Below are positions 1-64,000 of a stretch of DNA of 64,000 nucleotides, piece after piece (position 1 is the first letter of the stretch; each line of letters begins with the position of its first letter). The stretch is taken from positions 62,001-126,000 of the forward strand of contig NZ_FUWS01000008.1 of NCBI RefSeq assembly GCF_900167435.1, in the 5' to 3' direction. Under the pieces are notes generated by a model. It worked only from the letters and a program-made list of their open reading frames with translations, did no database searches and was not told the DNA's origin. This DNA is from Marinactinospora thermotolerans DSM 45154. Its GTDB lineage: Bacteria; Actinomycetota; Actinomycetes; Streptosporangiales; Streptosporangiaceae. A program made the translations under genes and the position numbers.

Positions 1-262
1 GCACGACGTCGGTGTCGGGCCGCTCCTTGTTGATGCGCAGCTTGGTCAGACGGGTGGCGTTGTTCCCGGTGTCCAGTACGACCTCGATGCCGGTCCGCTC
101 CTCGAACGGTTCGGCCACGACCTCCATGAACTGTTCGGTCGCGAAGGAGAAGGTGCTGACCACGAGGGTGTCGGTGTCGGCCTCGCGGGTCGGCGCGCAG
201 GCGGTCGCCGTGGCGGCCAGGGCGCACAGACCGGCGAGCGCCGCGGTGACGGGGCGCCTCAT
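1..262 (-). CDS. ABC transporter substrate-binding lipoprotein (partial)
   Basis: The N-terminal 87 residues of an extracellular solute-binding protein; the rest lies beyond the left edge. The protein starts at ATG 262-260 with MRRPVTAALAGLCALAAT, a short basic and hydrophobic signal ending in a lipobox-like ATAC, so Cys22 is probably lipidated and the protein anchored outside the membrane. The following residues, including LVVSTFSFATEQF and FEERTGIEVVLDTGN, fit the PotD-like binding protein fold. The start overlaps the stop of the upstream ATPase gene as ATGA, so the two are translationally coupled in a PotABCD-type operon. Polyamine, iron or another small solute are possible ligands; the visible part does not decide. 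Confidence 0.8.
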   Translation of the reverse strand, partial: MRRPVTAALAGLCALAATATACAPTREADTDTLVVSTFSFATEQFMEVVAEPFEERTGIEVVLDTGNNATRLTKLRINKERPDTDVV

Positions 263-1278
263 CGCGCGGCCTCCGCGTCCTCTCCCAGGGTGACGAGGTG
301 GGCGGCGGGCAGCAGCACCCGCACCGCCTCGCCGGGCCGGGGGGCCTCCCCGGGGTGGGCGCACAGCAGCCGCGTGCCGTCGCCGAGACCGTTCGCGTTC
401 ACCTCGACCACGCAGTGGCTGCCCTGGTAGGTGACGTTGGTGACGGTGGCCTCCAGCGTCACGCCGGCATCCTCCGGCTCGCCGGAGGACAGCAGGCGCA
501 CGTGCTCGGGACGGATCGCCACCGGCCCGTGGCCGGGCAGCACCGGGAAGTTCTCGTAGCCGAGGAAGTCGGCGACGAACCGGCTGGCGGGGCGGGGGAA
601 GACGTCGCGTGGCGCGCCCTCCTGCTCCAGGCGGCCCTTGTTGAGGATGACCATGTGGTCCGACAGTTCCAGCGCCTCGTCCTGGTCGTGGGTGACCAGG
701 ATCGCGGTGAGGCCGGTCTCGCGCTGGACGCGGCGCAGTTCGGCCCGCATCTGGACGCGCAACCGGGCATCGAGGTTGGACAGGGGCTCGTCGAGCAGCA
801 GCACCGAGGGGCGGATCGCCACGGCCCGGGCCAACGCGACCCGTTGCTGCTGGCCGCCCGACAGCGCGCCCGGCTTGCGTCCGGCCAGCGCGGACAGGCC
901 GACCAGCTCCAGCGCCTCGCCGGCCCGGGCGGTGACCTCGGTCTTGGCCAGGCCGCGGGCGCGCAGCCCGAAGGCGACGTTGTCGATGATCGTCATGTGC
1001 GGGAAGAGCGCGTAGGACTGGAAGACCATGCCGATGTTGCGCTTCTCCGGCGGCGTCTTCGTCGCGTCGGCGCCCTCCAGCAGGATCCGCCCCGAGGTGG
1101 GCTGGACGAATCCGGCGATCATCCGCAGGGTCGTGGTCTTGCCGCAACCACTCGGCCCCAGCAGGGTCGTGAACTTACCGCGGGGGACGGCGAGGTCGAG
1201 GTCGCTGACCGCGGCGACCGCGTCGCGGGACCGGCCGAAGGCGCGGCTCACCGATTCGAGCTGGACCACGGGGGTCAT
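259..1278 (-). CDS. ABC transporter ATP-binding protein, PotA-like
   Basis: The energising subunit of the importer, on the cytoplasmic face of the membrane. Walker A GPSGCGKTT lies near residues 41-49, followed by the Q-loop (GMVFQSYALFPH), the signature LSGGQQQR, Walker B LLLDEPLSNLD and the H-loop TVTHD-type motif ILVTHDQDEA. The C-terminal part beyond about residue 240 fits the TOBE (OB-fold) regulatory domain of the PotA/MalK class. I chose ATG 1278 because AAGGAG stands nine bases upstream; an in-frame GTG at 1302 that overlaps the permease stop is the alternative. About 339 residues is normal for the family. Confidence 0.92.
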   Translation of the reverse strand: MTPVVQLESVSRAFGRSRDAVAAVSDLDLAVPRGKFTTLLGPSGCGKTTTLRMIAGFVQPTSGRILLEGADATKTPPEKRNIGMVFQSYALFPHMTIIDNVAFGLRARGLAKTEVTARAGEALELVGLSALAGRKPGALSGGQQQRVALARAVAIRPSVLLLDEPLSNLDARLRVQMRAELRRVQRETGLTAILVTHDQDEALELSDHMVILNKGRLEQEGAPRDVFPRPASRFVADFLGYENFPVLPGHGPVAIRPEHVRLLSSGEPEDAGVTLEATVTNVTYQGSHCVVEVNANGLGDGTRLLCAHPGEAPRPGEAVRVLLPAAHLVTLGEDAEAAR

Positions 1279-1301
1279 GTTCTGGCTCTCCTTCCCGGCC
1301 A

Positions 1302-2087
1302 CTAGCGGCCGAAGACCTTGTTGAAGCCGACGAGCCGTTCGGTCACGAGGGCGACGGCCACGCTGGCGGCGAGCAGCAGCACGCTCACCGCGGCGACGAC
1401 GGGGTCGTACGAGGACTGGACGTAGTTGAGCATCTCGACGGGCAGCGTGGAGACGCCCGGCCCGGTGAGCAGCAGTGACAGCGGCACGTTGTTCAGCGAC
1501 GTGATGAAGGCCAGGATCGCCGCGGAGATGATCCCCGGGCGCATGACCGGCAGCGTCACCTGGAAGAAGGTGCGCAGCGGGCCGGCGCCCAGACCGCGCG
1601 CGGCCTCCTCCAGCCGCGGGTCCGACAGTGCCAGCGACGCCCCGACCACCCGCACCGCGTAGGGGAGGAGCAGGACGGTGTGGCCGATGACCAGCGTGGC
1701 CAGGGCCGTGATCTGCAGTCCCACCATGAGCTGCTGGAACAGGGCCAGGCCGAGAACCAGCTCGGGCACGATGATCGGGGTGGCGAAGAGGTTCTCCACG
1801 ACCCCGCGCCCGGGGATCAGTCCTCGTTGCAGCGCCAGCGTGGCCGGGACGCCCAGGGCCAGCGCCAGCACCGTGGACAGCGCCGCGACGACGAGGCTGG
1901 TGCCGAGGGAGCTGATGAAGGGCTGGTAGTCCAGCGCGGCGGCGAACCAGCGCAGCGACAGCCCCTCGGGCGGGAAGGTCAGCGTGCTGCCCGCGGTGAA
2001 GGCGACGCCGAGCAGGATGACGACCGGCCCGAGCATGATGAGGAAGGCGAGGGCCGTCAGCAGCGACAGCAGGGGGCGGCGGATCAC
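1302..2087 (-). CDS. ABC transporter permease, PotC-like
   Basis: An inner-membrane channel subunit of 261 residues with about six hydrophobic segments. The EAA loop that docks the ATPase is visible as the stretch LSDPRLEEAARGLGAGPLRT. The start is GTG 2087, which overlaps the stop of the preceding permease as GTGA. The open frame extends much farther upstream, but that part lies inside the preceding gene and lacks membrane character. It is the second permease of a heterodimer with the product of the gene ending at 2084. Confidence 0.9.
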   Translation of the reverse strand: MIRRPLLSLLTALAFLIMLGPVVILLGVAFTAGSTLTFPPEGLSLRWFAAALDYQPFISSLGTSLVVAALSTVLALALGVPATLALQRGLIPGRGVVENLFATPIIVPELVLGLALFQQLMVGLQITALATLVIGHTVLLLPYAVRVVGASLALSDPRLEEAARGLGAGPLRTFFQVTLPVMRPGIISAAILAFITSLNNVPLSLLLTGPGVSTLPVEMLNYVQSSYDPVVAAVSVLLLAASVAVALVTERLVGFNKVFGR

Positions 2088-2908
2088 TGGGTGCTTCCCT
2101 TCGCGCTCAGCCGGCTGGACAGGGCGCTGACGACGAGCACCAGCACCGTCATGACCAGCGCGACGGCGCTGGCCGCCGGCCAGTCCAGACTGACGTTGAC
2201 CCTGCTGTAGAGCAGGGTGGACAGGATGCGTTCGCGGGCGCCGCCGAGCAGTTGCGGCGTGGTGAACGCGGTGACCGCCCCGGCGAACACCAGGGTGCAG
2301 CCGACCAGTGCGCCGGGCAGCGCCAGCGGGAACACCACCTGGCGGAAGGCCCGGCCCGGGCTGGCGCCGAGGCCGCGGGCCGCCTCCTCCAGCCGTGGGT
2401 CCTGCTGGGACAGGCTGGAGTAGCACGACAGGATCATCAGCGGCAGGAAGAGCTGGACCAGGCCGAGGACGATGGCCGTTTCGGTGTAGAGCAGCCGGGA
2501 CGGCCCCAGGCCCAGCCCCTCGGTGAGGCTGCTGAGCAGCCCGTTGCCGCCGAGCACGACGAGCCAGCCGTAGGTGCGCACGACGGTGTTGAGCATGAGC
2601 GGGAAGATCGCCAGGGCCAGGAGCTTGCCCGACCAGCGTGGCGGGACCCGGGAGATGAGGTAGGCGACCGGGAAGCCGAGGACCAGGCAGATGAGCGTGG
2701 TCACCACGGCCACGCGGATCGTCCGCGCGATCACCGGGAGCAGGTAGGGGTCGGTCAGCAGCGATCCGGTCTCGCGGGCGACCGTGGCGGGGTCGCCGTC
2801 CGGTGGGAAGGCCAGGGTGGCCGCGACCGGGTAGAGGAAACCGAAGAGGAGTACCGCCAGACCGGGTACGAGCAGCGCGAACAGGGTTCCACGCCGGGAC
2901 AATTCCAC
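2084..2908 (-). CDS. ABC transporter permease, PotB-like
   Basis: The first permease of the importer operon, with about six membrane segments and the EAA motif within QQDPRLEEAARGLGASPGRA. The start is uncertain. GTG 2908 gives a 274-residue protein beginning just before the first membrane helix (LFALLVPGLAVLLFGFLYP); a TTG at 2935 is the other candidate. Neither has a strong ribosome site. The open frame continues past the palindromic operator at 2996-3009 towards the divergent regulator, but that part should lie upstream of the transcript start. The gene leads the operon permease-permease-ATPase-binding protein. Confidence 0.87.
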   Translation of the reverse strand: MELSRRGTLFALLVPGLAVLLFGFLYPVAATLAFPPDGDPATVARETGSLLTDPYLLPVIARTIRVAVVTTLICLVLGFPVAYLISRVPPRWSGKLLALAIFPLMLNTVVRTYGWLVVLGGNGLLSSLTEGLGLGPSRLLYTETAIVLGLVQLFLPLMILSCYSSLSQQDPRLEEAARGLGASPGRAFRQVVFPLALPGALVGCTLVFAGAVTAFTTPQLLGGARERILSTLLYSRVNVSLDWPAASAVALVMTVLVLVVSALSSRLSAKGSTQ

Positions 2909-2983
2909 CCCCGTGAGGTTGGCGGCCCGGCGCAACCGGGTCGCGGGGTCTGCGGATCTGATCGTCTGATCAGGGGATTCATA

Positions 2984-3009
2984 TGCAAGCGCTACTGCAA
3001 GCGCTTGCA
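2984..3009. promoter_or_regulatory. LacI-family operator, perfect 14-bp palindrome plus a second partial copy
   Basis: TGCAAGCGCTTGCA at 2996-3009 is a perfect palindrome of the kind bound by LacI/GalR regulators, with the central CG these proteins prefer. A partial copy, TGCAAGCGCT, lies two bases away at 2984-2993. The pair sits between the importer operon (minus) and the LacI-family gene (plus), where it could control both. Confidence 0.8.
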
Positions 3010-3063
3010 ACAGCGTAACCTTATACCGGACATAACGCCAAAACGACGCAAAGGGGTAGAGGG

Positions 3064-4050
3064 TTGGCCGGGCTGGAGGACGTGGCGCGTGTCGCCGGAG
3101 TGTCGGCGTCGACGGTGTCGAGGGCCATGAGCCGGCCGGAGATGGTGGCGCCACGCACCCTGGAACGGGTCCGCGCCGCCGCCGAGAAGGTGGGGTTCCG
3201 CGCCAACCCGGCCGCGCGCGCCCTGACCACCGGCCGGACCGGCTTCTTCGCGATGCTCGTCCCCGACCTGGAGAACCCCTTCTACGCGGCCATCATCGCC
3301 GGCGCGCAGGCCGTCGCGGAGGAACACGGCCGCTGGCTCATCATCGCGGTCACCGAGGGCGCCGCCGAACGCGAGGGCGAGGTGCTGCGGGAGCTGCGGG
3401 ACCAGGTGGACGGCTTCGTGCTGCTCTCCCCGGTCGGCTCCGCGCGCGACCTGGTCGCCGCGCACCGGCGCAAACCCGTGGTCGTCGTCAACCGCAGGGT
3501 CAACGGGCTGACCTCGCTCACCGTGGACACCCCCGGCGGACTGGCGCGGATCTTCGACCGCCTGGCCGAGCTGGGACACCGCCGGGTCGCCTACCTGGCC
3601 GGTCCGCCCGGCTCCTGGATGGACCGGCGCCGCCGGGACGAGCTGGGCGAGCACGCCGCCCGGCTCGGCCTGGACCTGAGGGTGGTGGGCCCCGTCTACC
3701 CGGCCTTCGCCGATGGCGCGGCGGCCGCGACCGAGATCGTGGAGTCGGGTTGCACCGCCGCGCTGGCCTTCAACAGCCTGCTCCTCCTCGGGCTGATGTA
3801 CGAGCTGGGCCGGCGCGGCATCAAGGTACCCGAACGGCTCAGCGTCGCCGCCGCCGACGACATGGCCTTCGCCGACCTGCCGGGCACCCCGGTCTCGGCG
3901 GTCCGGGTCCCCGCGGGGGAGCTGGGGGGCCGGGCCGTCGCCGACCTCGTCGAGATGGCCGGGGCGCCGGGAGCGGCGCGTCGGCCCGCCAGCAGGAAAC
4001 TGCCCACGGAGGTCGTGCTCACCGGTTCGCTCGTGCCGCCGGCCCGATGA
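3064..4050 (+). CDS. LacI-family transcriptional regulator
   Basis: A 328-residue repressor-type protein. The N-terminal helix-turn-helix is unmistakable: LEDVARVAGVSASTVSRAM at residues 4-22, followed by a hinge helix around NPAARALTTGRTG. The remaining 270 residues form the periplasmic-binding-protein-like effector domain. The likely start is TTG 3064, with AGAGGG just upstream. It is divergent from the ABC importer and flanks the palindromic operator at 2996-3009, so it probably represses the importer and itself until the imported ligand binds. The ligand cannot be read from the sequence. Confidence 0.92.
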   Translation: MAGLEDVARVAGVSASTVSRAMSRPEMVAPRTLERVRAAAEKVGFRANPAARALTTGRTGFFAMLVPDLENPFYAAIIAGAQAVAEEHGRWLIIAVTEGAAEREGEVLRELRDQVDGFVLLSPVGSARDLVAAHRRKPVVVVNRRVNGLTSLTVDTPGGLARIFDRLAELGHRRVAYLAGPPGSWMDRRRRDELGEHAARLGLDLRVVGPVYPAFADGAAAATEIVESGCTAALAFNSLLLLGLMYELGRRGIKVPERLSVAAADDMAFADLPGTPVSAVRVPAGELGGRAVADLVEMAGAPGAARRPASRKLPTEVVLTGSLVPPAR

Positions 4051-4282
4051 CCGCGCGCTCCGCCTTCGGGGCGACGCGCGAGGGCGAGGGAGAGAGGTCC
4101 GGACCGGAAACGAGCTGCCCGTACCCGCCTCGCCCCTTCGCCCGGGACATCCTTCCCTCGCCCCGGCCTCCCGAGGTCTCGTTCCCCGGGAACGGGACCG
4201 GCGGCACGCGCCGAACCCGGGCGACGGTGTGTCGTCGGCCCTCCTAGGATGGGCCGACGCCGCGTCGACGAGGAGGAACCCC

Positions 4283-5284
4283 GTGGCCCCCGCTTCCACC
4301 GCCCCGGCCGAGGTCCGCGCCCACCAGGCCCTGGAGGAGACCCGGCAGGGGTTCCCCGCGTTCCGTGAACGCTTCGAAGGGGACTGGGGGATGACGCCCC
4401 CCGAGTCCCTCCGGGAGTTCTGGGCCTTCCTGCGCTCCCTGGGGCCCGCGGACCGGCAGGCGCTCGCGGACCTGGACCTCGCCCCCTACGGTGTCGCCGA
4501 CCTGTTGGAGGAGCCCGGCCGGCCGACCCGGGACGGAATCGACGTGCGCGTGCACGGGCGCTACTACCGCGACCCGCCGGAGTTCGTCACCTTCCTGCAC
4601 GGCGGTAGCGACGGGCTGCACTTCGGCCTGTGGTTCGACGACGGCCGGACCTGCGCGGGAGTGGCCGGATACCACACCGACGACGGCGACGGGGTCGGCG
4701 TCCCCCAGGGGACACCGCTGGAGGTGGTGCGCGCCCACCTGGAGGGATCCTGGCGCGACCTCCTCGACGAGGAGAGGGCCGGCGCGCCCGTCGACGAACG
4801 GCGGAACCGGCTGCGCGGACTGCGGGCCCTCCTCGTGGCCTTCGGCGTGGGCGACCCCGGCCACGAGGGGGTGGACTACCTTCGGACGCTCCCCGCCGCG
4901 CGGCCGCTCCCCGAGCGGGTCATGACCCTGGACGGGGGCGGCGCCCTCCTCCCTCGGGGAGCGGTCCCGCCACGCGGTCCGCAGGAAGGGGCGGAGGACC
5001 ACCACTGGTACACCCGCGTCTACGAGGAACTGACCGGCGACCCCGAGGCCGTGACCGCGGCGGCGGCCGAGGCGGTCCGCCGCTGCGCGGCGGGCGACCC
5101 CGCCCAGGCGCTCGTGTTGGGACGCGACCTGCACTGGGTCTCGCAGGGCGACCCCCTCCGCGAGCGCCTGGCGGCCGAGCTGCTCGTCGCGGCCTACCGC
5201 GCCCTCGGCCGTCCCGCGCTGGCCGGGATCGTCCAGGCGCACCGGGACCATCGCGACCTGCCCCAGGTCACGGTGCTGCGCTGA
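4283..5284 (+). CDS. HPF1-like (DUF2228) protein
   Basis: A 333-residue cytoplasmic protein that resembles eukaryotic HPF1, the accessory factor that redirects PARP1 to serine ADP-ribosylation. Features recalled from HPF1 recur in the same order: an FWAFLRSLGP segment near residue 46, a PYGVADLL segment near 68, RYYRDPPEF near 93-101 (HPF1 has FYYDPPEF), and a C-terminal LVLGRDL motif followed by a helical tail ending IVQAHRDHRD. The residue aligned with the HPF1 catalytic glutamate seems not to be acidic. The start is GTG 4283, six bases after AGGAGG. No PARP-like gene is visible in the window. The family assignment is from memory of motifs, not from a search; a SUKH/SMI1 relative is the main alternative. 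Confidence 0.7.
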   Translation: MAPASTAPAEVRAHQALEETRQGFPAFRERFEGDWGMTPPESLREFWAFLRSLGPADRQALADLDLAPYGVADLLEEPGRPTRDGIDVRVHGRYYRDPPEFVTFLHGGSDGLHFGLWFDDGRTCAGVAGYHTDDGDGVGVPQGTPLEVVRAHLEGSWRDLLDEERAGAPVDERRNRLRGLRALLVAFGVGDPGHEGVDYLRTLPAARPLPERVMTLDGGGALLPRGAVPPRGPQEGAEDHHWYTRVYEELTGDPEAVTAAAAEAVRRCAAGDPAQALVLGRDLHWVSQGDPLRERLAAELLVAAYRALGRPALAGIVQAHRDHRDLPQVTVLR

Positions 5285-5323
5285 CCCGGGGGCCGTGAGC
5301 CCCGCTCCCGGCCCCCGCACCGG

Positions 5324-6082
5324 TCAAGGACGCGCGGTCCCCGGCAGGTCCCGCGCCGCGGCGCGGTCCACCAGGAACAACGTGCGCTCGCGGCCGCGTA
5401 CGGCGGCCGCGGGCACTTCCCCGGCCCCGCCCAGCGCGAGGCCGACCGCCTCGGCCTTGCTCTCTCCCGAGGCCAGCGCCCACACCTCACGGGCCGCGGC
5501 GATGGCCGGCAGGGTCAACGAGATCCGGGTGGGGGGCGGCTTGGGAGCGTCGTGGACGGCCACCACGGTGCGCTCCCGCTCCTTCATCGCCGGCAGCCCC
5601 GGGAAGAGCGAGGCGACGTGGGCGTCCGGGCCGACCCCGAGCAGGCAGACGTCGAAGGACGGAACCGTCCCGCCGGCCTCCGCCCGGGCGCGCAGCTCTG
5701 CCGCGTAGCGGAGCGCGCCCGCCGCGGGATCGTCCCCGTCCGGCCCGTCGGGGGCGGGCATCGGGTGCACGCGCCCGGGATCGAGGTCGATGTGGTCGAG
5801 CAGCGCCGCCCGCGCCCCGGTCTCGTTGCGCTCGGCGTCCCCGGTGGGAAGGAAGCGCTCGTCCCCCCACCACACGTCGACCCGCCGCCAGTCGACGGCG
5901 TCGCGCGCCGGCGTACGCGCCAGCGCGGCGAGCACGGCCGTGCCGATGCCGCCTCCGGTCAGCACGATCGACGCCGAGCCGCGTGCCGCCTGGGCCTCGG
6001 TCAGCCGCGTCACGATCCGCGCCGCCGTGGCGGCGGCGAGCAGGTCGGCGTCGGCGTGCAGGATCACCTCGGCGTCGCTCAC
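5324..6082 (-). CDS. pgl: 6-phosphogluconolactonase
   Basis: Hydrolyses 6-phosphogluconolactone to 6-phosphogluconate in the oxidative pentose phosphate pathway. The 252-residue protein shows the family features LTGGGIG near residue 40, WWGDERFLP near 75, NETGARAAL, and LLGVGPDAHVASLFPG, which carries the conserved general-base region. The start is GTG 6082, overlapping the opcA stop as GTGA. It is the last gene of the tkt-tal-pgi-zwf-opcA-pgl group and converges with the HPF1-like gene 39 bases away. Confidence 0.95.
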   Translation of the reverse strand: MSDAEVILHADADLLAAATAARIVTRLTEAQAARGSASIVLTGGGIGTAVLAALARTPARDAVDWRRVDVWWGDERFLPTGDAERNETGARAALLDHIDLDPGRVHPMPAPDGPDGDDPAAGALRYAAELRARAEAGGTVPSFDVCLLGVGPDAHVASLFPGLPAMKERERTVVAVHDAPKPPPTRISLTLPAIAAAREVWALASGESKAEAVGLALGGAGEVPAAAVRGRERTLFLVDRAAARDLPGTARP

Positions 6083-7008
6083 GCGTTCACCCCCGACCGC
6101 CCCAACGTCTCGGCCATGTGCTTGGCGGTGCTCTCGTAGACCTCGTCGGCGTCGAGCCGGCGCAGCTCCTCGGCGAGGGCCTCGGCGGCGCGGCGGCGCG
6201 GCAGCGCGACGGTCTGGTCGGGCTGGTTGGGACGCGACAGGGTGGCCACCCGTCCGTCCAGCCGCCTGATCTCGATGTCGCCGCAGTCCTCGGTGCTGAG
6301 CTTGGCGCCGGTGATGCCGGGACCGTGCGACTCCTTGCGGGTCACCGGCACGTTCAACCGCTGCGACAGCCAGGCCACGAGCAGGTCCGCACTCGGGTAG
6401 TGCGGTTCGGCGGTCACCTCGGCCGCGGTGACCCACCCGCACGGCTGGTCCATCGTGGAGGCCAGCAGGGAACGCCACGGGGTCAGCCGGGTCCAGGTCA
6501 GGTCGGTGTCACCGGGGGAGTAGTGGGCGATCCTGCCGATGAGGTCACCGACCGGGTCGGCGGCGCGCAGCGCGTCGGTGATGCGCCGGTGGGCGAGCCG
6601 GCCCACCGGGTCGGAGGCGGGGTCGGCCGGCCCCTCGCCCGGCCACCACACGACGACCGGCGCGTCGGGCACCAGGAGCGGGGTGACCACGGAGTCGGCG
6701 TGGTCGCCGAGCGGTCCGTACAACCGCAGCAACAGGGCCTCGCCGGGGCCGGCGGTGCCGGGCCGGCGGATCTCGGCGTCGATCGCGGGCTCGGCGTCGC
6801 GGTCACGGCGGATCAGCGCGAGCACCCGGCTGGGGTGTTCGTGGCCCGACTCGGTGGCGGCGCGCACGGCGTCGTAGTGGTCGGCCTCGTCGGTCACGAT
6901 CACCAGGGTCAGCACCATGTTCATCGCGCCGCCGCCGACACTGCGCCGCTCGTTGGCCAGGGCCTCGGTGATCTGCGCGGTGGTGGTACGCGGAAGATAC
7001 AGCGTCAT
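6079..7008 (-). CDS. opcA: glucose-6-phosphate dehydrogenase assembly protein OpcA
   Basis: OpcA activates glucose-6-phosphate dehydrogenase allosterically or by assembly in cyanobacteria and actinobacteria. The 309-residue length and the position between zwf and pgl are characteristic. The central segment VVWWPGEGPADPASDPVG and the N-terminal MTLYLPRTTTAQITEAL fit the family. ATG 7008 has AGGGAG six bases upstream, and only 19 bases separate it from the zwf stop, so the three genes should be cotranscribed. Confidence 0.95.
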   Translation of the reverse strand: MTLYLPRTTTAQITEALANERRSVGGGAMNMVLTLVIVTDEADHYDAVRAATESGHEHPSRVLALIRRDRDAEPAIDAEIRRPGTAGPGEALLLRLYGPLGDHADSVVTPLLVPDAPVVVWWPGEGPADPASDPVGRLAHRRITDALRAADPVGDLIGRIAHYSPGDTDLTWTRLTPWRSLLASTMDQPCGWVTAAEVTAEPHYPSADLLVAWLSQRLNVPVTRKESHGPGITGAKLSTEDCGDIEIRRLDGRVATLSRPNQPDQTVALPRRRAAEALAEELRRLDADEVYESTAKHMAETLGRSGVNA

Positions 7009-7027
7009 CGTCGTCTCCCTCTTCCCG

Positions 7028-8572
7028 TCAGGGCCGGCGCCACTGACGGCCGTCGCGGGCCATCAGCTCGTGAGCCGAGGGCGGACCCCACGTGCCCGAC
7101 TCGTACTGCTCGGGCCGGCCGTTCTTCGCCCAGTACTCCTCGATCGGGTCGAGGATCTTCCACGACAGCTCGACCTCCTCCTGGCGTGGGAAGAGGGGCG
7201 GGTCGCCGATGAGCACGTCCAGGATCAGCCGTTCGTAGGCCTCGGGGCTGGCCTCGGTGAAGGACTCGCCGTAGGTGAAGTCCATGCTCACGTCACGGAC
7301 CTCCATGGAGGCGCCCGGGACCTTCGAGCCGAACCGCAGGGTCACGCCCTCGTCGGGCTGGATGCGCAGCACCAGCGAGTTGGCGCCCAGCTCCTCGGTC
7401 TCGACCCGGCTGAACATCTCGTGCGGGGCGCGCTGGAACACCAGCGCGACCTCGGTCACGCGCCGGCCCAGCCGCTTGCCCGTGCGCAGGTAGAAGGGGA
7501 CCCCGGCCCAGCGGCGGGTGTTCACGCCGAGCTTGATCGCCGCGTAGGTCTCGGTGATGGAGTCGGCGGGGATCCCCTCCTCCTCCAGGTAGCCCACGAC
7601 CGAGGCGCCCCCCTGCCAACCCGCCGCGTACTGGCCGCGGGCGGTGCCCAGGCCCAGGTCCTCCGGCAGGGTGACCGCGGACAGGGCCTTCTCCTTCTCG
7701 GCCCTGATGGCGTCGGCGGTGAAGGACAGCGGCTCCTCCATCGCCACCAGCGCGAGCAACTGCAACAGGTGGTTCTGGATGACGTCGCGGGCGGCGCCGA
7801 TGCCGTCGTAGTAGCCGGCCCGGCCGCCCACACCGATGTCCTCGGCCATCGTGATCTGCACGTGGTCGACGTAGCTGCGGTTCCAGATCGGTTCGAACAG
7901 GGTGTTGGCGAACCGCAGCGCCATGATGTTCTGGACGGTCTCCTTGCCCAGGTAGTGGTCGATGCGGAACACCGACTGGGGCGGGAAGACGTCGTCCACG
8001 ACCGCGTTGAGCTCCTGCGCGCTCTCCAGGTTGTGGCCGAAGGGCTTCTCGATGACGACCCGGCGCCAGGAGTCGCCCCGGGACTCGGCCAGCCCCGAGC
8101 GCCGCAGCTGCTTGACCACCGTCGGGAACAGCTTGGGCGGCAGCGACAGGTAGAAGGCGTAGTTGCCTCCGGTGCCGCGGTCGGCGTCGAGCTCGCGGAC
8201 GGTGCGGGCCAGGTTGTCGAAGGCCTCGTCGTCGTGCAGCTCGCCCTGGACGAAGCGGACCCCCTCGCTGAGCTGACGCCAGACGTCCTCGCGGAAGGGG
8301 GTGCGCGCGTATTTGCGCACGGCCTCGTGGGCCTGCTGGGCGAAGTCCTGGTCGGCCCAGTCGCGCCGGGCGAAGCCGACCAGGCCGAAGCCCGGCGGCA
8401 GCAGCCCGCGGTTGGCCAGGTCGTAGATGGCCGGCAGCAGCTTCTTGCGGGCCAGGTCTCCCGTGACCCCGAACAGGACCAGCACGCTCGGGCCGGCGAT
8501 GCGCGGCAACCGCCGATCCAGCACGCTGCGCAGGGGGTTGGGGACCGCTCCCGGCATCACCGGTTCTTTCAC
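7028..8572 (-). CDS. zwf: glucose-6-phosphate 1-dehydrogenase
   Basis: Oxidises glucose 6-phosphate with NADP+ as the first step of the oxidative pentose phosphate pathway. The 514-residue protein carries the dinucleotide-binding motif GVTGDLARKKLLPA near residues 35-48 and the substrate and catalytic signature RIDHYLGKETVQN, with the catalytic His two residues before the end of a segment preceded by FRIDHY. GTG 8572 is preceded by GGGGAG with eight bases of spacing. A 71-base gap separates it from pgi upstream, so a promoter could lie there. Confidence 0.97.
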   Translation of the reverse strand: MKEPVMPGAVPNPLRSVLDRRLPRIAGPSVLVLFGVTGDLARKKLLPAIYDLANRGLLPPGFGLVGFARRDWADQDFAQQAHEAVRKYARTPFREDVWRQLSEGVRFVQGELHDDEAFDNLARTVRELDADRGTGGNYAFYLSLPPKLFPTVVKQLRRSGLAESRGDSWRRVVIEKPFGHNLESAQELNAVVDDVFPPQSVFRIDHYLGKETVQNIMALRFANTLFEPIWNRSYVDHVQITMAEDIGVGGRAGYYDGIGAARDVIQNHLLQLLALVAMEEPLSFTADAIRAEKEKALSAVTLPEDLGLGTARGQYAAGWQGGASVVGYLEEEGIPADSITETYAAIKLGVNTRRWAGVPFYLRTGKRLGRRVTEVALVFQRAPHEMFSRVETEELGANSLVLRIQPDEGVTLRFGSKVPGASMEVRDVSMDFTYGESFTEASPEAYERLILDVLIGDPPLFPRQEEVELSWKILDPIEEYWAKNGRPEQYESGTWGPPSAHELMARDGRQWRRP

Positions 8573-8643
8573 GTCTTCATCTCCCCGTGTGGTGGTGGCG
8601 TACGCCGCCGCGGGTGTGGCCGCGGCGGCGGGGATGGGTCGGA

Positions 8644-10281
8644 TCAGGGACGGACGGAGTCCAGCGCCTCGCGCAACCGGGCCAGGCCGGCGGCGCGGTC
8701 GCGCAGGTGCAGTCGGACGGCGGGCCGACCGCGGTCGCCCAGCGCGCCGAAGTCGCCGAGCGCCTGGGCGAGCTGGAGCCGGCCGAAGCTGTAGGGGCGG
8801 CCGGGCACCTCCAGGTCGTCGGTGACCTCACCGGTGATCTGGAGGAACACTCCGTTGTGGGGTCCACCCTTGTGGTACTGCCCGGTGGAGTGCAGGAAAC
8901 GCGGTCCCCAGCCGAAAGTGACCGGGCGCGGGGTCAGCGCGGCCAGCGCCGGCCGCACCTCGGCGGCCTCGCCCTCGCCCGCCGGGTCGCGGTCCAGGTA
9001 GGCCATCACGGCGAGGTAGCCGTCCTCGGGGACCGCGCGCACGAGCCGCTGCAGTACCTCGGTGAGGTCGCCGGCGCCGTCGTACAGGCCGCTGTCGGCG
9101 GAGTACACCTCGACCGGGCCGTCCACGAGCAGCGGGGTGCCCGAGGGCAGCGGGCCGTCCCCCGACGCCTCCAACAGCGCCTTGGTGTTGTCCTTGGACT
9201 CCTGCACGTTGGGCTGGTTGAACGGGTCGATGCCCAGGAGCCGCCCGGCCACGGCGGTGGCGTACTCCCAGGCGAGGAACTGCGCCCCCAGGGGGCCGCT
9301 GACCACGGTGTCGGCGAGGTCGGCGCCGGGATCGCCGTGCTCGGCGAAGGCGACCAGGTGACTGTCGGGGCCGGGAACGAACCCGGGGGCGTCGGGGCCC
9401 TCGACGACGACCGGCAGCAGCCCGGTCCCGTCCTTGCCGGTGGACTCGGCGACCAGCTGCTCGATCCAGTCGCCCAGCCCCGCGGGCGTCGACCCGGCCA
9501 GCAGCACCTTGTCGTGTCCGGTGAACCCGCCGAGGGCGGCCCCCAGCAGCAGGGCGGGGTTGTCGGTGTCCTTGGCCAGCGAGCCCGCCAGCGCCTCGGC
9601 CTCGTCCAGGAGGGCCGTCACGTCCACGCCGGCCAGCGCGCTGGGAACCAGGCCGAAGGCGCTCAGCGCGCTGTAGCGGCCCCCCACCTCGGGATCGGCC
9701 AGGAAGGTGGGGTAACCGGCCTCCTCGGCCAGGCGGGCGAGGGGCGAGCCGGGGTCGGTGACCACGACGATGCGCTCGGCCGGGTCGATCCCGGCCGCCC
9801 GGAAGGCCGCCTCGTAGGCGCGCCGCTGGCTGTCGGTCTCGACCGTGCCACCGCTCTTGGAGGACACCACCACGACGGTGCGCTCCAGACGGTCCTCGAT
9901 CGCCCGGCGCACCTGGTGCGGGTCGGTGGTGTCGAGGATGGTCAGTTCAACGCCCCGGGTCGCGGCGATCACCTCGGGGGCGAGCGAGGAACCGCCCATC
10001 CCGGCCAGCACGACGCGGTCCAGTCCGGCCGCGCGCTTCTCCGCGGCGACCCGGGACAGCTCCGGAAGCAGGGCGCGGGAGGAGCGGGGCAGGTCGAGCC
10101 AGCCCAGCCGGACGGCGGCCTCGGCGGCGGCGTCGGGCCCCCACAATGACGGGTCCTTTGCCGCGAGTTTCGCCGGAATCCCGTCGGCGACGAGACGCTC
10201 CCGGGCCGAGGCGGCGCTGTCACGGACAGCGCCCTCCAACGTCACGACAAGGTCTGCGGCCTTTACCTGGTCAGTGCTCAA
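8644..10281 (-). CDS. pgi: glucose-6-phosphate isomerase
   Basis: Interconverts glucose 6-phosphate and fructose 6-phosphate. The protein of about 545 residues shows SIS-type sugar-phosphate binding sequences: GMGGSSLAPEV, SSKSGGTVET and a later GPLGAQFLAWEY segment. It is of the longer actinobacterial type often annotated beside tal. TTG 10281 is chosen because GGAAGGA lies nine bases upstream; ATG 10320 in the same frame has no ribosome site but cannot be excluded. It follows tal across 175 bases that include a hairpin, so it may have its own promoter. Confidence 0.9.
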   Translation of the reverse strand: MSTDQVKAADLVVTLEGAVRDSAASARERLVADGIPAKLAAKDPSLWGPDAAAEAAVRLGWLDLPRSSRALLPELSRVAAEKRAAGLDRVVLAGMGGSSLAPEVIAATRGVELTILDTTDPHQVRRAIEDRLERTVVVVSSKSGGTVETDSQRRAYEAAFRAAGIDPAERIVVVTDPGSPLARLAEEAGYPTFLADPEVGGRYSALSAFGLVPSALAGVDVTALLDEAEALAGSLAKDTDNPALLLGAALGGFTGHDKVLLAGSTPAGLGDWIEQLVAESTGKDGTGLLPVVVEGPDAPGFVPGPDSHLVAFAEHGDPGADLADTVVSGPLGAQFLAWEYATAVAGRLLGIDPFNQPNVQESKDNTKALLEASGDGPLPSGTPLLVDGPVEVYSADSGLYDGAGDLTEVLQRLVRAVPEDGYLAVMAYLDRDPAGEGEAAEVRPALAALTPRPVTFGWGPRFLHSTGQYHKGGPHNGVFLQITGEVTDDLEVPGRPYSFGRLQLAQALGDFGALGDRGRPAVRLHLRDRAAGLARLREALDSVRP

Positions 10282-10416
10282 AGCGACTGGTCCTTCCACG
10301 GTTCGCGCGAGATCCGACATCCGGGCGCCCGTCGCGGGCACCCGGGATCATCTTCTACCCGACCCGCCCCGGCCGAGCCCGCCTTTCCCGATCGGACCGC
10401 GAACGGATCAGCGAGA

Positions 10417-10450
10417 CGCCCGTTCCCGGGGGTGGGCCCGGGAACGGGCG
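10417..10450 (-). terminator. hairpin after tal
   Basis: A perfect 14-bp inverted repeat, CGCCCGTTCCCGGG (10417-10430) and its complement (10437-10450), with a 6-base loop. It begins five bases after the tal stop on the minus strand. No T-tract follows, which is common for actinobacterial hairpin terminators. Confidence 0.7.
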
Positions 10451-10455
10451 GGCTC

Positions 10456-11565
10456 CTAGGAGTTGGCCTTGAGCTGCTGGGAGACCCCGTCGAGCAGTCC
10501 CTCCCAGGACTTCTCGAACTTGGAGACGCCCTCGCGCTCCAGCACCGCGACCACGTCGTCGTAGTCGACCCCGACCTCGGCGAGCGCGGCGAGGTCGGCG
10601 CGGGCCTGCTCGTAGGTGCCGCGCACGGTGTCGCCGGAGATCTCACCGTGGTCGGCGGTGGCCTCCAGGGTCGCCTCGGGCATCGTGTTCACGGTGCCGG
10701 GAGCGACCAGCTCGGTGACGTAGAGCGTGTCGGGGTAGGCGGGGTCCTTCACACCGGTGGAGGCCCACAGCGGACGCTGCGGGCGGGCACCGGCGGACTC
10801 CAGGGCCTTCCACCGCTCGGAGGAGAACACCTCCTCGTAGGCGGCGTAGGCCAGGCGGGCGTTGGCGATCGCGGCACGCCCGCGCAGCCCGCGCGCCTGC
10901 TCGCTGCCGATGGCCTCCAGCCGCTTGTCGATCTCGGTGTCCACCCGACTGACGAAGAAGGATGCCACGGAGTGGATCGTGTGGAGGTCGTGGCCGTTCT
11001 CGCGGGCCTGCTCCAGACCGGCCAGGAACGCCTCCATCACACCGCGGTAGCGCTCCAGCGAGAAGATCAGCGTGACGTTGACGCTGATGCCCTCGGACAG
11101 GGCCTGGGTGATGGCGGGCAGCCCCGCCTCGGTCGCCGGGATCTTGATCATCAGGTTGGGCCGGTCGACCATCCACCACAGCGCGCGCGCCTCGGCGACC
11201 GTGCGCTCGGCGGCCTCCAGCGCCAGGCGCGGGTCGACCTCCAGGGAGACCCGGCCGTCCTGGCCGTCGGTGGCGTCGTAGACCGGGCGCAGCACGTCGG
11301 CGGCCCAGCGGATGTCGTAGGTGGTGATGGCGCGCACGGCCTCCTCCACCGACACCCCGCGCACCGCCAGGTCGTGCAGCTGCGCGTCGTAGGCGTCACC
11401 CTCCTTGAGGGCCTTCTCGAAGATCGTGGGGTTCGACGTGACGCCGACGACGCTCTTGTCGCGGATCAGCTCGGACAGGTTGCCGCTGCGCAGGCGTTCC
11501 CGGCTGATGTCGTCGAGCCAGACGGCGACGCCTTGGTCGGACAGGTTCTTCAGTGGGTTCGTCAT
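10456..11565 (-). CDS. tal: transaldolase
   Basis: Transfers a dihydroxyacetone unit in the non-oxidative pentose phosphate pathway. The 369-residue protein has the catalytic lysine region [15 protein letters not shown] near residues 135-150, an N-terminal segment that includes [13 protein letters not shown] and [15 protein letters not shown], and the [16 protein letters not shown] segment near the end. ATG 11565 is the start. tal lies 84 bases after tkt, with a hairpin in the gap that would attenuate but need not end transcription from tkt. Confidence 0.96.
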
Positions 11566-11605
11566 GGTCTTTCGTCTTCCCCTCGTCGTTGCGGCACCGA
11601 CGGCA

Positions 11606-11639
11606 GGAGGGTCCTTCCCGAACCGGTGAAGGACCCTCC
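11606..11639 (-). terminator. hairpin between tkt and tal
   Basis: A perfect 12-bp inverted repeat, GGAGGGTCCTTC (11606-11617) and its complement (11628-11639), with a 10-base loop. It lies ten bases downstream of the tkt stop on the minus strand and upstream of tal, so it may act as an intercistronic attenuator or processing site. Confidence 0.6.
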
Positions 11640-11648
11640 CCGCGGACG

Positions 11649-13769
11649 TCAGTTGCCGGTCGTCGTCCCGCTCTCGCCGCCGAGGCGGGCGATGCTCGCG
11701 TGGACCGCGGCGACCACCCGCTCCGCGGTGATGCCGAACTGCTCGTAGAGCGTCTGGTAGGGAGCCGAGGCACCGAAGTGCTCCAGGCTCACGGACTCGC
11801 CGGCGTCACCGATGAACTCGCGCCAGCCCAGCGCCACACCGGCCTCGACCGAGACACGGGCGCGCACCGAGGGCGGCAGCACGCTCTGGCGGTAGGCCGG
11901 CTCCTGCTCGTTGAACCACTCGACACTGGGCATGGAGACCACGCGGGTGGGAGTGCCCTCGGCCTCCAGGCGCTCCCGGGCCTCCAGCGCGATCGCGACC
12001 TCGCTGCCCGTGGCGATGATGAGCGCCTGCGGCCTGCCGTCGGAGGCCTCGGCGAGCACGTAGCCGCCCTTGGCGGTGCCCTCGGCGGAGCCCAGCTCCC
12101 TGCGGTCCAGCGTGGGAACGTTCTGCCGGGTCAGGGCGAGCGCGGCGGGACGGTCGTTGTGCTCCAGGATGGTCCGCCAGGCGACCGCGGTCTCGTTGGC
12201 GTCGGCCGGGCGGACCACGTCCAGGCCCGGGATCGCGCGCAGCGACCACAGGTGCTCGACCGGCTGGTGGGTGGGGCCGTCCTCGCCCAGGCCGATCGAG
12301 TCGTGCGTCCAGACGTAGGTGACCGGCAGCTTCATCAGCGCGGCCAGGCGCACGGCCGGACGCATGTAGTCGCTGAAGACCAGGAAGGTGCCGCCGTAGG
12401 GCCGGGTCGGGCCGTGCAGCGCGATGCCGTTGAGGATGGAGCCCATGCCGTGCTCACGGATGCCGAAGTGCAGCACCCGGCCGAACCGGTTGCCCGAGAA
12501 CGCCGTGGTGGAGTACTCCTCCGGGATGAACGACGGCTCGCCCTTGGGCGTGGTGTTGTTGGAACCGGCCAGGTCGGCGGAGCCGCCCCACAGTTCCGGC
12601 AGCACCGGGGCGATCGCGCTCAGCACCTCGCCGGAGGCCTTGCGGGTGGCCATGCCCTTCGCGCTGGCCTCGAAGGTCGGCAGCGCGTCGGTCCAGTCCT
12701 GGGGGAGCTTGCCGGAGGACAGGCGGTCGAACAGGTCGCCGCGCTCGCCGGCGCCGTTGCGCCAGGCGGCGAGGAAGCCCTCCCACTCGGCGCGGGCCTC
12801 ACGGCCGCGCTCGACGGCCTTGCGGGTGTGCTCCAGCAGCTCCTCGGGAACGTCGAAGGTCGCGTCCGGGTTGAGGCCGAGGATCTGCTTGGTGGCCGCG
12901 ACCTCCTCGGCGCCCAGCGCCGAGCCGTGGGAGGCCCCGGTGTTCTGCTTGTTGGGGGCCGGCCAGCCGATGATCGTGCGCAGCTTGATCAGGGAGGGGC
13001 GCTCGGTCTCGGCCTGGGCCGCGAGCACCGCCTGGTGGAGGGCGGCGACGTCCTCGTGGTAGGAGCCGCCGGCGGTCCAGTCGATCTCCTGGACGTGCCA
13101 GCCGTAGGCGGCGTAGCGGGCGGCGACATCCTCGGAGAAGGCGATCTGGGTGTCGTCCTCGATCGAGATGTGGTTGTCGTCGTAGATGAGGATCAGGTTG
13201 CCGAGCTTCTGGGTGCCGGCCAGCGCGCTGACCTCGTGCGAGACGCCCTCCTGGACGTCGCCGTCGGAGCAGATGGCGTACACGAAGTGGTCGAAGGGGC
13301 TCTCACCGGGAGCGGACTCGGGGTCGAACAGGCCGCGCTCGCGGCGGGCCGCCATCGCCATGCCCACCGCGTTGCCGATGCCCTGGCCGAGCGGTCCGGT
13401 GGTGGTCTCCACGCCGGCGGTGTGCCCGTGCTCGGGGTGGCCCGGGGTGAGGCTGTCCCACTGGCGCAGCCGCTTGAGGTCGTCCAGGCTCAGGCCATAA
13501 CCGGCCAGGTAGAGCTGGATGTAGAGGGTGAGGCTGGAGTGGCCGGCGGAGAGGACGAAGCGGTCGCGGCCGATCCAGGTGGGTTCGCTCGGGTCATGGC
13601 GCATGACCTTCTGGAAGAGGAGGTAGGCCACGGGCGCCAGGCTCATCGCGGTACCGGGGTGGCCAGAGCCCGCCTCCTCGACCGCGTCCATCGCCAGGGC
13701 GCGGACCACGTCGACGGCGCGCTGGTCCAGCTCTGACCAATCAAGGGTCTTTGAGGTGTCGGTGTTCAC
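11649..13769 (-). CDS. tkt: transketolase
   Basis: A thiamine-diphosphate enzyme that moves two-carbon units between sugar phosphates. It has 706 residues, the usual length. An N-terminal [12 protein letters not shown] lies near residue 35. The ThDP-binding motif is in the [13 protein letters not shown] segment near residue 160, and the pyrimidine-binding [14 protein letters not shown] is near 445. The start is GTG 13769, with AAAGGAG about twelve bases upstream. It is first in the leftward carbon-metabolism group; its promoter must lie in the divergent gap to ctaB. Confidence 0.97.
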
Positions 13770-14460
13770 GCGGGCTCAGGGCTCCTTTCGCGCATCCAGG
13801 TCGAACGGGCGTCTTACGCCCGGGAACTGTGAATATGGGATGGTCAACAGACGTATCCTCGCCGCGACGGTGCGGAGACGGTGGGACCGGGTCCGCGGAT
13901 GCGGCTCCCGACCACGACCGTGCGCGGGGCCACGGCGGGAACGATCGCTGTCTCGAGCCTATCGCCCGAACCGATCGGTAACGATGTTCAACACGTCTCA
14001 CCCTTGCCCGCTAGAGCGAGGTTTATCCCCTTCGCCTCCTTGACCTGGCGGGCGTGGCGCGCTATGGCCTGACCACCGCTTATGGCAGCCTGCGAGGAAC
14101 GCCGCGGTGACGGGACGGGTACGGAGGGAGGTCGCCTCCGCCGCGGGAGCGCGCAACCACAGTTCAGAGCCGGTTCCGCAGACACGCCCCCGGTCGGGCG
14201 GGCGCCCCGGCAAGTACTACAGTATGTCGTTGACCGGGTTTCGCGGCTTTTCCGGCGCGTGAGCGTGCCGAGCCCGCGGCCCCCCGTGGCGAGCAGTAGA
14301 GATTCCCGATTCCTTTGAGGTTCAGCGTGTCTGTGTCCGTAGAGCGGATGTCCCCCGCCGCGCGTTTCGCGCCGCGTGACGGGTGGGGCGAACGACAGGT
14401 GGGCGCGGCGCGTCCGGAGCAGGGCGTGGCGGTCCGTGGCGAGAAGACGCGACGGCGCTG
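13770..14460. other. divergent intergenic region tkt/ctaB (691 bp)
   Basis: No convincing gene is present: the open frames here have no family motifs and no ribosome sites. It must hold the promoters of tkt (leftward) and ctaB (rightward). One possible rightward promoter is TTGACC at 14040-14045 and TATGGC at 14063-14068, 17 bases apart, although the -10 is weak and more than 390 bases from ctaB. Confidence 0.5.
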
Positions 14461-15435
14461 ATGACCTTGCTGAACCGTTCCCCGCACCCTGCCGGCGTCG
14501 AGGACGCGGACGCGCGCGACAGCGCGGCCCGCTCCCGTTCCTTCGGCGCCTACGTGCGCGCCTACGTCGCGCTCTCCAAGCCCCGGGTGATCGAGCTGCT
14601 GCTGATCACCACGATCCCGGTGATGTTCGTCGCGGCGGGTGGGGTCCCCCCGCTGTGGACCGCCGTCGCCACGCTGCTCTTCGGCACGATGTCGGCGGCC
14701 AGCGCCAACGCGATCAACTGCTACATCGACCGTGACATCGACCAGGAGATGCGTCGCACCCGGCGCCGTCCGGTCGCCATGCACCAGGTCACACCGCGCG
14801 GCACGATGATCTACGGCCTGACCCTCGCCGTGGTCTCCACGGTCGGTTTCGCGGTGTTCGTGAACTGGCTGTCGGCCGCGCTGTCGCTGACCGCGATCCT
14901 CTTCTACATCTTCGTCTACACCATGCTGCTGAAGCGGCGTACCGCGCAGAACGTCGTGTGGGGCGGGATCGCCGGCTGCATGCCGGTGCTCATCGGCTGG
15001 GCCGCGGTCACCGGGGGCCTGGACTGGGCGCCGTTCGTCCTCTTCCTCGTCGTCTTCTTCTGGACCCCGCCGCACACCTGGACCCTGGCGATGCGCTACC
15101 GCGAGGACTACGCGGCCGCCAACGTCCCGATGCTCCCGGTCGTGGCCAGCGACCGTCGGGTCCTGCTCGAATGCGTCCTCTACAGCTGGGCGACGGTGAT
15201 CGTCTCGGTGCTGTTCTGGCCGGTCGCCGGGACCACCCTGTTCTACGCCGTCTGCGCGATCGTGCTCGGCGCGATCCTGCTGTTCCAGGCGCACCGGTTG
15301 TTCAACCGGGTGCGGGCCGGTGTCACCGGCGCGCAGCTGAAGACGATGGGCTTCTTCCACCTGTCCAACGCCTACCTGGCGCTGCTGTTCTGCGCGGTCA
15401 CGATCGACCCGCTGATCGCGGGCCTGCTGGCCTGA
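14461..15435 (+). CDS. ctaB: heme O synthase (protoheme IX farnesyltransferase)
   Basis: Adds a farnesyl group to heme B to make heme O for cytochrome oxidase. The 324-residue protein has about eight or nine membrane segments and the UbiA-type aspartate-rich motif [19 protein letters not shown] near residues 85-103. A second conserved loop, [15 protein letters not shown], also fits the family. ATG 14461 is chosen because it precedes the conserved part; an open frame continues upstream without features. With heme A synthase (ctaA, 16880) it completes the two-step route to heme A. Confidence 0.95.
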
Positions 15436-15455
15436 CCCGCCCTTTCCGCGGCCGC

Positions 15456-15490
15456 CGGCCCCCCGCCCCCGAGTCAGGGGCGGGGGGCCG
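15456..15490 (+). terminator. hairpin after ctaB
   Basis: A perfect 14-bp inverted repeat, CGGCCCCCCGCCCC (15456-15469) and its complement (15477-15490), with a 7-base loop. It starts 20 bases after the ctaB stop and is a likely intrinsic terminator; a short T pair follows. Confidence 0.75.
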
Positions 15491-15576
15491 TTGCCATGTC
15501 ACGACGTCCGGGGCCGGCCACCCCGCGCCGCCGCCGAGGGACGGCGCGGGGGAACGACACGTTACGCTCTGGGGCT

Positions 15577-16953
15577 ATGCCCGTTCTCGACACGAAGGCC
15601 ATCCTGGAGGGACGCCGGCCCGGACGTCACTCCGTGGGGCTGATCGTCGGCATCACGGTCAGCGTGATCTGCATGGCCCTGATGCTCGGCTACCTGCTGC
15701 TCGGCGGCCTGGTCGGCGGTGGCGCCGCCGGCGCGCTCGGCTTCGTCGTCAGCCTGGTCGCCGCGATCATCCCCGTGACGGTCCTGATCCCGCTGATCCT
15801 GCTGCTGGACCGACTGGAGCCCGAGCCGGCCACGATGCTGCTGTTCGCCTTCCTGTGGGGCGCGGGCGTGGCGGTGCTGGTGTCCCTCGTCCTCAACACG
15901 CTGGGAATGGAGCTGTACGCCGTCCCCGTGTTCGGGGAGGACCTCGGCTCCTACCTCAGCGCCGCTGTGGGGGCGCCGCTGGTCGAGGAGACCGCCAAGG
16001 GCGTGGTGCTGCTCATCCTGCTGTGGCGACGCCGCCACGAGATCGACTCCTACACCGACGGCGTCATCTACGCGGGGATGGTGGCGACCGGCTTCGCCTT
16101 CACCGAGAACATCTCCTACTTCCTGACCTCGTTCTTCGAGAGCGGGTTCGCCGGATTGGCGTTCACCTTCGTGCTGCGCGGGGTCATCGCGCCGTTCGGT
16201 CACCCCATCTACACCGCGATGATCGGACTGGGGGTGGCCTACGCGGCGATCAACCGCGGGCCGGCGCGCTTCCTCGCCCCGGTCGGCGGGTGGATCGCCG
16301 CGATGCTGCTGCACGCCCTGTGGAACGGGTCGACGCTGTTCGGCTGGCTCGGGCTGGGCGTCGCCTACCTGGTGCTGTTCTTCGTGCTCGTCATGATCAT
16401 CGTGGTCGCGGTCCAGGACCGGCGCCGCCAGGTCGCGGCGATCGCCCGTCACCTGCCGCCCTACATCCCCACCGGCCTGGTCACGCCGGCCGACATCCAG
16501 ATGCTCAGCTCCATGGCGGGCCGGAGAGGGGCGCGGGCCTGGGCGCAGCGTACGGCGGGGCAGGCCGGCCGTAACGCGATGCGCGACTACCAGCTGGCGG
16601 CGACCGAGCTGGCGCTGCTGCACCAGCGGATGGAGCGCGGAGTGGTGCGCCCGCAGTGGTGGCACCGCAGGGACTCCTTCCTCGCGCTCATGCACGTGGC
16701 GCGCGAGGCCTTCATCGGGCGCGCGGCCGTCCCGGCCGCGCCGGTGTGGGCGGAACGGCCCACCGACTCCGGCTTCCTGCGGCGCTCCGACTTCGCCCAC
16801 GTCATCGAGCGGGCGAGGAGCCAGCGCGAGGCGCCCCGGCCCGGGGCGCACCCCAGTGCGCCGCCGGGCCCGCAGCCGCCTAGTGGTCCGCGGCCGGCCC
16901 AGTGGCCGCCGCAGCCGCCTCGCCAGACTCCCCCCGGGGAGCGGGGCTGGTGA
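15577..16953 (+). CDS. PrsW-family intramembrane metalloprotease
   Basis: A 458-residue polytopic membrane protein. It carries the PrsW/CPBP-type motifs: VEETAKGVVLL near residues 135-146, GFAFTENISYF near 170, GHPIYTAMIG near 208 and LLHALWNGS near 245. In the family these Glu and His residues form the metal site, and PrsW of Bacillus cleaves an anti-sigma factor. The C-terminal 150 residues form a soluble, proline-rich tail (PPQPPRQTPP at the end) not needed for catalysis. ATG 15577 is the start. Its 3' end overlaps the convergent ctaA gene by 74 bases. Confidence 0.85.
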   Translation: MPVLDTKAILEGRRPGRHSVGLIVGITVSVICMALMLGYLLLGGLVGGGAAGALGFVVSLVAAIIPVTVLIPLILLLDRLEPEPATMLLFAFLWGAGVAVLVSLVLNTLGMELYAVPVFGEDLGSYLSAAVGAPLVEETAKGVVLLILLWRRRHEIDSYTDGVIYAGMVATGFAFTENISYFLTSFFESGFAGLAFTFVLRGVIAPFGHPIYTAMIGLGVAYAAINRGPARFLAPVGGWIAAMLLHALWNGSTLFGWLGLGVAYLVLFFVLVMIIVVAVQDRRRQVAAIARHLPPYIPTGLVTPADIQMLSSMAGRRGARAWAQRTAGQAGRNAMRDYQLAATELALLHQRMERGVVRPQWWHRRDSFLALMHVAREAFIGRAAVPAAPVWAERPTDSGFLRRSDFAHVIERARSQREAPRPGAHPSAPPGPQPPSGPRPAQWPPQPPRQTPPGERGW

Positions 16954-17965
16954 CGGCGGCCCGTTCGGCGGTCCCGAAGTACACCCGAAGGATCGCGACC
17001 CACACCAGGGTCGAACCGAGTACGTGCAGGACGACCAGCAGCTCGGGCAGCCCGAGGAAGTACTGGGCATAGCCCACACCGCCCTGCGCGGCGATCACCG
17101 CCAGCAGCAGCCAGATCTGGGTGCGCAGCCGCCGCGGCGCACCCAGGCGCAGCGCCAGCACGATCAGGGCGACGGCGCCGGCCACCGTGGCCCAGGCCAG
17201 CAGCGAGTGCACGCGGGTGACCAGCACCATGTCGAAGTCCCACCTCGGGGCCGAGGCGTCCCCGCCGTGCGGACCGGTACCGGTGACCACGGTTCCGGCC
17301 ACGAGCAGCGCGAAACCGAGCGGGACGAGCGCGGTGGCCAGGTGTCGGATCGAGGGGGCGACGGTGAGCCGGAGCTCGCCCTCGGGCTCACGGCAGCGGA
17401 CGTAGTAGGCGACGGTGAAGATCACCACCACCGTGGAGAGCAGGAAGTGCGCGGCGACCGAGGCGGGGTGCAGGTCGCTCCACACGGTGATGCCGCCGAC
17501 CACGGCCTGGCCGAGCACGCCGATCGGGATGATGGTGGCCAACGTCAGCAGGTCGCGGCGGCGTGGACGCATCCGCAGCGTCGCGACGAACACGATGACC
17601 CCGACCGCGAGGACCAGGAACGTCAGCGTCCGGTTGCCGAACTCGATGGCGGCGTTGAAGGCGGAGTGGTGGGTGCCCACGGGGACGAAGCTCTCCTTGG
17701 TGCACTTGGGCCACTCCGAACAGCCCAGCCCCGAGGAGGTCACCCGCACCGTCGCGCCGGTCACGGCGATGCCGGCGTTGACGACGATGTTGCCCAGCGC
17801 CCACCAGCGCAGTGAGGCGACGGTGGGGTGCCAGATGGTGCGCGAGAGCACCACCAGCGCCAGCACCCCGGCGACGGCGAAGACGATCTGCCACGTCCAC
17901 AGCGGCAGGTTCAATATCAAGATCTCGTCCGCCGCGAGTACGGCCGGAGCTGGGGAACCACTCAT
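16880..17965 (-). CDS. ctaA: heme A synthase (COX15/CtaA family)
   Basis: Oxidises the C8 methyl of heme O to make heme A. The 361-residue protein has about eight membrane helices with the conserved histidines in HHSAFNAAIEFGNR, SVAAHFLLS, RVHSLLAWA and VVLHVLGSTLVW. The extracellular cysteine pair in SSGLGCSEWPKC is typical of Gram-positive enzymes. ATG 17965 has no ribosome site, but TACAGT at 17978-17973 lies seven bases upstream, which fits a leaderless transcript starting at the ATG. The gene converges with the PrsW gene and overlaps it by 74 bases. Confidence 0.95.
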   Translation of the reverse strand: MSGSPAPAVLAADEILILNLPLWTWQIVFAVAGVLALVVLSRTIWHPTVASLRWWALGNIVVNAGIAVTGATVRVTSSGLGCSEWPKCTKESFVPVGTHHSAFNAAIEFGNRTLTFLVLAVGVIVFVATLRMRPRRRDLLTLATIIPIGVLGQAVVGGITVWSDLHPASVAAHFLLSTVVVIFTVAYYVRCREPEGELRLTVAPSIRHLATALVPLGFALLVAGTVVTGTGPHGGDASAPRWDFDMVLVTRVHSLLAWATVAGAVALIVLALRLGAPRRLRTQIWLLLAVIAAQGGVGYAQYFLGLPELLVVLHVLGSTLVWVAILRVYFGTAERAAVTSPAPRGESGEAAAAATGPAADH

Positions 17966-18007
17966 ACGACAAACTGTAGTAGACGGTTGCGCTCCCCCGG
18001 ATCCGCC

Positions 18008-18970
18008 TCACCGCTCCCCAGGGTCGGGGGCGGGGGGAGGACCCGCCTCCCGCGCCGCCCGGGTCCGCTCGGTGCGGGTGGCCCCCAGGCTGGCGGCGAC
18101 GACGCAGGCCACGGCGGCCCATTGGCCGATCGTCAGGATCTCCCCGAGCAGGAGCAGGCCGATCAGCGCCGCGGCGGCGGGCTCCAGGCTCATCAGGATG
18201 CTGAACACCCGTGGTGGCATGCGCCGCAGCGCGTGCATCTCCAGGGTGTAGGGGATCACCGACGACAGCAGTCCCACGAGCAGGCCGATCACCACCAGCC
18301 GTGGGTCCAGCAACGCGGCGCCCCCTTCGGCGATGCCGGCGGGGGCCACGAGCACCGCTCCGGCCACGCTGGCGATCGCCAGCCCCGAGGTCCCGGGGAA
18401 GCGCCGCCCGGTCGCCGCGCCCAGCAGGATGTAGCCCGCCCAGGCGGCCCCGGCGAGCAGCGCGAACGCCACACCCGCCAGCGTCACGTGGCCGTCGCCG
18501 TACCCCAGCAGGACGACGCCCAGCGCGGCCAGCCCCACCCACAGCAGGTCGACGCGGCGCCGGGAACCGGCGACGGCCACCGCCAGCGGTCCCAGGAACT
18601 CGATGGTCACGGCGATGCCGAGGGGGATGCGCGCGATGGCCTGGTACAGCGAGAAGTTCATGGTCGCCAGGCACACGCCGAAGCCGATCGCGACGAGCCA
18701 GTCGGCGCGGGTGTGTCCGCGCAGCCGCGGGCGTACCAGCGCCATGAGGACCACCGCCGAGGTGAGCAGCCGCAGCCACACCACGGCGCTGGGCGGCAGC
18801 ACCGTGAACAGGTTCTTGGCGATCCCGGCGCCGGCCTGGATCGACAGGATCCCCGCGACCACGTACCAGGACGGCGGAATGGAGGCGCCGGCGTTGCGGA
18901 GCATGGCCGCGCCGCGCAGGGCGGGCAGACGGGACGGGAGAGGCGAACCATCGGCGGCGTTGGCGGTCAC
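18008..18970 (-). CDS. EamA/RhtA-like drug-metabolite exporter
   Basis: A ten-helix DMT-superfamily transporter of 320 residues made of two EamA repeats. Segments such as IAKNLFTVLPPSAVVWLRL near residue 60 and ALRRMPPRVFSILMSLEPAA near 245 resemble RhtA, the threonine/homoserine exporter. GTG 18970 is the likely start; the open frame reaches farther upstream without membrane character. It lies 42 bases beyond the ctaA start on the same strand, and is divergent from the amino-acid antiporter at 19137. The substrate is probably an amino acid, which would suit the adjacent arginine island, but this is inferred. Confidence 0.85.
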   Translation of the reverse strand: MTANAADGSPLPSRLPALRGAAMLRNAGASIPPSWYVVAGILSIQAGAGIAKNLFTVLPPSAVVWLRLLTSAVVLMALVRPRLRGHTRADWLVAIGFGVCLATMNFSLYQAIARIPLGIAVTIEFLGPLAVAVAGSRRRVDLLWVGLAALGVVLLGYGDGHVTLAGVAFALLAGAAWAGYILLGAATGRRFPGTSGLAIASVAGAVLVAPAGIAEGGAALLDPRLVVIGLLVGLLSSVIPYTLEMHALRRMPPRVFSILMSLEPAAAALIGLLLLGEILTIGQWAAVACVVAASLGATRTERTRAAREAGPPPAPDPGER

Positions 18971-19136
18971 AACCCACCATCCTATGAATCGAGTGGGGGA
19001 GACCACGTGGCGGGGCGGGCGCAAACGCGCTGAACACCGCTGATGACCCCGTACCGTTACCGAGGGCTCATGAACGGAGGACCGCCCGCGGGCGGCGACG
19101 AGGACGCGGGCGAGGCCCGCTGCGGGGGAACGACGG

Positions 19137-20522
19137 ATGACCACGGCACCGGCCGGAAGAACGCGGGAACAGGGCCGGGCGGGCCTGGGCCTGCCCACCG
19201 CCACCGCCCTGGTGATGGGCAACGTCATCGGCATCGGGATCTTCCTGCTCCCCGCGACCCTGGCCGGCTACGGCACGATCAGCCTCCTCGCCCTGGTCCT
19301 GGTGTCGGCGGGCGCGCTGGCCCTCGCAGCGGTGTTCGGCCGGCTGGCGGCGCGCACCCCGGGCTCGGGCGGCCCCTACGCCTACGCGCACGCCGCCTTC
19401 GGCGACTTCACCGGTTTCTGGATCGCCTGGTCGTTTTGGATCACGACATGGGCGGGGATGGCCGGCATCGCCGTGGCCTGGGTGGGCTATGCCAACCACT
19501 TCCTGGGCTGGGACTCGCCCCTGGGCTCCTCGCTGCTGGCGCTGGTCTGCGTGTGGGTACCGGCCCTGGTGAACCTGGCGGGGGTGCGGGCCATGGGGGT
19601 CATCCAGGTCGTCACCACGGTGCTGAAGTTCCTCCCGTTGCTGTCGGTCGCCCTGATCGGGCTGTTCTTCATCGATCCGGCGAACTTCGGCCCGTTCAAC
19701 GCGACGGGCGGGTCCTGGCTGACGGCGGTGTCGTTGGCCGGCGCGGTGCTGCTGTTCGTCTACTCCGGGGTGGAGAGCGCCTCGATCGCGGCCGGCCGGG
19801 TACGCGACCCGCGGCGCAACGTCGGACGCGCCACGGTCATCGGCACGCTGGCCTGCGCCCTCGTCTACCTGCTGAGCACGGTCTCGGTCATGGGAAACGT
19901 GCCCCACGAGCGGTTGAGGGAGTCGCAGGCCCCGTTCGCGCTGGCCGCCGACGCCGTCTTCGGCGGCCAGGACTGGGGCAGCGCCGTCGCGGCCATGGCG
20001 GTGCTCTCGGGGATCGGCGCCATGAACGGGTGGATGATGGTCGTCGCGGAGATGCCGATGGCCGCCGCGCGCGACGGGCTGTTCCCGCGCGTCTTCGCCC
20101 GGACCAACGCCCGCGAGGTGCCCTGGTTCGGCGTGGTCGCCGGCGCCGTCATGGCCTCCCTGGTCATCGTGCTGAACTTCTACGGAGCGGCCGACGCCTT
20201 CGAGTCGATCGTGCTGCTGGCCACCTTCACCTCCGTCATCCCCTACTTCTTCTCCGCCTGCGCCCAGTTGTACTGGCTGGTGGGCGGGGACGGGGGACGC
20301 CCGGTGGCGGGCGGGCGGTTGGCGGTGGACCTGACCATGGTCGTGCTGGCGATGCTGTTCTCCCTGTGGATGGTCGTGGGGGCCGGGGCGCAGGCGGCGT
20401 TGCAGGGCATGCTGATCATGCTGCTCGGTGTCCCGGTCTACGTCGGGGAACGGGCACGTGCCAGGCGCGCCGCCGCCCGCGCGGAACACGCCGAGGCCAC
20501 CGGCGCGGTCAAACCGTCGTAA
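19137..20522 (+). CDS. APC-family amino acid antiporter, AdiC/ArcD-like (copy 1)
   Basis: A 461-residue, twelve-helix permease of the basic amino acid/polyamine antiporter group. The unwound helix-1 motif appears as [19 protein letters not shown] near residues 28-46. GGPYAYAHAAFGD and [12 protein letters not shown] match the AdiC regions that contact substrate. ATG 19137 is the start. It is the first gene of the arginine deiminase island, so its likely job is arginine/ornithine exchange across the membrane. A close paralogue follows immediately, suggesting a tandem duplication. Confidence 0.88.
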   Translation: MTTAPAGRTREQGRAGLGLPTATALVMGNVIGIGIFLLPATLAGYGTISLLALVLVSAGALALAAVFGRLAARTPGSGGPYAYAHAAFGDFTGFWIAWSFWITTWAGMAGIAVAWVGYANHFLGWDSPLGSSLLALVCVWVPALVNLAGVRAMGVIQVVTTVLKFLPLLSVALIGLFFIDPANFGPFNATGGSWLTAVSLAGAVLLFVYSGVESASIAAGRVRDPRRNVGRATVIGTLACALVYLLSTVSVMGNVPHERLRESQAPFALAADAVFGGQDWGSAVAAMAVLSGIGAMNGWMMVVAEMPMAAARDGLFPRVFARTNAREVPWFGVVAGAVMASLVIVLNFYGAADAFESIVLLATFTSVIPYFFSACAQLYWLVGGDGGRPVAGGRLAVDLTMVVLAMLFSLWMVVGAGAQAALQGMLIMLLGVPVYVGERARARRAAARAEHAEATGAVKPS

Positions 20523-20701
20523 ACCCTTCGGTCGCTCTCGACAACCGGGCGAGCCCCGTCCTTCCCGGCGGGAAGGAGACGCCAGGATCGCACACAGTCC
20601 GCGAGGGCCGGGGAATCCGGTGGACCGAGGTGGTCCGCTCCGCGCGGTGAGCGAGAGAGCGGGGCGATGCGGGTGGGAAGCGCCGGATCGGGGAGGCGCC
20701 C

Positions 20702-22081
20702 GTGAGCACCGCGCGGGCGGCGGACGAGGGAAGCCAGGGCAGGGCGGACGGGCCGCGTCTGGGGCTGCCGGTGGCCACCGCCCTGGTCGTCGGTAACATC
20801 GTCGGCACCGGCATCTTCCTCCTGCCCGCGACCCTCGCCGGCTACGGCACGGTCAGCATCCTGGCGTTCGCGGTGGTCACGGTGGGCGCCCTGGCGCTGG
20901 CCACGGTGTTCGGCCGGTTGGGGGCGCGCGTTCCCGCCTCGGGCGGCCCCTACGCCTACGCGCGCGACGCCTTCGGTGACTTCGCCGGTTTCTGGAACGC
21001 CTGGTCGTTTTGGATCACGGCCTGGGCGGGCAACGCCGGTATCGCCGTGGCCTGGGTGGGTTACGTCAACTACTTCCTGGACTGGGACTCCACGCTCGGC
21101 CGCACCGCGGTCGCCCTGGTGGGCATCTGGCTGCCGGCCGTCGTCAACCTCACCGGCGTGCGCAACATGGGGGCCTTCCAGCTGGTGACGACGGTGCTGA
21201 AGTTCGTCCCGCTGCTGTTCGTGGCGCTCGTGGGACTGCTGTTCATCGACCCGGCCAACTTCGGTCCGTTCAACGCCACCGGCGGATCCCTGCTCACCGC
21301 CATCTCGTTGTCCGGCGCGGTCCTGCTCTTCGCCTACTCCGGGGTGGAGAGCGCGTCGGTCGCCGCGGAGAAGGTACGAGACCCCGAGCGCAACATCGGG
21401 CGGGCCAGCGTCATCGGGACCCTGGCGTGCGCCGTGGTCTACCTGCTGGGCACGGTCGCGGTGATGGGCAACGTGCCCTACGCCCGGCTGGTCGTCTCCG
21501 AGGCGCCCTTCGCCGAGGCGATCAACAACATGTTCGGCGGGCAGGTGTGGGGCGGGGTACTGGCCGTCATGGCCATCATCTCGGGTCTGGGCGCGCTCAA
21601 CGGCTGGACGATGCTCGTCGCCGAGATGCCGATGGCCGCCGCGCGTGACGGCCTGTTCCCACAGGCCTTCTCCCGCACCCGCGGCGGCGTGCCCTACGTG
21701 GGCATCCTGGCCGGGGCGGTCCTGACCACCATCGTGGTGGTCACCAACTACTACGGGGCGGCCGACGCCTTCGAGTCGATCCTGTTGCTGGCCACCTTCA
21801 CCACGGTCATCCCCTACTTCTTCTCCGCCTGTGCCCAGATCTTCTGGCTGGTGACGCACCGACGCCGGATCCGGATGGGACACCTCGCGCGCGACATGGC
21901 GCTGGCGATCGTGGCGATGGCCTTTTCGTTCTGGATGGTGTTCGGTGCCGGTTCCGAGGCGGTTTTCCAGGGAATGCTCATTTTGCTCGTCGGAGTGCCG
22001 GTCTACATCTGGGCGCGCTCCAGCGGCGGTGACGGCGGCCCGCGTACCCGGCAGACGGCCGCGGCAGGTGGTCGACGGTGA
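20702..22081 (+). CDS. APC-family amino acid antiporter, AdiC/ArcD-like (copy 2)
   Basis: A 459-residue paralogue of the preceding permease, alike over nearly the whole length, including [38 protein letters not shown] and [12 protein letters not shown]. In the region equivalent to AdiC Trp293 this copy reads NGWTMLVAE, closer to AdiC than the NGWMMVVAE of copy 1. GTG 20702 follows GGGGAGG. It lies 61 bases upstream of arcA and is the more likely dedicated arginine/ornithine exchanger; copy 1 may have diverged in substrate. Confidence 0.88.
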
Positions 22082-22142
22082 GTTCGCCCGCGCTCCGGTG
22101 GCCCGCCGCCCGGGCGAGGCGAACGCGAGAGAACGAGGAAGC

Positions 22143-23363
22143 ATGGCCTTTTCAGTGAAGTCCGAGGTCGGGCGGTTGCGGCAGGTGATCCTGCACCGGC
22201 CGGACCTGGAGTTGAAGCGGCTCACCCCGAGCAACCGGGACGCGCTGCTGTTCGACGACGTGCTGTGGGCGAAGCGGGCACGCGAGGAGCACGATGCGTT
22301 CGCCGACTACCTGCGCGACCGGGGTGTCGTGGTTCACCTGTTCCACCAGCTGCTCCACGACGTCTTGGAGATGCCCGAGGCCAAGGCCTACATCCTCGAC
22401 CACAGCCTGGACGAGCGCTTCCAGGGGCCGCTGGCCATCGACGGCATCCGCAGCGCGTTCGAGGCGATGGACACCGAGACGCTGCGCCGGTTCCTCATCG
22501 GTGGCATCACCAAGCGCGAGCTGCTGGAGCGGATGGAGGAACCGAAGTCGGTCTGGTTCCACACCTTGGACGCCGACGACTTCGTCCTGTCGCCGCTGCC
22601 CAACCACATCTTCACCCGTGACACCTCGTGCTGGATCTACGGGGGCGTCTCCATCAACGCGATGCGCAAGAAGGCCCGCATGCGCGAGACGGTCCACTAC
22701 GAGGCGGTCTACACCTGGCATCCGATGTTCGCCGAGGCCGACTTCGAGGTGTGGGCGCCGGGGAGCAAGTGGGCGCCGGCCACGATCGAGGGCGGGGACG
22801 TCATGCCCATCGGCAACGGCGCGGTGCTGGTCGGGTTGAGTGAACGCACCCAGCCGCAGGCGGTGGAGATGCTGGCCCGCAGGCTCTTCGCCAAGGGGGC
22901 GGCCCAGCGGATCCTCGGCATCTGGATGCCGAAGGCCCGCGCGGTCATGCACCTGGACACGGTCATGACCAACGTCGACCACGGCGTCTTCGTCAAGTAC
23001 GCCGGGCTGGGCATGCTCCCCTCCTACACCATCGAACCGGGCGACAACGAGAAGGAGCTCAAGGTCACCGACCACGCGCCCGAGCAGATGCACCGGGCCA
23101 TCGCCGACGCGCTGGGGCTGGACGACATCAAGGTGCTCACGCCCACGCAGGACGTCTTCTCCTCCGAACGCGAGCAGTGGGACGACGGCTGCAACGTCTT
23201 CGCGGTCGAGCCGGGCGTGGTGATCGCCTACGAGCGCAACGTCACCTCCAACACCTTCCTGCGCAAGAACGGCGTCGAGGTGATCACGGTGCGCGGCAGC
23301 GAGCTGGGACGTGGCCGCGGTGGCCCGCACTGCATGACCTGCCCGATCGAGCGGGACGCGTGA
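22143..23363 (+). CDS. arcA: arginine deiminase
   Basis: Hydrolyses arginine to citrulline and ammonia. The 406-residue enzyme keeps the guanidino-group-modifying catalytic set: [12 protein letters not shown] near residue 160, EGGDVMPIG near 220, the histidine in [10 protein letters not shown] near 277, and the nucleophilic cysteine in [11 protein letters not shown] at the extreme C-terminus, residue 397 or so. ATG 22143 follows an AGGAAG-type ribosome site. First enzyme of the arginine deiminase pathway encoded here with ornithine carbamoyltransferase and carbamate kinase. Confidence 0.97.
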
Positions 23364-23378
23364 GCGTGCGCCACCCTC

Positions 23379-23406
23379 TTCCGCATTTATATGCACACCT
23401 GTGTAT
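23379..23406. promoter_or_regulatory. candidate operator upstream of the catabolic ornithine carbamoyltransferase gene
   Basis: TTCCGCATTT at 23379-23388 is followed by the imperfect palindrome ATGCACACCTGTGTAT at 23391-23406 (12 of 16 positions symmetric). The same TTCCGCATTT plus an AT-rich palindrome recurs at 25552-25581 before the third permease of this island. The region is strikingly AT-rich compared with its surroundings. ArgR or an ADI-specific regulator could bind it; no regulator gene lies in the cluster. Confidence 0.5.
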
Positions 23407-23516
23407 GTTCTTGCGTATCGGTGTTCCGGGCGCCGATCGATTTCTCGACCACCATCCTGGCGTCGGCCGCGCCGTGCGGCCGGCGGGGCCAGGAACGACA
23501 GAGGGGAAGCGCCGAG

Positions 23517-24521
23517 ATGGCGTTCAATCTGCGTAACCGCAGCTTCGTCAAGGAACTCGACTTCACGCCGGCGGAGTTCGCGTTCCTGCTCCGGCTGTCC
23601 GCCGACCTCAAGGCGGCGAAGTACGCGGGCACCGAACAGCCGCGCCTCACGGGCAAGAACATCGCCCTGATCTTCGAGAAGACCTCCACGCGCACCCGCT
23701 GCGCGTTCGAGGTCGCCGCCCACGACCAGGGGGCCCACGTCACCTACCTGGACCCGGGCGGCTCCCAGATCGGCCACAAGGAGTCGATGAAGGACACCGC
23801 CCGTGTCCTGGGACGGATGTACGACGGCATCGAGTACCGCGGCTCCAAGCAGGAGCTCGTCGAGGAACTCGCCCGTTACGCGGGGGTGCCCGTGTGGAAC
23901 GGGCTGACCGACGAGTGGCACCCCACCCAGATGCTGGCGGACTTCCTCACCATCACCGAGCACACCGACAAGCCGCTCGGCCAGGTCACCTTCGCCTACA
24001 TGGGCGACGCCCGCAACAACCTCGGACACTCGCTGACCGTCGCCGGCGCGATGTTCGGCGTCGACGTGCGCATGGTCGCCCCCAAGGAGCTGTGGCCCGA
24101 CGAGCAGACCGTGGCGCGGCCGGCCCGGGAGATCGCCGAGCGCACCGGGGCGAAGGTGACCTTCACCGAGGACGTCGCCGAGGGGCTCAAGGGGGCCGAC
24201 TTCGTCTACACCGACGTGTGGGTGTCCATGGGGGAGCCGGCCGAGACCTGGGAGCGGCGTATCGAGCTGCTCCGGCCCTACCAGGTCAACGCCGCGGCGC
24301 TGGCGGCCACGGGCAACCCCGACGTGAAGTTCATGCACTGCCTGCCGGCCTTCCACGACCGTAACACCCGGATCGGCGAAGAGCTGTACCAGAAGACCGG
24401 AATGGAGGCCCTGGAGGTGACCGACGAGGTGTTCGAGTCGCCAGCCTCGATCGTCTTCGACCAGGCCGAGAACCGGATGCACACCATCAAGGCCGTCTTG
24501 GTCGCGACGTTGGGAGGCTGA
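23517..24521 (+). CDS. argF: ornithine carbamoyltransferase, catabolic
   Basis: In the arginine deiminase pathway this enzyme splits citrulline with phosphate into ornithine and carbamoyl phosphate (it is also called arcB). The 334-residue protein has the carbamoyl-phosphate loop STRTRCAFE near residue 57, the ornithine motif [10 protein letters not shown] near 280, and [11 protein letters not shown] near 135. ATG 23517 is the start, 153 bases after arcA across an AT-rich segment with a palindrome, so it may have its own promoter. The catabolic role is inferred from its position next to arcA and arcC. Confidence 0.95.
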
Positions 24522-24526
24522 CGGAG

Positions 24527-25513
24527 ATGCGCGTGGTCGTGGCCCTGGGCGGAAACGCCCTGTTGCGGCGTGGGGAACGCCCCGACGCCGATATCCAGCG
24601 CCGCAACGTCGCCGCCGCGGTCCACGCGCTGGCGCCCCTGGCGGCCGAGCACGAACTGGTCGTCACCCACGGCAACGGTCCGCAGGTGGGGGTGCTGGCG
24701 TTGCAGAGCGCCGCCGACTCCTCCCTCAGCCAGCCCTACCCCTTCGACGTCCTGGGCGCGCAGACCCAGGGCATGATCGGCTACTGGCTGCTGCAGGCCC
24801 TGCAGAACGCGTTGCCCGGCCGCCAGGTGGCGTCCCTGATCAACCAGACGCTGGTGTCGATGGGAGATCCGGCGTTTCAGAACCCCACCAAGTTCGTCGG
24901 CCCCGTCTACGACGAGGCCGAGGCCAGGCGCCTGGCCGAGGAGCGGGGGTGGGTGGTCAAACCCGACGGCGCGCACTGGCGCCGGGTGGTGCCCTCGCCG
25001 CGGCCGCAGCGGGTGGTGGAGACCCGGCTGATCCGGTTGCTGCTGTCCTCGGGGGCGATCGTCGTCTGCGCCGGGGGCGGCGGGGTGCCGGCCATCCGCA
25101 ACGAAGAGGGGCTGCTCGCGGGCGTCGAGGCGGTCGTGGACAAGGATCTGACCGCCTCGCTGCTGGCGGAGGCGCTGGAGGCCGACGCGCTGCTGCTGCT
25201 CACCGACGTCCCCCGGGTCATGGAGAACTTCGGTACGCCGCACCAGCGTGAGATTTCCAACGCCACGCCGGGTCAGCTCCGGGCGATGGAGTTTCCCGCC
25301 GGGTCGATGGGGCCCAAGGTCGAGGCGGTCTGCCGCTTCGCCGAGATCACCGGGGACATGGGGGCGATCGGATCGCTGACCCAGGCCGCCGAGATCCTGG
25401 CGGGTACCGCGGGCACGATCGTCACGCCGAGCGGGACCTACCCCGAACTCGGCGCCGCGGGGCCCGGCCGGCCGAGCGGGCTGGGGCCCGAGGCGGGACA
25501 GGAGAGCAGGTGA
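24527..25513 (+). CDS. arcC: carbamate kinase
   Basis: Uses carbamoyl phosphate and ADP to make ATP, ammonia and carbon dioxide, the energy-yielding end of the arginine deiminase pathway. The 328-residue protein begins MRVVVALGGNALLRRGE. It also shows VTHGNGPQVG near residue 48, VVCAGGGGVPAI near 180 and FPAGSMGPKVEA near 260, all typical of the amino-acid kinase fold. The start follows the ornithine carbamoyltransferase stop by five bases, with GGAG just upstream of the ATG. Confidence 0.96.
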   Translation: MRVVVALGGNALLRRGERPDADIQRRNVAAAVHALAPLAAEHELVVTHGNGPQVGVLALQSAADSSLSQPYPFDVLGAQTQGMIGYWLLQALQNALPGRQVASLINQTLVSMGDPAFQNPTKFVGPVYDEAEARRLAEERGWVVKPDGAHWRRVVPSPRPQRVVETRLIRLLLSSGAIVVCAGGGGVPAIRNEEGLLAGVEAVVDKDLTASLLAEALEADALLLLTDVPRVMENFGTPHQREISNATPGQLRAMEFPAGSMGPKVEAVCRFAEITGDMGAIGSLTQAAEILAGTAGTIVTPSGTYPELGAAGPGRPSGLGPEAGQESR

Positions 25514-25551
25514 ACGGGGGCGGCCGGGAAACGGAGATCACAACGCCACGA

Positions 25552-25581
25552 TTCCGCATTTCTATACGCATATATGTATAG
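25552..25581. promoter_or_regulatory. candidate operator upstream of the third APC permease
   Basis: TTCCGCATTT (25552-25561) is followed directly by CTATACGCATATATGTATAG (25562-25581), a palindrome with 16 of 20 positions symmetric. It matches the arrangement at 23379-23406. Both sites lie in the short gaps ahead of arginine-island genes and could carry a shared operator or promoter element. Confidence 0.5.
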
Positions 25582-25626
25582 TCATCCGGTCGTGTCGTCG
25601 TCCGTCCGAAACGGTGGGAGTCCGAG

Positions 25627-27066
25627 GTGCAGCGAAACGGGTCGTTCTGGCAGAGCCTGACCAGGACCAAACCCACCGAGGAGATCGTCGGCGAGGGCGG
25701 CCAGGGCGAGGGCGGCCGGCTCAAACGCACGATGGGCCTGTGGCAGCTCACCATGTTCAGCGTCGGCGCCACCCTGGGGACCGGGATCTTCGTCATCCTG
25801 GGGGAGGCCGCCCCGTTGGCCGGCCCCGCCGTCGTCGTCGCCTTCGCGCTGGCCGCGATCACCGCCCTGTTCTCCGCGCTGTCCTACGCCGAACTGGCCG
25901 GCACCATCCCCGTCTCGGGCTCCTCCTACTCCTACGCCTACGCCACCCTGGGCGAGCTGGTCGCCTGGGTGTGCGGCTGGTGCCTGCTGCTGGAGTACGC
26001 GGTGTCGGTGTCGGCGGTGGCCGTCGGCTGGGGGCAGTACCTCAACGAGTTCCTCAACGGGCTGTTCGGCTTCACCATCCCCGCCGCGTTGAGCGCGCCC
26101 CCCGGTGACGGCGGCGTCGTCAACGTCACCGCGATCGCGGTGGTCCTCCTCGCCACCTGGCTGCTGCTGGGAGGCGCCTCGGAGAGCGCCCGGGCCAACG
26201 CCGTCATGGTCGTGCTCAAGGTCGCGGTCCTGCTGTTCTTCTGCGTCGTGGCGTTCACCGCCTTCGACTCCGGCAACCTCACCCCGTTCGCGCCCATGGG
26301 CATCGCCGGGATCAGCGCGGCCGGCGCCCAGGTGTTCTTCTCCTACATCGGCTTCGACGCCGCCTCCACCGCGGGGGAGGAGGCCCGCAACCCCAAGCGC
26401 GACCTGCCGCTGGCGATCCTGCTCTCCCTGGTCATCGTGACGGTCGTCTACGTCCTCGTCGCGCTCGCCGCGGTGGCGGCGGTCCACTACAGCGACCTCG
26501 CCGGCAGCGAGGCGTCTTTGGCCATGGTGCTGACCAACGTCATCGGCGGAAGCTGGGCGGCGGTCCTGTTGTCGCTGGGCGCGGTCATCGCGATCGCCAG
26601 CGTCGTGCTCACCGTCCTCTACGGCCAGACCCGCATCCTCTTCGCGATGTCGCGCGACGGTCTGATCCCGAAGATCTTCTCCCGGGTCAACCCGCGCACC
26701 CAGGTGCCCACCGCCAACATCTGGCTGGTGTCGGCCTTCGTCGCGCTGCTCGCGGGACTGGTGCCGCTGGGGCGATTGGCCGAGGCCACCAGCATCGGCA
26801 CGCTGTTCGCCTTCGCCCTGGTCAACATCGGGGTGATGGTCCTGCGGCGTACCCGTCCCGACCTGGAGCGCTCCTTCCGCACCCCGCTGTTCCCCCTCAC
26901 CCCCATCCTCGGCACGCTGTTCTGCGTCTTTTTGATGACCCGGCTCGACCACGTCACCTGGCTGGTGTTCCTGCTGTGGATCCTGGTGGGGCTGGGCGCC
27001 TACTTCGCCTACGGTCATCGCAAGTCCAGGCTCGCGCGAGCGGTGAGGGGAGCGAACACGCCATGA
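25627..27066 (+). CDS. APC-superfamily permease, cationic amino acid transporter type
   Basis: A 479-residue membrane protein with at least twelve hydrophobic segments. The helix-1 motif GATLGTGIFVILGEAAPLAG, the IGFDAASTAGEEARNPKRD loop and the SRDGLIPKIFSRVNPR loop are typical of the CAT/YfnA group of amino acid permeases, which differ from the AdiC-like pair upstream. GTG 25627 is the start. It closes the arginine deiminase island, where it may import arginine; the universal-stress gene that follows overlaps its stop by four bases. Confidence 0.88.
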   Translation: MQRNGSFWQSLTRTKPTEEIVGEGGQGEGGRLKRTMGLWQLTMFSVGATLGTGIFVILGEAAPLAGPAVVVAFALAAITALFSALSYAELAGTIPVSGSSYSYAYATLGELVAWVCGWCLLLEYAVSVSAVAVGWGQYLNEFLNGLFGFTIPAALSAPPGDGGVVNVTAIAVVLLATWLLLGGASESARANAVMVVLKVAVLLFFCVVAFTAFDSGNLTPFAPMGIAGISAAGAQVFFSYIGFDAASTAGEEARNPKRDLPLAILLSLVIVTVVYVLVALAAVAAVHYSDLAGSEASLAMVLTNVIGGSWAAVLLSLGAVIAIASVVLTVLYGQTRILFAMSRDGLIPKIFSRVNPRTQVPTANIWLVSAFVALLAGLVPLGRLAEATSIGTLFAFALVNIGVMVLRRTRPDLERSFRTPLFPLTPILGTLFCVFLMTRLDHVTWLVFLLWILVGLGAYFAYGHRKSRLARAVRGANTP

Positions 27067-28007
27067 GAGGCGGACACGTCGTCATCGGCTACGAGCCGAA
27101 CGAGCGCGGAACGGACGCGCTGGCCCTGGGGCTCCTCCTGGCCGGGCGGGCCCGGGCCCGGGTGTCGGTGGTCAACGTCCCCCCGTCGGGCTGGCCCACC
27201 CACACCAAGGCCGCCGTGGACGCCGAGTGGGTCACCTACCTGCGCGAAGAGGCCGAGAACGCTCTTGAGGCCGCGCGCCGCATCGTGCGCGACCGGGCCC
27301 CGGGCCAGACGCCTCCTCCGGTGGGCGTGGACTACCGCATCCACCATCACCGGGGCAGCGGTCGGGGTCTCGCCGACTACGCCGCCGACGCCGGCGCCGA
27401 CGCGATCGTCATCGGATCGGCGCCCGGCGGACCGCGCGGCCACATCCGCATGGGCAGCACCGCCGACCAGCTGCTGCACGGCAGTCCGGTCCCCGTGCTC
27501 CTGGCGCCCAGTGGGTACGCCGCGCTGTCGGTGCCCCGGTTGGACCGGCTCACCCTCGCCTACCTGCGCCAGCCCGGAGCCGACCGGGCCCTCGCCTTCG
27601 CCGCCTCGCTCGCCGGCCGGCTCGACCTGCCGTTGCGCCTGCTGACGATGCTCATCGGGGACGCGGCCCGGGGCGGCCGGGGCGTCCGGCTGCGGGAGCA
27701 GATGCTGGAACGGCTCCGCGTCGAGGGCGCCGCCGACCTGCGGGAGGCCGTGCGCAACGTCGCCGCGCTGCCCGAACCGGACCCCATCTCGGTCTCCACC
27801 GAGATCGTGGCCGGCACGAGCGCCGCCGACGCGCTGGCGCGGGCCGAATGGCGGACCGGCGAGGTGCTCGTCTGCGCCTCGGGACAGGGCGGGCCGTTGC
27901 GCAGGGTCTTCCTCGGCGACATGGCCATCGACATCCTGCGGGCCTCCGGCGTGCCCGTGGCCTTCCTCCCCAGGGGGGCGGCTCCGCCATCCGACGGTCG
28001 CGGGTGA
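27063..28007 (+). CDS. tandem universal stress protein (UspA-like)
   Basis: A 314-residue cytoplasmic protein with two UspA-type domains. The first begins HVVIGYEPNERG and contains the nucleotide-binding G-x2-G-x9-G-S/T-type run IGSAPGGPRGHIRMGSTADQ near residues 117-136. The second, from about residue 160, has a less complete loop (GQGGPLRRVFLGDMAID). ATG 27063 overlaps the permease stop as ATGA, so the two are translationally coupled. Coupled APC-permease/Usp pairs are known; the Usp part may sense ATP or AMP for the transporter. Confidence 0.85.
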   Translation: MRGGHVVIGYEPNERGTDALALGLLLAGRARARVSVVNVPPSGWPTHTKAAVDAEWVTYLREEAENALEAARRIVRDRAPGQTPPPVGVDYRIHHHRGSGRGLADYAADAGADAIVIGSAPGGPRGHIRMGSTADQLLHGSPVPVLLAPSGYAALSVPRLDRLTLAYLRQPGADRALAFAASLAGRLDLPLRLLTMLIGDAARGGRGVRLREQMLERLRVEGAADLREAVRNVAALPEPDPISVSTEIVAGTSAADALARAEWRTGEVLVCASGQGGPLRRVFLGDMAIDILRASGVPVAFLPRGAAPPSDGRG

Positions 28008-28446
28008 GGAGACCAGGGCGTCCCCGCACCGTCGCGGCCCCGGTTCGACGCGGGGGCGCTAGCGGGAGGAACCCAGCGCGGGCTCCTCGGTCACGGCCCG
28101 AGGAGCGGGCCGGGGACGGGGAGCCCGGCGGTGCTCCACGCGGTGGCACGATCGCTCCCACCAGCAGCAGCACCCACGCGGCGAACTGCACGGCCGGTTG
28201 CACCAGGATCATGACCAGGCCCGCGGCCGACTGCGTGGCCAGCCCGAGGAACACCTGCGCCGAGATCCACAGATAGGGCAGGGCCGCGGCGAACAGGTGG
28301 ACCAGCAGCGCCGCGACGACCAACCGGGGCCGGCGCGGACGCCAGCGCGCGGCCAGCGCCAGTCCGAGGACCACGACCACCAGCGGTGGGCCGAGATCGC
28401 GGATCAGGCTCACCAGGGGGACACCGATGTACTCCACCCGCTCCAC
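27652..28446 (-). CDS. small membrane protein with questionable 3' end
   Basis: The first 100 residues (MERVEYIGVPLVSLIRDLG onward) form about three or four hydrophobic helices with short basic loops, so the N-terminal part from 28446 to about 28130 looks like a real membrane protein. The frame then runs on without a stop, becomes arginine-rich, and overlaps the oppositely oriented universal-stress gene by 356 bases. A shift by one base near 28100 would end the protein after a plausible short tail at the TAG at 28061-28059. A frameshift in the gene or the sequence is therefore likely. The function is not recognisable. Confidence 0.4.
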   Translation of the reverse strand: MERVEYIGVPLVSLIRDLGPPLVVVVLGLALAARWRPRRPRLVVAALLVHLFAAALPYLWISAQVFLGLATQSAAGLVMILVQPAVQFAAWVLLLVGAIVPPRGAPPGSPSPARSSGRDRGARAGFLPLAPPRRTGAATVRGRPGLLTRDRRMAEPPPWGGRPRARRRPAGCRWPCRRGRPCATARPVPRRRRAPRRSAIRPAPARRRRSCRPRSRWRPRWGPVRAARRRCARPPAGRRRPRRGAVPASAPAAGRPGRPGPRPR

Positions 28447-28488
28447 GCTACCGGTCGGATGTCGCGGGCGCGGTCACGGTCGTCGGGG

Positions 28489-29286
28489 CTACTCCCAGCG
28501 GAAGAGGCGGCTCGCCAGCAGGGAACCGGCGACCGCCCACACGGCGAGGACCAGGAGCGGCGCCAGCGGCAGCCCCGCCCCCTCCGTCAGCACCGAGCGC
28601 AGGCCGTCGGCCAGCGCGGTGATCGGCAGGGCCTCCAGGAAGGGACGCACCGCGTCGGGGTAGCGGTCGATCGGGAAGACCACGCCGCCCAGCCCCAGCA
28701 GGACCACATAGACCAGGTTGGCCGCTGCCAGCGTCGCCTCGGCACGCAGCGTCCCCGCCATCAGCAGCGCCAGGGAACTGAAAGCGGCGGTGGCCAACAG
28801 GATCACCAGCGCGCACGCCAGCGCGCCGGTCAGCCCGCCACGCGGTGACCAGCCCAACGTCAGCGCCACCGCCGACAACAGGGTGATCTGGACGACCTGG
28901 ACCGCGAGCACGGCCAGCGTCTTCGCGCCCAACAGCCCGAACCGCGACAGCGGTGTCGCGCCCAGCCGCTTGAGGACGCCGTAGCGCCGCTCGAAGCCGG
29001 TGCCGATCGCCTGGCCGGTGAAGGCGGTGGACATCACGGCCAGCGCGATCACGCCGGGGGCCAGGAAGTCCACCCGGGAGCCGCCCCCGATGTCGATGAG
29101 CGAGGTCATGCTGAAGCCCACGAGCAGCAGCACCGGGATGACCATGGTCAACAGGAGCTGTTCGCCGTTGCGCAGCAGGACGCGCAGCTCCATCCCGGCC
29201 TGGGCCAAGACCATGCGCGGCAGCGGGGCCGCGCCGGGGGCGGGGGCGAAGGAGACGGAGGAGGTGCGCGAGGCGGGGTCGATCAT
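28489..29286 (-). CDS. ABC-2 type exporter permease
   Basis: The membrane subunit of a two-gene ABC exporter, 265 residues with about six helices. The segments FERRYGVLKRLGATPLSR near residue 95 and GGVVFPIDRYPDAVRPF near 200 are typical of the ABC-2 family. ATG 29286 overlaps the ATPase stop as ATGA. The open frame continues far upstream, but that part is the antisense-like shadow of the ATPase gene. It is often found in drug, lipid or polysaccharide export; the substrate is unknown. Confidence 0.9.
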   Translation of the reverse strand: MIDPASRTSSVSFAPAPGAAPLPRMVLAQAGMELRVLLRNGEQLLLTMVIPVLLLVGFSMTSLIDIGGGSRVDFLAPGVIALAVMSTAFTGQAIGTGFERRYGVLKRLGATPLSRFGLLGAKTLAVLAVQVVQITLLSAVALTLGWSPRGGLTGALACALVILLATAAFSSLALLMAGTLRAEATLAAANLVYVVLLGLGGVVFPIDRYPDAVRPFLEALPITALADGLRSVLTEGAGLPLAPLLVLAVWAVAGSLLASRLFRWE

Positions 29287-30215
29287 GATTCGCGGAGGTC
29301 CCGACCGGTGAGTTCGAGGAAGACGTCTTCGAGGCTGCGCCGCTGTACGCGCAGGTCCTCGGGCAAGATGCCCTGTGCCGCGCACCAGGTGGTGACGGTG
29401 GCGAGGAGGCCCGGGCCGAGGGCCTGGGGGTCGGCGCAGGTGACCACGTAGTGGCCGCCGGGGAACTCCTCCACCCGGCAGCCCGCGGGAAGCGCGGAGA
29501 GCAGGCTCGCGGAGTCGATGCCCGGGGCCGCGCGGAAGCGCAGCTCCTGGTCGGCGCCTGTCAGCTCGTCGGTGCCGCCGTCGGCGACGACCCGGCCGTG
29601 GTCGATGATGACGACACGGTCGGCGAGCCGCTCGGCCTCCTCCATGTAGTGCGTGGTCAGCACGACACCGACGCCCGCCGTGCGCAGCTCCGTGACGAGC
29701 TCCCAGGTGGCCATGCGGGCCTGGGGGTCCAGGCCGGCGGTGGGCTCGTCGAGGAAGACCAGTTCGGGACGGCCGATGACCGCGGCGGCCAGCGACAGCC
29801 GCTGCTGTTGGCCGCCGGACAGGCGGCGGAACGGGGTGCGGGCGACGGAGACCAGGCCGAGCCGCTCCATCAGCTCCTGCGGAGGGAGGGGGTCGGCGTG
29901 GAAGGCGGCCATGAGGCGCAACCACTCGCCGGCCCGCGCGCCGGTGGGCACGCCACCGGCCTGGAGCATGACCCCGACCCGTGGCTTCAGGGCGCGGGCG
30001 TCGGTGATCGGGTCGAGGCCCAGGACGCGCACCGTGCCGGAGTCGGCCTGGCGGAACCCCTCGCAGATCTCGATGGTCGAGGTCTTGCCGGCCCCGTTGG
30101 GGCCCAGGAGCGCGGTGACGGCGCCGCGCGGCGCGGTGAACGACAGGCCGGCCACGGCGGTGGTGCTGCCATAGCTTTTGACCAAGTCGGTGACCTCGAC
30201 CGCGGCTGTGTCCAT
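29283..30215 (-). CDS. ABC exporter ATP-binding protein
   Basis: A 310-residue ATPase of the DrrA/CcmA type that drives the permease encoded next to it. Walker A is LLGPNGAGKTS near residues 37-47, the signature is RLSGGQQQRLSLAAA, and Walker B is LVFLDEPTAGLDP, followed by the H-loop LTTHYMEEAE. About 90 residues follow the nucleotide domain, as in resistance-type exporters. ATG 30215 is the start. The pair is divergent from the sufR operon across 333 bases. Confidence 0.92.
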   Translation of the reverse strand: MDTAAVEVTDLVKSYGSTTAVAGLSFTAPRGAVTALLGPNGAGKTSTIEICEGFRQADSGTVRVLGLDPITDARALKPRVGVMLQAGGVPTGARAGEWLRLMAAFHADPLPPQELMERLGLVSVARTPFRRLSGGQQQRLSLAAAVIGRPELVFLDEPTAGLDPQARMATWELVTELRTAGVGVVLTTHYMEEAERLADRVVIIDHGRVVADGGTDELTGADQELRFRAAPGIDSASLLSALPAGCRVEEFPGGHYVVTCADPQALGPGLLATVTTWCAAQGILPEDLRVQRRSLEDVFLELTGRDLRES

Positions 30216-30469
30216 GCGAAAAGTGTAGGGCGGCCTCTCGGGGGTCGGGCACCGACCCGCGCTCGAGGCCCCCGCCAGAGCGCGTGGGAGCGGTCGTCCC
30301 GCCCGGGCAGCGGCCTTGGGGCGAACGTGTCGTCTCGGTCACGTCGGGGGAGGCGTCCCGGAAGCATCGTCTCGATCTATGGGCCGGCTGTCTCCGCATG
30401 TGGACGCCCGGGGCCCGCACATCCGCGTTCGGGGCGGGGATGCGATCCGGCGCGGGGTGGAAAGCCCTG

Positions 30470-30488
30470 TTAGGCAAGGCTTGCCTGG
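30470..30488. promoter_or_regulatory. IdeR/DtxR-like iron box
   Basis: TTAGGCAAGGCTTGCCTGG matches the 19-bp DtxR/IdeR consensus TTAGGTTAGGCTAACCTAA at 13 positions, including the TTAGG and CCT ends and the central AGGCT-type core. It lies about 60 bases upstream of sufR. This suggests that iron supply, through an IdeR/DmdR-type repressor, also acts on the operon. Confidence 0.6.
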
Positions 30489-30510
30489 GTGATCTATGAC
30501 ATGGATCACC
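30488..30510. promoter_or_regulatory. inverted repeat GGTGATC-N9-GATCACC
   Basis: A perfect 7-bp inverted repeat with a 9-base spacer, immediately after the iron box and upstream of the sufR start. The spacing does not fit a CRP site (TGTGA-N6-TCACA). It could be a second operator or a promoter-embedded hairpin; no known binder is recognised. Confidence 0.4.
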
Positions 30511-30537
30511 GTTTGGCGGTCGGGACTTATTTACGCC

Positions 30538-30552
30538 ACACTGATGTTGTGA
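30538..30552. promoter_or_regulatory. SufR operator ACACT-N5-TGTGA
   Basis: ACACT (30538-30542), five bases, then TGTGA (30548-30552) match exactly the inverted repeat reported for mycobacterial SufR. The second half overlaps a possible sufR start codon, GTG 30549, so bound SufR would block transcription start or the earliest transcript. This indicates autoregulation of the suf operon by its cluster-sensing first gene. Confidence 0.7.
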
Positions 30553-31358
30553 AAAACGTGAGCCGGCATCAGCGAGCAGACGGGACCGCCCCCTCGGGCG
30601 CGCCCCGGGTGACCGCTGCGCCCGATCCGGGAGCCGAGACCGGCACCCGCGCGCGGGTGGCCCGGCTCATCCTCGAACATGGTCCGATCACGGCGTCCAC
30701 CCTGGGGGAACACCTCGGGCTGACCCCGGCGGCCATCCGTCGTCACCTCGACAACCTGATGGCCGAGGGCATGGTCGAGGCCCGCGACGCCCGCCCGCAC
30801 GGGCGCAGGGGGCGAGGGCGTCCCGCCCGCGTCTTCGTCATCACCGAGGCCGGTCGCGACGCGTTCGTGCACGGATACGACGATCTCGCCTCCAGCGCCC
30901 TGCGTTTCCTCGCGGAAAAGGCGGGCCCCGAGGCCATCAGCGAGTTCGCCCGCCGTCAGGTGGCCGACCTCGAACGCCGCTACCGCCCGATCCTCGCCGC
31001 GGTCGCCCCGCAGCAGAGGGTCCGGCTCCTCGCCGAGGCGCTGTCCTCCGACGGCTACGCCGCCTCGGCGGGCGACGCGCCGGCACCGGGCGGCGGCGAG
31101 CAGCTGTGCCAGCACCACTGCCCGGTGGCGCACGTCGCGGCGGAGTTCCCGGAACTGTGCGAGGCCGAGGTCGAGGCCTTCGCCCGGCTGCTGGGCACCC
31201 CCGTCCGCCGGCTCGCCACCATCGCCCACGGCGACGGTGTGTGCACCACCCATGTCAGTCCCCGCGACCTGAACTCCCCAGAGTCCAAGGCCCGCCCCTT
31301 CCCGAGCGAGGGCGGCCAACGCCACACAAGGACGTCCCGTCCAGGAGGATCCGCGTAA
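30549..31358 (+). CDS. sufR: SufR-type iron-sulfur cluster-sensing repressor
   Basis: An ArsR-like winged-helix regulator of about 269 residues. The DNA-binding part includes [21 protein letters not shown] near residues 46-66, followed by a wing rich in arginine and glycine. The C-terminal part contains cysteines that would bind the cluster: [19 protein letters not shown] and GDGVCTTH. The start could be GTG 30549 or GTG 30558; the first overlaps the operator and would suit a nearly leaderless mRNA. The stop overlaps the sufB start by one base (TAATG). It probably represses the operon when its cluster is intact. Confidence 0.9.
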
Positions 31359-32770
31359 TGACGTCTATCGCGCACCCCGAGCTCGAAGGGCTCGGCACCT
31401 ATGAGTACGGCTGGGCCGACCCCGACCAGGCCGGCGCCTCCGCGCGGCGCGGCCTGAACGAGGAGGTCGTCCGCGACATCTCGGCCAAGAAGGCCGAACC
31501 CGAGTGGATGCGGGACCTCCGTCTCAAGGCCCTCAAGCTCTTCGACAAGAAGCCGATGCCCGCCTGGGGGGCCGACCTCTCCGGCATCGACTTCGACAAC
31601 ATCAAGTACTTCGTGCGGTCCACGGAGAAGCAGGCCACCTCCTGGGAGGAACTGCCCGAGGACATCAAGAACACCTACGACCGGCTCGGCATCCCCGAGG
31701 CCGAGAAGCAGCGGCTGGTCGCCGGTGTCGCCGCGCAGTACGAGTCCGAGGTCGTCTACCACCAGATCCGCGAGGACCTGGAGCAGCAGGGCGTCATCTT
31801 CCTCGACACCGACACCGCGCTCAAGGAGCACCCCGAGCTCTTCCAGGAGTACTTCGGCACGGTCATCCCGGCCGGCGACAACAAGTTCGCCGCGCTGAAC
31901 ACGGCGGTGTGGAGCGGCGGCTCCTTCATCTACGTGCCCAAGAACGTGCACGTGGAGATCCCGCTGCAGGCCTACTTCCGGATCAACACCGAGAACATGG
32001 GCCAGTTCGAGCGGACGCTGATCATCGTCGACGAGGGCGCCTACGTCCACTACGTCGAGGGCTGCACCGCGCCGATCTACAAGACCGACTCGCTGCACTC
32101 CGCGGTCGTCGAGATCATCGTCAAGAAGAACGCCCGCTGCCGCTACACCACGATCCAGAACTGGTCCAACAACGTCTTCAACCTGGTCACCAAGCGTGCC
32201 GTGGCCTACGAGGGCGCGACCATGGAGTGGATCGACGGCAACATCGGCTCCCAGGTCACGATGAAGTACCCGGCCGTCTACCTCATGGGCGAGCACGCCA
32301 AGGGCGAGACGCTGTCGATCGCCTTCGCCGGCGAGGGCCAGCACCAGGACACCGGTTCCAAGATGGTGCACTGCGCGCCCAACACCTCCTCCACGATCAT
32401 CTCCAAGTCGGTGGCCCGCGGCGGTGGCCGCGCCTCCTACCGGGGCCTGGTCCAGGTCCAGGAGGGCGCCAGCCACTCCAAGTCCACGGTCAAGTGCGAC
32501 GCGCTGCTCATCGACACGGTCAGCCGTTCCGACACCTACCCCTACGTCGATGTCCGCGAGGACGACGTGGAGATGGGCCACGAGGCCACCGTCTCCAAGG
32601 TGAGTGAGGACCAGCTCTTCTACCTGATGAGCCGCGGCCTGGACGAGGACGAGGCCATGGCCATGATCGTGCGCGGCTTCGTCGAGCCCATCGCGCGTGA
32701 GCTGCCCATGGAGTACGCGCTGGAACTGAACCGGCTCATCGAGCTGCAGATGGAAGGAGCGGTTGGTTAA
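31358..32770 (+). CDS. sufB: Fe-S cluster assembly scaffold SufB
   Basis: Part of the SufBC2D complex on which iron-sulfur clusters are built. The 470-residue protein contains the segments [17 protein letters not shown] near residue 185, [17 protein letters not shown], and [18 protein letters not shown] near 380. It includes the conserved cysteine of VEGCTAPIY and of TVKCDAL, the latter a proposed cluster ligand, and the C-terminal [18 protein letters not shown] 31358 has AGGAGG upstream and overlaps the sufR stop by one base, so translation is coupled. Confidence 0.97.
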
Positions 32771-32772
32771 GC

Positions 32773-33933
32773 ATGGCCAGCCCGAACATCGAGATCAAGG
32801 AACACTCCCACGGCGGGGAGCTCCCGGTCTCCAAACTCGACGTGCACGGCTCGTTCGACGTGGCCGACTTCCCCGTGCCCAACGGCCGTGAGGAAGAGTG
32901 GCGCTTCACCCCGCTGCGCCGCCTGCGCGGCCTGCACCAGCACACCGAGGCCACCGACGGCAAGATCACCGTCGAGACCGACGCCCCGGCCGAGGTCACC
33001 GTCGAGACCGTCGGCCGTGACGACGCCCGGCTGGGCACCTCGTTCCTGCCCACCGACCGGGTCAGCGCGCTGGCCTACGCCTCCTTCACCGAGGCCACCG
33101 TCGTCACCGTGCCCAAGGAGACGCAGGCGTCGGCCCCGGTGAGCATCAAGGTCACCGGCACCGGCCAGGGCGAGTCCTACGGTCACATCCTGGTGCGCGC
33201 CGAACGCCACTCCGCCGCCACGGTGGTCCTGGAGTACGCGGGCAGCGCGGTCCACGCCGACAACGTCGAGTTCGTGGTCGAGGACGGGGCCCAGCTCACC
33301 GTCGTCAGCCTCCAGGACTGGGAGCGCGACGCCGTCCAGGTCTCGCACCACTACACCAAGGTCGGCCGCGACGCCCGGTTCCGCAGCTTCGTCGTCACCC
33401 TCGGCGGCGACCTGGTGCGCCTGTCGCCCAAGGTCGGCTACACCGCCCCCGGCGGCGACGCCGAGCTGTACGGCCTGTACTTCACCGGTGCCGGCCAGCA
33501 CCACGAGCACCGCTCGCTGATCGACCACAACGTCTCCAACACCCGCAGCCGCGTCGAGTACAAGGGCGCGCTCAGCGGCGAGGAGGCCCACGCGGTCTGG
33601 ATCGGTGACGTCATCATCGGCGAGGGCACCGAGGGCACCGACTCCTACGAGCACAACCGCAACCTGGTGCTCACCGACGGCACCCGGGTGGACTCCGTGC
33701 CCAACCTGGAGATCTTCACCGGTGAGGTCGAGGGCGCGGGCCACGCCAGCGCCAGCGGCCGGCTCGACGACATCCACCTGTTCTACCTCCAGTCGCGCGG
33801 CATCCCCGCCGACGAGGCCCGCAAGCTGGTCATCCGCGGCTTCTTCGCCGAGCTGATCAACCGCATCGAGGTGCCCGAGCTGCGCGAGCGCATCATGACC
33901 GAGGTCGAGGAGAAGCTGGCGCTGCATGAGTAA
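32773..33933 (+). CDS. sufD: Fe-S cluster assembly protein SufD
   Basis: Partner of SufB in the scaffold complex, with the same right-handed beta-helix core. It has 386 residues and shows LYFTGAGQHHEHRSLIDHN near residue 235, SNTRSRVEYKGALSG, the conserved histidine of DDIHLFYLQSRGIP, and the C-terminal RGFFAELINRIEVPELRE, all SufD features. It starts two bases after the sufB stop, and its end overlaps the ferredoxin gene by eight bases. Confidence 0.96.
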   Translation: MASPNIEIKEHSHGGELPVSKLDVHGSFDVADFPVPNGREEEWRFTPLRRLRGLHQHTEATDGKITVETDAPAEVTVETVGRDDARLGTSFLPTDRVSALAYASFTEATVVTVPKETQASAPVSIKVTGTGQGESYGHILVRAERHSAATVVLEYAGSAVHADNVEFVVEDGAQLTVVSLQDWERDAVQVSHHYTKVGRDARFRSFVVTLGGDLVRLSPKVGYTAPGGDAELYGLYFTGAGQHHEHRSLIDHNVSNTRSRVEYKGALSGEEAHAVWIGDVIIGEGTEGTDSYEHNRNLVLTDGTRVDSVPNLEIFTGEVEGAGHASASGRLDDIHLFYLQSRGIPADEARKLVIRGFFAELINRIEVPELRERIMTEVEEKLALHE

Positions 33934-34255
33934 CGACGGATTCGTCAAGGTCTGCGCGCTGGCGGACATCCCCGAAGAGGGGGCGCTCGGCGTGGAGGTC
34001 GACGACACCCCGGTCGCGCTGGTGCGCAGCGAGGGGCAGGTGTACGCCATCAACGACATCTGCTCCCACGCCGAGGTGAACCTGTCCGAGGGCGAGGTCG
34101 AGGACGGCACCATCGAGTGCTGGCTGCACGGCTCCTGCTTCGACCTGCGCTCGGGCAAGCCGATCAACCCCCCGGCCACCCGACCGGTCCCCACCTACGC
34201 AGTGAAGATCGACGGCGACGACGTGCTCGTCTCGCTCGCTGAGAAGAATTCTTGA
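33926..34255 (+). CDS. Rieske [2Fe-2S] ferredoxin in the suf operon
   Basis: A 109-residue ferredoxin. The Rieske cluster ligands are visible as CSHAEVNLSEG near residue 47 and CWLHGSCFDLRSG near residue 66. It is the small, soluble type related to the ferredoxin subunits of ring-hydroxylating dioxygenases. It overlaps sufD by eight bases and precedes sufC by 12, so it is part of the operon. In actinobacterial suf operons a protein of this type stands in this position; it probably supplies electrons during cluster assembly, which is an inference. Confidence 0.95.
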   Translation: MSNDGFVKVCALADIPEEGALGVEVDDTPVALVRSEGQVYAINDICSHAEVNLSEGEVEDGTIECWLHGSCFDLRSGKPINPPATRPVPTYAVKIDGDDVLVSLAEKNS

Positions 34256-34267
34256 GGCTGAACACAC

Positions 34268-36318
<2,051 letters not shown>

Positions 36319-36330
36319 AAGGGCGCGTAG

Positions 36331-36810
36331 ATGCGACTGGACGCGATGTACCAGGAGATCATCCTGGACCACTACCGCAACCCCCACCACAAGGGATTGC
36401 GGGACCCCTACGACGCCGAGGCCCACCACATCAACCCCACCTGCGGTGACGAGGTGACCCTGCGGGTCGCGCTCACCGCGGCCGGGGGCGAGGTCGACGG
36501 CTCGGCCACGGTCGCCGACGTCTCCTACGACAGCATGGGCTGCTCCATCAGTCAGGCCAGCGCCTCGATCATGACCGACCTGCTCATCGGCAAGACCGTG
36601 GACGAGGGCATGCGGGTGCTGGAGGAGTTCACCGAGCTCATGCACTCCAAGGGGCAGGGGGAACCCGACGAGGACGTCCTGGAGGACGCGGTGGCGTTCG
36701 CCGGGGTGTCGAAATACCCTGCACGTATCAAGTGCGCCCTGCTCGCCTGGATGGCGTGGAAGGACGCGACCGTCAAGTCACTGGCAACACACGAGGAGGA
36801 GGCGTCATGA
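36331..36810 (+). CDS. sufU: SufU zinc-dependent sulfurtransferase
   Basis: A 159-residue IscU-like protein that accepts sulfur from SufS. The three cysteines of the zinc site or sulfur relay are visible: NPTCGDEVTLRV near residue 36, DSMGCSISQASAS near 70 and RIKCALLAWMAWKD near 135. The 19-residue insertion between the first and second cysteine regions is usual for SufU. ATG 36331 has AAGGG upstream. Its stop overlaps the next start as ATGA. Confidence 0.95.
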   Translation: MRLDAMYQEIILDHYRNPHHKGLRDPYDAEAHHINPTCGDEVTLRVALTAAGGEVDGSATVADVSYDSMGCSISQASASIMTDLLIGKTVDEGMRVLEEFTELMHSKGQGEPDEDVLEDAVAFAGVSKYPARIKCALLAWMAWKDATVKSLATHEEEAS

Positions 36811-37160
36811 GCGCCGACAACGAGACGGCCGCGGCAGCTCCCGGGCAGTCCGGCGAGGCGCTGCTCGACGACATCACCGAGTCGCTCAAGGACGTCATCG
36901 ACCCCGAACTCGGCGTCAACGTCGTCGACCTCGGCCTGCTCTACGGCGTCAACGTCGACGGCGGGACGATCACCCTCGACATGACGCTCACCAGCGCGGC
37001 CTGCCCGTTGACCGACGTCATCGAGGAACAGGCCACCGGCGCGCTGGCGGACTTCGACCACGACGTCAAGATCAACTGGGTCTGGATGCCGCCGTGGGGT
37101 CCTGACAAGATCACCGACGACGGCCGCGACCAGCTGCGGATGCTCGGCTTCAACGTCTGA
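36807..37160 (+). CDS. sufT: SufT-like MIP18-family protein (DUF59)
   Basis: A 117-residue protein of the MIP18/PaaD family: a characteristic VIDPELGVNVVDLGLLYGV run near residues 30-48 and TSAACPLTDVIEEQ near 64-77. The conserved cysteine is present. Family members help maturate or carry iron-sulfur clusters under high demand. It closes the suf operon, overlapping sufU by four bases, and is followed by a hairpin. The gene symbol is by position and family. Confidence 0.9.
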   Translation: MSADNETAAAAPGQSGEALLDDITESLKDVIDPELGVNVVDLGLLYGVNVDGGTITLDMTLTSAACPLTDVIEEQATGALADFDHDVKINWVWMPPWGPDKITDDGRDQLRMLGFNV

Positions 37161-37916
37161 GCCGCCTCCGCTCTGTCCGACCCGGGGTCCGCGTCCCTCC
37201 CCTTCCGGGGGAGGGGCGCGGGCCTTTCGTGTTGTTCGGGGCCGATCGACCGGGCGCAGGGGCCGCGGAACCCCGCGTGCTCCGACCGGCGTAGCGCGAG
37301 GCCCGCGGTGACCCGGTGGGCCGTCGGCCGTGGCGCGGCAGCGGCCACGCCGGGACGGTGGAGCCGGGGCGCCGCAACAGGTGACCGGTCCAGGAGCGGC
37401 CTCGCCGCCGCGGGCCGACCCTCGTCTTCACAACGGCCGGCGGGTGCGGTCGTCAGCGCGCTGGCGAGCGGTACCGGTCCCAGGCGCCCGCGGGCAGCGG
37501 CGCGAGCCCTCGCGCCGGTATCGCCCCTCGGATGACGGTCGGCGGCCTGGCCCGTCGCCGCTTCGCCAGGCGGGGACGACGCCGGGACCCTGTGTGCTTC
37601 GCCGATCCGCAGCCCCCGCGGAAACGTCCGCCCGATGGGGGTGAGGCCGGCCGTGGCACCTGTAGCGGACGTGCCGCGGGAGAGGAGCGGCACGGGGAGC
37701 GACCACCGCCCCGGCGGTGTCCCACAGGGGCCCGCCGCGTCGAACGGCCGTCGCGGCACCGCGTCGACCGTCATGGGCGCGGTGACCTCCAGGCTCCGGG
37801 CCCACGACGGTCCGTTCCGCCGGACCTCGACGTAGGGGCCACACCCCGTCCGCGCTCGTCGAGGAGCCTCCCGCCCGGCCTTTCGCGCGGGTCTCCTCCC
37901 CGGGACGGGGTGCCGC
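37161..37916. other. 756-bp intergenic region without a recognisable gene
   Basis: After the suf terminator, none of the open frames here carries a family motif, hydrophobic helices or a ribosome site. One leftward frame of about 200 codons is rich in Arg, Ala, Pro and Gly, as expected of chance open frames in GC-rich DNA. The genes on both sides end in this region (suf rightward, the 689-residue protein leftward), so no promoter need be here. A decayed gene or a small RNA is possible; I see no positive sign of either. Confidence 0.45.
37195..37215 (+). terminator. hairpin after the suf operon
   Basis: CCCTCCCC (37195-37202) and GGGGAGGG (37208-37215) form an 8-bp stem with a 5-base loop, 34 bases past the last suf gene. 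A moderately T-rich run (TTTCGTGTTGTT) follows from about 37225, so intrinsic termination is plausible. Confidence 0.65.
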
Positions 37917-39986
37917 TCAGTGCGTCGCGTACAGGGTGGGGCGCAGTTCGGCGACGATGTCGTCGTCGCCCCGCTGGCCCAGGAGGTCCAGCAGGTGCGC
38001 CGGGTTGGTCTGGACGGTCTCGTCCTCGCTGATGCGCCGCGCGATGATCTCCAGCGCCTCGTCGGTGGAGGCCGGCGCGGTGTAACCGATCAGGTGCAGC
38101 GCCCGGCTCGTCGGCCCGTGGTCGCTCAGGTCGGTGGCCGCGAGCCTCCGGGCGTCCAAACGGTCACCGTTGACGGTGATGAACACCCGGTCGCCCGGAT
38201 GCGCCGACAGCCGGCGCAGCAGGGGACGCAGCGAGTCGAACGCGGGCTGGTCCCGCCACACCAGCACCAGTAGGTCGGCGCCCGGCGCGGTCAGGCACAG
38301 CAACCGGCCCGGCTGCAGGCCCAGGTGGGTGGCGTACCCCGGTGGCACCGTGACCGGGGCCCCGTTGAGGTGGTCGGCGGTGACGTCGACCCGGTGCCAC
38401 CACCGGCCGTCGGGAGCGCGGAAGCAGCGCGGTGAGGACGCCACGCCCGGCTGGGAGTCGACGGTGGCCGGGACGGTCGTGCGGCGTCGGATCGGCAGGC
38501 CGCCGGCCGTCGTGCCGACGGGGGGCTGGACCGGGGCGGAGGCGTGGCCGGCGGTCGCGGCCGTGGGGATGGGCGCGGCCAGGGTCACCGACTCGTCGAC
38601 CATGACGTAACCGTCGCGGATGCTCACCCCCGGCGTGCTCAGCAACCACGCGCGCAGGGACTGGGGGCGGATGCCGAGCTTGGCCAGGCGCAGCCCGGCC
38701 TCGGTGAAGTCGGGCTGTCCGGACAGGAGCTGGCGGGTCTGCCAGCGCAACCGGTTCGGGTCGCCGGCGACCAGCCAGCCGTTGTGCAGCCGGCGGTCGG
38801 TGAACAGCGTGATGATGACCCGCCACAACGGGGTGCCCAGCGAGGGGATCTCCACGGGGTGGTCGGTGTGGGCGCTGATCAGGTGGTCGATGGTGGTCGC
38901 CGTGCCGAGCTGTTCGGAGATGTCCCCCAGGTGCTTGGTGATGGGCTCGCCCTGGGGCGAGGACAACCAGTGCAGCAGCCGCTCCTCGACGCTGCGCTGG
39001 GCGTTGCGGATCTGGGAGAGATCGGCCTGGACCTGTTCGGACAGGACCCGGATGCTGATCGGCTCGGCGGCGAACAGGCGCTCGGCGGCGACGGTGCGTT
39101 CGAGCTCCTCCCAGCTGCGGAAGAAGTGGTCGAGCAGGTCGACCAGGGGGTGCTCGCCCAGACGCAGCGGAGGACGTTCGGCCGCGGCCTCGTTGGCGAT
39201 CTCGCCGCGCAGCGCCTTCGGCGGGCCGAACGCCGGTCGGCGCAGCGTGCGCCCGGGGCCGAGCAACGGGCTGCGGGTGCGCTGGGGGAGTTCCACCGGG
39301 GGCGCGGCGGGGGAGGGGGCGGTGGGGTTCTCCTCCTCGCGGTTGGCGCGCAACGCCCGCAGTGTCCGGATGGCCCGCGTGGCGGGGCTCTGTGGAGGGT
39401 CCTCGTAACCGTCGGTCTTGTCGGCCCCCGTCGCCTCGGTGAGGTAGGCGAGGGCGTTGTGCACGTGTTCGGGCGCCGACTCCGGCATCCAGTTGGCGAT
39501 GGTCCGCACCGCCTCGACGATCAGCGCGGGGGAGGGGGCCGGGCCTCCGTCGGAGTCGCGGGTGAACGGGTGGACCGCGCGCCACATCGCCGTGCTCACC
39601 ACGTCGAGCACGCCGCAGCCCTCGGGACAGCCCCAATCGCGCATGGCGGCCGGGGTCGCGGCGACGAGCTGGTCCCAGCCGCCGGCCGTCGCGAGAACGG
39701 TGCCCCGGACGGGTTCGGCGATCTCGTCCATGTCGACCGCCAGTTCCCGCAGGGTCGGCATGAACTCGCCGAGGGACAGGTGGTCCCAGCGCTCGATGGA
39801 GAGGCGGGCCAGGCAGTGCGACAACCACGTGGGCCCGGCGATGTCGAGGACACGCGGTAGCGGCAGCGAGTGCCACCAGCCGTCGACCAGGCGATCGTGG
39901 CAGAGGATGTCGCTGATGTCGTCGGGCTTGCCCCACCTCAGGGCGGGGGCGAGGTCGGTAAGGCAGATCGGGGAGACGGCGTTCAT
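37917..39986 (-). CDS. large conserved-looking protein of unknown function
   Basis: A 689-residue soluble protein that I cannot assign. The N-terminal 250 residues are rich in Trp and charged residues (LSHCLARLSIERWDHLSLGE near 55). The middle part contains AEPISIRVLSEQVQADLSQI near residue 305, which resembles a sigma region-4 or winged-helix element. A second possible HTH follows near 430 (EAGLRLAKLGIRPQSLRAWL). A linker with Pro and Thr leads to a C-terminal domain with RWWHRVDVTADHLNGAPV and PGDRVFITVNGD. ATG 39986 is the start; the frame extends upstream without character. It is monocistronic, between the suf operon and an SseB gene. Confidence 0.75.
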   Translation of the reverse strand: MNAVSPICLTDLAPALRWGKPDDISDILCHDRLVDGWWHSLPLPRVLDIAGPTWLSHCLARLSIERWDHLSLGEFMPTLRELAVDMDEIAEPVRGTVLATAGGWDQLVAATPAAMRDWGCPEGCGVLDVVSTAMWRAVHPFTRDSDGGPAPSPALIVEAVRTIANWMPESAPEHVHNALAYLTEATGADKTDGYEDPPQSPATRAIRTLRALRANREEENPTAPSPAAPPVELPQRTRSPLLGPGRTLRRPAFGPPKALRGEIANEAAAERPPLRLGEHPLVDLLDHFFRSWEELERTVAAERLFAAEPISIRVLSEQVQADLSQIRNAQRSVEERLLHWLSSPQGEPITKHLGDISEQLGTATTIDHLISAHTDHPVEIPSLGTPLWRVIITLFTDRRLHNGWLVAGDPNRLRWQTRQLLSGQPDFTEAGLRLAKLGIRPQSLRAWLLSTPGVSIRDGYVMVDESVTLAAPIPTAATAGHASAPVQPPVGTTAGGLPIRRRTTVPATVDSQPGVASSPRCFRAPDGRWWHRVDVTADHLNGAPVTVPPGYATHLGLQPGRLLCLTAPGADLLVLVWRDQPAFDSLRPLLRRLSAHPGDRVFITVNGDRLDARRLAATDLSDHGPTSRALHLIGYTAPASTDEALEIIARRISEDETVQTNPAHLLDLLGQRGDDDIVAELRPTLYATH

Positions 39987-40379
39987 CTGCTGGGGACCTC
40001 GACCTCCTGGCGTACGGCTCGCCGAACGTGCGGCGGCGCGGGCATTCGGCTGTGCGCTACACATTACGCCGCCCGGCGGGGAAACGGACGACGAGCAGGT
40101 GTTCCACGGGTCACCGTCACCACGGTAGAGGGTCGGGACCGTGTGGTCCCGGGCCGTCGGGGACTGCCGTGGTGGGGATCCTCTGGCAGATCGTACGTGC
40201 GCGGGCACGTTCTGAATAGACCCGGCCGGCAGGAAGCAGAGGGGAAGGTGGCGGCGGCGAGGGGGCGGGACGGCCCGCGGGCACCGGAAACGAACGTTCA
40301 AGATTCAATCGAACGGTGACGGAAGTCACATTCGCTGGCGGGTTTGCGTGGGGGCGCGACGCGGGCGCCCCCACGCGGC
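39987..40379. other. 393-bp intergenic region
   Basis: This region lies between the SseB gene's 3' end and the start of the 689-residue protein, both leftward, so it must hold the promoter of the latter. No gene is recognised. A strong hairpin close to its right end (40346-40376) is listed separately. An AT-richer patch near 40290-40330 is the most likely promoter area. Confidence 0.45.
40346..40376 (-). terminator. hairpin after the SseB-domain gene
   Basis: A perfect 12-bp inverted repeat, GCGTGGGGGCGC (40346-40357) and its complement (40365-40376), with a 7-base loop, three bases past the stop codon on the minus strand. It is followed by AAACCC, not a T-tract. Confidence 0.7.
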
Positions 40380-40811
40380 TCAACCGCGGGCGATTTCGGC
40401 GACCGTCTCGGCGTAGAGCGGCACCCCCGAGGCGTTGCCCGGGTTCAGTGCCAGCCCGATCCCCTCGGGCAGGGCTCCGGCCAGCTCCCGCGCCGGGATC
40501 ACGGTGTAGGCCAGGTCGGCGCTGCGCACCCGGAACTGCTCGGCCGAGGTGAAGACCGGCACGAACACCTCCCCCTCCAGTTCCAGCGTCGGCAGGGCGA
40601 CCGCCCCGTCCCCCTGCTGACCCGCCCCCTCGGGCAGGGGGATCCACAGGTCCCCCTCACGCAGCGCGTCGAGGAAACGGGTGATCGGCTCGGCCTCCTC
40701 CTGGGAGTCCTGTTCGGGGGAGGTGGCCAGCGCCGCCTCCAGGGCGCGTTCCACCGCGTTGACGGGAAACTCCTCCGGATCGGCCGCGATAATGTCGTCT
40801 GGTCGCGTCAT
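40380..40811 (-). CDS. SseB-domain protein
   Basis: A 143-residue cytoplasmic protein with the SseB N-terminal domain fold: FLDALREGDLWIPLPEG near residues 47-63, LELEGEVFVPVFTSAEQF near 77-94 and PEGIGLALNPGNASGVPLY at the end. In actinobacteria such proteins are common and of unknown role. ATG 40811 has GAGGAGG eleven bases upstream; the frame runs on upstream without features. A hairpin terminator follows directly. Confidence 0.85.
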   Translation of the reverse strand: MTRPDDIIAADPEEFPVNAVERALEAALATSPEQDSQEEAEPITRFLDALREGDLWIPLPEGAGQQGDGAVALPTLELEGEVFVPVFTSAEQFRVRSADLAYTVIPARELAGALPEGIGLALNPGNASGVPLYAETVAEIARG

Positions 40812-41049
40812 GGTGATGTACGCCTCCTCGGAAGCCCCTGGAACAGGGCCGTCGCCCGGTCGCCGGCCGGCGTGGACGGGCCCTTCTTCGCGAAAGCGGA
40901 TGTCATATGGCGACGGTATGCTTGTCAGGCTCGCCGTACCCCGGCCTTTCCGATCGACACCCCGCACGATGCAGAAAGGCACACGAGACGCCGCAGGGCC
41001 CGGCCGCGCCGTGCGCGCGCACGTGGCCGAGCCGCACGATTGGTAGTAA

Positions 41050-41907
41050 GTGACTGATCTGGACCCACATCCCCCTGGAAGCACGCGGGCGGACAGACCA
41101 GCGGTCATCCGTTCCTACGTCGCGATCGGCGACAGCCTGACCGAAGGACTGGACGACCCCCGTCCCGGCGGGGGGTACCGCGGTTTCGCCGACCGTCTCG
41201 CCGAACACCTCGGCTCGATCACCCCCGGCTTCCGATACGCCAACCTGGCGGTCCGGGGGCGTCGCATGCGCCACATCGTCGGCGAGCAGCTCGAACACAC
41301 CCTCCGCCTGGCGCCCGACCTCGTCACCGTGCACGCCGGCGGCAACGACGTGCTGCGTCCGACCACCGACCTCGACCGCCTCGCCCTCGAACTCGACCAG
41401 GGCATCCGCCGGCTGTGCGAGGCCGGCATCCGGGTCGTCATCCTCTCGGGCCACGACACCGGTTGGGTCCCGGTCCTGCGGGTCTACCGCGGGCGCATCG
41501 CCGTGTTCAGCATGCACCTGCGCGCCATCGCCGAGCGCAACGGCTGCGACATCGTCGACCTGTGGGCGCTGGACGCCCTCAACGACCCGCGGGCCTGGAG
41601 CGTCGACCGGCTGCACTTCAACGCGGCGGGACACCAGATCGTGGCCGCGCGCATCGCCGAGATCCTCGGCCACCCCTTCGGGCCGCGAGAGACGTGGGCG
41701 AGCCCGTGGTCGACACCGCCCGAACGTCTGCCCCGCATCCTGCGCCGTCGCGAGAACCTGCGGTGGACGCGCGAGCACCTGGTGCCCTGGCTCAGCCGTC
41801 GCGCGCTCGGCCGTTCCTCGGGTGACGGGCGCTTCCCCAAGCGTCCCGACCTGACCGAACTCGCTCCCGGCCAGACCGACGGCCCCCTCCCGACCGACGG
41901 GGGTTAG
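41050..41907 (+). CDS. SGNH/GDSL-family hydrolase
   Basis: A 285-residue esterase or lipase-like enzyme without a signal peptide, hence probably cytoplasmic. The family blocks are in order: AIGDSLTEGLDDP near residue 27 (nucleophilic serine), a glycine in block II around NLAVRGRRMRH, AGGNDVLRP near 97 (block III asparagine) and SVDRLHFNAAGHQIV near 190 (Asp and His of the triad). The start is GTG 41050. It converges with the EAL-like gene, leaving 25 bases between them. The substrate is unknown. Confidence 0.9.
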   Translation: MTDLDPHPPGSTRADRPAVIRSYVAIGDSLTEGLDDPRPGGGYRGFADRLAEHLGSITPGFRYANLAVRGRRMRHIVGEQLEHTLRLAPDLVTVHAGGNDVLRPTTDLDRLALELDQGIRRLCEAGIRVVILSGHDTGWVPVLRVYRGRIAVFSMHLRAIAERNGCDIVDLWALDALNDPRAWSVDRLHFNAAGHQIVAARIAEILGHPFGPRETWASPWSTPPERLPRILRRRENLRWTREHLVPWLSRRALGRSSGDGRFPKRPDLTELAPGQTDGPLPTDGG

Positions 41908-41932
41908 CCCGGAAAGGGTGGGCCCCGCCGGT

Positions 41933-43099
41933 TCAGTTGCCCGACAGGCTGCGGATCAGATCGCTCACGTGCACGACCCCCATGCACTGGCCGAACTCGT
42001 TGACCGAGATCACGTCGTCATAGACGCGGTCGCGGTCGGCGCCGGCCGATCGCAGCGCCGCCAAGGCGGGCAGACCCCGGGCCACCGTGCGCGGGGTGTC
42101 GGCGAGACGGCGGGCCGGCCGTTTGGCGTGCAGCGCGTGACCGTAGGGGCCGGTGATCGCGAGCAGGAAGCGCGCCCGGTCCAGCGAGGCCACCGGACGT
42201 TCACGGTGGTCGATCAGGATGACGCTGTTGAGCGCGGGGTCGTTGGTGAACGCCTCCAGGACCTCCTCGGCCGTCGCCTCCTCCGGCAGCGTCACCGCGG
42301 GCACCACGAACTCCGCCACGCGCGGTCCCGTCTCCAGTCCGGGAGCGGTGCCGTCCAGCGTCGCCTCGGGGACGGGGGTGACCCGGTCACCGGGACGCCA
42401 GCCCTCGTCCGCGAACAACGGTCCCTGCGCCAGGCGCACCCCGGCCCGGCGCAGCGCCACCGCCTGCGCGGCGGTGCGGACCTCGGCGGCCAGCGGAAAG
42501 ACCCCCGAACCACGGCCGATCCGGGCCAGTCCCTCCACCACCGCTGTCAGACGCTCGTCACCGGGCACCCCGGCCACGAGACCGGGATCGATGCGGAACA
42601 GGAACGGGGCGGCCTCCAACAACAGGTCCGGAGCCACCTGGGCGGTTCCCAGCGCGCAGCGGAACCCCATCTCGCGCAGGTAGCCGGTTCCCCGCAGAAG
42701 CACATCGCGCGGCAGGTCGCGCAGTTCCGGTCCGATCATCAAGGTGACCTCACGCGGGCGACGGCCGGCCCGGCGCAGGGTGTGCTCCAACAGCGCGAAC
42801 GGTTCGCGTCCCGCGGCGACCAGCAGCGCGGGGACCGGAAGGACCAGGGGGAGCAGCGTCTCGTGCGCCGCGACCCTGCGGGTCAACCGCGCCAACCGCT
42901 CGGCCTGGGCCGGGACGTCCCCGGCGGCGGCGCCGTCGGGGAAGGGGATCACGTCGATGGCCAGGACCGCGCCGGAGTCCAGGTCGACGATCGGACGTAG
43001 GGGAGGGGACTCGTTGGATTCGCCGATCGCGCTGTTCCCGCCGGCCGGGATCGCACTTTGTGCCGCGTCGGCGTGAAGGGGATTTCGGTGAGCGGACAC
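41933..43099 (-). CDS. degenerate EAL-domain protein with CBS-like C-terminus
   Basis: A 388-residue cytoplasmic protein. Residues about 35-230 follow the EAL phosphodiesterase fold: DLDSGAVLAIDVIPFPD stands where the EAL signature should be, FRIDPGLVAGV matches the LKID-type strand, and GVRLAQGPLFADEGW matches the QGYLF-type end. The catalytic glutamate of EAL is replaced (AIDV), so cyclic di-GMP hydrolysis is unlikely; binding is possible. From about residue 255 a CBS-like domain follows (NSVILIDHRERPVASL and ISVNEFGQCMGVVHVSDL). GTG 43099 is the start, behind two tandem hairpins. Confidence 0.7.
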   Translation of the reverse strand: MSAHRNPLHADAAQSAIPAGGNSAIGESNESPPLRPIVDLDSGAVLAIDVIPFPDGAAAGDVPAQAERLARLTRRVAAHETLLPLVLPVPALLVAAGREPFALLEHTLRRAGRRPREVTLMIGPELRDLPRDVLLRGTGYLREMGFRCALGTAQVAPDLLLEAAPFLFRIDPGLVAGVPGDERLTAVVEGLARIGRGSGVFPLAAEVRTAAQAVALRRAGVRLAQGPLFADEGWRPGDRVTPVPEATLDGTAPGLETGPRVAEFVVPAVTLPEEATAEEVLEAFTNDPALNSVILIDHRERPVASLDRARFLLAITGPYGHALHAKRPARRLADTPRTVARGLPALAALRSAGADRDRVYDDVISVNEFGQCMGVVHVSDLIRSLSGN

Positions 43100-43136
43100 C
43101 TCACCATCTTGCCGCTCACCAGCGCCTTGGCCAGCA

Positions 43137-43172
43137 CGTGGTGGCGAAGTTCAACGGAACTTCGCCACCACG
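43137..43172. terminator. 15-bp perfect hairpin upstream of the EAL-like gene
   Basis: CGTGGTGGCGAAGTT (43137-43151) and its exact complement (43158-43172) with a 6-base loop. It lies 38 bases before the EAL-like start and after a second hairpin at 43205-43235. It may be a second terminator for the carboxylase transcript or an element in the leader of the EAL-like gene. Confidence 0.5.
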
Positions 43173-43204
43173 CAGCATCTCGTTAACACCTGCCCGAAAC
43201 CGAC

Positions 43205-43235
43205 AGGGCGGACGGTGGGAAACACCGTCCGCCCT
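43205..43235 (-). terminator. hairpin after the carboxylase gene
   Basis: AGGGCGGACGGTG (43205-43217) and its complement (43223-43235) form a 13-bp stem with a GGAAA loop, 14 bases past the stop of the acyl-CoA carboxylase gene on the minus strand. The position is right for the end of the fatty acid synthesis region. Confidence 0.75.
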
Positions 43236-43249
43236 GGTCGACTAGGAGA

Positions 43250-44689
43250 TCAGAGGGGAATGTTGCCGTGTGCCCCGCGCGCCGACGGCGCGGTCGCGAT
43301 CGCCTCGGCGAGCGCGCTGCGGGTCCGCCCGGGCTCGATCACCTCGTCGATCACCCCGATCTGCCGGGCGCGCTCCAGGCCCCCGGAGATCTTCTCGTGC
43401 TCGGCCGCCAGGCTCGCCTCCAGGGCCGGACGTTCCTCCTCGGAAACCGCGGCGAGCTTCTTGCGATGCAGGATCCGCACCGCGGCCACCGCGCCCATGA
43501 CCGCGATCTCGGCGGTGGGCCAGGCGAACACGCGCGTCGCGCCGAGCGAACGGGAGTTCATCGCGATGTAGGCGCCGCCGTAGGACTTGCGGGTCACCAG
43601 GGTCACCCGCGGCACGGTCGCCTCGGCGAAGGCGTGCAGCAGCTTCGCGCCGCGGCGCACCACGCCGTCCCACTCCTGGCCCACTCCGGGCAGGTAACCG
43701 GGGACGTCGACGACCACCACCAACGGCACCCCGAAGGCGTCGCACATGCGGACGAAGCGGGCCGCCTTCTCGGCCGACTTCGACTCCAGGCATCCCCCCA
43801 ACCGCAGGGGGTTGTTCGCGATCACGCCGACGGTACGCCCACCGAAGCGACCGAGCGCGGTGACGATGTTGGGCGCCCACTTGGCCTGCAACTCCACCGA
43901 CTCCTCGCCCAGCGGGGAGTCGAGGAGACCGTTGACCAACGGCTTGACGTCATAGGCGCGCCGCGAGGACTCCGGCAGGACGAACCCGAGATCGACATCC
44001 TCGACGGTGGCCGGACGCAGCTGCCCCTGGTGGCCCAGCAGCAGCGCGAGCCGGCGGCCCTGCACCATCGCGGCGGTGTCGTCGGGCGCGGTCACGTGCA
44101 CCACGCCGCTGCGCCGGCCGTGGGCGTCGGCCCCGCCCAGCTCCTCGGCACTGATCTGCTCGCCGGTCACGCTGCGCACCACGTCGGGACCGGTGACGAA
44201 CACCTTGCCCTTCTGGGACATCACCACGATGTCGGTGAGCGCCGGACCATAGGCGGCGCCTCCGGCCGCCGGGCCGAGCACCACCGAGATCTGCGGTACG
44301 ACACCCGACGCCCGGGTCATGGCGGCGAACACCCGGCCCACCGCGTGCAGGCTCTCGGCCCCCTCGGCCAGGCGCGCACCACCGGAGTGCCACAGTCCGA
44401 TGACCGGTACCCGCTCGCGCACGGCGTGCTCGTAGGCGACCTCGATCGCCGCGCAGCCCGCCGTCCCCATGGCACCGCCCTGGAAACGCGCGTCACTGGC
44501 GAACGCGACCGCCGGCATTCCACCGATGCGTCCGACCCCGGCGAGCACGCCACTGTCGTCCTCGGCCGTGAGTAGGCGCAGCGAGCCCTCGTCGAAGAAG
44601 GCGGTGAGACGGACCCGAGGGTCGCGATGGTCCTCGGGCGCGCTGGACGGTGCCCCCGGGGCGACTGAGAGGTTGTCGATCACAGTCAC
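43250..44689 (-). CDS. acyl-CoA carboxylase carboxyltransferase (beta) subunit
   Basis: Transfers carboxyl from biotin to acetyl- or propionyl-CoA, supplying malonyl- or methylmalonyl-CoA. The 479-residue protein holds both halves of the carboxyltransferase: ARFQGGAMGTAGCAAI and WHSGGARLAEGAESLHA in the N-half (acyl-CoA binding), and VVVDVPGYLPGVGQEWDG, KSYGGAYIAMNSRSLGA in the C-half (biotin site). GTG 44689 has AAAGGAG nine bases upstream. No biotin carboxylase subunit lies in the window, so its partner is encoded elsewhere. It follows fabF across a hairpin. Confidence 0.93.
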   Translation of the reverse strand: MTVIDNLSVAPGAPSSAPEDHRDPRVRLTAFFDEGSLRLLTAEDDSGVLAGVGRIGGMPAVAFASDARFQGGAMGTAGCAAIEVAYEHAVRERVPVIGLWHSGGARLAEGAESLHAVGRVFAAMTRASGVVPQISVVLGPAAGGAAYGPALTDIVVMSQKGKVFVTGPDVVRSVTGEQISAEELGGADAHGRRSGVVHVTAPDDTAAMVQGRRLALLLGHQGQLRPATVEDVDLGFVLPESSRRAYDVKPLVNGLLDSPLGEESVELQAKWAPNIVTALGRFGGRTVGVIANNPLRLGGCLESKSAEKAARFVRMCDAFGVPLVVVVDVPGYLPGVGQEWDGVVRRGAKLLHAFAEATVPRVTLVTRKSYGGAYIAMNSRSLGATRVFAWPTAEIAVMGAVAAVRILHRKKLAAVSEEERPALEASLAAEHEKISGGLERARQIGVIDEVIEPGRTRSALAEAIATAPSARGAHGNIPL

Positions 44690-44781
44690 GTGAGCCAGCT
44701 CCTTTGCGAAGCGGTCGGTTACGAGCGGACGGGAACACCCTCCGCGCCGATGCTGGAACAGCCGTAGAACGAGGCTGGAGT

Positions 44782-44812
44782 GCGCCTCCCCCGATCCCCC
44801 GGGGGGAGGCGC
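44782..44812 (-). terminator. hairpin between fabF and the carboxylase gene
   Basis: GCGCCTCCCCC (44782-44792) and its complement (44802-44812) form an 11-bp stem with a 9-base loop, 14 bases after the fabF stop on the minus strand. It separates the core fab genes from the carboxylase gene. Confidence 0.7.
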
Positions 44813-44825
44813 GAAACGCGGCGGG

Positions 44826-46064
44826 TCAGACCCGCCGGAAGGCCACGGCGACGTTGTGACCGCCGAAACCGAAGGATTCGTTGAGGGCGGCCACGGCACC
44901 GGCCGACAGGTCGCGCGGCTTGTCCCGCACGATGTCGACCACCACGCCCGGGTCGAGCTCGTCGATGTTGATGGTCGGAGGAATCTGCCCGTGGTACAGC
45001 GCCAGGACCGTCGCGATGGACTCCACCGCGCCCGCGCCGCCCAGCAGATGGCCGGTCATGGACTTGGTCGAGGTGACCGCGACCTGGTCGGCCGCGGAGT
45101 CGCCCAGCGCGCTGCGGATCGCCACGGTCTCGCCGACGTCGCCGGCCGGGGTGGAGGTGGCGTGCGCGTTGACGTGGGCGATGTCGTGGGGCTGGAGGTC
45201 GGCGTCGGCGAGCGCGGCGGTGATGGCCCGGGCCTGGCCGGTCCCGGCGGGATCGGGCTGCACGATGTCGTGGGCGTCGTTGGAGTAGCCGGCGCCGGCG
45301 GCGACGGCGTAGACGCGGGCGCCCCGGGCGCGCGCGTGCTCGGCGGACTCCAGCACGATGATGCCGGCGCCCTCGCTCATGACGAAACCGTCACGGTTGA
45401 CGTCGAAGGGCCGGGAGGCGCGCTGGGGGTCGTCGTTGCGGGTGGACAGCGCGCGCATCGACGCGAACGAGGCGATGTTGAGCGGGTGCAACGCGGCCTC
45501 GGTCCCGCCGGCGATGACGATGTCGGCGCGGCCGGAGCGGATCATGGCGATCGCGTCGGCGATCGCCTCGGCGCTGGAGGCGCACGCGCTCACCGGGGCG
45601 TGGGCCCCGGCGCGGGCGCTGAACTCCAGCGACACGGCCGCGGCCGGGCTGTTGGGCATGAGCATCGGCACGGTGAAGGGCGAGACGCGCTTCCAGCCCT
45701 TCTCGCGGAAGGTGTCGTACTGCTCCAAGATGGTGAGGATGCCGCCGATCCCGCTGGAGACCACCGCTCCCAGACGCAGCGGGTCGACCTCGGGGGCGCC
45801 GGCGTCCTCCCAGGCCTCCTGGGCGGCGATCAGCGCGAACTGCTGCGTACGGTCGAGCCGGCGCATCCGGTGCCGGGGCAGTTTCTCCGACGGTTCCACC
45901 GCGACGGCGCCGGCGAAGTGCACCGGCAGGTCCTTGACCCAGTCCTCCTCGATCGTCCGGATACCGGACTGACCCTCGAGGAGCGCGGACCAGGTGCTGG
46001 CGACGTCACCCCCCAGGGGAGTGGTGGCACCGAGGCCGGTGACGACGACTTCGGTAGTGCTCAT
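44826..46064 (-). CDS. fabF: beta-ketoacyl-ACP synthase II
   Basis: Elongating condensing enzyme of type II fatty acid synthesis. It has 412 residues. The catalytic Cys is in APVSACASSAEAIAD near residue 165, and the two histidines are in NAHATSTPAGD near 303 and TKSMTGHLLGGAGAVE near 340. ATG 46064 opens with STTEVVVTGLGATTPLGG. It follows acpP after 140 bases containing two hairpins, which may set its expression below that of the carrier protein. Confidence 0.97.
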   Translation of the reverse strand: MSTTEVVVTGLGATTPLGGDVASTWSALLEGQSGIRTIEEDWVKDLPVHFAGAVAVEPSEKLPRHRMRRLDRTQQFALIAAQEAWEDAGAPEVDPLRLGAVVSSGIGGILTILEQYDTFREKGWKRVSPFTVPMLMPNSPAAAVSLEFSARAGAHAPVSACASSAEAIADAIAMIRSGRADIVIAGGTEAALHPLNIASFASMRALSTRNDDPQRASRPFDVNRDGFVMSEGAGIIVLESAEHARARGARVYAVAAGAGYSNDAHDIVQPDPAGTGQARAITAALADADLQPHDIAHVNAHATSTPAGDVGETVAIRSALGDSAADQVAVTSTKSMTGHLLGGAGAVESIATVLALYHGQIPPTINIDELDPGVVVDIVRDKPRDLSAGAVAALNESFGFGGHNVAVAFRRV

Positions 46065-46142
46065 GACCCGATCGCCCTTCTCGTCTCATGGTCGTTCCCC
46101 GACCGTTCGGTGCCGGAGATGGAGGGAATGGAGAGGTGGAGG

Positions 46143-46167
46143 GGGCGGATGCGCCCGGCATCCGCCC
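46143..46167 (-). terminator. hairpin 2 between acpP and fabF
   Basis: GGGCGGATGC (46143-46152) and GCATCCGCCC (46158-46167), a perfect 10-bp stem with a 5-base loop. It is the second of two adjacent hairpins in the acpP-fabF gap in the direction of transcription, so it may act as an attenuator or mRNA-stabilising element. Confidence 0.55.
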
Positions 46168-46170
46168 GGG

Positions 46171-46195
46171 GCCCGCCGGCGTCGTGCCGGCGGGC
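46171..46195 (-). terminator. hairpin 1 between acpP and fabF
   Basis: GCCCGCCGGC (46171-46180) and GCCGGCGGGC (46186-46195) form a perfect 10-bp stem with the loop GTCGT, starting nine bases after the acpP stop. With the neighbouring hairpin it would let acpP mRNA be more abundant than fabF mRNA. Confidence 0.6.
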
Positions 46196-46204
46196 GGTGC
46201 CGTC

Positions 46205-46444
46205 CTACTTCTGGATGAAGTTGATGACGTCCTGGACCGTCTTGAGGTCCTTGAGCTGGTCGTCGGGGATCTCGACGCCGAACTTGTCCTGCGCGGCGAC
46301 GGCGATCTCCACCATCGACAGGGAGTCGATGTCGAGGTCGTCGACGAAGCTCTTCTCCGGCGTGACCTCCGCGGCCGGAACGCCGGCGACCTCGTCGATG
46401 ATCTCGCCGAGCCCCTTGAGGATCTCCTGCTCGCTGTGCGCCAT
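46205..46444 (-). CDS. acpP: acyl carrier protein
   Basis: A 79-residue acidic carrier protein on which acyl chains are elongated. The phosphopantetheine serine is in DDLDIDSLSMVEIAV near residue 40. The protein has the usual four-helix length, with the C-terminal KDLKTVQDVINFIQK. ATG 46444 has a strong AAGGAG nine bases upstream, in keeping with high expression. Its place between fabH and fabF is the standard actinobacterial order. Confidence 0.98.
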   Translation of the reverse strand: MAHSEQEILKGLGEIIDEVAGVPAAEVTPEKSFVDDLDIDSLSMVEIAVAAQDKFGVEIPDDQLKDLKTVQDVINFIQK

Positions 46445-46518
46445 GTCGGTTGTCTCCTTCTATCGGTCGTTCGTCCACCGTGGACCCCGTGGGCATGCCA
46501 CACCGGGCCACGAGTGTG

Positions 46519-47472
46519 TCAGGGAATCCGCAGCACCTGCGCCGCGTAGCTGAGGCCGGCGCCGAATCCCAGGGTGAGCACGGTGCTCCCCGAGGGCAGC
46601 TCACCGCGCCCGATCATGCGCGACAGCGCGAGGGGGACGGACGCGGACGAGGTGTTGCCCGCCGTGACAATATCGCGCGCGATGATCGCCTGAGGAGCGT
46701 CCAGCTTGCGGGCGATCGCCTCGACGATGCGCAGGTTGGCCTGGTGCGGCACGAACGCGGTCAGCTCGCTGGGGGCGACACCTGCGCGCTCCAGGGCCTG
46801 GAGGGCCACCGGGTACAGCTCCGTGGTGGTCCACCGGAAGACCGACTGGCCCTCCTGGTACAGGTACTTGTTCTCGCGCAGGTAGATCTTGTCGGCGCGT
46901 TCGCCGGAGCTGCCCCACACCACCGGCCCGATGTCGGTCTCCTGGCTGGGGCCGACCACGGCGGCGCCGGCGCCGTCGGCGAAGATCACGCAGGTCGAAC
47001 GGTCGTTCCAGTCGACCCAGTCCGAGAGCTTCTCCGCGCCGATCACGAGCACGTTGCGCGCCGATCCGCCGCGCACCGCGTCGGAGGCCAGGCCCAGGGC
47101 GTAGCAGAAACCGGCACAGGCCGCGTTGACGTCGAAGGCGCCGGGGGCCGGAATGCCCAGGCGGGCGGCGACGCTCGCCGCGGCGTTGGGGATCTGGTCG
47201 CGTTGCGTGCACGTCGCGACGATGACCAGGTTGATGTCCTCGGCCGACAGGCCGCTGGCCGCGAGCGCCTTGCCGCCCGCGGCGACCGCCATGTCGACGA
47301 CGGACTCGTCGGCGTCGGCGATGCGGCGCTCCCGGATTCCGACGCGGCTGCGGATCCACTCGTCAGAGGTGTCCACCCGCTGGGCGAGGTCGTCGTTGGT
47401 GACGACGTTGGCGGGCTGGTATTCGCCGAAGGCGAGGACGCGGGCGCCGGGCGCCCCGATGGACGGGTTCAT
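46519..47472 (-). CDS. fabH: beta-ketoacyl-ACP synthase III
   Basis: The initiating condensing enzyme, joining an acyl-CoA primer to malonyl-ACP. It has 317 residues. The catalytic Cys is in NAACAGFCYALGLAS near residue 114, the His in FVPHQANLRIVEA near 245 and the Asn in VTAGNTSSASVPLAL near 275. In actinomycetes the enzyme often prefers branched-chain primers. ATG 47472 overlaps the fabD stop by one base (TGATG). Confidence 0.97.
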   Translation of the reverse strand: MNPSIGAPGARVLAFGEYQPANVVTNDDLAQRVDTSDEWIRSRVGIRERRIADADESVVDMAVAAGGKALAASGLSAEDINLVIVATCTQRDQIPNAAASVAARLGIPAPGAFDVNAACAGFCYALGLASDAVRGGSARNVLVIGAEKLSDWVDWNDRSTCVIFADGAGAAVVGPSQETDIGPVVWGSSGERADKIYLRENKYLYQEGQSVFRWTTTELYPVALQALERAGVAPSELTAFVPHQANLRIVEAIARKLDAPQAIIARDIVTAGNTSSASVPLALSRMIGRGELPSGSTVLTLGFGAGLSYAAQVLRIP

Positions 47473-48431
47473 CAGTCACGGCCTTCCGGGTCGGCGGAGG
47501 GGGAGCCCGCGTGCTCCTTGACCAGCTCGCGGGCGCGGTCGAGATCGTCGGGGGTCTTGACGGCGAGCAGTTCGACACCGCGCAGCGCGCGCTTGGCCAG
47601 GCCGACGAGGGTGCCCGCGGGAGGAAGCTCGATCAGGGCCGTCACGCCGAGCTCGGCGAACGTGGCGGTGCAGGCGTCCCAGCGGACCGGGGACTGGATC
47701 TGGGAGACCAGGAGGTCCAGGTAGGCGCGTCCGGAGGTGACCACCGAGCCGTCGCTGTTGGTCAGCAGACGGGTGCGGGGGTCGGCCGCGGTGATGTCCT
47801 GGGCGCGGCCGCGCACCCGCTCCACGGCCGGGGCCATGTGGTGGGTGTGGAACGCGCCGGCCACGGACAGCGGACGTAGCCGCGCCTTGGCCGGAGGCGC
47901 GGCGGCGAACGCCTCGAGCTGCTCCACGGTGCCGGCGGCGACGATCTGTCCGGAGCCGTTGTCGTTCGCCGGGGTCAGCCCCGCGGCCTCGATCGCGGCG
48001 AGGACCTCGGCGCGATCGCCGCCGAGGACCGCGGTCATGCCCGTGGCGGTCGTGGCGGCGGCCTCGGCCATACCGCGCCCCCGCTCGGCGACCAGGGCGA
48101 GCGCGTCCTCGGGGGACAGCACGCCGGCGACGCCGGCCGCGGTGAACTCGCCGACGCTGTGCCCGGCGACCGCGTCGATCGAGGCGGGGGCCTCGTCGAG
48201 GGTGCCGAAGAGCGCGCTCGCCGCGGCCAGGCCGGCGCTGACCAGCAGGGGCTGGGCGATCGCGGTGTCGCGGATCTCGTCGGCGTCGGCCTTGGTTCCG
48301 AAGTGCGCGAGGTCGAGGCCGGTGACCGACGACCAGCGGTCGAACCGTTCGGCCATGCCCGGGAGTTCGAGCCATGGGGAGAGGAAACCGGGGACCTGGG
48401 CACCTTGGCCGGGAGCGACAATTACAAGCAC
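47472..48431 (-). CDS. fabD: malonyl-CoA:ACP transacylase
   Basis: Loads malonate onto the carrier protein. It has about 319 residues. APGQGAQVPGFLSPWLEL opens the protein, the nucleophilic serine is in AGHSVGEFTAAGVAG near residue 95, and the catalytic His is in VAGAFHTHHMAPA near 200. GTG 48431 is preferred because AAGGTGG lies just upstream and it gives the usual VLVIVAPGQGAQ start; GTG 48440 is possible. First gene of the fab operon, divergent from fasR. Confidence 0.95.
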   Translation of the reverse strand: MLVIVAPGQGAQVPGFLSPWLELPGMAERFDRWSSVTGLDLAHFGTKADADEIRDTAIAQPLLVSAGLAAASALFGTLDEAPASIDAVAGHSVGEFTAAGVAGVLSPEDALALVAERGRGMAEAAATTATGMTAVLGGDRAEVLAAIEAAGLTPANDNGSGQIVAAGTVEQLEAFAAAPPAKARLRPLSVAGAFHTHHMAPAVERVRGRAQDITAADPRTRLLTNSDGSVVTSGRAYLDLLVSQIQSPVRWDACTATFAELGVTALIELPPAGTLVGLAKRALRGVELLAVKTPDDLDRARELVKEHAGSPSADPEGRD

Positions 48432-48498
48432 GACAACCACCTTGCCCTGTAGAACATCGCCAGCTTGATAGGGACAGGCACGAAGTTTAGGACCATCG

Positions 48499-48519
48499 CT
48501 TTGTGGAACCTCTACAAAG
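48499..48519. promoter_or_regulatory. palindrome in the fabD/fasR intergenic region
   Basis: CTTTGT (48499-48504) and ACAAAG (48514-48519) form a perfect 6-bp inverted repeat with a 9-base spacer. It lies about 70 bases upstream of fabD in an AT-richer stretch between fabD and the divergent regulator gene. It is the best candidate for the FasR operator, but I have no independent motif to compare it with. Confidence 0.5.
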
Positions 48520-48631
48520 TCCGGGTTCTACCGCAGAGTAGCGGGTGAGGTCCGTCACGATATGGCCGGACATGGACGCCTCGACGCCGGCGGCGTCGCC
48601 CCCGCCGCCGGCGGGATGTCAACCTAGGTGC

Positions 48632-49888
48632 GTGACCACGAATTCCACGACGCCGGACGACGGCTCCGGGCGACGGCCCGACGAGACCGGACAGCCGGGC
48701 GCGGGCGACGAGGTGCGCGCCGAGACCGTGCGCCGGCTGGAACGCGCCATGGGAGTGCTCGGAACCGCCGTGGTGGCCCGGATGGAGAGCCGCCTGGCGT
48801 GGTTCGGGAGGATGACCGCGGAGGACCGCTCCTGGATCGGCCTGGTCGCCCAGTCCGGGGTCGCGGCCTTCGTCGACTGGTTCAAGAACCCCGCCCGCGG
48901 CCGGCCCGCCATCACCGTGGAGGTGTTCGGCACGGCTCCCCGCGAGCTGACCCGCTCGGTGTCGCTGCAACAGACCGTCGAGATGATCAGGGTCGTCATC
49001 GACGTGGTGGAGAACCAGGTGCAGGAGCTCGCCGCGCCGGGGGGCGAGCAGCAACTGCGTGAGGCGATCCTGCGCTACACCCGCGAGGTCGCCTTCAGCT
49101 CCGCCAAGATCTACGCGCGCGCCGCGGAGGCGAGGGGGGCCTGGGACGCGCGTCTCGAAGCGCTCATCGTCGACGCTCTGCTGCACGGGGACCGCGAGGA
49201 GGGGCTGCAGACGTGGGGCTCGGCCCTGGGCTGGTCGCGCACGCCGGTCATCGCCATCGCCGGTCACCTCGGCGACCAGGACGGCGAAGGGGTCCTCGAC
49301 GATGTCCGGTCCCTCGCCCGCCGCTCCGGCCACGACGTGCTCGCCGGAGTCCAGGGCGAGCGGATGGTCGTGGTCATCGGGGTCAACGACCGGACCGGCG
49401 CGCGCGATCCGATCACCGCGGCGAGCCCCCTGGCCGGCATGTTCGGTCCCGGCCCGGTCGTGGTCGGGCCGGCCGTCACCGACCTCCAGGCGGCCGGGGT
49501 CTCGGTCCGCGCGGCGGTGGGAGGGCTACGCGCCGCCACCGCCTGGCCTGACGCCCCACGACCGGTCCTCGCCGAGGACCTGCTGCCCGAACGCGCCCTG
49601 GACGGCGACGCCGCCGCGCGCGAGCAGCTGGTCCGGGAGATCTACCTGCCGTTGCGCGGGGCCGGATCGCCTCTGCTGGACACCCTCTCGGTCTACCTCG
49701 AGCACGCCTCGTCCCTGGAGTCCACCGCGCGCATGCTGTTCGTCCACCCCAACACCGTGCGCTACCGGCTCGGCCGCATCGCGGAGCTGACCGGGTTCAC
49801 CCCCACCGACGGGCGCGGCTCGTTCGTGCTGAGGGTCGCGGTCACCCTGGGGCGGCTGGCCGAACGCGACGGTCTCCTGACGGGGTGA
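48632..49888 (+). CDS. fasR: FasR, PucR-family regulator of fatty acid synthesis
   Basis: A 418-residue regulator. The C-terminal PucR-type helix-turn-helix is clear: VYLEHASSLESTARMLFVHPNTVRYRLGRI, split here as SLESTARMLFVHPNT and VRYRLGRIAELTGF near residues 360-390. The middle part has GGDEF-like CdaR features. The location next to fabD, divergent, is that of FasR in Streptomyces, where it activates the fab operon. GTG 48632 is the likely start; a longer frame upstream lacks features. The ligand would be an acyl-CoA or ACP state, by inference. Confidence 0.85.
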   Translation: MTTNSTTPDDGSGRRPDETGQPGAGDEVRAETVRRLERAMGVLGTAVVARMESRLAWFGRMTAEDRSWIGLVAQSGVAAFVDWFKNPARGRPAITVEVFGTAPRELTRSVSLQQTVEMIRVVIDVVENQVQELAAPGGEQQLREAILRYTREVAFSSAKIYARAAEARGAWDARLEALIVDALLHGDREEGLQTWGSALGWSRTPVIAIAGHLGDQDGEGVLDDVRSLARRSGHDVLAGVQGERMVVVIGVNDRTGARDPITAASPLAGMFGPGPVVVGPAVTDLQAAGVSVRAAVGGLRAATAWPDAPRPVLAEDLLPERALDGDAAAREQLVREIYLPLRGAGSPLLDTLSVYLEHASSLESTARMLFVHPNTVRYRLGRIAELTGFTPTDGRGSFVLRVAVTLGRLAERDGLLTG

Positions 49889-50232
49889 CGAGGGTCCCGC
49901 CCGGAGCGGGGAACCTCGGTGACACCCCGATCGTCGGGAAGAGGTGAACCGTCCCTCGTGTTCCCTCGGGGCCCGCGGCGAAATGTGAGACGGGTTGCAC
50001 ACTCCTGCTACGCAGACGGGTGAACCAGGGGCTCATGAGGAACGTCTAGCCGGGTAGGGGACGACGCAGACGGAGCGGCGGGAAAACGGATAACGTGAAC
50101 GGTGAACGGTCGGTCACGAAACGTCGCCGATTCGGGCGTCGTGTCCCTAGCTTTCCGGGCACTGGCCCAATCGTTCGGGGAGATGTCTCCCGTAACCGTG
50201 CACAAGCATGAGGTGTTGGGGGTGGCAAGGCT
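49889..50232. other. 344-bp intergenic region after fasR
   Basis: No gene is recognised. An imperfect hairpin (GGTCCCGC with GCGGGGAACC) near 49893-49915 just after the fasR stop could terminate it. The rest should contain the promoter for the membrane-protein gene at 50233; repeated GTGAACGG-type words occur near 50095-50115, of unknown meaning. Confidence 0.4.
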
Positions 50233-51069
50233 GTGACCAGCGTGCGCAAGCTGTACGCGACTTTGAAGGGGGCGGTCCAACAACCCACGATGGCCGGTCA
50301 ACTGCGACGACAGGTGCTCTTCTTCGTGCCCGTGCCCATCCCGGTCTTCCTCCTCGTCGCGCTGATCGTCGGCGGCGACTGGTCGGCCAAGGGATGGACC
50401 ATCCTGCTCGCGGTCTCGGTGGGGGTCGCCTCCCTGCTGCTGGCCTTCGTCGTCCAGCCCACTCCGCTGCCCGAGGGGCTGTCGGCCGAGGCGTCGGTGC
50501 GCCGATCCCTGTACCGCTTCCAGCAGGTCACCTGGCTGCGCATCGGACTGGCCCTTACCCCCATCATGGTCGGTGCCGGCGCCGCGCTGGCCGGGGGAGG
50601 GCTCTTCCCGCTGGCCGTGGCCGCCGCGCTGGCCTGGCCCCAGCTCCTGCTGGCCCTGCCCGGCTTCTTCGTGATCTCGCGGGCCCGGCGCAGCATGGAG
50701 GCGTGGGGGACCAAGGCCTACCTGTGGGCCGGGCTCGCCCAGCCGGCCCGGGTCGAGTGGCCGGTGATCACCCCGATCCTGAAGGCCTACCGCACGCGGC
50801 GCCGGCGCCTGGCCGCCGAGCGGCAGGAGGCCCAGGCCGGTGGCGACGACGGCGCCGACCGGCTCGACGGTGGCGAGTCGGACCGGGCCGAGGCCGCGGA
50901 TCCGCGTCCCGAAACCGAGATCGCGGCGCCCAAGCGCGCCGAGGGACTCATCCCCTTCTCGACGGTCGTGCAGCGGTCGGCCCGTCCGGTGCTGCGGCCG
51001 CGCGGCGGCAGCCGACCCAAGCCCACGCGTTCCACCCGTCCCGCGCAGCGGAGCAAGGCCAAGAGCTAG
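50233..51069 (+). CDS. integral membrane protein of unknown function (DUF4191-like)
   Basis: A 278-residue protein with a short basic N-terminus, two pairs of hydrophobic helices (residues about 27-75 and 100-150) and a long polar C-terminal tail rich in Glu, Asp, Arg and Pro. The QLRRQVLFFVPVPIPVFLLV and RARRSMEAWGTKAYLWAGLAQ segments resemble the DUF4191 membrane proteins of Actinobacteria, which are often near lipoyl-synthesis genes; those genes are not seen here. GTG 50233 is the start. A strong hairpin follows and ends both this and the convergent GntR gene. Confidence 0.65.
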   Translation: MTSVRKLYATLKGAVQQPTMAGQLRRQVLFFVPVPIPVFLLVALIVGGDWSAKGWTILLAVSVGVASLLLAFVVQPTPLPEGLSAEASVRRSLYRFQQVTWLRIGLALTPIMVGAGAALAGGGLFPLAVAAALAWPQLLLALPGFFVISRARRSMEAWGTKAYLWAGLAQPARVEWPVITPILKAYRTRRRRLAAERQEAQAGGDDGADRLDGGESDRAEAADPRPETEIAAPKRAEGLIPFSTVVQRSARPVLRPRGGSRPKPTRSTRPAQRSKAKS

Positions 51070-51105
51070 CGCGGCCGGACGGCCGGGTTCCACGTACCAC
51101 GACAC

Positions 51106-51136
51106 CGGGGCGGGGCGTCATTGACGCCCCGCCCCG
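51106..51136. terminator. bidirectional hairpin between convergent genes
   Basis: CGGGGCGGGGCGTCA (51106-51120) and its complement (51122-51136) form an almost loopless 15-bp palindrome, expected to fold with a small loop. It lies 37 bases after the membrane-protein gene and 16 bases after the GntR gene, and can end transcription from both sides. Confidence 0.8.
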
Positions 51137-51152
51137 CTCGTTCGGGCCGGGA

Positions 51153-51920
51153 CTATTCCGGCTCGCCGCCCGGCGCGGACGATCCGTCGAGCCGCCCGAA
51201 GGCGTCGACGAGCTGACGCTCGGCGACGTCCAGGTATTCGGCGAGCCGGTCGGCCGCCGCGTCGGGCGCGCCGTCACGGAGCAGCTCATAGATCGCGCGG
51301 TTGTGCTCGAGGTAGGGCGCGTGGAAATCACGGGGCGCGGCCATCACGTGGAACACCAGTCGCAGCTCGGCCAGGAGCTGACGCATGATCTCGTCGATGC
51401 GCGGGCTGCCGCCGAGACCGGCGATCGCCTGGTGGAAGTGCATGTTCGCGGTTCCCACCCCCCACCAGTCAGAGCGTCGCAGCGCCTCCTCGCCCTCGCG
51501 CACCGCCGCCCCGACCCGCTCGACCGCCTCGACCGGCGCCCGCTCGGCACCGCGTAACGCCGAGAGCTCCAACGCGCGGCGTACTCGGTACAGGTCGATC
51601 ACGTCCTCGACGCCCGGGCGGGCGACGAACACCCCCCGGTGGAACTCGTGCACGAGTAGCCGTTCGTGCCCGAGCAGCCGGAAGGACTCCCGCAGTGTGT
51701 TGCGGGAGACGCCCAGCGCCGCCCCGATGGCCTCCTCCGACAGGCGCGCGCCCGGGGCCATCGCGCCCTCCATGATGTGACCGCGCAGCACGTCGGCGAC
51801 CCGTTCTGCCGTGCTCGACCGCGCGAGTGTTCCCTTTGCCTCAGCGAGCCGGTCGATCCAGTCGCCCGTCACCGTCACCGTCACTCCGTCCCTGGGGGCC
51901 GTCGGGTTGCGATTCCTCAT
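51153..51920 (-). CDS. GntR-family regulator, FadR subgroup
   Basis: A repressor-type regulator of about 255 residues. The winged-helix is AERVADVLRGHIMEGAM plus LSEEAIGAALGVSRNTLRES near residues 38-80, and the remaining 150 residues are an all-helical FCD effector domain with likely metal or ligand histidines (FHQAIAG, FHAPYLEHNR). The start could be ATG 51920 or one of the GTG codons 12 to 16 codons later; none has a clear ribosome site. It is divergent from the 5-oxoproline operon and likely controls it, in the place that KipR holds in Bacillus. Confidence 0.88.
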   Translation of the reverse strand: MRNRNPTAPRDGVTVTVTGDWIDRLAEAKGTLARSSTAERVADVLRGHIMEGAMAPGARLSEEAIGAALGVSRNTLRESFRLLGHERLLVHEFHRGVFVARPGVEDVIDLYRVRRALELSALRGAERAPVEAVERVGAAVREGEEALRRSDWWGVGTANMHFHQAIAGLGGSPRIDEIMRQLLAELRLVFHVMAAPRDFHAPYLEHNRAIYELLRDGAPDAAADRLAEYLDVAERQLVDAFGRLDGSSAPGGEPE

Positions 51921-52066
51921 TGTGACCGATCGTGAGGCGCGGGCCGTCGTGGGCCGGGGGAGAGGGTCGCGGCCCGGGTAGAGGACCCCGGATCAACGAG
52001 GGGTGTGACGCGCCTTACTCAACCGTCTGTACTATGTCACTTCTTGGTGAATTGAAGTATTGAAGG

Positions 52067-52079
52067 ATTGTTCAACAAT
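52067..52079. promoter_or_regulatory. candidate GntR operator ATTGTTCAACAAT
   Basis: A perfect 13-bp palindrome about a central C in the divergent gap, 54 bases upstream of the transporter gene. GntR/FadR-type regulators bind short palindromes with GT and AC halves, which this site has. It is part of an AT-rich stretch that probably contains the promoter. Confidence 0.5.
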
Positions 52080-52132
52080 TACCTCGACAGTGTCGTCGTG
52101 GTTCCCGAAAACTCCTCGAAGCGAGGACCGCC

Positions 52133-53368
52133 ATGAGCACACCCCGCCGCCCCGACGCCCCGCCGGCCGACACCCGAAAGCCCCGGCGCGGTGTCCTCAT
52201 CGGCGCCATGTTCCTGATGGCCACCAGCGCCATCGGCCCCGGCTTCATCACCCAGACCACGAACTTCACCGCCCAGCTCGGCGCCGCCTTCGCCTTCGCG
52301 ATCCTGGTCTCGATCCTCATCGACATCGCCGTCCAACTGAACATGTGGCGGGTGATCGGCGTCTCCGGCTCCTACGCCCAAGACATCGCCAACAAGGTGC
52401 TGCCCGGCGCCGGCTTCGTCCTCGCCGCGCTCATCGTCTTCGGCGGCCTGGTCTTCAACGTCGGCAACATCGCCGGGACCGCGCTGGGCCTCGACGCCCT
52501 CCTCGGACTCGACGTCAAGATCGGCGGCGCCGTCTCGGCCCTCATCGCGATCGGCATCTTCCTCAGCAAACGCGCCGGCCTGGCCATGGACCGCATCATC
52601 GTCGTCCTCGGCCTCGTCATGATCGCGATGACCCTCTACGTCGCCGTCGTCTCCGACCCACCGGTCGGCGAGGCGCTGCGCCAGTCCGTGCTCCCCGACG
52701 AGATCGGCTACACCGCGATCGTCACCATCATCGGCGGCACCGTGGGCGGGTACATCACCTACGCCGGAGCCCACCGCCTCGTCGACGCCGGACTCAGCGG
52801 CCCCGACAACGTCCAGGCCATCACCCGGGGCTCGGTCACCGGGATCCTCGTCACCGGTGTCATGCGAGTGGTGCTCTTCCTCGCCGTTCTCGGCGTCGTC
52901 GCCGGCGGCGCCGCCATCCTCGACTCCCCCAACCCGCCCGCCGCGGCCTTCGCCGAAGCCGCGGGAGAGGTCGGGCTCCGCGTCTTCGGCGTCGTCATGT
53001 GGGCCGCCGCGATCAGCTCGGTGATCGGTGCCTCCTACACCTCGGTCTCGTTCGTCTCGTCCTTCTCCCCGGCACTCGCCCGCAACCGGAGCTGGCTCGT
53101 CGCTGGCTTCATCGCCCTGTCGACCGTCGTCTACCTCCTGCTCGGACAGGCCCCCGCCACCCTGCTGATCCTCGCCGGCGCCCTCAACGGCATCATCCTG
53201 CCCGTCGGCATGGGCCTCCTGCTCTGGGCGGCCGCCCGGCGCTCCCACGACCTGCTGCACGGCTACCGCTATCCACGCTGGCTGCTCGTCATCGGAGTCC
53301 TGGCCTGGCTGCTGACCATCTACATCGCCGTCCAGGCCCTCGGCGGCATCGCCGCTCTGTGGCAGTGA
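52133..53368 (+). CDS. NRAMP-related transporter, YcsG-like
   Basis: A 411-residue, eleven-helix carrier of the NRAMP superfamily. Helix 1 reads SAIGPGFITQTTNFTAQ where true metal transporters have the metal-binding Asp-Pro-Gly-Asn, and helix 6 reads ITYAGAHRLVDAG where they have Met-Pro-His. Both metal motifs are thus altered, so the substrate is unlikely to be manganese or iron. B. subtilis YcsG is encoded next to PxpA in the same way; 5-oxoproline or a related organic substrate is the inference. ATG 52133 follows GCGAGGA by five bases. Confidence 0.88.
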   Translation: MSTPRRPDAPPADTRKPRRGVLIGAMFLMATSAIGPGFITQTTNFTAQLGAAFAFAILVSILIDIAVQLNMWRVIGVSGSYAQDIANKVLPGAGFVLAALIVFGGLVFNVGNIAGTALGLDALLGLDVKIGGAVSALIAIGIFLSKRAGLAMDRIIVVLGLVMIAMTLYVAVVSDPPVGEALRQSVLPDEIGYTAIVTIIGGTVGGYITYAGAHRLVDAGLSGPDNVQAITRGSVTGILVTGVMRVVLFLAVLGVVAGGAAILDSPNPPAAAFAEAAGEVGLRVFGVVMWAAAISSVIGASYTSVSFVSSFSPALARNRSWLVAGFIALSTVVYLLLGQAPATLLILAGALNGIILPVGMGLLLWAAARRSHDLLHGYRYPRWLLVIGVLAWLLTIYIAVQALGGIAALWQ

Positions 53369-53425
53369 CCCCGTGCCCGGCCGCCGCGGCCGGGCACGTC
53401 CCACCCACCAGACAGGGAGACCAAC

Positions 53426-54187
53426 GTGCGCATCGACCTCAACTCCGACCTCGGTGAGAGCTTCGGCCGCTGGGAACTGGGCGACGACGAAGCCCTGCTC
53501 TCCATCGTGACCAGCGCCAACGTCGCCTGCGGGTTCCACGCCGGAGACCCCGGCGTGCTCCGCCGCACCTGCGAGCAGGCCGTCGCCAATAAGGTCGTCA
53601 TCGGAGCCCAGGTCGGCTACCGGGACCTGGCGGGGTTCGGCCGGCGCTTCATCGACATGGAACCCGCCGAGCTCACCGACGACGTCATCTACCAGATCGG
53701 CGCGCTCGACGCCTTCGCCCGCATCGCCGGCGACCGCGTCCGCTACGTCAAGCCGCACGGCGCCCTGTACAACGCCATCGTGCACCACGAGGAACAGGCC
53801 GCCGCCGTCGTCGAGGCCGTCCGCCTCTACGACCCGAGCCTCCCCGTCCTCGGCCTGCCCGGATCGGCCTGGCTGCGCCGCGCAGCCGAGGCCGGTCTGA
53901 GCACCGTCCACGAGGCGTTCGCCGACCGCGCCTACACCCCCCAGGGGACGCTCGTGTCCAGGCGCGAACCCGGCGCCGTCCTGCACGCCCCACAAGCCAT
54001 CGCCGAACGGTGCCTGCGCATCGCCAAGGGCGAAGGGGTCGTCGCGACCGACGGCACCGTCGTGCCGCTGCGCGCCGACTCCATCTGCGTCCACGGCGAC
54101 AGCCCCGGCGCGGTGCGCATCGCCCGCGCCGTCGCCGCCCACCTCGCCGAAGCCGGCGTCGAACTCGCCCCCTTCACCACGCGGTGA
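53426..54187 (+). CDS. pxpA: 5-oxoprolinase subunit PxpA (LamB/YcsF family)
   Basis: One of three subunits that open 5-oxoproline to glutamate with ATP. It has 253 residues. [19 protein letters not shown] opens the protein, followed by [14 protein letters not shown] near residue 40 and [15 protein letters not shown] near 107, the family signatures. GTG 53426 follows GGGAG. It is 57 bases after the transporter and 57 bases before pxpB in a rightward operon. Confidence 0.95.
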
Positions 54188-54244
54188 GCGAGTGGATCCG
54201 CGACATGGCGAAAACACCGACACCGAAGACGAGGAGGCGACCAA

Positions 54245-54850
54245 GTGCGCGTCCGCAGCTGTGGTGACTCCGCGATCCTCGTCGAGGTCGCCGACCTCGA
54301 CGAGGTGATGGCCCTGCACGCGGCCCTCGCCGAGACACCGCCACCCGGCGTCGTCGAAACGGTTCCGGCCGCCCGCACCATCCTCCTGCGGCTGGCGGGC
54401 GGCACCGAGACCGCGGCGGTCACCGAGGCCCTGCGCGACCTGCGGCCGCAACGAGGCCGCCGCCCCGACCTGGGAGAGGTGCGCATCCCCGTCACCTACG
54501 ACGGCGCCGACCTCGCCGACGTCGCCCGCCTCACCGGGCTGACCCGACGCGACGTCGTCGCCGCGCACACCGCCGCGACCTGGACCGTCGCCTTCTGCGG
54601 CTTCGCGCCGGGATTCGGCTACCTCGTCGGCGACGACCCACGGCTGCACGTCCCACGCCGCAAGGAGTCGCGCACCCGCGTGCCGGCCGGCGCCGTGGCC
54701 CTGGCCGGGGAGTTCAGCGGCGTCTACCCGCGCAGCTCCCCCGGCGGCTGGCAGCTCATCGGACACACCGAGACGGTCGTGTGGGACCTGCAGCGCGACC
54801 CGCCGGGGCTGCTGCGCCCCGGGGTGCGCGTGCGGTTCACCGAGGAATGA
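54245..54850 (+). CDS. pxpB: 5-oxoprolinase subunit PxpB (KipI family)
   Basis: Carries the cyclophilin-like fold shared with allophanate hydrolase subunit 1. It has 201 residues, of which CGFAPGFGYLVGDDPRLHVP near 118-137, the RVPAGAVALAGEFSGVYP block near 148-165 and SSPGGWQLIGHTE near 167-179 are diagnostic. GTG 54245 follows GAGGAGG with seven bases of spacing. In Bacillus the homologue KipI also inhibits the sporulation kinase KinA; no such role is implied here. Confidence 0.95.
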   Translation: MRVRSCGDSAILVEVADLDEVMALHAALAETPPPGVVETVPAARTILLRLAGGTETAAVTEALRDLRPQRGRRPDLGEVRIPVTYDGADLADVARLTGLTRRDVVAAHTAATWTVAFCGFAPGFGYLVGDDPRLHVPRRKESRTRVPAGAVALAGEFSGVYPRSSPGGWQLIGHTETVVWDLQRDPPGLLRPGVRVRFTEE

Positions 54851-54903
54851 ACAGCGGCGCACCCCAGCACCGAACGACGACACGGACGGAGAAGACGGGG
54901 CGG

Positions 54904-55758
54904 ATGCGAGCCCTCGAAGTACTGGACACCGGGATCCTCACCACCGTGCAGGACACCGGGCGGTTCGGCCACGCCTCGCTGGGCGTCGGAGCCTCGGGCG
55001 CCGCCGACCGTGACGCCTACGCCCTGGCCAACCGCCTCCTCGCCAACGACGACGGCGCCGCGGCGCTGGAGGTGACGTTCGGCGGGCTGCGCGCCCGCGC
55101 CCACGGCGATCTGACCGTCGCGGTCACCGGAGCCCCCTGCCCGGTCACGGTGGACGGACGCGGAGCCGCGCCCGACAGCGTGCTGTACCTGCCCGACGGG
55201 GCCGAGCTGCGGCTCGGACCACCCCGGACCGGGCTGCGCAGCTACGTCGCGGTACGCGGCGGCATCGACGTCGAGCCGGTCCTCGGCTCGCGTTCCACCG
55301 ACATCCTCGCCGGCCTCGGCCCGCAGGTCCCCGGCCCCGGCACGCTGCTGCCCATCGGAGCGGCGCCGAGGGCCTTCCCCGTGGTGGACCTGGCCCCCAC
55401 CGCACCCCTGCCGGAGACGGAGGTGAGCCTGCGCGTCGTGCCCGGGCCGCGCGACGACTGGTTCACGCCGGAGGCCGTCACCACACTGCTCAGCAGCCCC
55501 TACGAGGTGACCGGACGCAGCGACCGGATCGGCGCCCGGCTGTCGGGACCGCCGCTGCGCCGCGCCCGCACCGGCGAACTGCCCAGCGAGGGCATTGTCG
55601 CGGGGGCGCTCCAGATCCCTCCGGACGGGGACCCCGTGCTGTTCCTCGCCGACCACCCGGTGACGGGGGGCTACCCCGTCATCGCGGTCGTGGTGTCGGC
55701 AGACCTGCCCCGTGCCGCCCAGGCCCGCCCGGGCACCCGACTGAGGTTCCACACGTGA
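54904..55758 (+). CDS. pxpC: 5-oxoprolinase subunit PxpC (KipA family)
   Basis: The third 5-oxoprolinase subunit, 284 residues. It has LTTVQDTGRFGHASLGVGAS near residues 12-31, the DRDAYALANRLLANDDGAAA block, and the C-terminal DHPVTGGYPVIAVVVSADLP. ATG 54904 gives the usual N-terminus (MRALEVLDTG); an in-frame ATG at 54847 overlapping the pxpB stop is the alternative. With PxpA and PxpB it forms the complete enzyme. Confidence 0.93.
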   Translation: MRALEVLDTGILTTVQDTGRFGHASLGVGASGAADRDAYALANRLLANDDGAAALEVTFGGLRARAHGDLTVAVTGAPCPVTVDGRGAAPDSVLYLPDGAELRLGPPRTGLRSYVAVRGGIDVEPVLGSRSTDILAGLGPQVPGPGTLLPIGAAPRAFPVVDLAPTAPLPETEVSLRVVPGPRDDWFTPEAVTTLLSSPYEVTGRSDRIGARLSGPPLRRARTGELPSEGIVAGALQIPPDGDPVLFLADHPVTGGYPVIAVVVSADLPRAAQARPGTRLRFHT

Positions 55759-55904
55759 ACGCGGCACACGACCCCCGCACCCACGCCCCACCCCGTCCGG
55801 GGGCAGGCCACCCGACCAGCGGAACCGCGTGAACAACATCCTGCACCTGTCAAGTCCCCGCCGGCCAGCCCCCGGACGAATCTGTGGATAACCGAGGAGG
55901 ACCC

Positions 55905-56732
55905 ATGTCCCAGCTCATTCCGCCGACCTCTCCGACCCCGCCCGTCCCGCCCGAGGACCCCGCCCGGCTGTCCCCAGGGGAGGCCCGGGCCCTCTTCCGC
56001 GCCGGCCTGCGCGTGCCCACCTCGGGGTACGCCGCCGGATACGCCCAGGCCAACCTGATCGCGCTGCCCCGCGACCTCGCCTTCGACTTCCTCCTGTTCG
56101 CCCAGCGCAACCCCAAGTCGTGCCCCGTCCTGGACGTCACCGAACCGGGCGAGACCGCCGCGTCGATCTTCGCCGGTGACATACGCACCGACCTGCCCGC
56201 CTACCGGATCTACGTCAACGGCGAACAGGTCGAGGAGACCACCGACGCCACCGCGGCCTGGCGCGACGACCTCGTCGCCTTCCTCATCGGGTGCAGCTTC
56301 ACCTTCGAGACGCCGATGCTGGAGGCCGGCATCCCCGTCCGCCACATCGAAACCGGCACCAACGTCGCGATGTACCGCACCAACCGCCAGTGCCGGCCCG
56401 CGGGACGACTGTCGGGACCGCTCGTCGTGTCGATGCGCCCCATCCCCGCCGCCCAGGTCGCCGACGCGGTCCGCGTCACCTCCCGCTACCCCGCCGTCCA
56501 CGGCGCGCCGGTCCACATCGGCGACCCCGCCGCGCTCGGCATCGCCGACCTGGGCCGCCCCGACTTCGGTGACCCCGTCGAGATCCACCCCGGGGAGATC
56601 CCGGTCTTCTGGGCCTGCGGGGTCACCCCCCAGGCCGCCGTCATGGCCTCCGCGCCGGAGTTCGCCATCGGCCACGCACCCGGCCACATGGCCATCACCG
56701 ACGTCCGCGACACCACCTACCAGGTCCCCTGA
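55905..56732 (+). CDS. DUF1445 putative hydro-lyase, YcsI-like
   Basis: A 275-residue cytoplasmic protein of the DUF1445 (D-glutamate cyclase-like) family. [19 protein letters not shown] near residue 45, [16 protein letters not shown] near 134, [16 protein letters not shown] near 154 and [15 protein letters not shown] near 240 are family segments. ATG 55905 has GAGGAGG upstream. B. subtilis YcsI is encoded in the same ycs/kip region, so a role in 5-oxoproline or D-glutamate turnover is likely by context; the reaction is not proven by the sequence. Confidence 0.88.
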
Positions 56733-56783
56733 GGCACGCGGCCGGGGCGCCCGGGTCTCCCCGGCGGCCCGGCCCCACCACGC

Positions 56784-58544
56784 TCAACCGGTGAGCCGGT
56801 AGCGGACCAGCTCGCGCATCCCCGGCCGCCCCGTCCTCCCCGGCGAGAGCTCCTCCACCGCGCGGGTCGACACCGGGGAGTGCTCCCAGACCGCTTCGGA
56901 GCCGCGGCCGTCCAGCACCAGCGTCGCCAGGGCGTTGTCGTACCAGGGACCGGCCTCCAGCCGCCAGGCCAGGGCGGGGGCGCGCACCCCCGCCATCCGC
57001 GCCAGCAACCGGCACAGCAGGCCGGTCAGCGCGCGCACCGACACCCACATCATCCGGCGCATCATCGGCTGCAACCAGTTGCACGTCGGCGAGCACACCA
57101 ACTGCGCGATCCGGGTGCCCGACGACGCGCCCTTACGCGGACGCGCCCCCGCGAGATAGGAGAAGTGGACGTCACCGCCGAGGAACAGCACGCTCGCCGG
57201 CGGCTCCCCCCGCCGCCCCGACGCGACGCTCAGCACCGACTCCTCCACCGCCCGGAACGAACGCTGGAAGGCCGGCCAGTGCTCCAGGTCCAGTTCCTGA
57301 CGTAACCGCTCCGCGGGCCCGCGCAGACGCCGCCCCCACGCGCCCGCGCACACCGCCTCGTTCCACGCCTCCAGGTAGTGCACCCCCTCCGGCATCAGGA
57401 ACGGCAGCGTGCTCGCCACCACCAGGTGGTCGACGTCACCGGTGAGCTGCGAGTCCAGCCAGACGGTTCCTTCGGGACCCAGGATGGAACGCCGGGAGTC
57501 GTCCTCGACCGAGCGCCCGCAACGGGTGTCCACCATGAGGACCCGGGTGCGCCCGATGTCGTGGCGGTAGCTCCAACGGTAGCTGTGCGGCTCCACGTGC
57601 GCGCGCCAGGCGAACCCGTCCAACGCCTCCGCCGCGTCCCCGCGGGACGCGCGCACCGCCGCGAACACCGGGTCGGCCGCGCGTTCCTCCGGGGAGAGGT
57701 TGCCCAGGTGCTGGTAGACCCAGTAGGCGCCCAGCCCGGAGGTGATCCTCGGTCGCCACCACGGGTTCTCCGCGATCTCGCGGCGCCACGTCCCCGAGGT
57801 GTTCCAGTCGTCACGGATGTCGTGGTCGTCGAACATCATCAGGGTCGGCACCGTCGACAGCAGCCAGCGGACGTCGGGGTCCGACCAGGCCTGCCGGTAC
57901 AGTTCGGCGTACTCGTCGTAGAAGACGACCTCATCGCGCGGGGGTTGGGACTGCGCCGCGTCGGCCTCCCGCGGGCCGCCCTCGCGCCGCCGCCGCAGGA
58001 ACTCCACCATGGGCTGCTGGAGCTCGTCGGCGTAGACCTGGTCGCCGATCATCAGCAGGACGGTCGGTTCGGCCGGTCCGGCCTCGTCCCCCAGGTCGTC
58101 GGTGCGTTCCGCCTCGTGGCCCTCCATCGCCGCCCGCCGCCGATCGGCCAGCCGCAGCCCGTAGGCGCGGACCACGTCGACACCGTAGCGCAGCACCGCC
58201 GACGTCGAATGGTCGGTCGGGGTCCGGCACGACCCGAACAGGATGCGCACCGGAGTGTCCGGGGCGGGGGTGCACACCAGGCTCGGAGGGTGCGGTGAAT
58301 CAGGCTCGGGCCAGACCCGGCCACCGTCCAACCGGACCTCGTAGGGGGTCGAGGAGCCCGGCGTGAGACCGGTCAGCTCGCAGATCGCGTAGTGGTGGCC
58401 GTGCACCGTGAAGGTGTCGGCCGTGGCCGACGTGTCGCCGGCGAGCACCGTCACGCGGCACGGGGCGTCGGTCTCCACCCAGATCGCCGCGGAGGTCGCG
58501 CTTACGTGGCGCAGCATGGGGCCGAGCCGCAGTCCAGCAGTCAC
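56784..58544 (-). CDS. PhoD-like alkaline phosphatase
   Basis: A 586-residue metallophosphoesterase. The N-terminal 95 residues are a beta domain (PMLRHVSATSAAIWVETDA), then the PhoD motifs follow: RILFGSCRTPTDHS near 98, LLMIGDQVYADELQQP near 178, MMFDDHDIRDDWNTS near 236 and LFLGGDVHFSYLAG near 455. No signal peptide is visible, so it may be cytoplasmic, unlike secreted PhoD. GTG 58544 is the start, preceded by GGGAGAG; a long frame upstream is not part of the gene. It converges with the DUF1445 gene. Confidence 0.9.
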   Translation of the reverse strand: MTAGLRLGPMLRHVSATSAAIWVETDAPCRVTVLAGDTSATADTFTVHGHHYAICELTGLTPGSSTPYEVRLDGGRVWPEPDSPHPPSLVCTPAPDTPVRILFGSCRTPTDHSTSAVLRYGVDVVRAYGLRLADRRRAAMEGHEAERTDDLGDEAGPAEPTVLLMIGDQVYADELQQPMVEFLRRRREGGPREADAAQSQPPRDEVVFYDEYAELYRQAWSDPDVRWLLSTVPTLMMFDDHDIRDDWNTSGTWRREIAENPWWRPRITSGLGAYWVYQHLGNLSPEERAADPVFAAVRASRGDAAEALDGFAWRAHVEPHSYRWSYRHDIGRTRVLMVDTRCGRSVEDDSRRSILGPEGTVWLDSQLTGDVDHLVVASTLPFLMPEGVHYLEAWNEAVCAGAWGRRLRGPAERLRQELDLEHWPAFQRSFRAVEESVLSVASGRRGEPPASVLFLGGDVHFSYLAGARPRKGASSGTRIAQLVCSPTCNWLQPMMRRMMWVSVRALTGLLCRLLARMAGVRAPALAWRLEAGPWYDNALATLVLDGRGSEAVWEHSPVSTRAVEELSPGRTGRPGMRELVRYRLTG

Positions 58545-58733
58545 AGGTCTCTCCCGCAGAGGGTCGGTGTGCGCGGGCCGGAGGGTGACGCCCGCACCCG
58601 TTGACGAGTATGTCGCCAATGCCCGCGCTGAGCGAAAACGCCGCGACCTCTCCCACCTCCCCTCCCCGAGAAGCGGCATGTCCCACCCCTCCGCGAGGTT
58701 GGAGAAGGCCCCGGCGTGGGTAACCGTCCGCCC

Positions 58734-59162
58734 ATGCGGACAAAACTTATCGATCTGCGCACCGGCGGTGAGGAGAGCGTCACCGACATCACCCGCCAGT
58801 GCGCGGATTTCGTCGCCGAGGCCGGAGGGGACGGGCTGCTCAACGTCTTCGTCCCGCACGCGACCGCGGGCGTGGCGATCATGGAGCTCGGCTCCGGATC
58901 CGACGACGACCTGCTCGCCGCGCTGCGCGACCTCCTCCCCGCCGACGACCGGTGGCGCCACCGCCACGGCTCCCCCGGACACGGACGGTCCCACGTCATG
59001 CCGGCGATGATCGCTCCCTACGCGACGATTCCCGTGGTTTCGGGGGAACTCGCGCTTGGAACGTGGCAATCTGTGGCCATCGTGGACGTCAACGTGGACA
59101 ATCCGCGCCGTCAGGTGCGGCTGTCGTTCTTGACGAGCCCTGCTGACGGGGCAGGATGGTAG
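58734..59162 (+). CDS. YjbQ-family protein (UPF0047)
   Basis: A 142-residue protein of the YjbQ/UPF0047 family. FVPHATAGVAIMELGSGSD near residues 41-59 and GSPGHGRSHVMPAMIAP near 85-101 contain the conserved histidines, and the end VDVNVDNPRRQVRLSFL is typical. Some members show weak thiamine phosphate synthase activity, but the physiological role is unknown. ATG 58734 is the likely start; GTG 58716 is possible. It is divergent from the PhoD-like gene. Confidence 0.9.
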   Translation: MRTKLIDLRTGGEESVTDITRQCADFVAEAGGDGLLNVFVPHATAGVAIMELGSGSDDDLLAALRDLLPADDRWRHRHGSPGHGRSHVMPAMIAPYATIPVVSGELALGTWQSVAIVDVNVDNPRRQVRLSFLTSPADGAGW

Positions 59163-59314
59163 AAGCAGGAGCACAAGGAGGCGACCGCGTTGACGGATAC
59201 CGCCTCCAGCGTGTGAACTTAGCCAGCAACGGCGGGATCGACCCGGTGAAACGGGGCTTGTCGCGGCCGGGCCCGCAAGAACGCGGGCGACATTGAATGT
59301 GGAGGAGGACTTTC

Positions 59315-59743
59315 GTGAGCGCGACCGCGGGTCAGGCACAGAGCGAACGTGGCCTGGCCGATCGACTCGGGTTCAAACCGGGTCAGGTGGTGCAGGAAAT
59401 CGGGTTCGACGACGACGTGGACGAGCAGCTGCGCGCGTCGATCGCCGAGCGGACCGGCAACGAGCTGGTCGACGAGGACTACGGTGACGTCATCGACGCC
59501 GTGCTGCTGTGGTGGCGCGACGACGAGGAGGACGACCTCGCCGACGTGTTGATGGACATGATCTCCACGATCGAGGACGGCGGCATCATCCTGGTGCTGA
59601 CACCCAAGGCCGGACGCGAGGGACACGTCTCACCGAGCGACGTCGCCGAAGCCGCCTCGACCGCGGGGCTGTCGCAGACCAGCGCCATCAGCACCGGCCA
59701 GAACTGGTCGGGCACCCGCCTCGTTGCGAAGACACGTCACTGA
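59315..59743 (+). CDS. DUF3052 protein
   Basis: A 142-residue acidic actinobacterial protein of unknown function. ADRLGFKPGQVVQEIGFDDD near residues 15-34, the WWRDDEEDDLADVLMDM run near 67-83 and SDVAEAASTAGLSQTSA near 112-128 fit the DUF3052 family. GTG 59315 is chosen because GGAGGAGG stands at 59301-59308. In many actinomycetes it is adjacent to a peroxiredoxin gene, as it is here; the functional link is not known. Confidence 0.9.
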   Translation: MSATAGQAQSERGLADRLGFKPGQVVQEIGFDDDVDEQLRASIAERTGNELVDEDYGDVIDAVLLWWRDDEEDDLADVLMDMISTIEDGGIILVLTPKAGREGHVSPSDVAEAASTAGLSQTSAISTGQNWSGTRLVAKTRH

Positions 59744-59878
59744 TTCGATCCTGCGTGCCCGGACGGTGCCGCCGCAGACACCTGCCCTAAGGTGATCTCG
59801 GACAGCGTGCCGCCCACCGCTCCGGTCGGGCGGCACGACGACCACCAGGCGCCGAGCACGCGGAGGACGAGGAAACGG

Positions 59879-60340
59879 ATGTCGATCGAGGTCGGCCACA
59901 GGGCCCCGGATTTCGAACTCGCCGACCAGCACGGCCAGCCGGTCCGGCTCGCGGACTTCCAGGGGCGTAAGAACGTCCTCCTGGTGTTCTACCCTCTGGC
60001 CTTCTCCGGCGTGTGCGGTGGCGAACTCCGCGGGATCCGGGACAACATCGACGCGTTCCAAAACGACGAGGTCCAGCTGTTGACCGTCTCGGTCGACTCG
60101 ATGTTCTCCCATCGGGTCTGGGCCGAGCAGGAGGACCTCGACTATCCACTGCTGTCGGACTTCTGGCCGCACGGCGCCGTCGCCACGGCGTACGGTGTCT
60201 TCGACGAGGACAAGGGCGTCGCCGTGCGTGCCACGTTCCTGATCGACAAAGAGGGCGTCGTCCGCTGGAAGGTCGTCAACCCGATCTCCGAGGCGCGCGA
60301 CCCCGAACAGTACCGCAAGGCGCTCGCCGAGCTGAGCTGA
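59879..60340 (+). CDS. AhpE-type peroxiredoxin
   Basis: A thiol peroxidase of 153 residues that reduces peroxides with a cysteine. VGHRAPDFELADQHGQPV opens the thioredoxin fold, and the peroxidatic cysteine is Cys46 in PLAFSGVCGGELRGI, in the family pattern P-x-x-F-S-x-x-C. No second cysteine in a resolving position is apparent, as in the 1-Cys AhpE type. ATG 59879 is the start. It follows DUF3052 by 135 bases and precedes a zinc-ribbon gene by 15. Confidence 0.93.
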   Translation: MSIEVGHRAPDFELADQHGQPVRLADFQGRKNVLLVFYPLAFSGVCGGELRGIRDNIDAFQNDEVQLLTVSVDSMFSHRVWAEQEDLDYPLLSDFWPHGAVATAYGVFDEDKGVAVRATFLIDKEGVVRWKVVNPISEARDPEQYRKALAELS

Positions 60341-60355
60341 TCCCGAAGGAGACCC

Positions 60356-60700
60356 ATGCCCTGCTTCCTGTGCGGGGCGAGGCAGAGCGACCCGACCCGT
60401 GGCGTGTCCCCGTGGAAGCGCGGCGTGCGCCACGAACGTCAGGTCCTCGTCTGCCCGGACTGTCAACTCGTCCACGACTGGAAGGCCGACCTCGACCGGT
60501 GCGGACGGTGCCGTTCCACCTTCCTGTCGTCGCGCCTCGGCGAGATCGAGTGCCACAGCTGTGGCGAGGTCCGCCCCCAGACCAGGCCGGCCCTCGGCCC
60601 CGCGCGCCCCGACGCGGCCCTGACCAACGAGGTCGAGCAGGCCCTCTCCAGGGCGCTGAGCGGGCTGTCGCGCCTGTCGGCTCCACGTGCGCGCGGATAG
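60356..60700 (+). CDS. zinc-ribbon protein with four CxxC pairs
   Basis: A 114-residue protein with four cysteine pairs: CFLC near residue 3, CPDC near 33, CGRC near 49 and CHSC near 65. These would bind two zinc ions, and the last 45 residues are free of cysteine. Such short double-ribbon proteins often bind nucleic acid or protein partners. ATG 60356 lies 15 bases after the peroxiredoxin stop, with GAAGGAGA just upstream. I do not recognise the family. Confidence 0.75.
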   Translation: MPCFLCGARQSDPTRGVSPWKRGVRHERQVLVCPDCQLVHDWKADLDRCGRCRSTFLSSRLGEIECHSCGEVRPQTRPALGPARPDAALTNEVEQALSRALSGLSRLSAPRARG

Positions 60701-60764
60701 CCCGGAACCGGTACTATCTTCACAGCCGTCCGTCTCCGAACACGGACGACGGCCCGTTCACCCA

Positions 60765-60838
60765 GGGCGTGTAGCTCAGTTGGTTAGAGCCCCCGCCTTA
60801 CAAGCGGGTGGTCGGAGGTTCGAGTCCTCTCGCGCCCA
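60765..60838 (+). tRNA. tRNA-Val (UAC)
   Basis: A complete cloverleaf of 74 bases: acceptor GGGCGTG pairs with CGCGCCC, D-stem GCTC/GAGC, anticodon stem CCCGC/GCGGG with loop CTTACAA (anticodon TAC in DNA), T-arm GGAGG-TTCGAGT-CCTCT, discriminator A. The 3' CCA is not encoded. An integrase-derived gene begins at its 3' side, so this tRNA was probably the attachment site of an integrative element. Confidence 0.97.
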
Positions 60839-60856
60839 CGCCTGATGAACAGACGA

Positions 60857-60888
60857 AACGCCCGGGAGCCGGTAGGCCCCCGGGCGTT
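60857..60888 (+). terminator. hairpin after tRNA-Val
   Basis: AACGCCCGGG (60857-60866) and CCCGGGCGTT (60879-60888) form a 10-bp stem, extended by an inner GCC/GGC pairing around a GGTA loop with one mismatch. It lies 18 bases past the tRNA and may also serve the integrase gene reading towards it. Confidence 0.65.
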
Positions 60889-60900
60889 ATCAGTGCCCGC

Positions 60901-60918
60901 TGACAGCTACGTGACAGC
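60901..60918. repeat. TGACAGC direct repeat near the att region
   Basis: TGACAGC occurs at 60901-60907 and again at 60912-60918, between the tRNA terminator and the integrase stop. In integrative elements, arm-type recombinase sites are placed like this, but two short repeats are weak evidence. Confidence 0.3.
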
Positions 60919-60925
60919 AACCCCG

Positions 60926-61681
60926 TCAGCCGAGCGCGTCGCCGAGCCTGCGCAGCGCCCGCCGCCTGTCGTCGAGGGAGGCGTGCGCGTAGATCGTCAT
61001 GGTCACCCCGATGTCGCTGTGCCCGACGATCTCACGCACCACCTGGGGCGGCGTCTCCAGGTTGAGCAGCAGCGTCACGCAGGTGTGCCGCAGGTCGTGG
61101 AAGCGCACCCCGTCGAGGCCCGCCGCCGAGCGCAACGGATGCCAACTGCGCCGCAGGTTGCCCGGTTCCAGGGGGGTACCCCGCCGTGAGGGGAACACCA
61201 GGTCGTGATCCCGCCAGGCCGGCCCCGCCGCAGAGCGTTCGGCGAGCTGGCGTTTCCGGTGCTCCCACAGCGCCGCCACACACAGGCTGGGCAGGGGAAC
61301 CGTGCGCGCCGAGTCCTCGGTCTTGGGCGGTACCAGGAGCAGCCGCCCGCCGACTCGTTGCAGCGTGTCGACGACCTCCAGACGTCCTGTCTCCAGGTTG
61401 ACATCCCGCCAGCGCAGCCCGAGCAGCTCTCCCCGCCGCAGCCCCAGGCAGAGCGCCAGGACGTAGCGCAGGCCGAGAACCTCCATGGAACTGCTGTTCA
61501 TCGCCGCCAGTTGGGCGCGCAGCATCACCGCGTCCCCCGCCGTCACCGGCGTCCCGTGGTAGACCGCGGCCCATCCGCCCTTGGGGAGTGGACACACGGT
61601 CGCGCCGGGGAACTCCCGCTGCAACTCGTGGGCGATCAGCCCGCGTAACCGCGCTATCGCCGTCTCCAGTCCGGCGTCCAT
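60926..61681 (-). CDS. tyrosine recombinase catalytic domain fused to an unrelated N-terminus
   Basis: A 251-residue protein. Residues from about 70 on are a phage-type integrase catalytic domain with the catalytic set visible: Arg in LGLRRGELLGLRW near 80, Lys in PPKTEDSARTVP near 118, His-x-x-Arg in FHDLRHTCVTL near 190, His in IVGHSDIGVTM near 215 and the nucleophilic Tyr in TIYAHASLD near 225. The first 66 residues (MDAGLETAIARLRGLIAHEL onward) do not resemble the core-binding domain of such enzymes and look like a small independent ORF of mobile loci. Typical relatives are near 380 residues. ATG 61681 is the start; a GTG three bases upstream is possible. Confidence 0.75.
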   Translation of the reverse strand: MDAGLETAIARLRGLIAHELQREFPGATVCPLPKGGWAAVYHGTPVTAGDAVMLRAQLAAMNSSSMEVLGLRYVLALCLGLRRGELLGLRWRDVNLETGRLEVVDTLQRVGGRLLLVPPKTEDSARTVPLPSLCVAALWEHRKRQLAERSAAGPAWRDHDLVFPSRRGTPLEPGNLRRSWHPLRSAAGLDGVRFHDLRHTCVTLLLNLETPPQVVREIVGHSDIGVTMTIYAHASLDDRRRALRRLGDALG

Positions 61682-61683
61682 CA

Positions 61684-61947
61684 CTAGACGACCAATCGCG
61701 CCTGGAAGTAGCGCACCAGTTGACGCGCCGCCTTGTGGGGATCCGCGCACAGCGCTCGCCGGTAGAAGCCGTCCCGCATCACGTAGGCCCCGCGTTCGGT
61801 GGCCGAGACCCACACCGGCCCCGCGTAGTCGGGATGCTCCACCTGCAATTCTCCCAGTATCGGAATGAAACGCGCGTCGACCTCGAGCCAGTCCAGGCGG
61901 ACCCGCAGCGCGTTGAGATGACCCGCCTGCCGCGTCGAGGCCGTCAC
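61684..61947 (-). CDS. small conserved-looking protein of unknown function
   Basis: An 87-residue protein beginning at GTG 61947, which overlaps the upstream CxxC gene's stop as GTGA. It has no cysteines or membrane segments; the middle part (PVWVSATERGAYVMRDGFYR) suggests a small beta-rich fold. The stop is three bases before the fused recombinase start, so the three leftward genes form one transcript. Its function is not recognised. Similar small genes accompany XRE regulators in actinomycete elements, by recollection only. Confidence 0.65.
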   Translation of the reverse strand: MTASTRQAGHLNALRVRLDWLEVDARFIPILGELQVEHPDYAGPVWVSATERGAYVMRDGFYRRALCADPHKAARQLVRYFQARLVV

Positions 61948-62132
61948 GCCGCCGTCTCCTCAACCGGGATGACCGTGATCCGACCCGATCCCGCACAGTC
62001 CCAGCAGTTCTTTCGCTGGGGCTCCACCCGGAGTCCGGCCATATTCGTCCGGTCGAAACCCCTGCTCAGCTGTACCCAGCGCCAACCACGGCCCTCACAG
62101 GTCGCGCACGTCGCGTTCGTGTCACCATCCAT
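61944..62132 (-). CDS. small CxxCxGxG-type zinc-finger protein
   Basis: A 62-residue protein with one DnaJ-like zinc-binding module made of CATCEGRGW and CWDCAGSGR, about 40 residues apart, so one zinc ion could be bound by four cysteines. ATG 62132 gives the compact protein. ATG 62168 in the same frame, with GGAGG nearly touching it, is possible for an mRNA that starts there. It is first in a leftward group divergent from the XRE gene, downstream of a 19-bp palindrome. Confidence 0.6.
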   Translation of the reverse strand: MDGDTNATCATCEGRGWRWVQLSRGFDRTNMAGLRVEPQRKNCWDCAGSGRITVIPVEETAA

Positions 62133-62177
62133 AGGCCCAGGGTTTCGCGGGCGAGATCGAAAACCCATTCCTCCGAG

Positions 62178-62196
62178 TTATCCCACGTAGGGATAA
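62178..62196. promoter_or_regulatory. 19-bp palindrome in the XRE/zinc-finger divergent promoter
   Basis: TTATCCCACGTAGGGATAA: perfect 7-bp arms (TTATCCC and GGGATAA) around five bases. Its right arm overlaps GATAAT at 62192-62197, a good -10 hexamer for the rightward XRE gene, and its left arm gives a similar hexamer on the other strand. It is the obvious operator for autoregulation by the XRE protein. Confidence 0.65.
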
Positions 62197-62228
62197 TGAC
62201 GACTCCTACCACGGTAAAAGGGGTTGCG

Positions 62229-63635
62229 ATGGCTGGACGAGCACCAGAACCGATCGCCATTCCCGCCTGGGCATGGAAACGCGAAGAAATGCGTCGTATT
62301 TTACAGAAACGCGATGTGGCTGGTCTGCTCAGGTTCGCCCAGCAATACGGTGGCGCCAGTCAGACCAGGCTTGCAGCGGCCACCGGAATCGCCCAGGGCC
62401 GCATCAGCGAAGTCCTCAACGGCCGCAAGCGAGTCACCGCCTTCGAGGTGTTCGAGCGCATCGCCGACGGCCTGGGCATGCCCGACCAGGCACGCATGCT
62501 GCTCGGTCTGGCACCCCTGAATCTGGCGATCCTTACCGGGGATAGCGCACCGGCCACCGCTCCCACGGCCCGACTCCCCCTACCTAGCGTGGAGGAGAAG
62601 GAGGACCGAGTGAAACGACGTCAGTTCATCAGCCTCGCCGGAGCGGGCATCGCCGCCAGCGCCGGATCACTGGCCGGCGTGGACCGCATCGCCGCAGCCC
62701 TCACCCGCTACAGCGCCCCGACAACGGCTCCAGCCCCCGACCTCACCGTCGAGGCACTGACCAAGGCGGTGCGCGCGGCCAAGATCGGCTACCAGGCATG
62801 CCACTACGGCGCGGTCGCGCAGCGGCTTCCCGCACTGCTGGACCGGCTCGCCGTCGCCACGGCCGCCTTCACCGGTGACGACCTTCGAACCGTCTACGTC
62901 CTCCAGGCCGAGGCGTACCACGTGGCGTCCAGCGTGCTGCTCAAGTCCGAGGAACGCGGACTGGCATGGCTCGCCGCCGACCGCAGCATGCAGGCCGCCG
63001 AGCGCAGCGAGAACCCCACGACCATCGGCGCCAGCACCCGTATCGTCACCCACGCCCTGATGAAGGACCGCCACTACAGCCCGGCCACCGAGCTCGCCAC
63101 CCGCATGGCCGAACGGGTCGACCACGACACCGCCCAGCCTTCCCCGGACTCCCTCTCGGTCTATGGCGCGTTGCTACTGCGGGGAGCCGTGGCCGCCGCC
63201 AAGAACGAGGACCGCGCCCAGGCCCTCACCCTGCTGGACGAGGCCGAGGAAGCGGGCCGCCGACTCGGCGGAGACCACAACTACCAGTGGACCGCCTTTG
63301 GCCCCACGAACGTTCTCCTCCACCGGGTCAACATCGCCGTCACCCTGGGCGACGCGGGCAGCGCCATCGACTACGCCCGCCGGGTCCGGTTGGACAACAT
63401 CGACGTCACCGAACGCAAAGCGACCCTGTTCATCGACGCCGCCCGCGCCTACGCCCAGTGGAACAAACTGGACCGTGCCTACGAGGCACTGATGACCGCC
63501 GAACAGCTCGCCCCCGAGGAACTGAGGACTCGCCCAGCCGTTCACCAGCTCATCACCGACATCCACGCCCGTTCCACCGGACACCTGCGCACCAACATGA
63601 CCGAACTCGCCGAGCGCGTCAGAATCGCCGCATGA
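62229..63635 (+). CDS. XRE-family regulator with internal RRxF segment and TPR-like tail
   Basis: A 468-residue regulator. The helix-turn-helix is SQTRLAAATGIAQGRISEVL near residues 43-62. A linker leads to VKRRQFISLAGAGIAASAGS near residues 130-149, a twin-arginine-like segment in the middle of the chain. The remaining 310 residues are helical and repeat-like, similar to TPR regulators of actinomycetes (LLRGAVAAAKNEDRAQALTL, for example). ATG 62229 is chosen because AAGGGG lies five bases upstream; ATG 62196 overlaps the operator palindrome. Its stop overlaps the flavoprotein start as ATGA. Confidence 0.85.
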   Translation: MAGRAPEPIAIPAWAWKREEMRRILQKRDVAGLLRFAQQYGGASQTRLAAATGIAQGRISEVLNGRKRVTAFEVFERIADGLGMPDQARMLLGLAPLNLAILTGDSAPATAPTARLPLPSVEEKEDRVKRRQFISLAGAGIAASAGSLAGVDRIAAALTRYSAPTTAPAPDLTVEALTKAVRAAKIGYQACHYGAVAQRLPALLDRLAVATAAFTGDDLRTVYVLQAEAYHVASSVLLKSEERGLAWLAADRSMQAAERSENPTTIGASTRIVTHALMKDRHYSPATELATRMAERVDHDTAQPSPDSLSVYGALLLRGAVAAAKNEDRAQALTLLDEAEEAGRRLGGDHNYQWTAFGPTNVLLHRVNIAVTLGDAGSAIDYARRVRLDNIDVTERKATLFIDAARAYAQWNKLDRAYEALMTAEQLAPEELRTRPAVHQLITDIHARSTGHLRTNMTELAERVRIAA

Positions 63636-64000
63636 CCGAGCAGACCAAAACCCTCTACATCGTGGTGTGCGCCGCCGGCCCCGCCCCCGACGTCGGAATC
63701 CTCGTCGGCATGGCCCAGGAGGAGGGATGGACCGTCCAGGTCATCGCGACCCCGGCCGCAGTCGGCTTCATCGACGTCGACGCCCTGGAAAAGCAGACCG
63801 GCCGTCCGGTGCGCCACACCCACCGCGAACCCGGTCAGCCCCGCTCCCCGAAAGCCGATGCCATCATCATCGCCCCGGCCACCTTCAACACCATCAACAA
63901 ACTGGCCAACGGGATCGCCGACAACTACGCCTTGGACGTGGTGAACGAGGCGATTGGGATCGGGATCCCCGTCGCCATTCTCCCATTCGTTAACTCCGCT
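63632..64000 (+). CDS. flavoprotein (PPC decarboxylase-like), partial
   Basis: The first 123 residues of a protein that continues past the right edge. TLYIVVCAAGPAPDVGILVG opens a nucleotide-binding fold, and ADAIIIAPATFNTINKLANG near 82-101 with IADNYALDVVNEAIG is the FMN-binding pattern of the phosphopantothenoylcysteine decarboxylase/flavoprotein family. ATG 63632 overlaps the XRE stop, so both are translated together. The pairing of XRE regulator and flavoprotein recurs in actinomycetes, by recollection. The reaction is unknown. Confidence 0.8.
   Translation, partial: MTEQTKTLYIVVCAAGPAPDVGILVGMAQEEGWTVQVIATPAAVGFIDVDALEKQTGRPVRHTHREPGQPRSPKADAIIIAPATFNTINKLANGIADNYALDVVNEAIGIGIPVAILPFVNSA

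Follow-up and report, generated by a model that had tools for sequence, protein, structure and literature searches.

In animals, HPF1 assists PARP enzymes in marking damaged sites on DNA. What does a protein of the HPF1 family do in a bacterium whose genome shows no PARP for it to assist? The question is raised by a gene of Marinactinospora thermotolerans DSM 45154, located in the stretch of 64,000 nucleotides of contig NZ_FUWS01000008.1 that was analyzed here as a whole (the window). A sequence-only reading of the window had described the product as a bacterial HPF1-like protein encoded by a stand-alone gene with no PARP nearby, and had asked whether its fold is ancestral or was transferred.

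The gene and its relation to HPF1

The gene limits given in Table 1 are exactly those chosen by a codon-based gene caller. The open reading frame, this gene call and a GC3 of 0.93 exclude a frame or strand artefact. One flank carries a LacI regulator alongside a divergent ABC transporter set (an ATPase and two permeases), and the other carries convergent pentose-phosphate genes for 6-phosphogluconolactonase, OpcA and G6PD, so that the description of a stand-alone gene without a nearby PARP is borne out. The last position of the LacI gene is 4050, and on the other side a gene of the opposite strand ends at 5324, so the HPF1-like gene is most likely transcribed alone.

Table 1. Positions in the window of the HPF1-like gene and of features within or next to it
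Feature	Position	Strand	Basis
Shine-Dalgarno-like GAGGAGG, 6 nt ahead of the GTG start	4270..4276	+	read from the sequence
HPF1-like gene, 333 aa, GTG start, stop included	4283..5284	+	PF10228, PDB HPF1 matches, AF2 model
N-terminal domain (about residues 24-159), SMI1/KNR4-like fold	4352..4759	+	3d5p_A, Z 5.5
HGRYYRDPPEF motif, residues 91-101, core of the polar cluster (Arg93, Asp97, Glu100)	4553..4585	+	39-row and 57-row alignments
LHFGLWFDD, residues 112-120, invariant His113, Gly115, Asp119	4616..4642	+	39 of 39 proteins
Ala269-Ala270, at the position of human Asp283-Glu284	5087..5092	+	alignment of the 39-protein profile with Nematostella HPF1; MAFFT with the human and Nematostella sequences
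GDPAQALVLGRDL, residues 271-283, helical-core motif adjoining the missing acids	5093..5131	+	alignment, 39 of 39 proteins

The four landmarks from which the resemblance to HPF1 had been read are present in order, namely FWAF (residues 46-49), PYG (68-70), YYRDPPEF (94-101) and LVLGRDL (277-283). A search with the Pfam model of HPF1, PF10228, as that reading had proposed, gave 31.5 bits against a cut-off of 27.1 (E 1.9e-7), and no other Pfam family was matched by the protein up to E 10. NCBIfam held no family for it, and 39 relatives gave scattered single matches only. Among PDB sequences searched with phmmer, Nematostella HPF1 was matched at 9.5e-12 and human and mouse HPF1 at 1.4e-9 to 6.4e-8. 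In the phmmer rows shown, the significance came from an N-terminal stretch, and a colinear C-terminal stretch was weak alone (i-Evalue 1.6 for Nematostella HPF1 and 87-88 for human HPF1). A profile of 39 bacterial proteins matched six HPF1 sequences of solved structures at E 2.9e-29 to 9.7e-25 in one nearly full-length stretch that begins at profile position 10-19 and ends at 312-316. All 39 bacterial relatives in the alignment matched PF10228 at E <= 1.

The AlphaFold (AF2) model of the protein (pLDDT 91.7, pTM 0.90) has the whole two-domain fold in common with animal HPF1 (histone PARylation factor 1, C4orf27; PF10228; PDB 6m3g, 6m3i, 6tx2, 6tvh). All nine Foldseek matches with E <= 0.001 were HPF1 chains, with moderate TM-scores (0.61-0.65 by query length, rmsd about 6-7 Å). 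In the fold comparison the nine HPF1 rows reached Z 19.4-26.0 over 222-283 residues, at an identity of about 20%. The comparison with human HPF1 that had been suggested gave, for the chain of the HPF1/PARP1 complex (6m3i_A), Z 26.0 over 283 residues at 3.0 Å. The best fold other than HPF1 was the SMI1/KNR4 structure 3d5p_A (Z 5.5; residues 18-159; 111 residues at 3.7 Å), and yeast Knr4 aligned weakly with the N-terminal domain (Z 4.0-4.1). SMI1/KNR4 as the better match, an outcome that the sequence-only reading had allowed for, was rejected, with no Pfam SMI1/KNR4 match up to E 10, PF10228 above its cut-off, and the Z of 5.5 to be set against 19.4-26.0 for HPF1. The likeness to SMI1/KNR4 (SUKH) is thus a weak one in the fold of the N-terminal domain, whereas the C-terminal helical domain is extra. 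Because SMI1/KNR4 is nevertheless the best other fold, the N-terminal domain of HPF1 may, on the strength of this model, be weakly SUKH-like. The C-terminal helices of the window protein (residues about 291-325) bear a weak likeness to alkylsulfatase, seen in SdsA1 rows at Z 4.4-4.5. Alkyl_sulf_dimr gave one Pfam match, at 0.16, and short profile matches fell in frames of 646-808 aa.

Chance similarity of motifs was ruled out by phmmer, the 39-protein profile and the fold comparison. We regard homology of the window protein to HPF1 as practically certain. Its identity as an HPF1 homologue is secure, as the sequence-only reading had it; its mechanism is what we infer below.

An old and patchy bacterial branch

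A scan of named genome contigs found relatives at 54 loci, mostly in Streptomyces, Nonomuraea, Actinomadura, Actinoplanes and their kin, and also in Ktedonobacteria and an Anaerolineae MAG (Chloroflexota) and in three Myxococcota. A profile search of the window's family, with at most 7 candidates scored per genome, matched 20 of 297 genomes, 13 of them strongly and 7 by short weak matches (profile 278-316). Two of 201 Chloroflexota genomes were matched, one of them (G955) weakly and over a short stretch. When 396 genomes of the phylum were searched with the single sequence, a less sensitive query than the profile, only the genome of the window itself was matched. The plasmid collection gave no match to the HPF1-like gene, and the 47 pattern matches among viral contigs included no relative. 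The bacterial HPF1 family is old and patchy, extending over Actinomycetota, Chloroflexota and Myxococcota, and the window protein is a full-length member of this branch of the HPF1 structural family (PF10228). Since the family name exists already, the bacterial protein is a variant of a named family; InterPro may list bacterial members of PF10228 already. Among the papers listed by a literature search that covered mainly open-access work, none was on a bacterial HPF1 by its title or the start of its abstract.

Two alignments were used below. Of the 54 loci, 16 are absent from the 39-row alignment (L014, L016, L018, L020, L023, L024, L027, L028, L032, L033, L045, L046, L048, L049, L053 and L056), and the 57-row set restores 14 of these and adds L066, L067, L068 and L072. 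The two loci not restored have internal stops, two in L024 (the same gene as L003, Actinomadura sp. HBU206391) and one in L032 (Nonomuraea sp. NEAU-A123), and both genes are probably broken copies.

The trees were unrooted and held two eukaryotic rows, and no conclusion on origin was drawn from either. With all 57 bacterial rows included, L072 joined the two animal HPF1s (99/96), a placement that the program flags as long branches meeting. L072 is a second, divergent HPF1-like copy in a Ktedonobacter genome (G577, contig C8) that also carries L035. Without L036, L066, L067, L068 and L072, the animal HPF1s stood alone on a branch of 2.37. Of the two origins offered by the sequence-only reading, a transferred or an ancestral fold, the first, if taken as a recent acquisition from a eukaryote, has this long separating branch and the depth of the bacterial family against it. 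In both trees the Anaerolineae MAG and Enhygromyxa cluster inside a clade otherwise composed mostly of Micromonosporaceae, and this nesting suggests that the gene was transferred between phyla.

Immediate neighbours were compared for 82 of the 95 that were called, leaving out 13 that were too long, very short or doubtful; at L034, L035, L042 and L055 the codon-based caller placed no gene at the locus. There was no recurrent neighbour, the commonest Pfam family occurring in 3 of the 82, and no toxin family was found among the 25 of 119 neighbour families listed. Defence models gave at most 2 matches among the neighbours. BLAST clusters of neighbours beyond the HPF1-like gene and its shadow frames covered at most 8 loci at scattered positions; three larger clusters coincided in position with the HPF1-like gene but lay on the opposite strand. 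AlkA/Ada-type alkylation-repair proteins were seen as 2 of the 82 neighbours.

These neighbourhoods bear on the idea that the protein is an SMI1/KNR4-type immunity or anti-toxin protein, whose SUKH-like N-terminal domain would neutralise a toxin. The alignment of that domain with a bacterial SMI1/KNR4 structure and with yeast Knr4 is in its favour, and the patchy spread over phyla would fit a mobile gene. However, a Z of 5.5 is weak and goes with no Pfam SMI1/KNR4 match, the loci show neither a repeated partner gene nor a listed toxin, and the helical second domain is as conserved as the first. We hold an immunity function to be quite improbable.

PARP-facing residues and the conserved core

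In the excerpts of PMC7884425 used here, Glu284 of human HPF1 is the catalytic residue for serine, the E284A substitution abolishes histone modification, and Phe268, Phe280, Cys285 and Lys307 are further interface residues. An excerpt of PMC8634249 describes Asp283 as a PARP contact on which PARP binding depends, and Tyr238-Arg239 is said, in an excerpt of PMC4858568, to occur in all HPF1 orthologues. Where animal HPF1 has Asp283-Glu284, the window protein has Ala-Ala. Its residues at the columns of Phe268, Phe280, Cys285 and Lys307 (Ala262, a gap, Gly271 and Glu294) do not match either. Three of these positions differ in Nematostella HPF1 as well, where 268, 285 and 307 are Ser, Gly and Asn, and the fourth, Phe280, lies opposite a gap in the alignment. 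The position of Glu284 is acidic in 7 of the 57 bacterial proteins (2 Glu, 5 Asp) and that of Asp283 in 6, with acids at both in only two proteins, L066 and L067, both from Myxococcota. Positions 238 and 239 belong to a poorly aligning loop; Arg occupies the Arg239 column in 9/57, and the residues seen most often at 238 do not include Tyr. Judged from the aligned residues, then, the bacterial branch does not keep the catalytic Glu284 and the PARP-contacting Asp283. The acid pairs of L066 and L067 are Asp-Asp and Glu-Asp, and a PARP match is absent from both genomes.

Because Ala269-Ala270 replace Asp283-Glu284, and the bacterial family does not in general have acids there, we do not expect the chemistry by which HPF1 assists PARP; the window protein is very probably not a catalytic cofactor of the HPF1 type. 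The genomes agree with the residues. Animal HPF1 has a PARP partner, whereas in the genome of the window protein the whole-genome search that had been proposed found no match to PF00644, the PARP catalytic domain, at E <= 0.01, and PF01885 and PF10021 (microbial PARG) are absent as well. PF00644 was matched at E <= 0.01 in 3 of 54 carrier genomes and over the cut-off in only one, that of Enhygromyxa salina. The PARP found there is a protein of 577 aa (L061, 400-2133, + strand; 62.3 bits) with a sub-threshold WGR match, encoded on a contig other than that of the HPF1-like gene. Among 188 Myxococcota genomes, a sample centred on G598, which was chosen for carrying the HPF1-like gene, and from which both counts were drawn, the gene occurred in 4 and a PARP in 3. 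As the only overlap is G598, the centre of the sample, PARP and the HPF1-like gene do not travel together. The bacterial HPF1 branch usually lives without a PARP. Thus, of the notion of an HPF1 merely short of its PARP, the missing PARP stands, but the acids with which it would assist one are missing too, and the window protein probably does something other than assist a PARP.

Could it instead reshape the active site of a non-PARP ADP-ribosyltransferase, as HPF1 does that of PARP1, without supplying the glutamate? The same full-length fold would allow it. PF10021 occurs in 39 of 54 carrier genomes, whereas the window's family has it in 45 of 150. This enrichment could hint at a link to ADP-ribosylation; we give it little weight because the carriers are large genomes of other taxa, a comparison unmatched for genome size and taxon, and because the genome of the window itself is without a PARG. 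That genome has two ADP_ribosyl_GH genes, but 5 of 14 control genomes were matched also. With the catalytic acids gone and none of PF00644, PF10021 and PF01885 found (the first and the last being the ADP-ribosyltransferase families covered), we consider a cofactor of this kind unlikely.

What the bacterial proteins do keep lies elsewhere. Residues 93, 97 and 100 of the window protein are identical in all 39 proteins, and at positions 93, 97, 98, 100 and 101 both animal HPF1s and at least 53 of the 57 bacterial rows have the same residue. His113, Gly115 and Asp119 correspond to human His128, Gly130 and Asp134. In the helical-core motif G271, P273, L277, G280 and L283 are found in 39/39, and L291, G294 and L297 of human HPF1 have their counterparts there. 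DPxEF, H.G...D and L..G..L...LL..AY are motifs common to bacterial proteins and animal HPF1. Altogether, 25 positions are identical in both animal HPF1s and at least 52 of the 57 bacterial proteins. They include a polar set in the N-terminal domain (human Arg107, Asp111, Glu114, Thr117, His128 and Asp134) and a helical set (human Leu291, Gly294, Leu297, Leu312, Leu313, Ala316, Tyr317, Leu320, Arg322, Ala326, His332 and Arg336). Positions 238, 239, 283 and 284 are all absent from this core.

Over the 39 bacterial proteins 26 columns are invariant, which argues for selection on the family. It also argues against a true HPF1 orthologue that has recently lost its PARP, or a remnant drifting to loss. 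Some copies are indeed broken, as the stops in L024 and L032 indicate, but the acids are missing in nearly all copies, those of distant phyla included, and nearly all carriers are without a PARP. We regard such a recent loss as extremely unlikely.

Fusions to a NusG-type KOW domain and a proposed role

In contrast to animal HPF1, some bacterial relatives are fused to a KOW domain. One open frame holds KOW and the HPF1-like domain at 7 of the 54 loci (L009, L013, L014, L016, L017, L032 and L034) and also in L066 of the Myxococcota, which makes 8 relatives in three phyla. The order is an N-terminal KOW domain, a middle helical segment and the HPF1-like domain. Of the 8 fusions detected by the KOW model, 7 had gone into building it, L032 being its only independent match, and the independent support for the fusions comes from Pfam and structure comparison. 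Pfam KOW exceeded its cut-off of 22.3 in three of five proteins scanned (L009, 23.0; L032, 25.4; L066, 22.4) and fell under it in L016 (17.9) and L034 (15.2). The L016 model, made from 10 sequences, has a pLDDT of 65.2 and an unreliable HPF1 part, and only its first ~50 residues were used. Predicted residues 1-53 of L016 align best with NusG, that of T. maritima giving Z 7.7, 1.6 Å and 39% identity, although Z values below 8 may reflect no more than a common arrangement. Identity of the predicted N-terminus is 46-48% to E. coli NusG and 50% to the KOW domain of Rho-bound NusG (6duq), and in the rows shown it spans 35-50% for the C-terminal KOW domain of bacterial NusG. The five KOW-bearing proteins scanned had no Pfam match to the NusG N-terminal domain; the long forms instead join KOW to the middle helical segment and the HPF1-like domain. 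For L016, L017 and L032 the start sites chosen by the codon-based caller lie within the KOW stretch or beyond it.

In L034 (Ktedonospora) the middle segment is recognizably similar to that of the actinobacterial long forms (8.8e-8, where the best of 1000 shuffled controls gave 6.3e-4). That of L066 shows no resemblance to the actinobacterial long forms, so the KOW fusion may have arisen more than once. A different N-terminal extension is found in L037, L038, L042 and L057. The window protein is without KOW (no match in the open frame at E 1e-3 and none by Pfam), without the middle segment and without any other N-terminal extension. As this holds for KOW in most relatives too, the link to NusG rests on a minority of the family.

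The reading that we prefer is that the window protein is a binding adaptor, for which we put the chances slightly above even. Homology to HPF1 and a non-catalytic adaptor role, taken together, we judge an even bet. In such a mechanism, the SMI1/KNR4-like N-terminal domain would recognise a partner through the cluster of Arg93, Asp97, Glu100, His113 and Asp119, and the C-terminal helical domain would present or hold it. The C-terminal domain of NusG docks on ribosomal protein S10, Rho or RNA polymerase. In the long forms, the NusG-type KOW domain would bring the HPF1-like module to such a docking site, so that the module would exert its effect on, or in the course of, transcription or translation. 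The short form of the window would have lost the KOW domain or never had it, and would work as a protein on its own, binding the partner that the long forms bind. The KOW fusions suggest that the partner, or the site of action, lies in the transcription or translation machinery, a link that we offer tentatively and think rather less than probable. More speculative, and in our estimate doubtful, is the idea that HPF1 originated in bacteria as an adaptor that needed no PARP and was connected to transcription or translation by a NusG-type KOW domain, and that animals, having inherited or acquired this module, gave it only afterwards the Asp-Glu pair by which it became half of the PARP active site.

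Serine ADP-ribosylation should not be concluded from a bacterial match to PF10228. A bacterial branch that lacks both PARPs and the catalytic glutamate separates the purpose of the HPF1 fold from the use that PARP makes of it, and the KOW fusions offer a concrete first partner to test. The branch also draws attention to conserved residues that lie away from the PARP interface in human HPF1. If the reading of a bacterial origin is true, Arg107, Asp111, Glu114, His128, Asp134, His332 and Arg336 would mark an unexplored, older binding site in the human protein.
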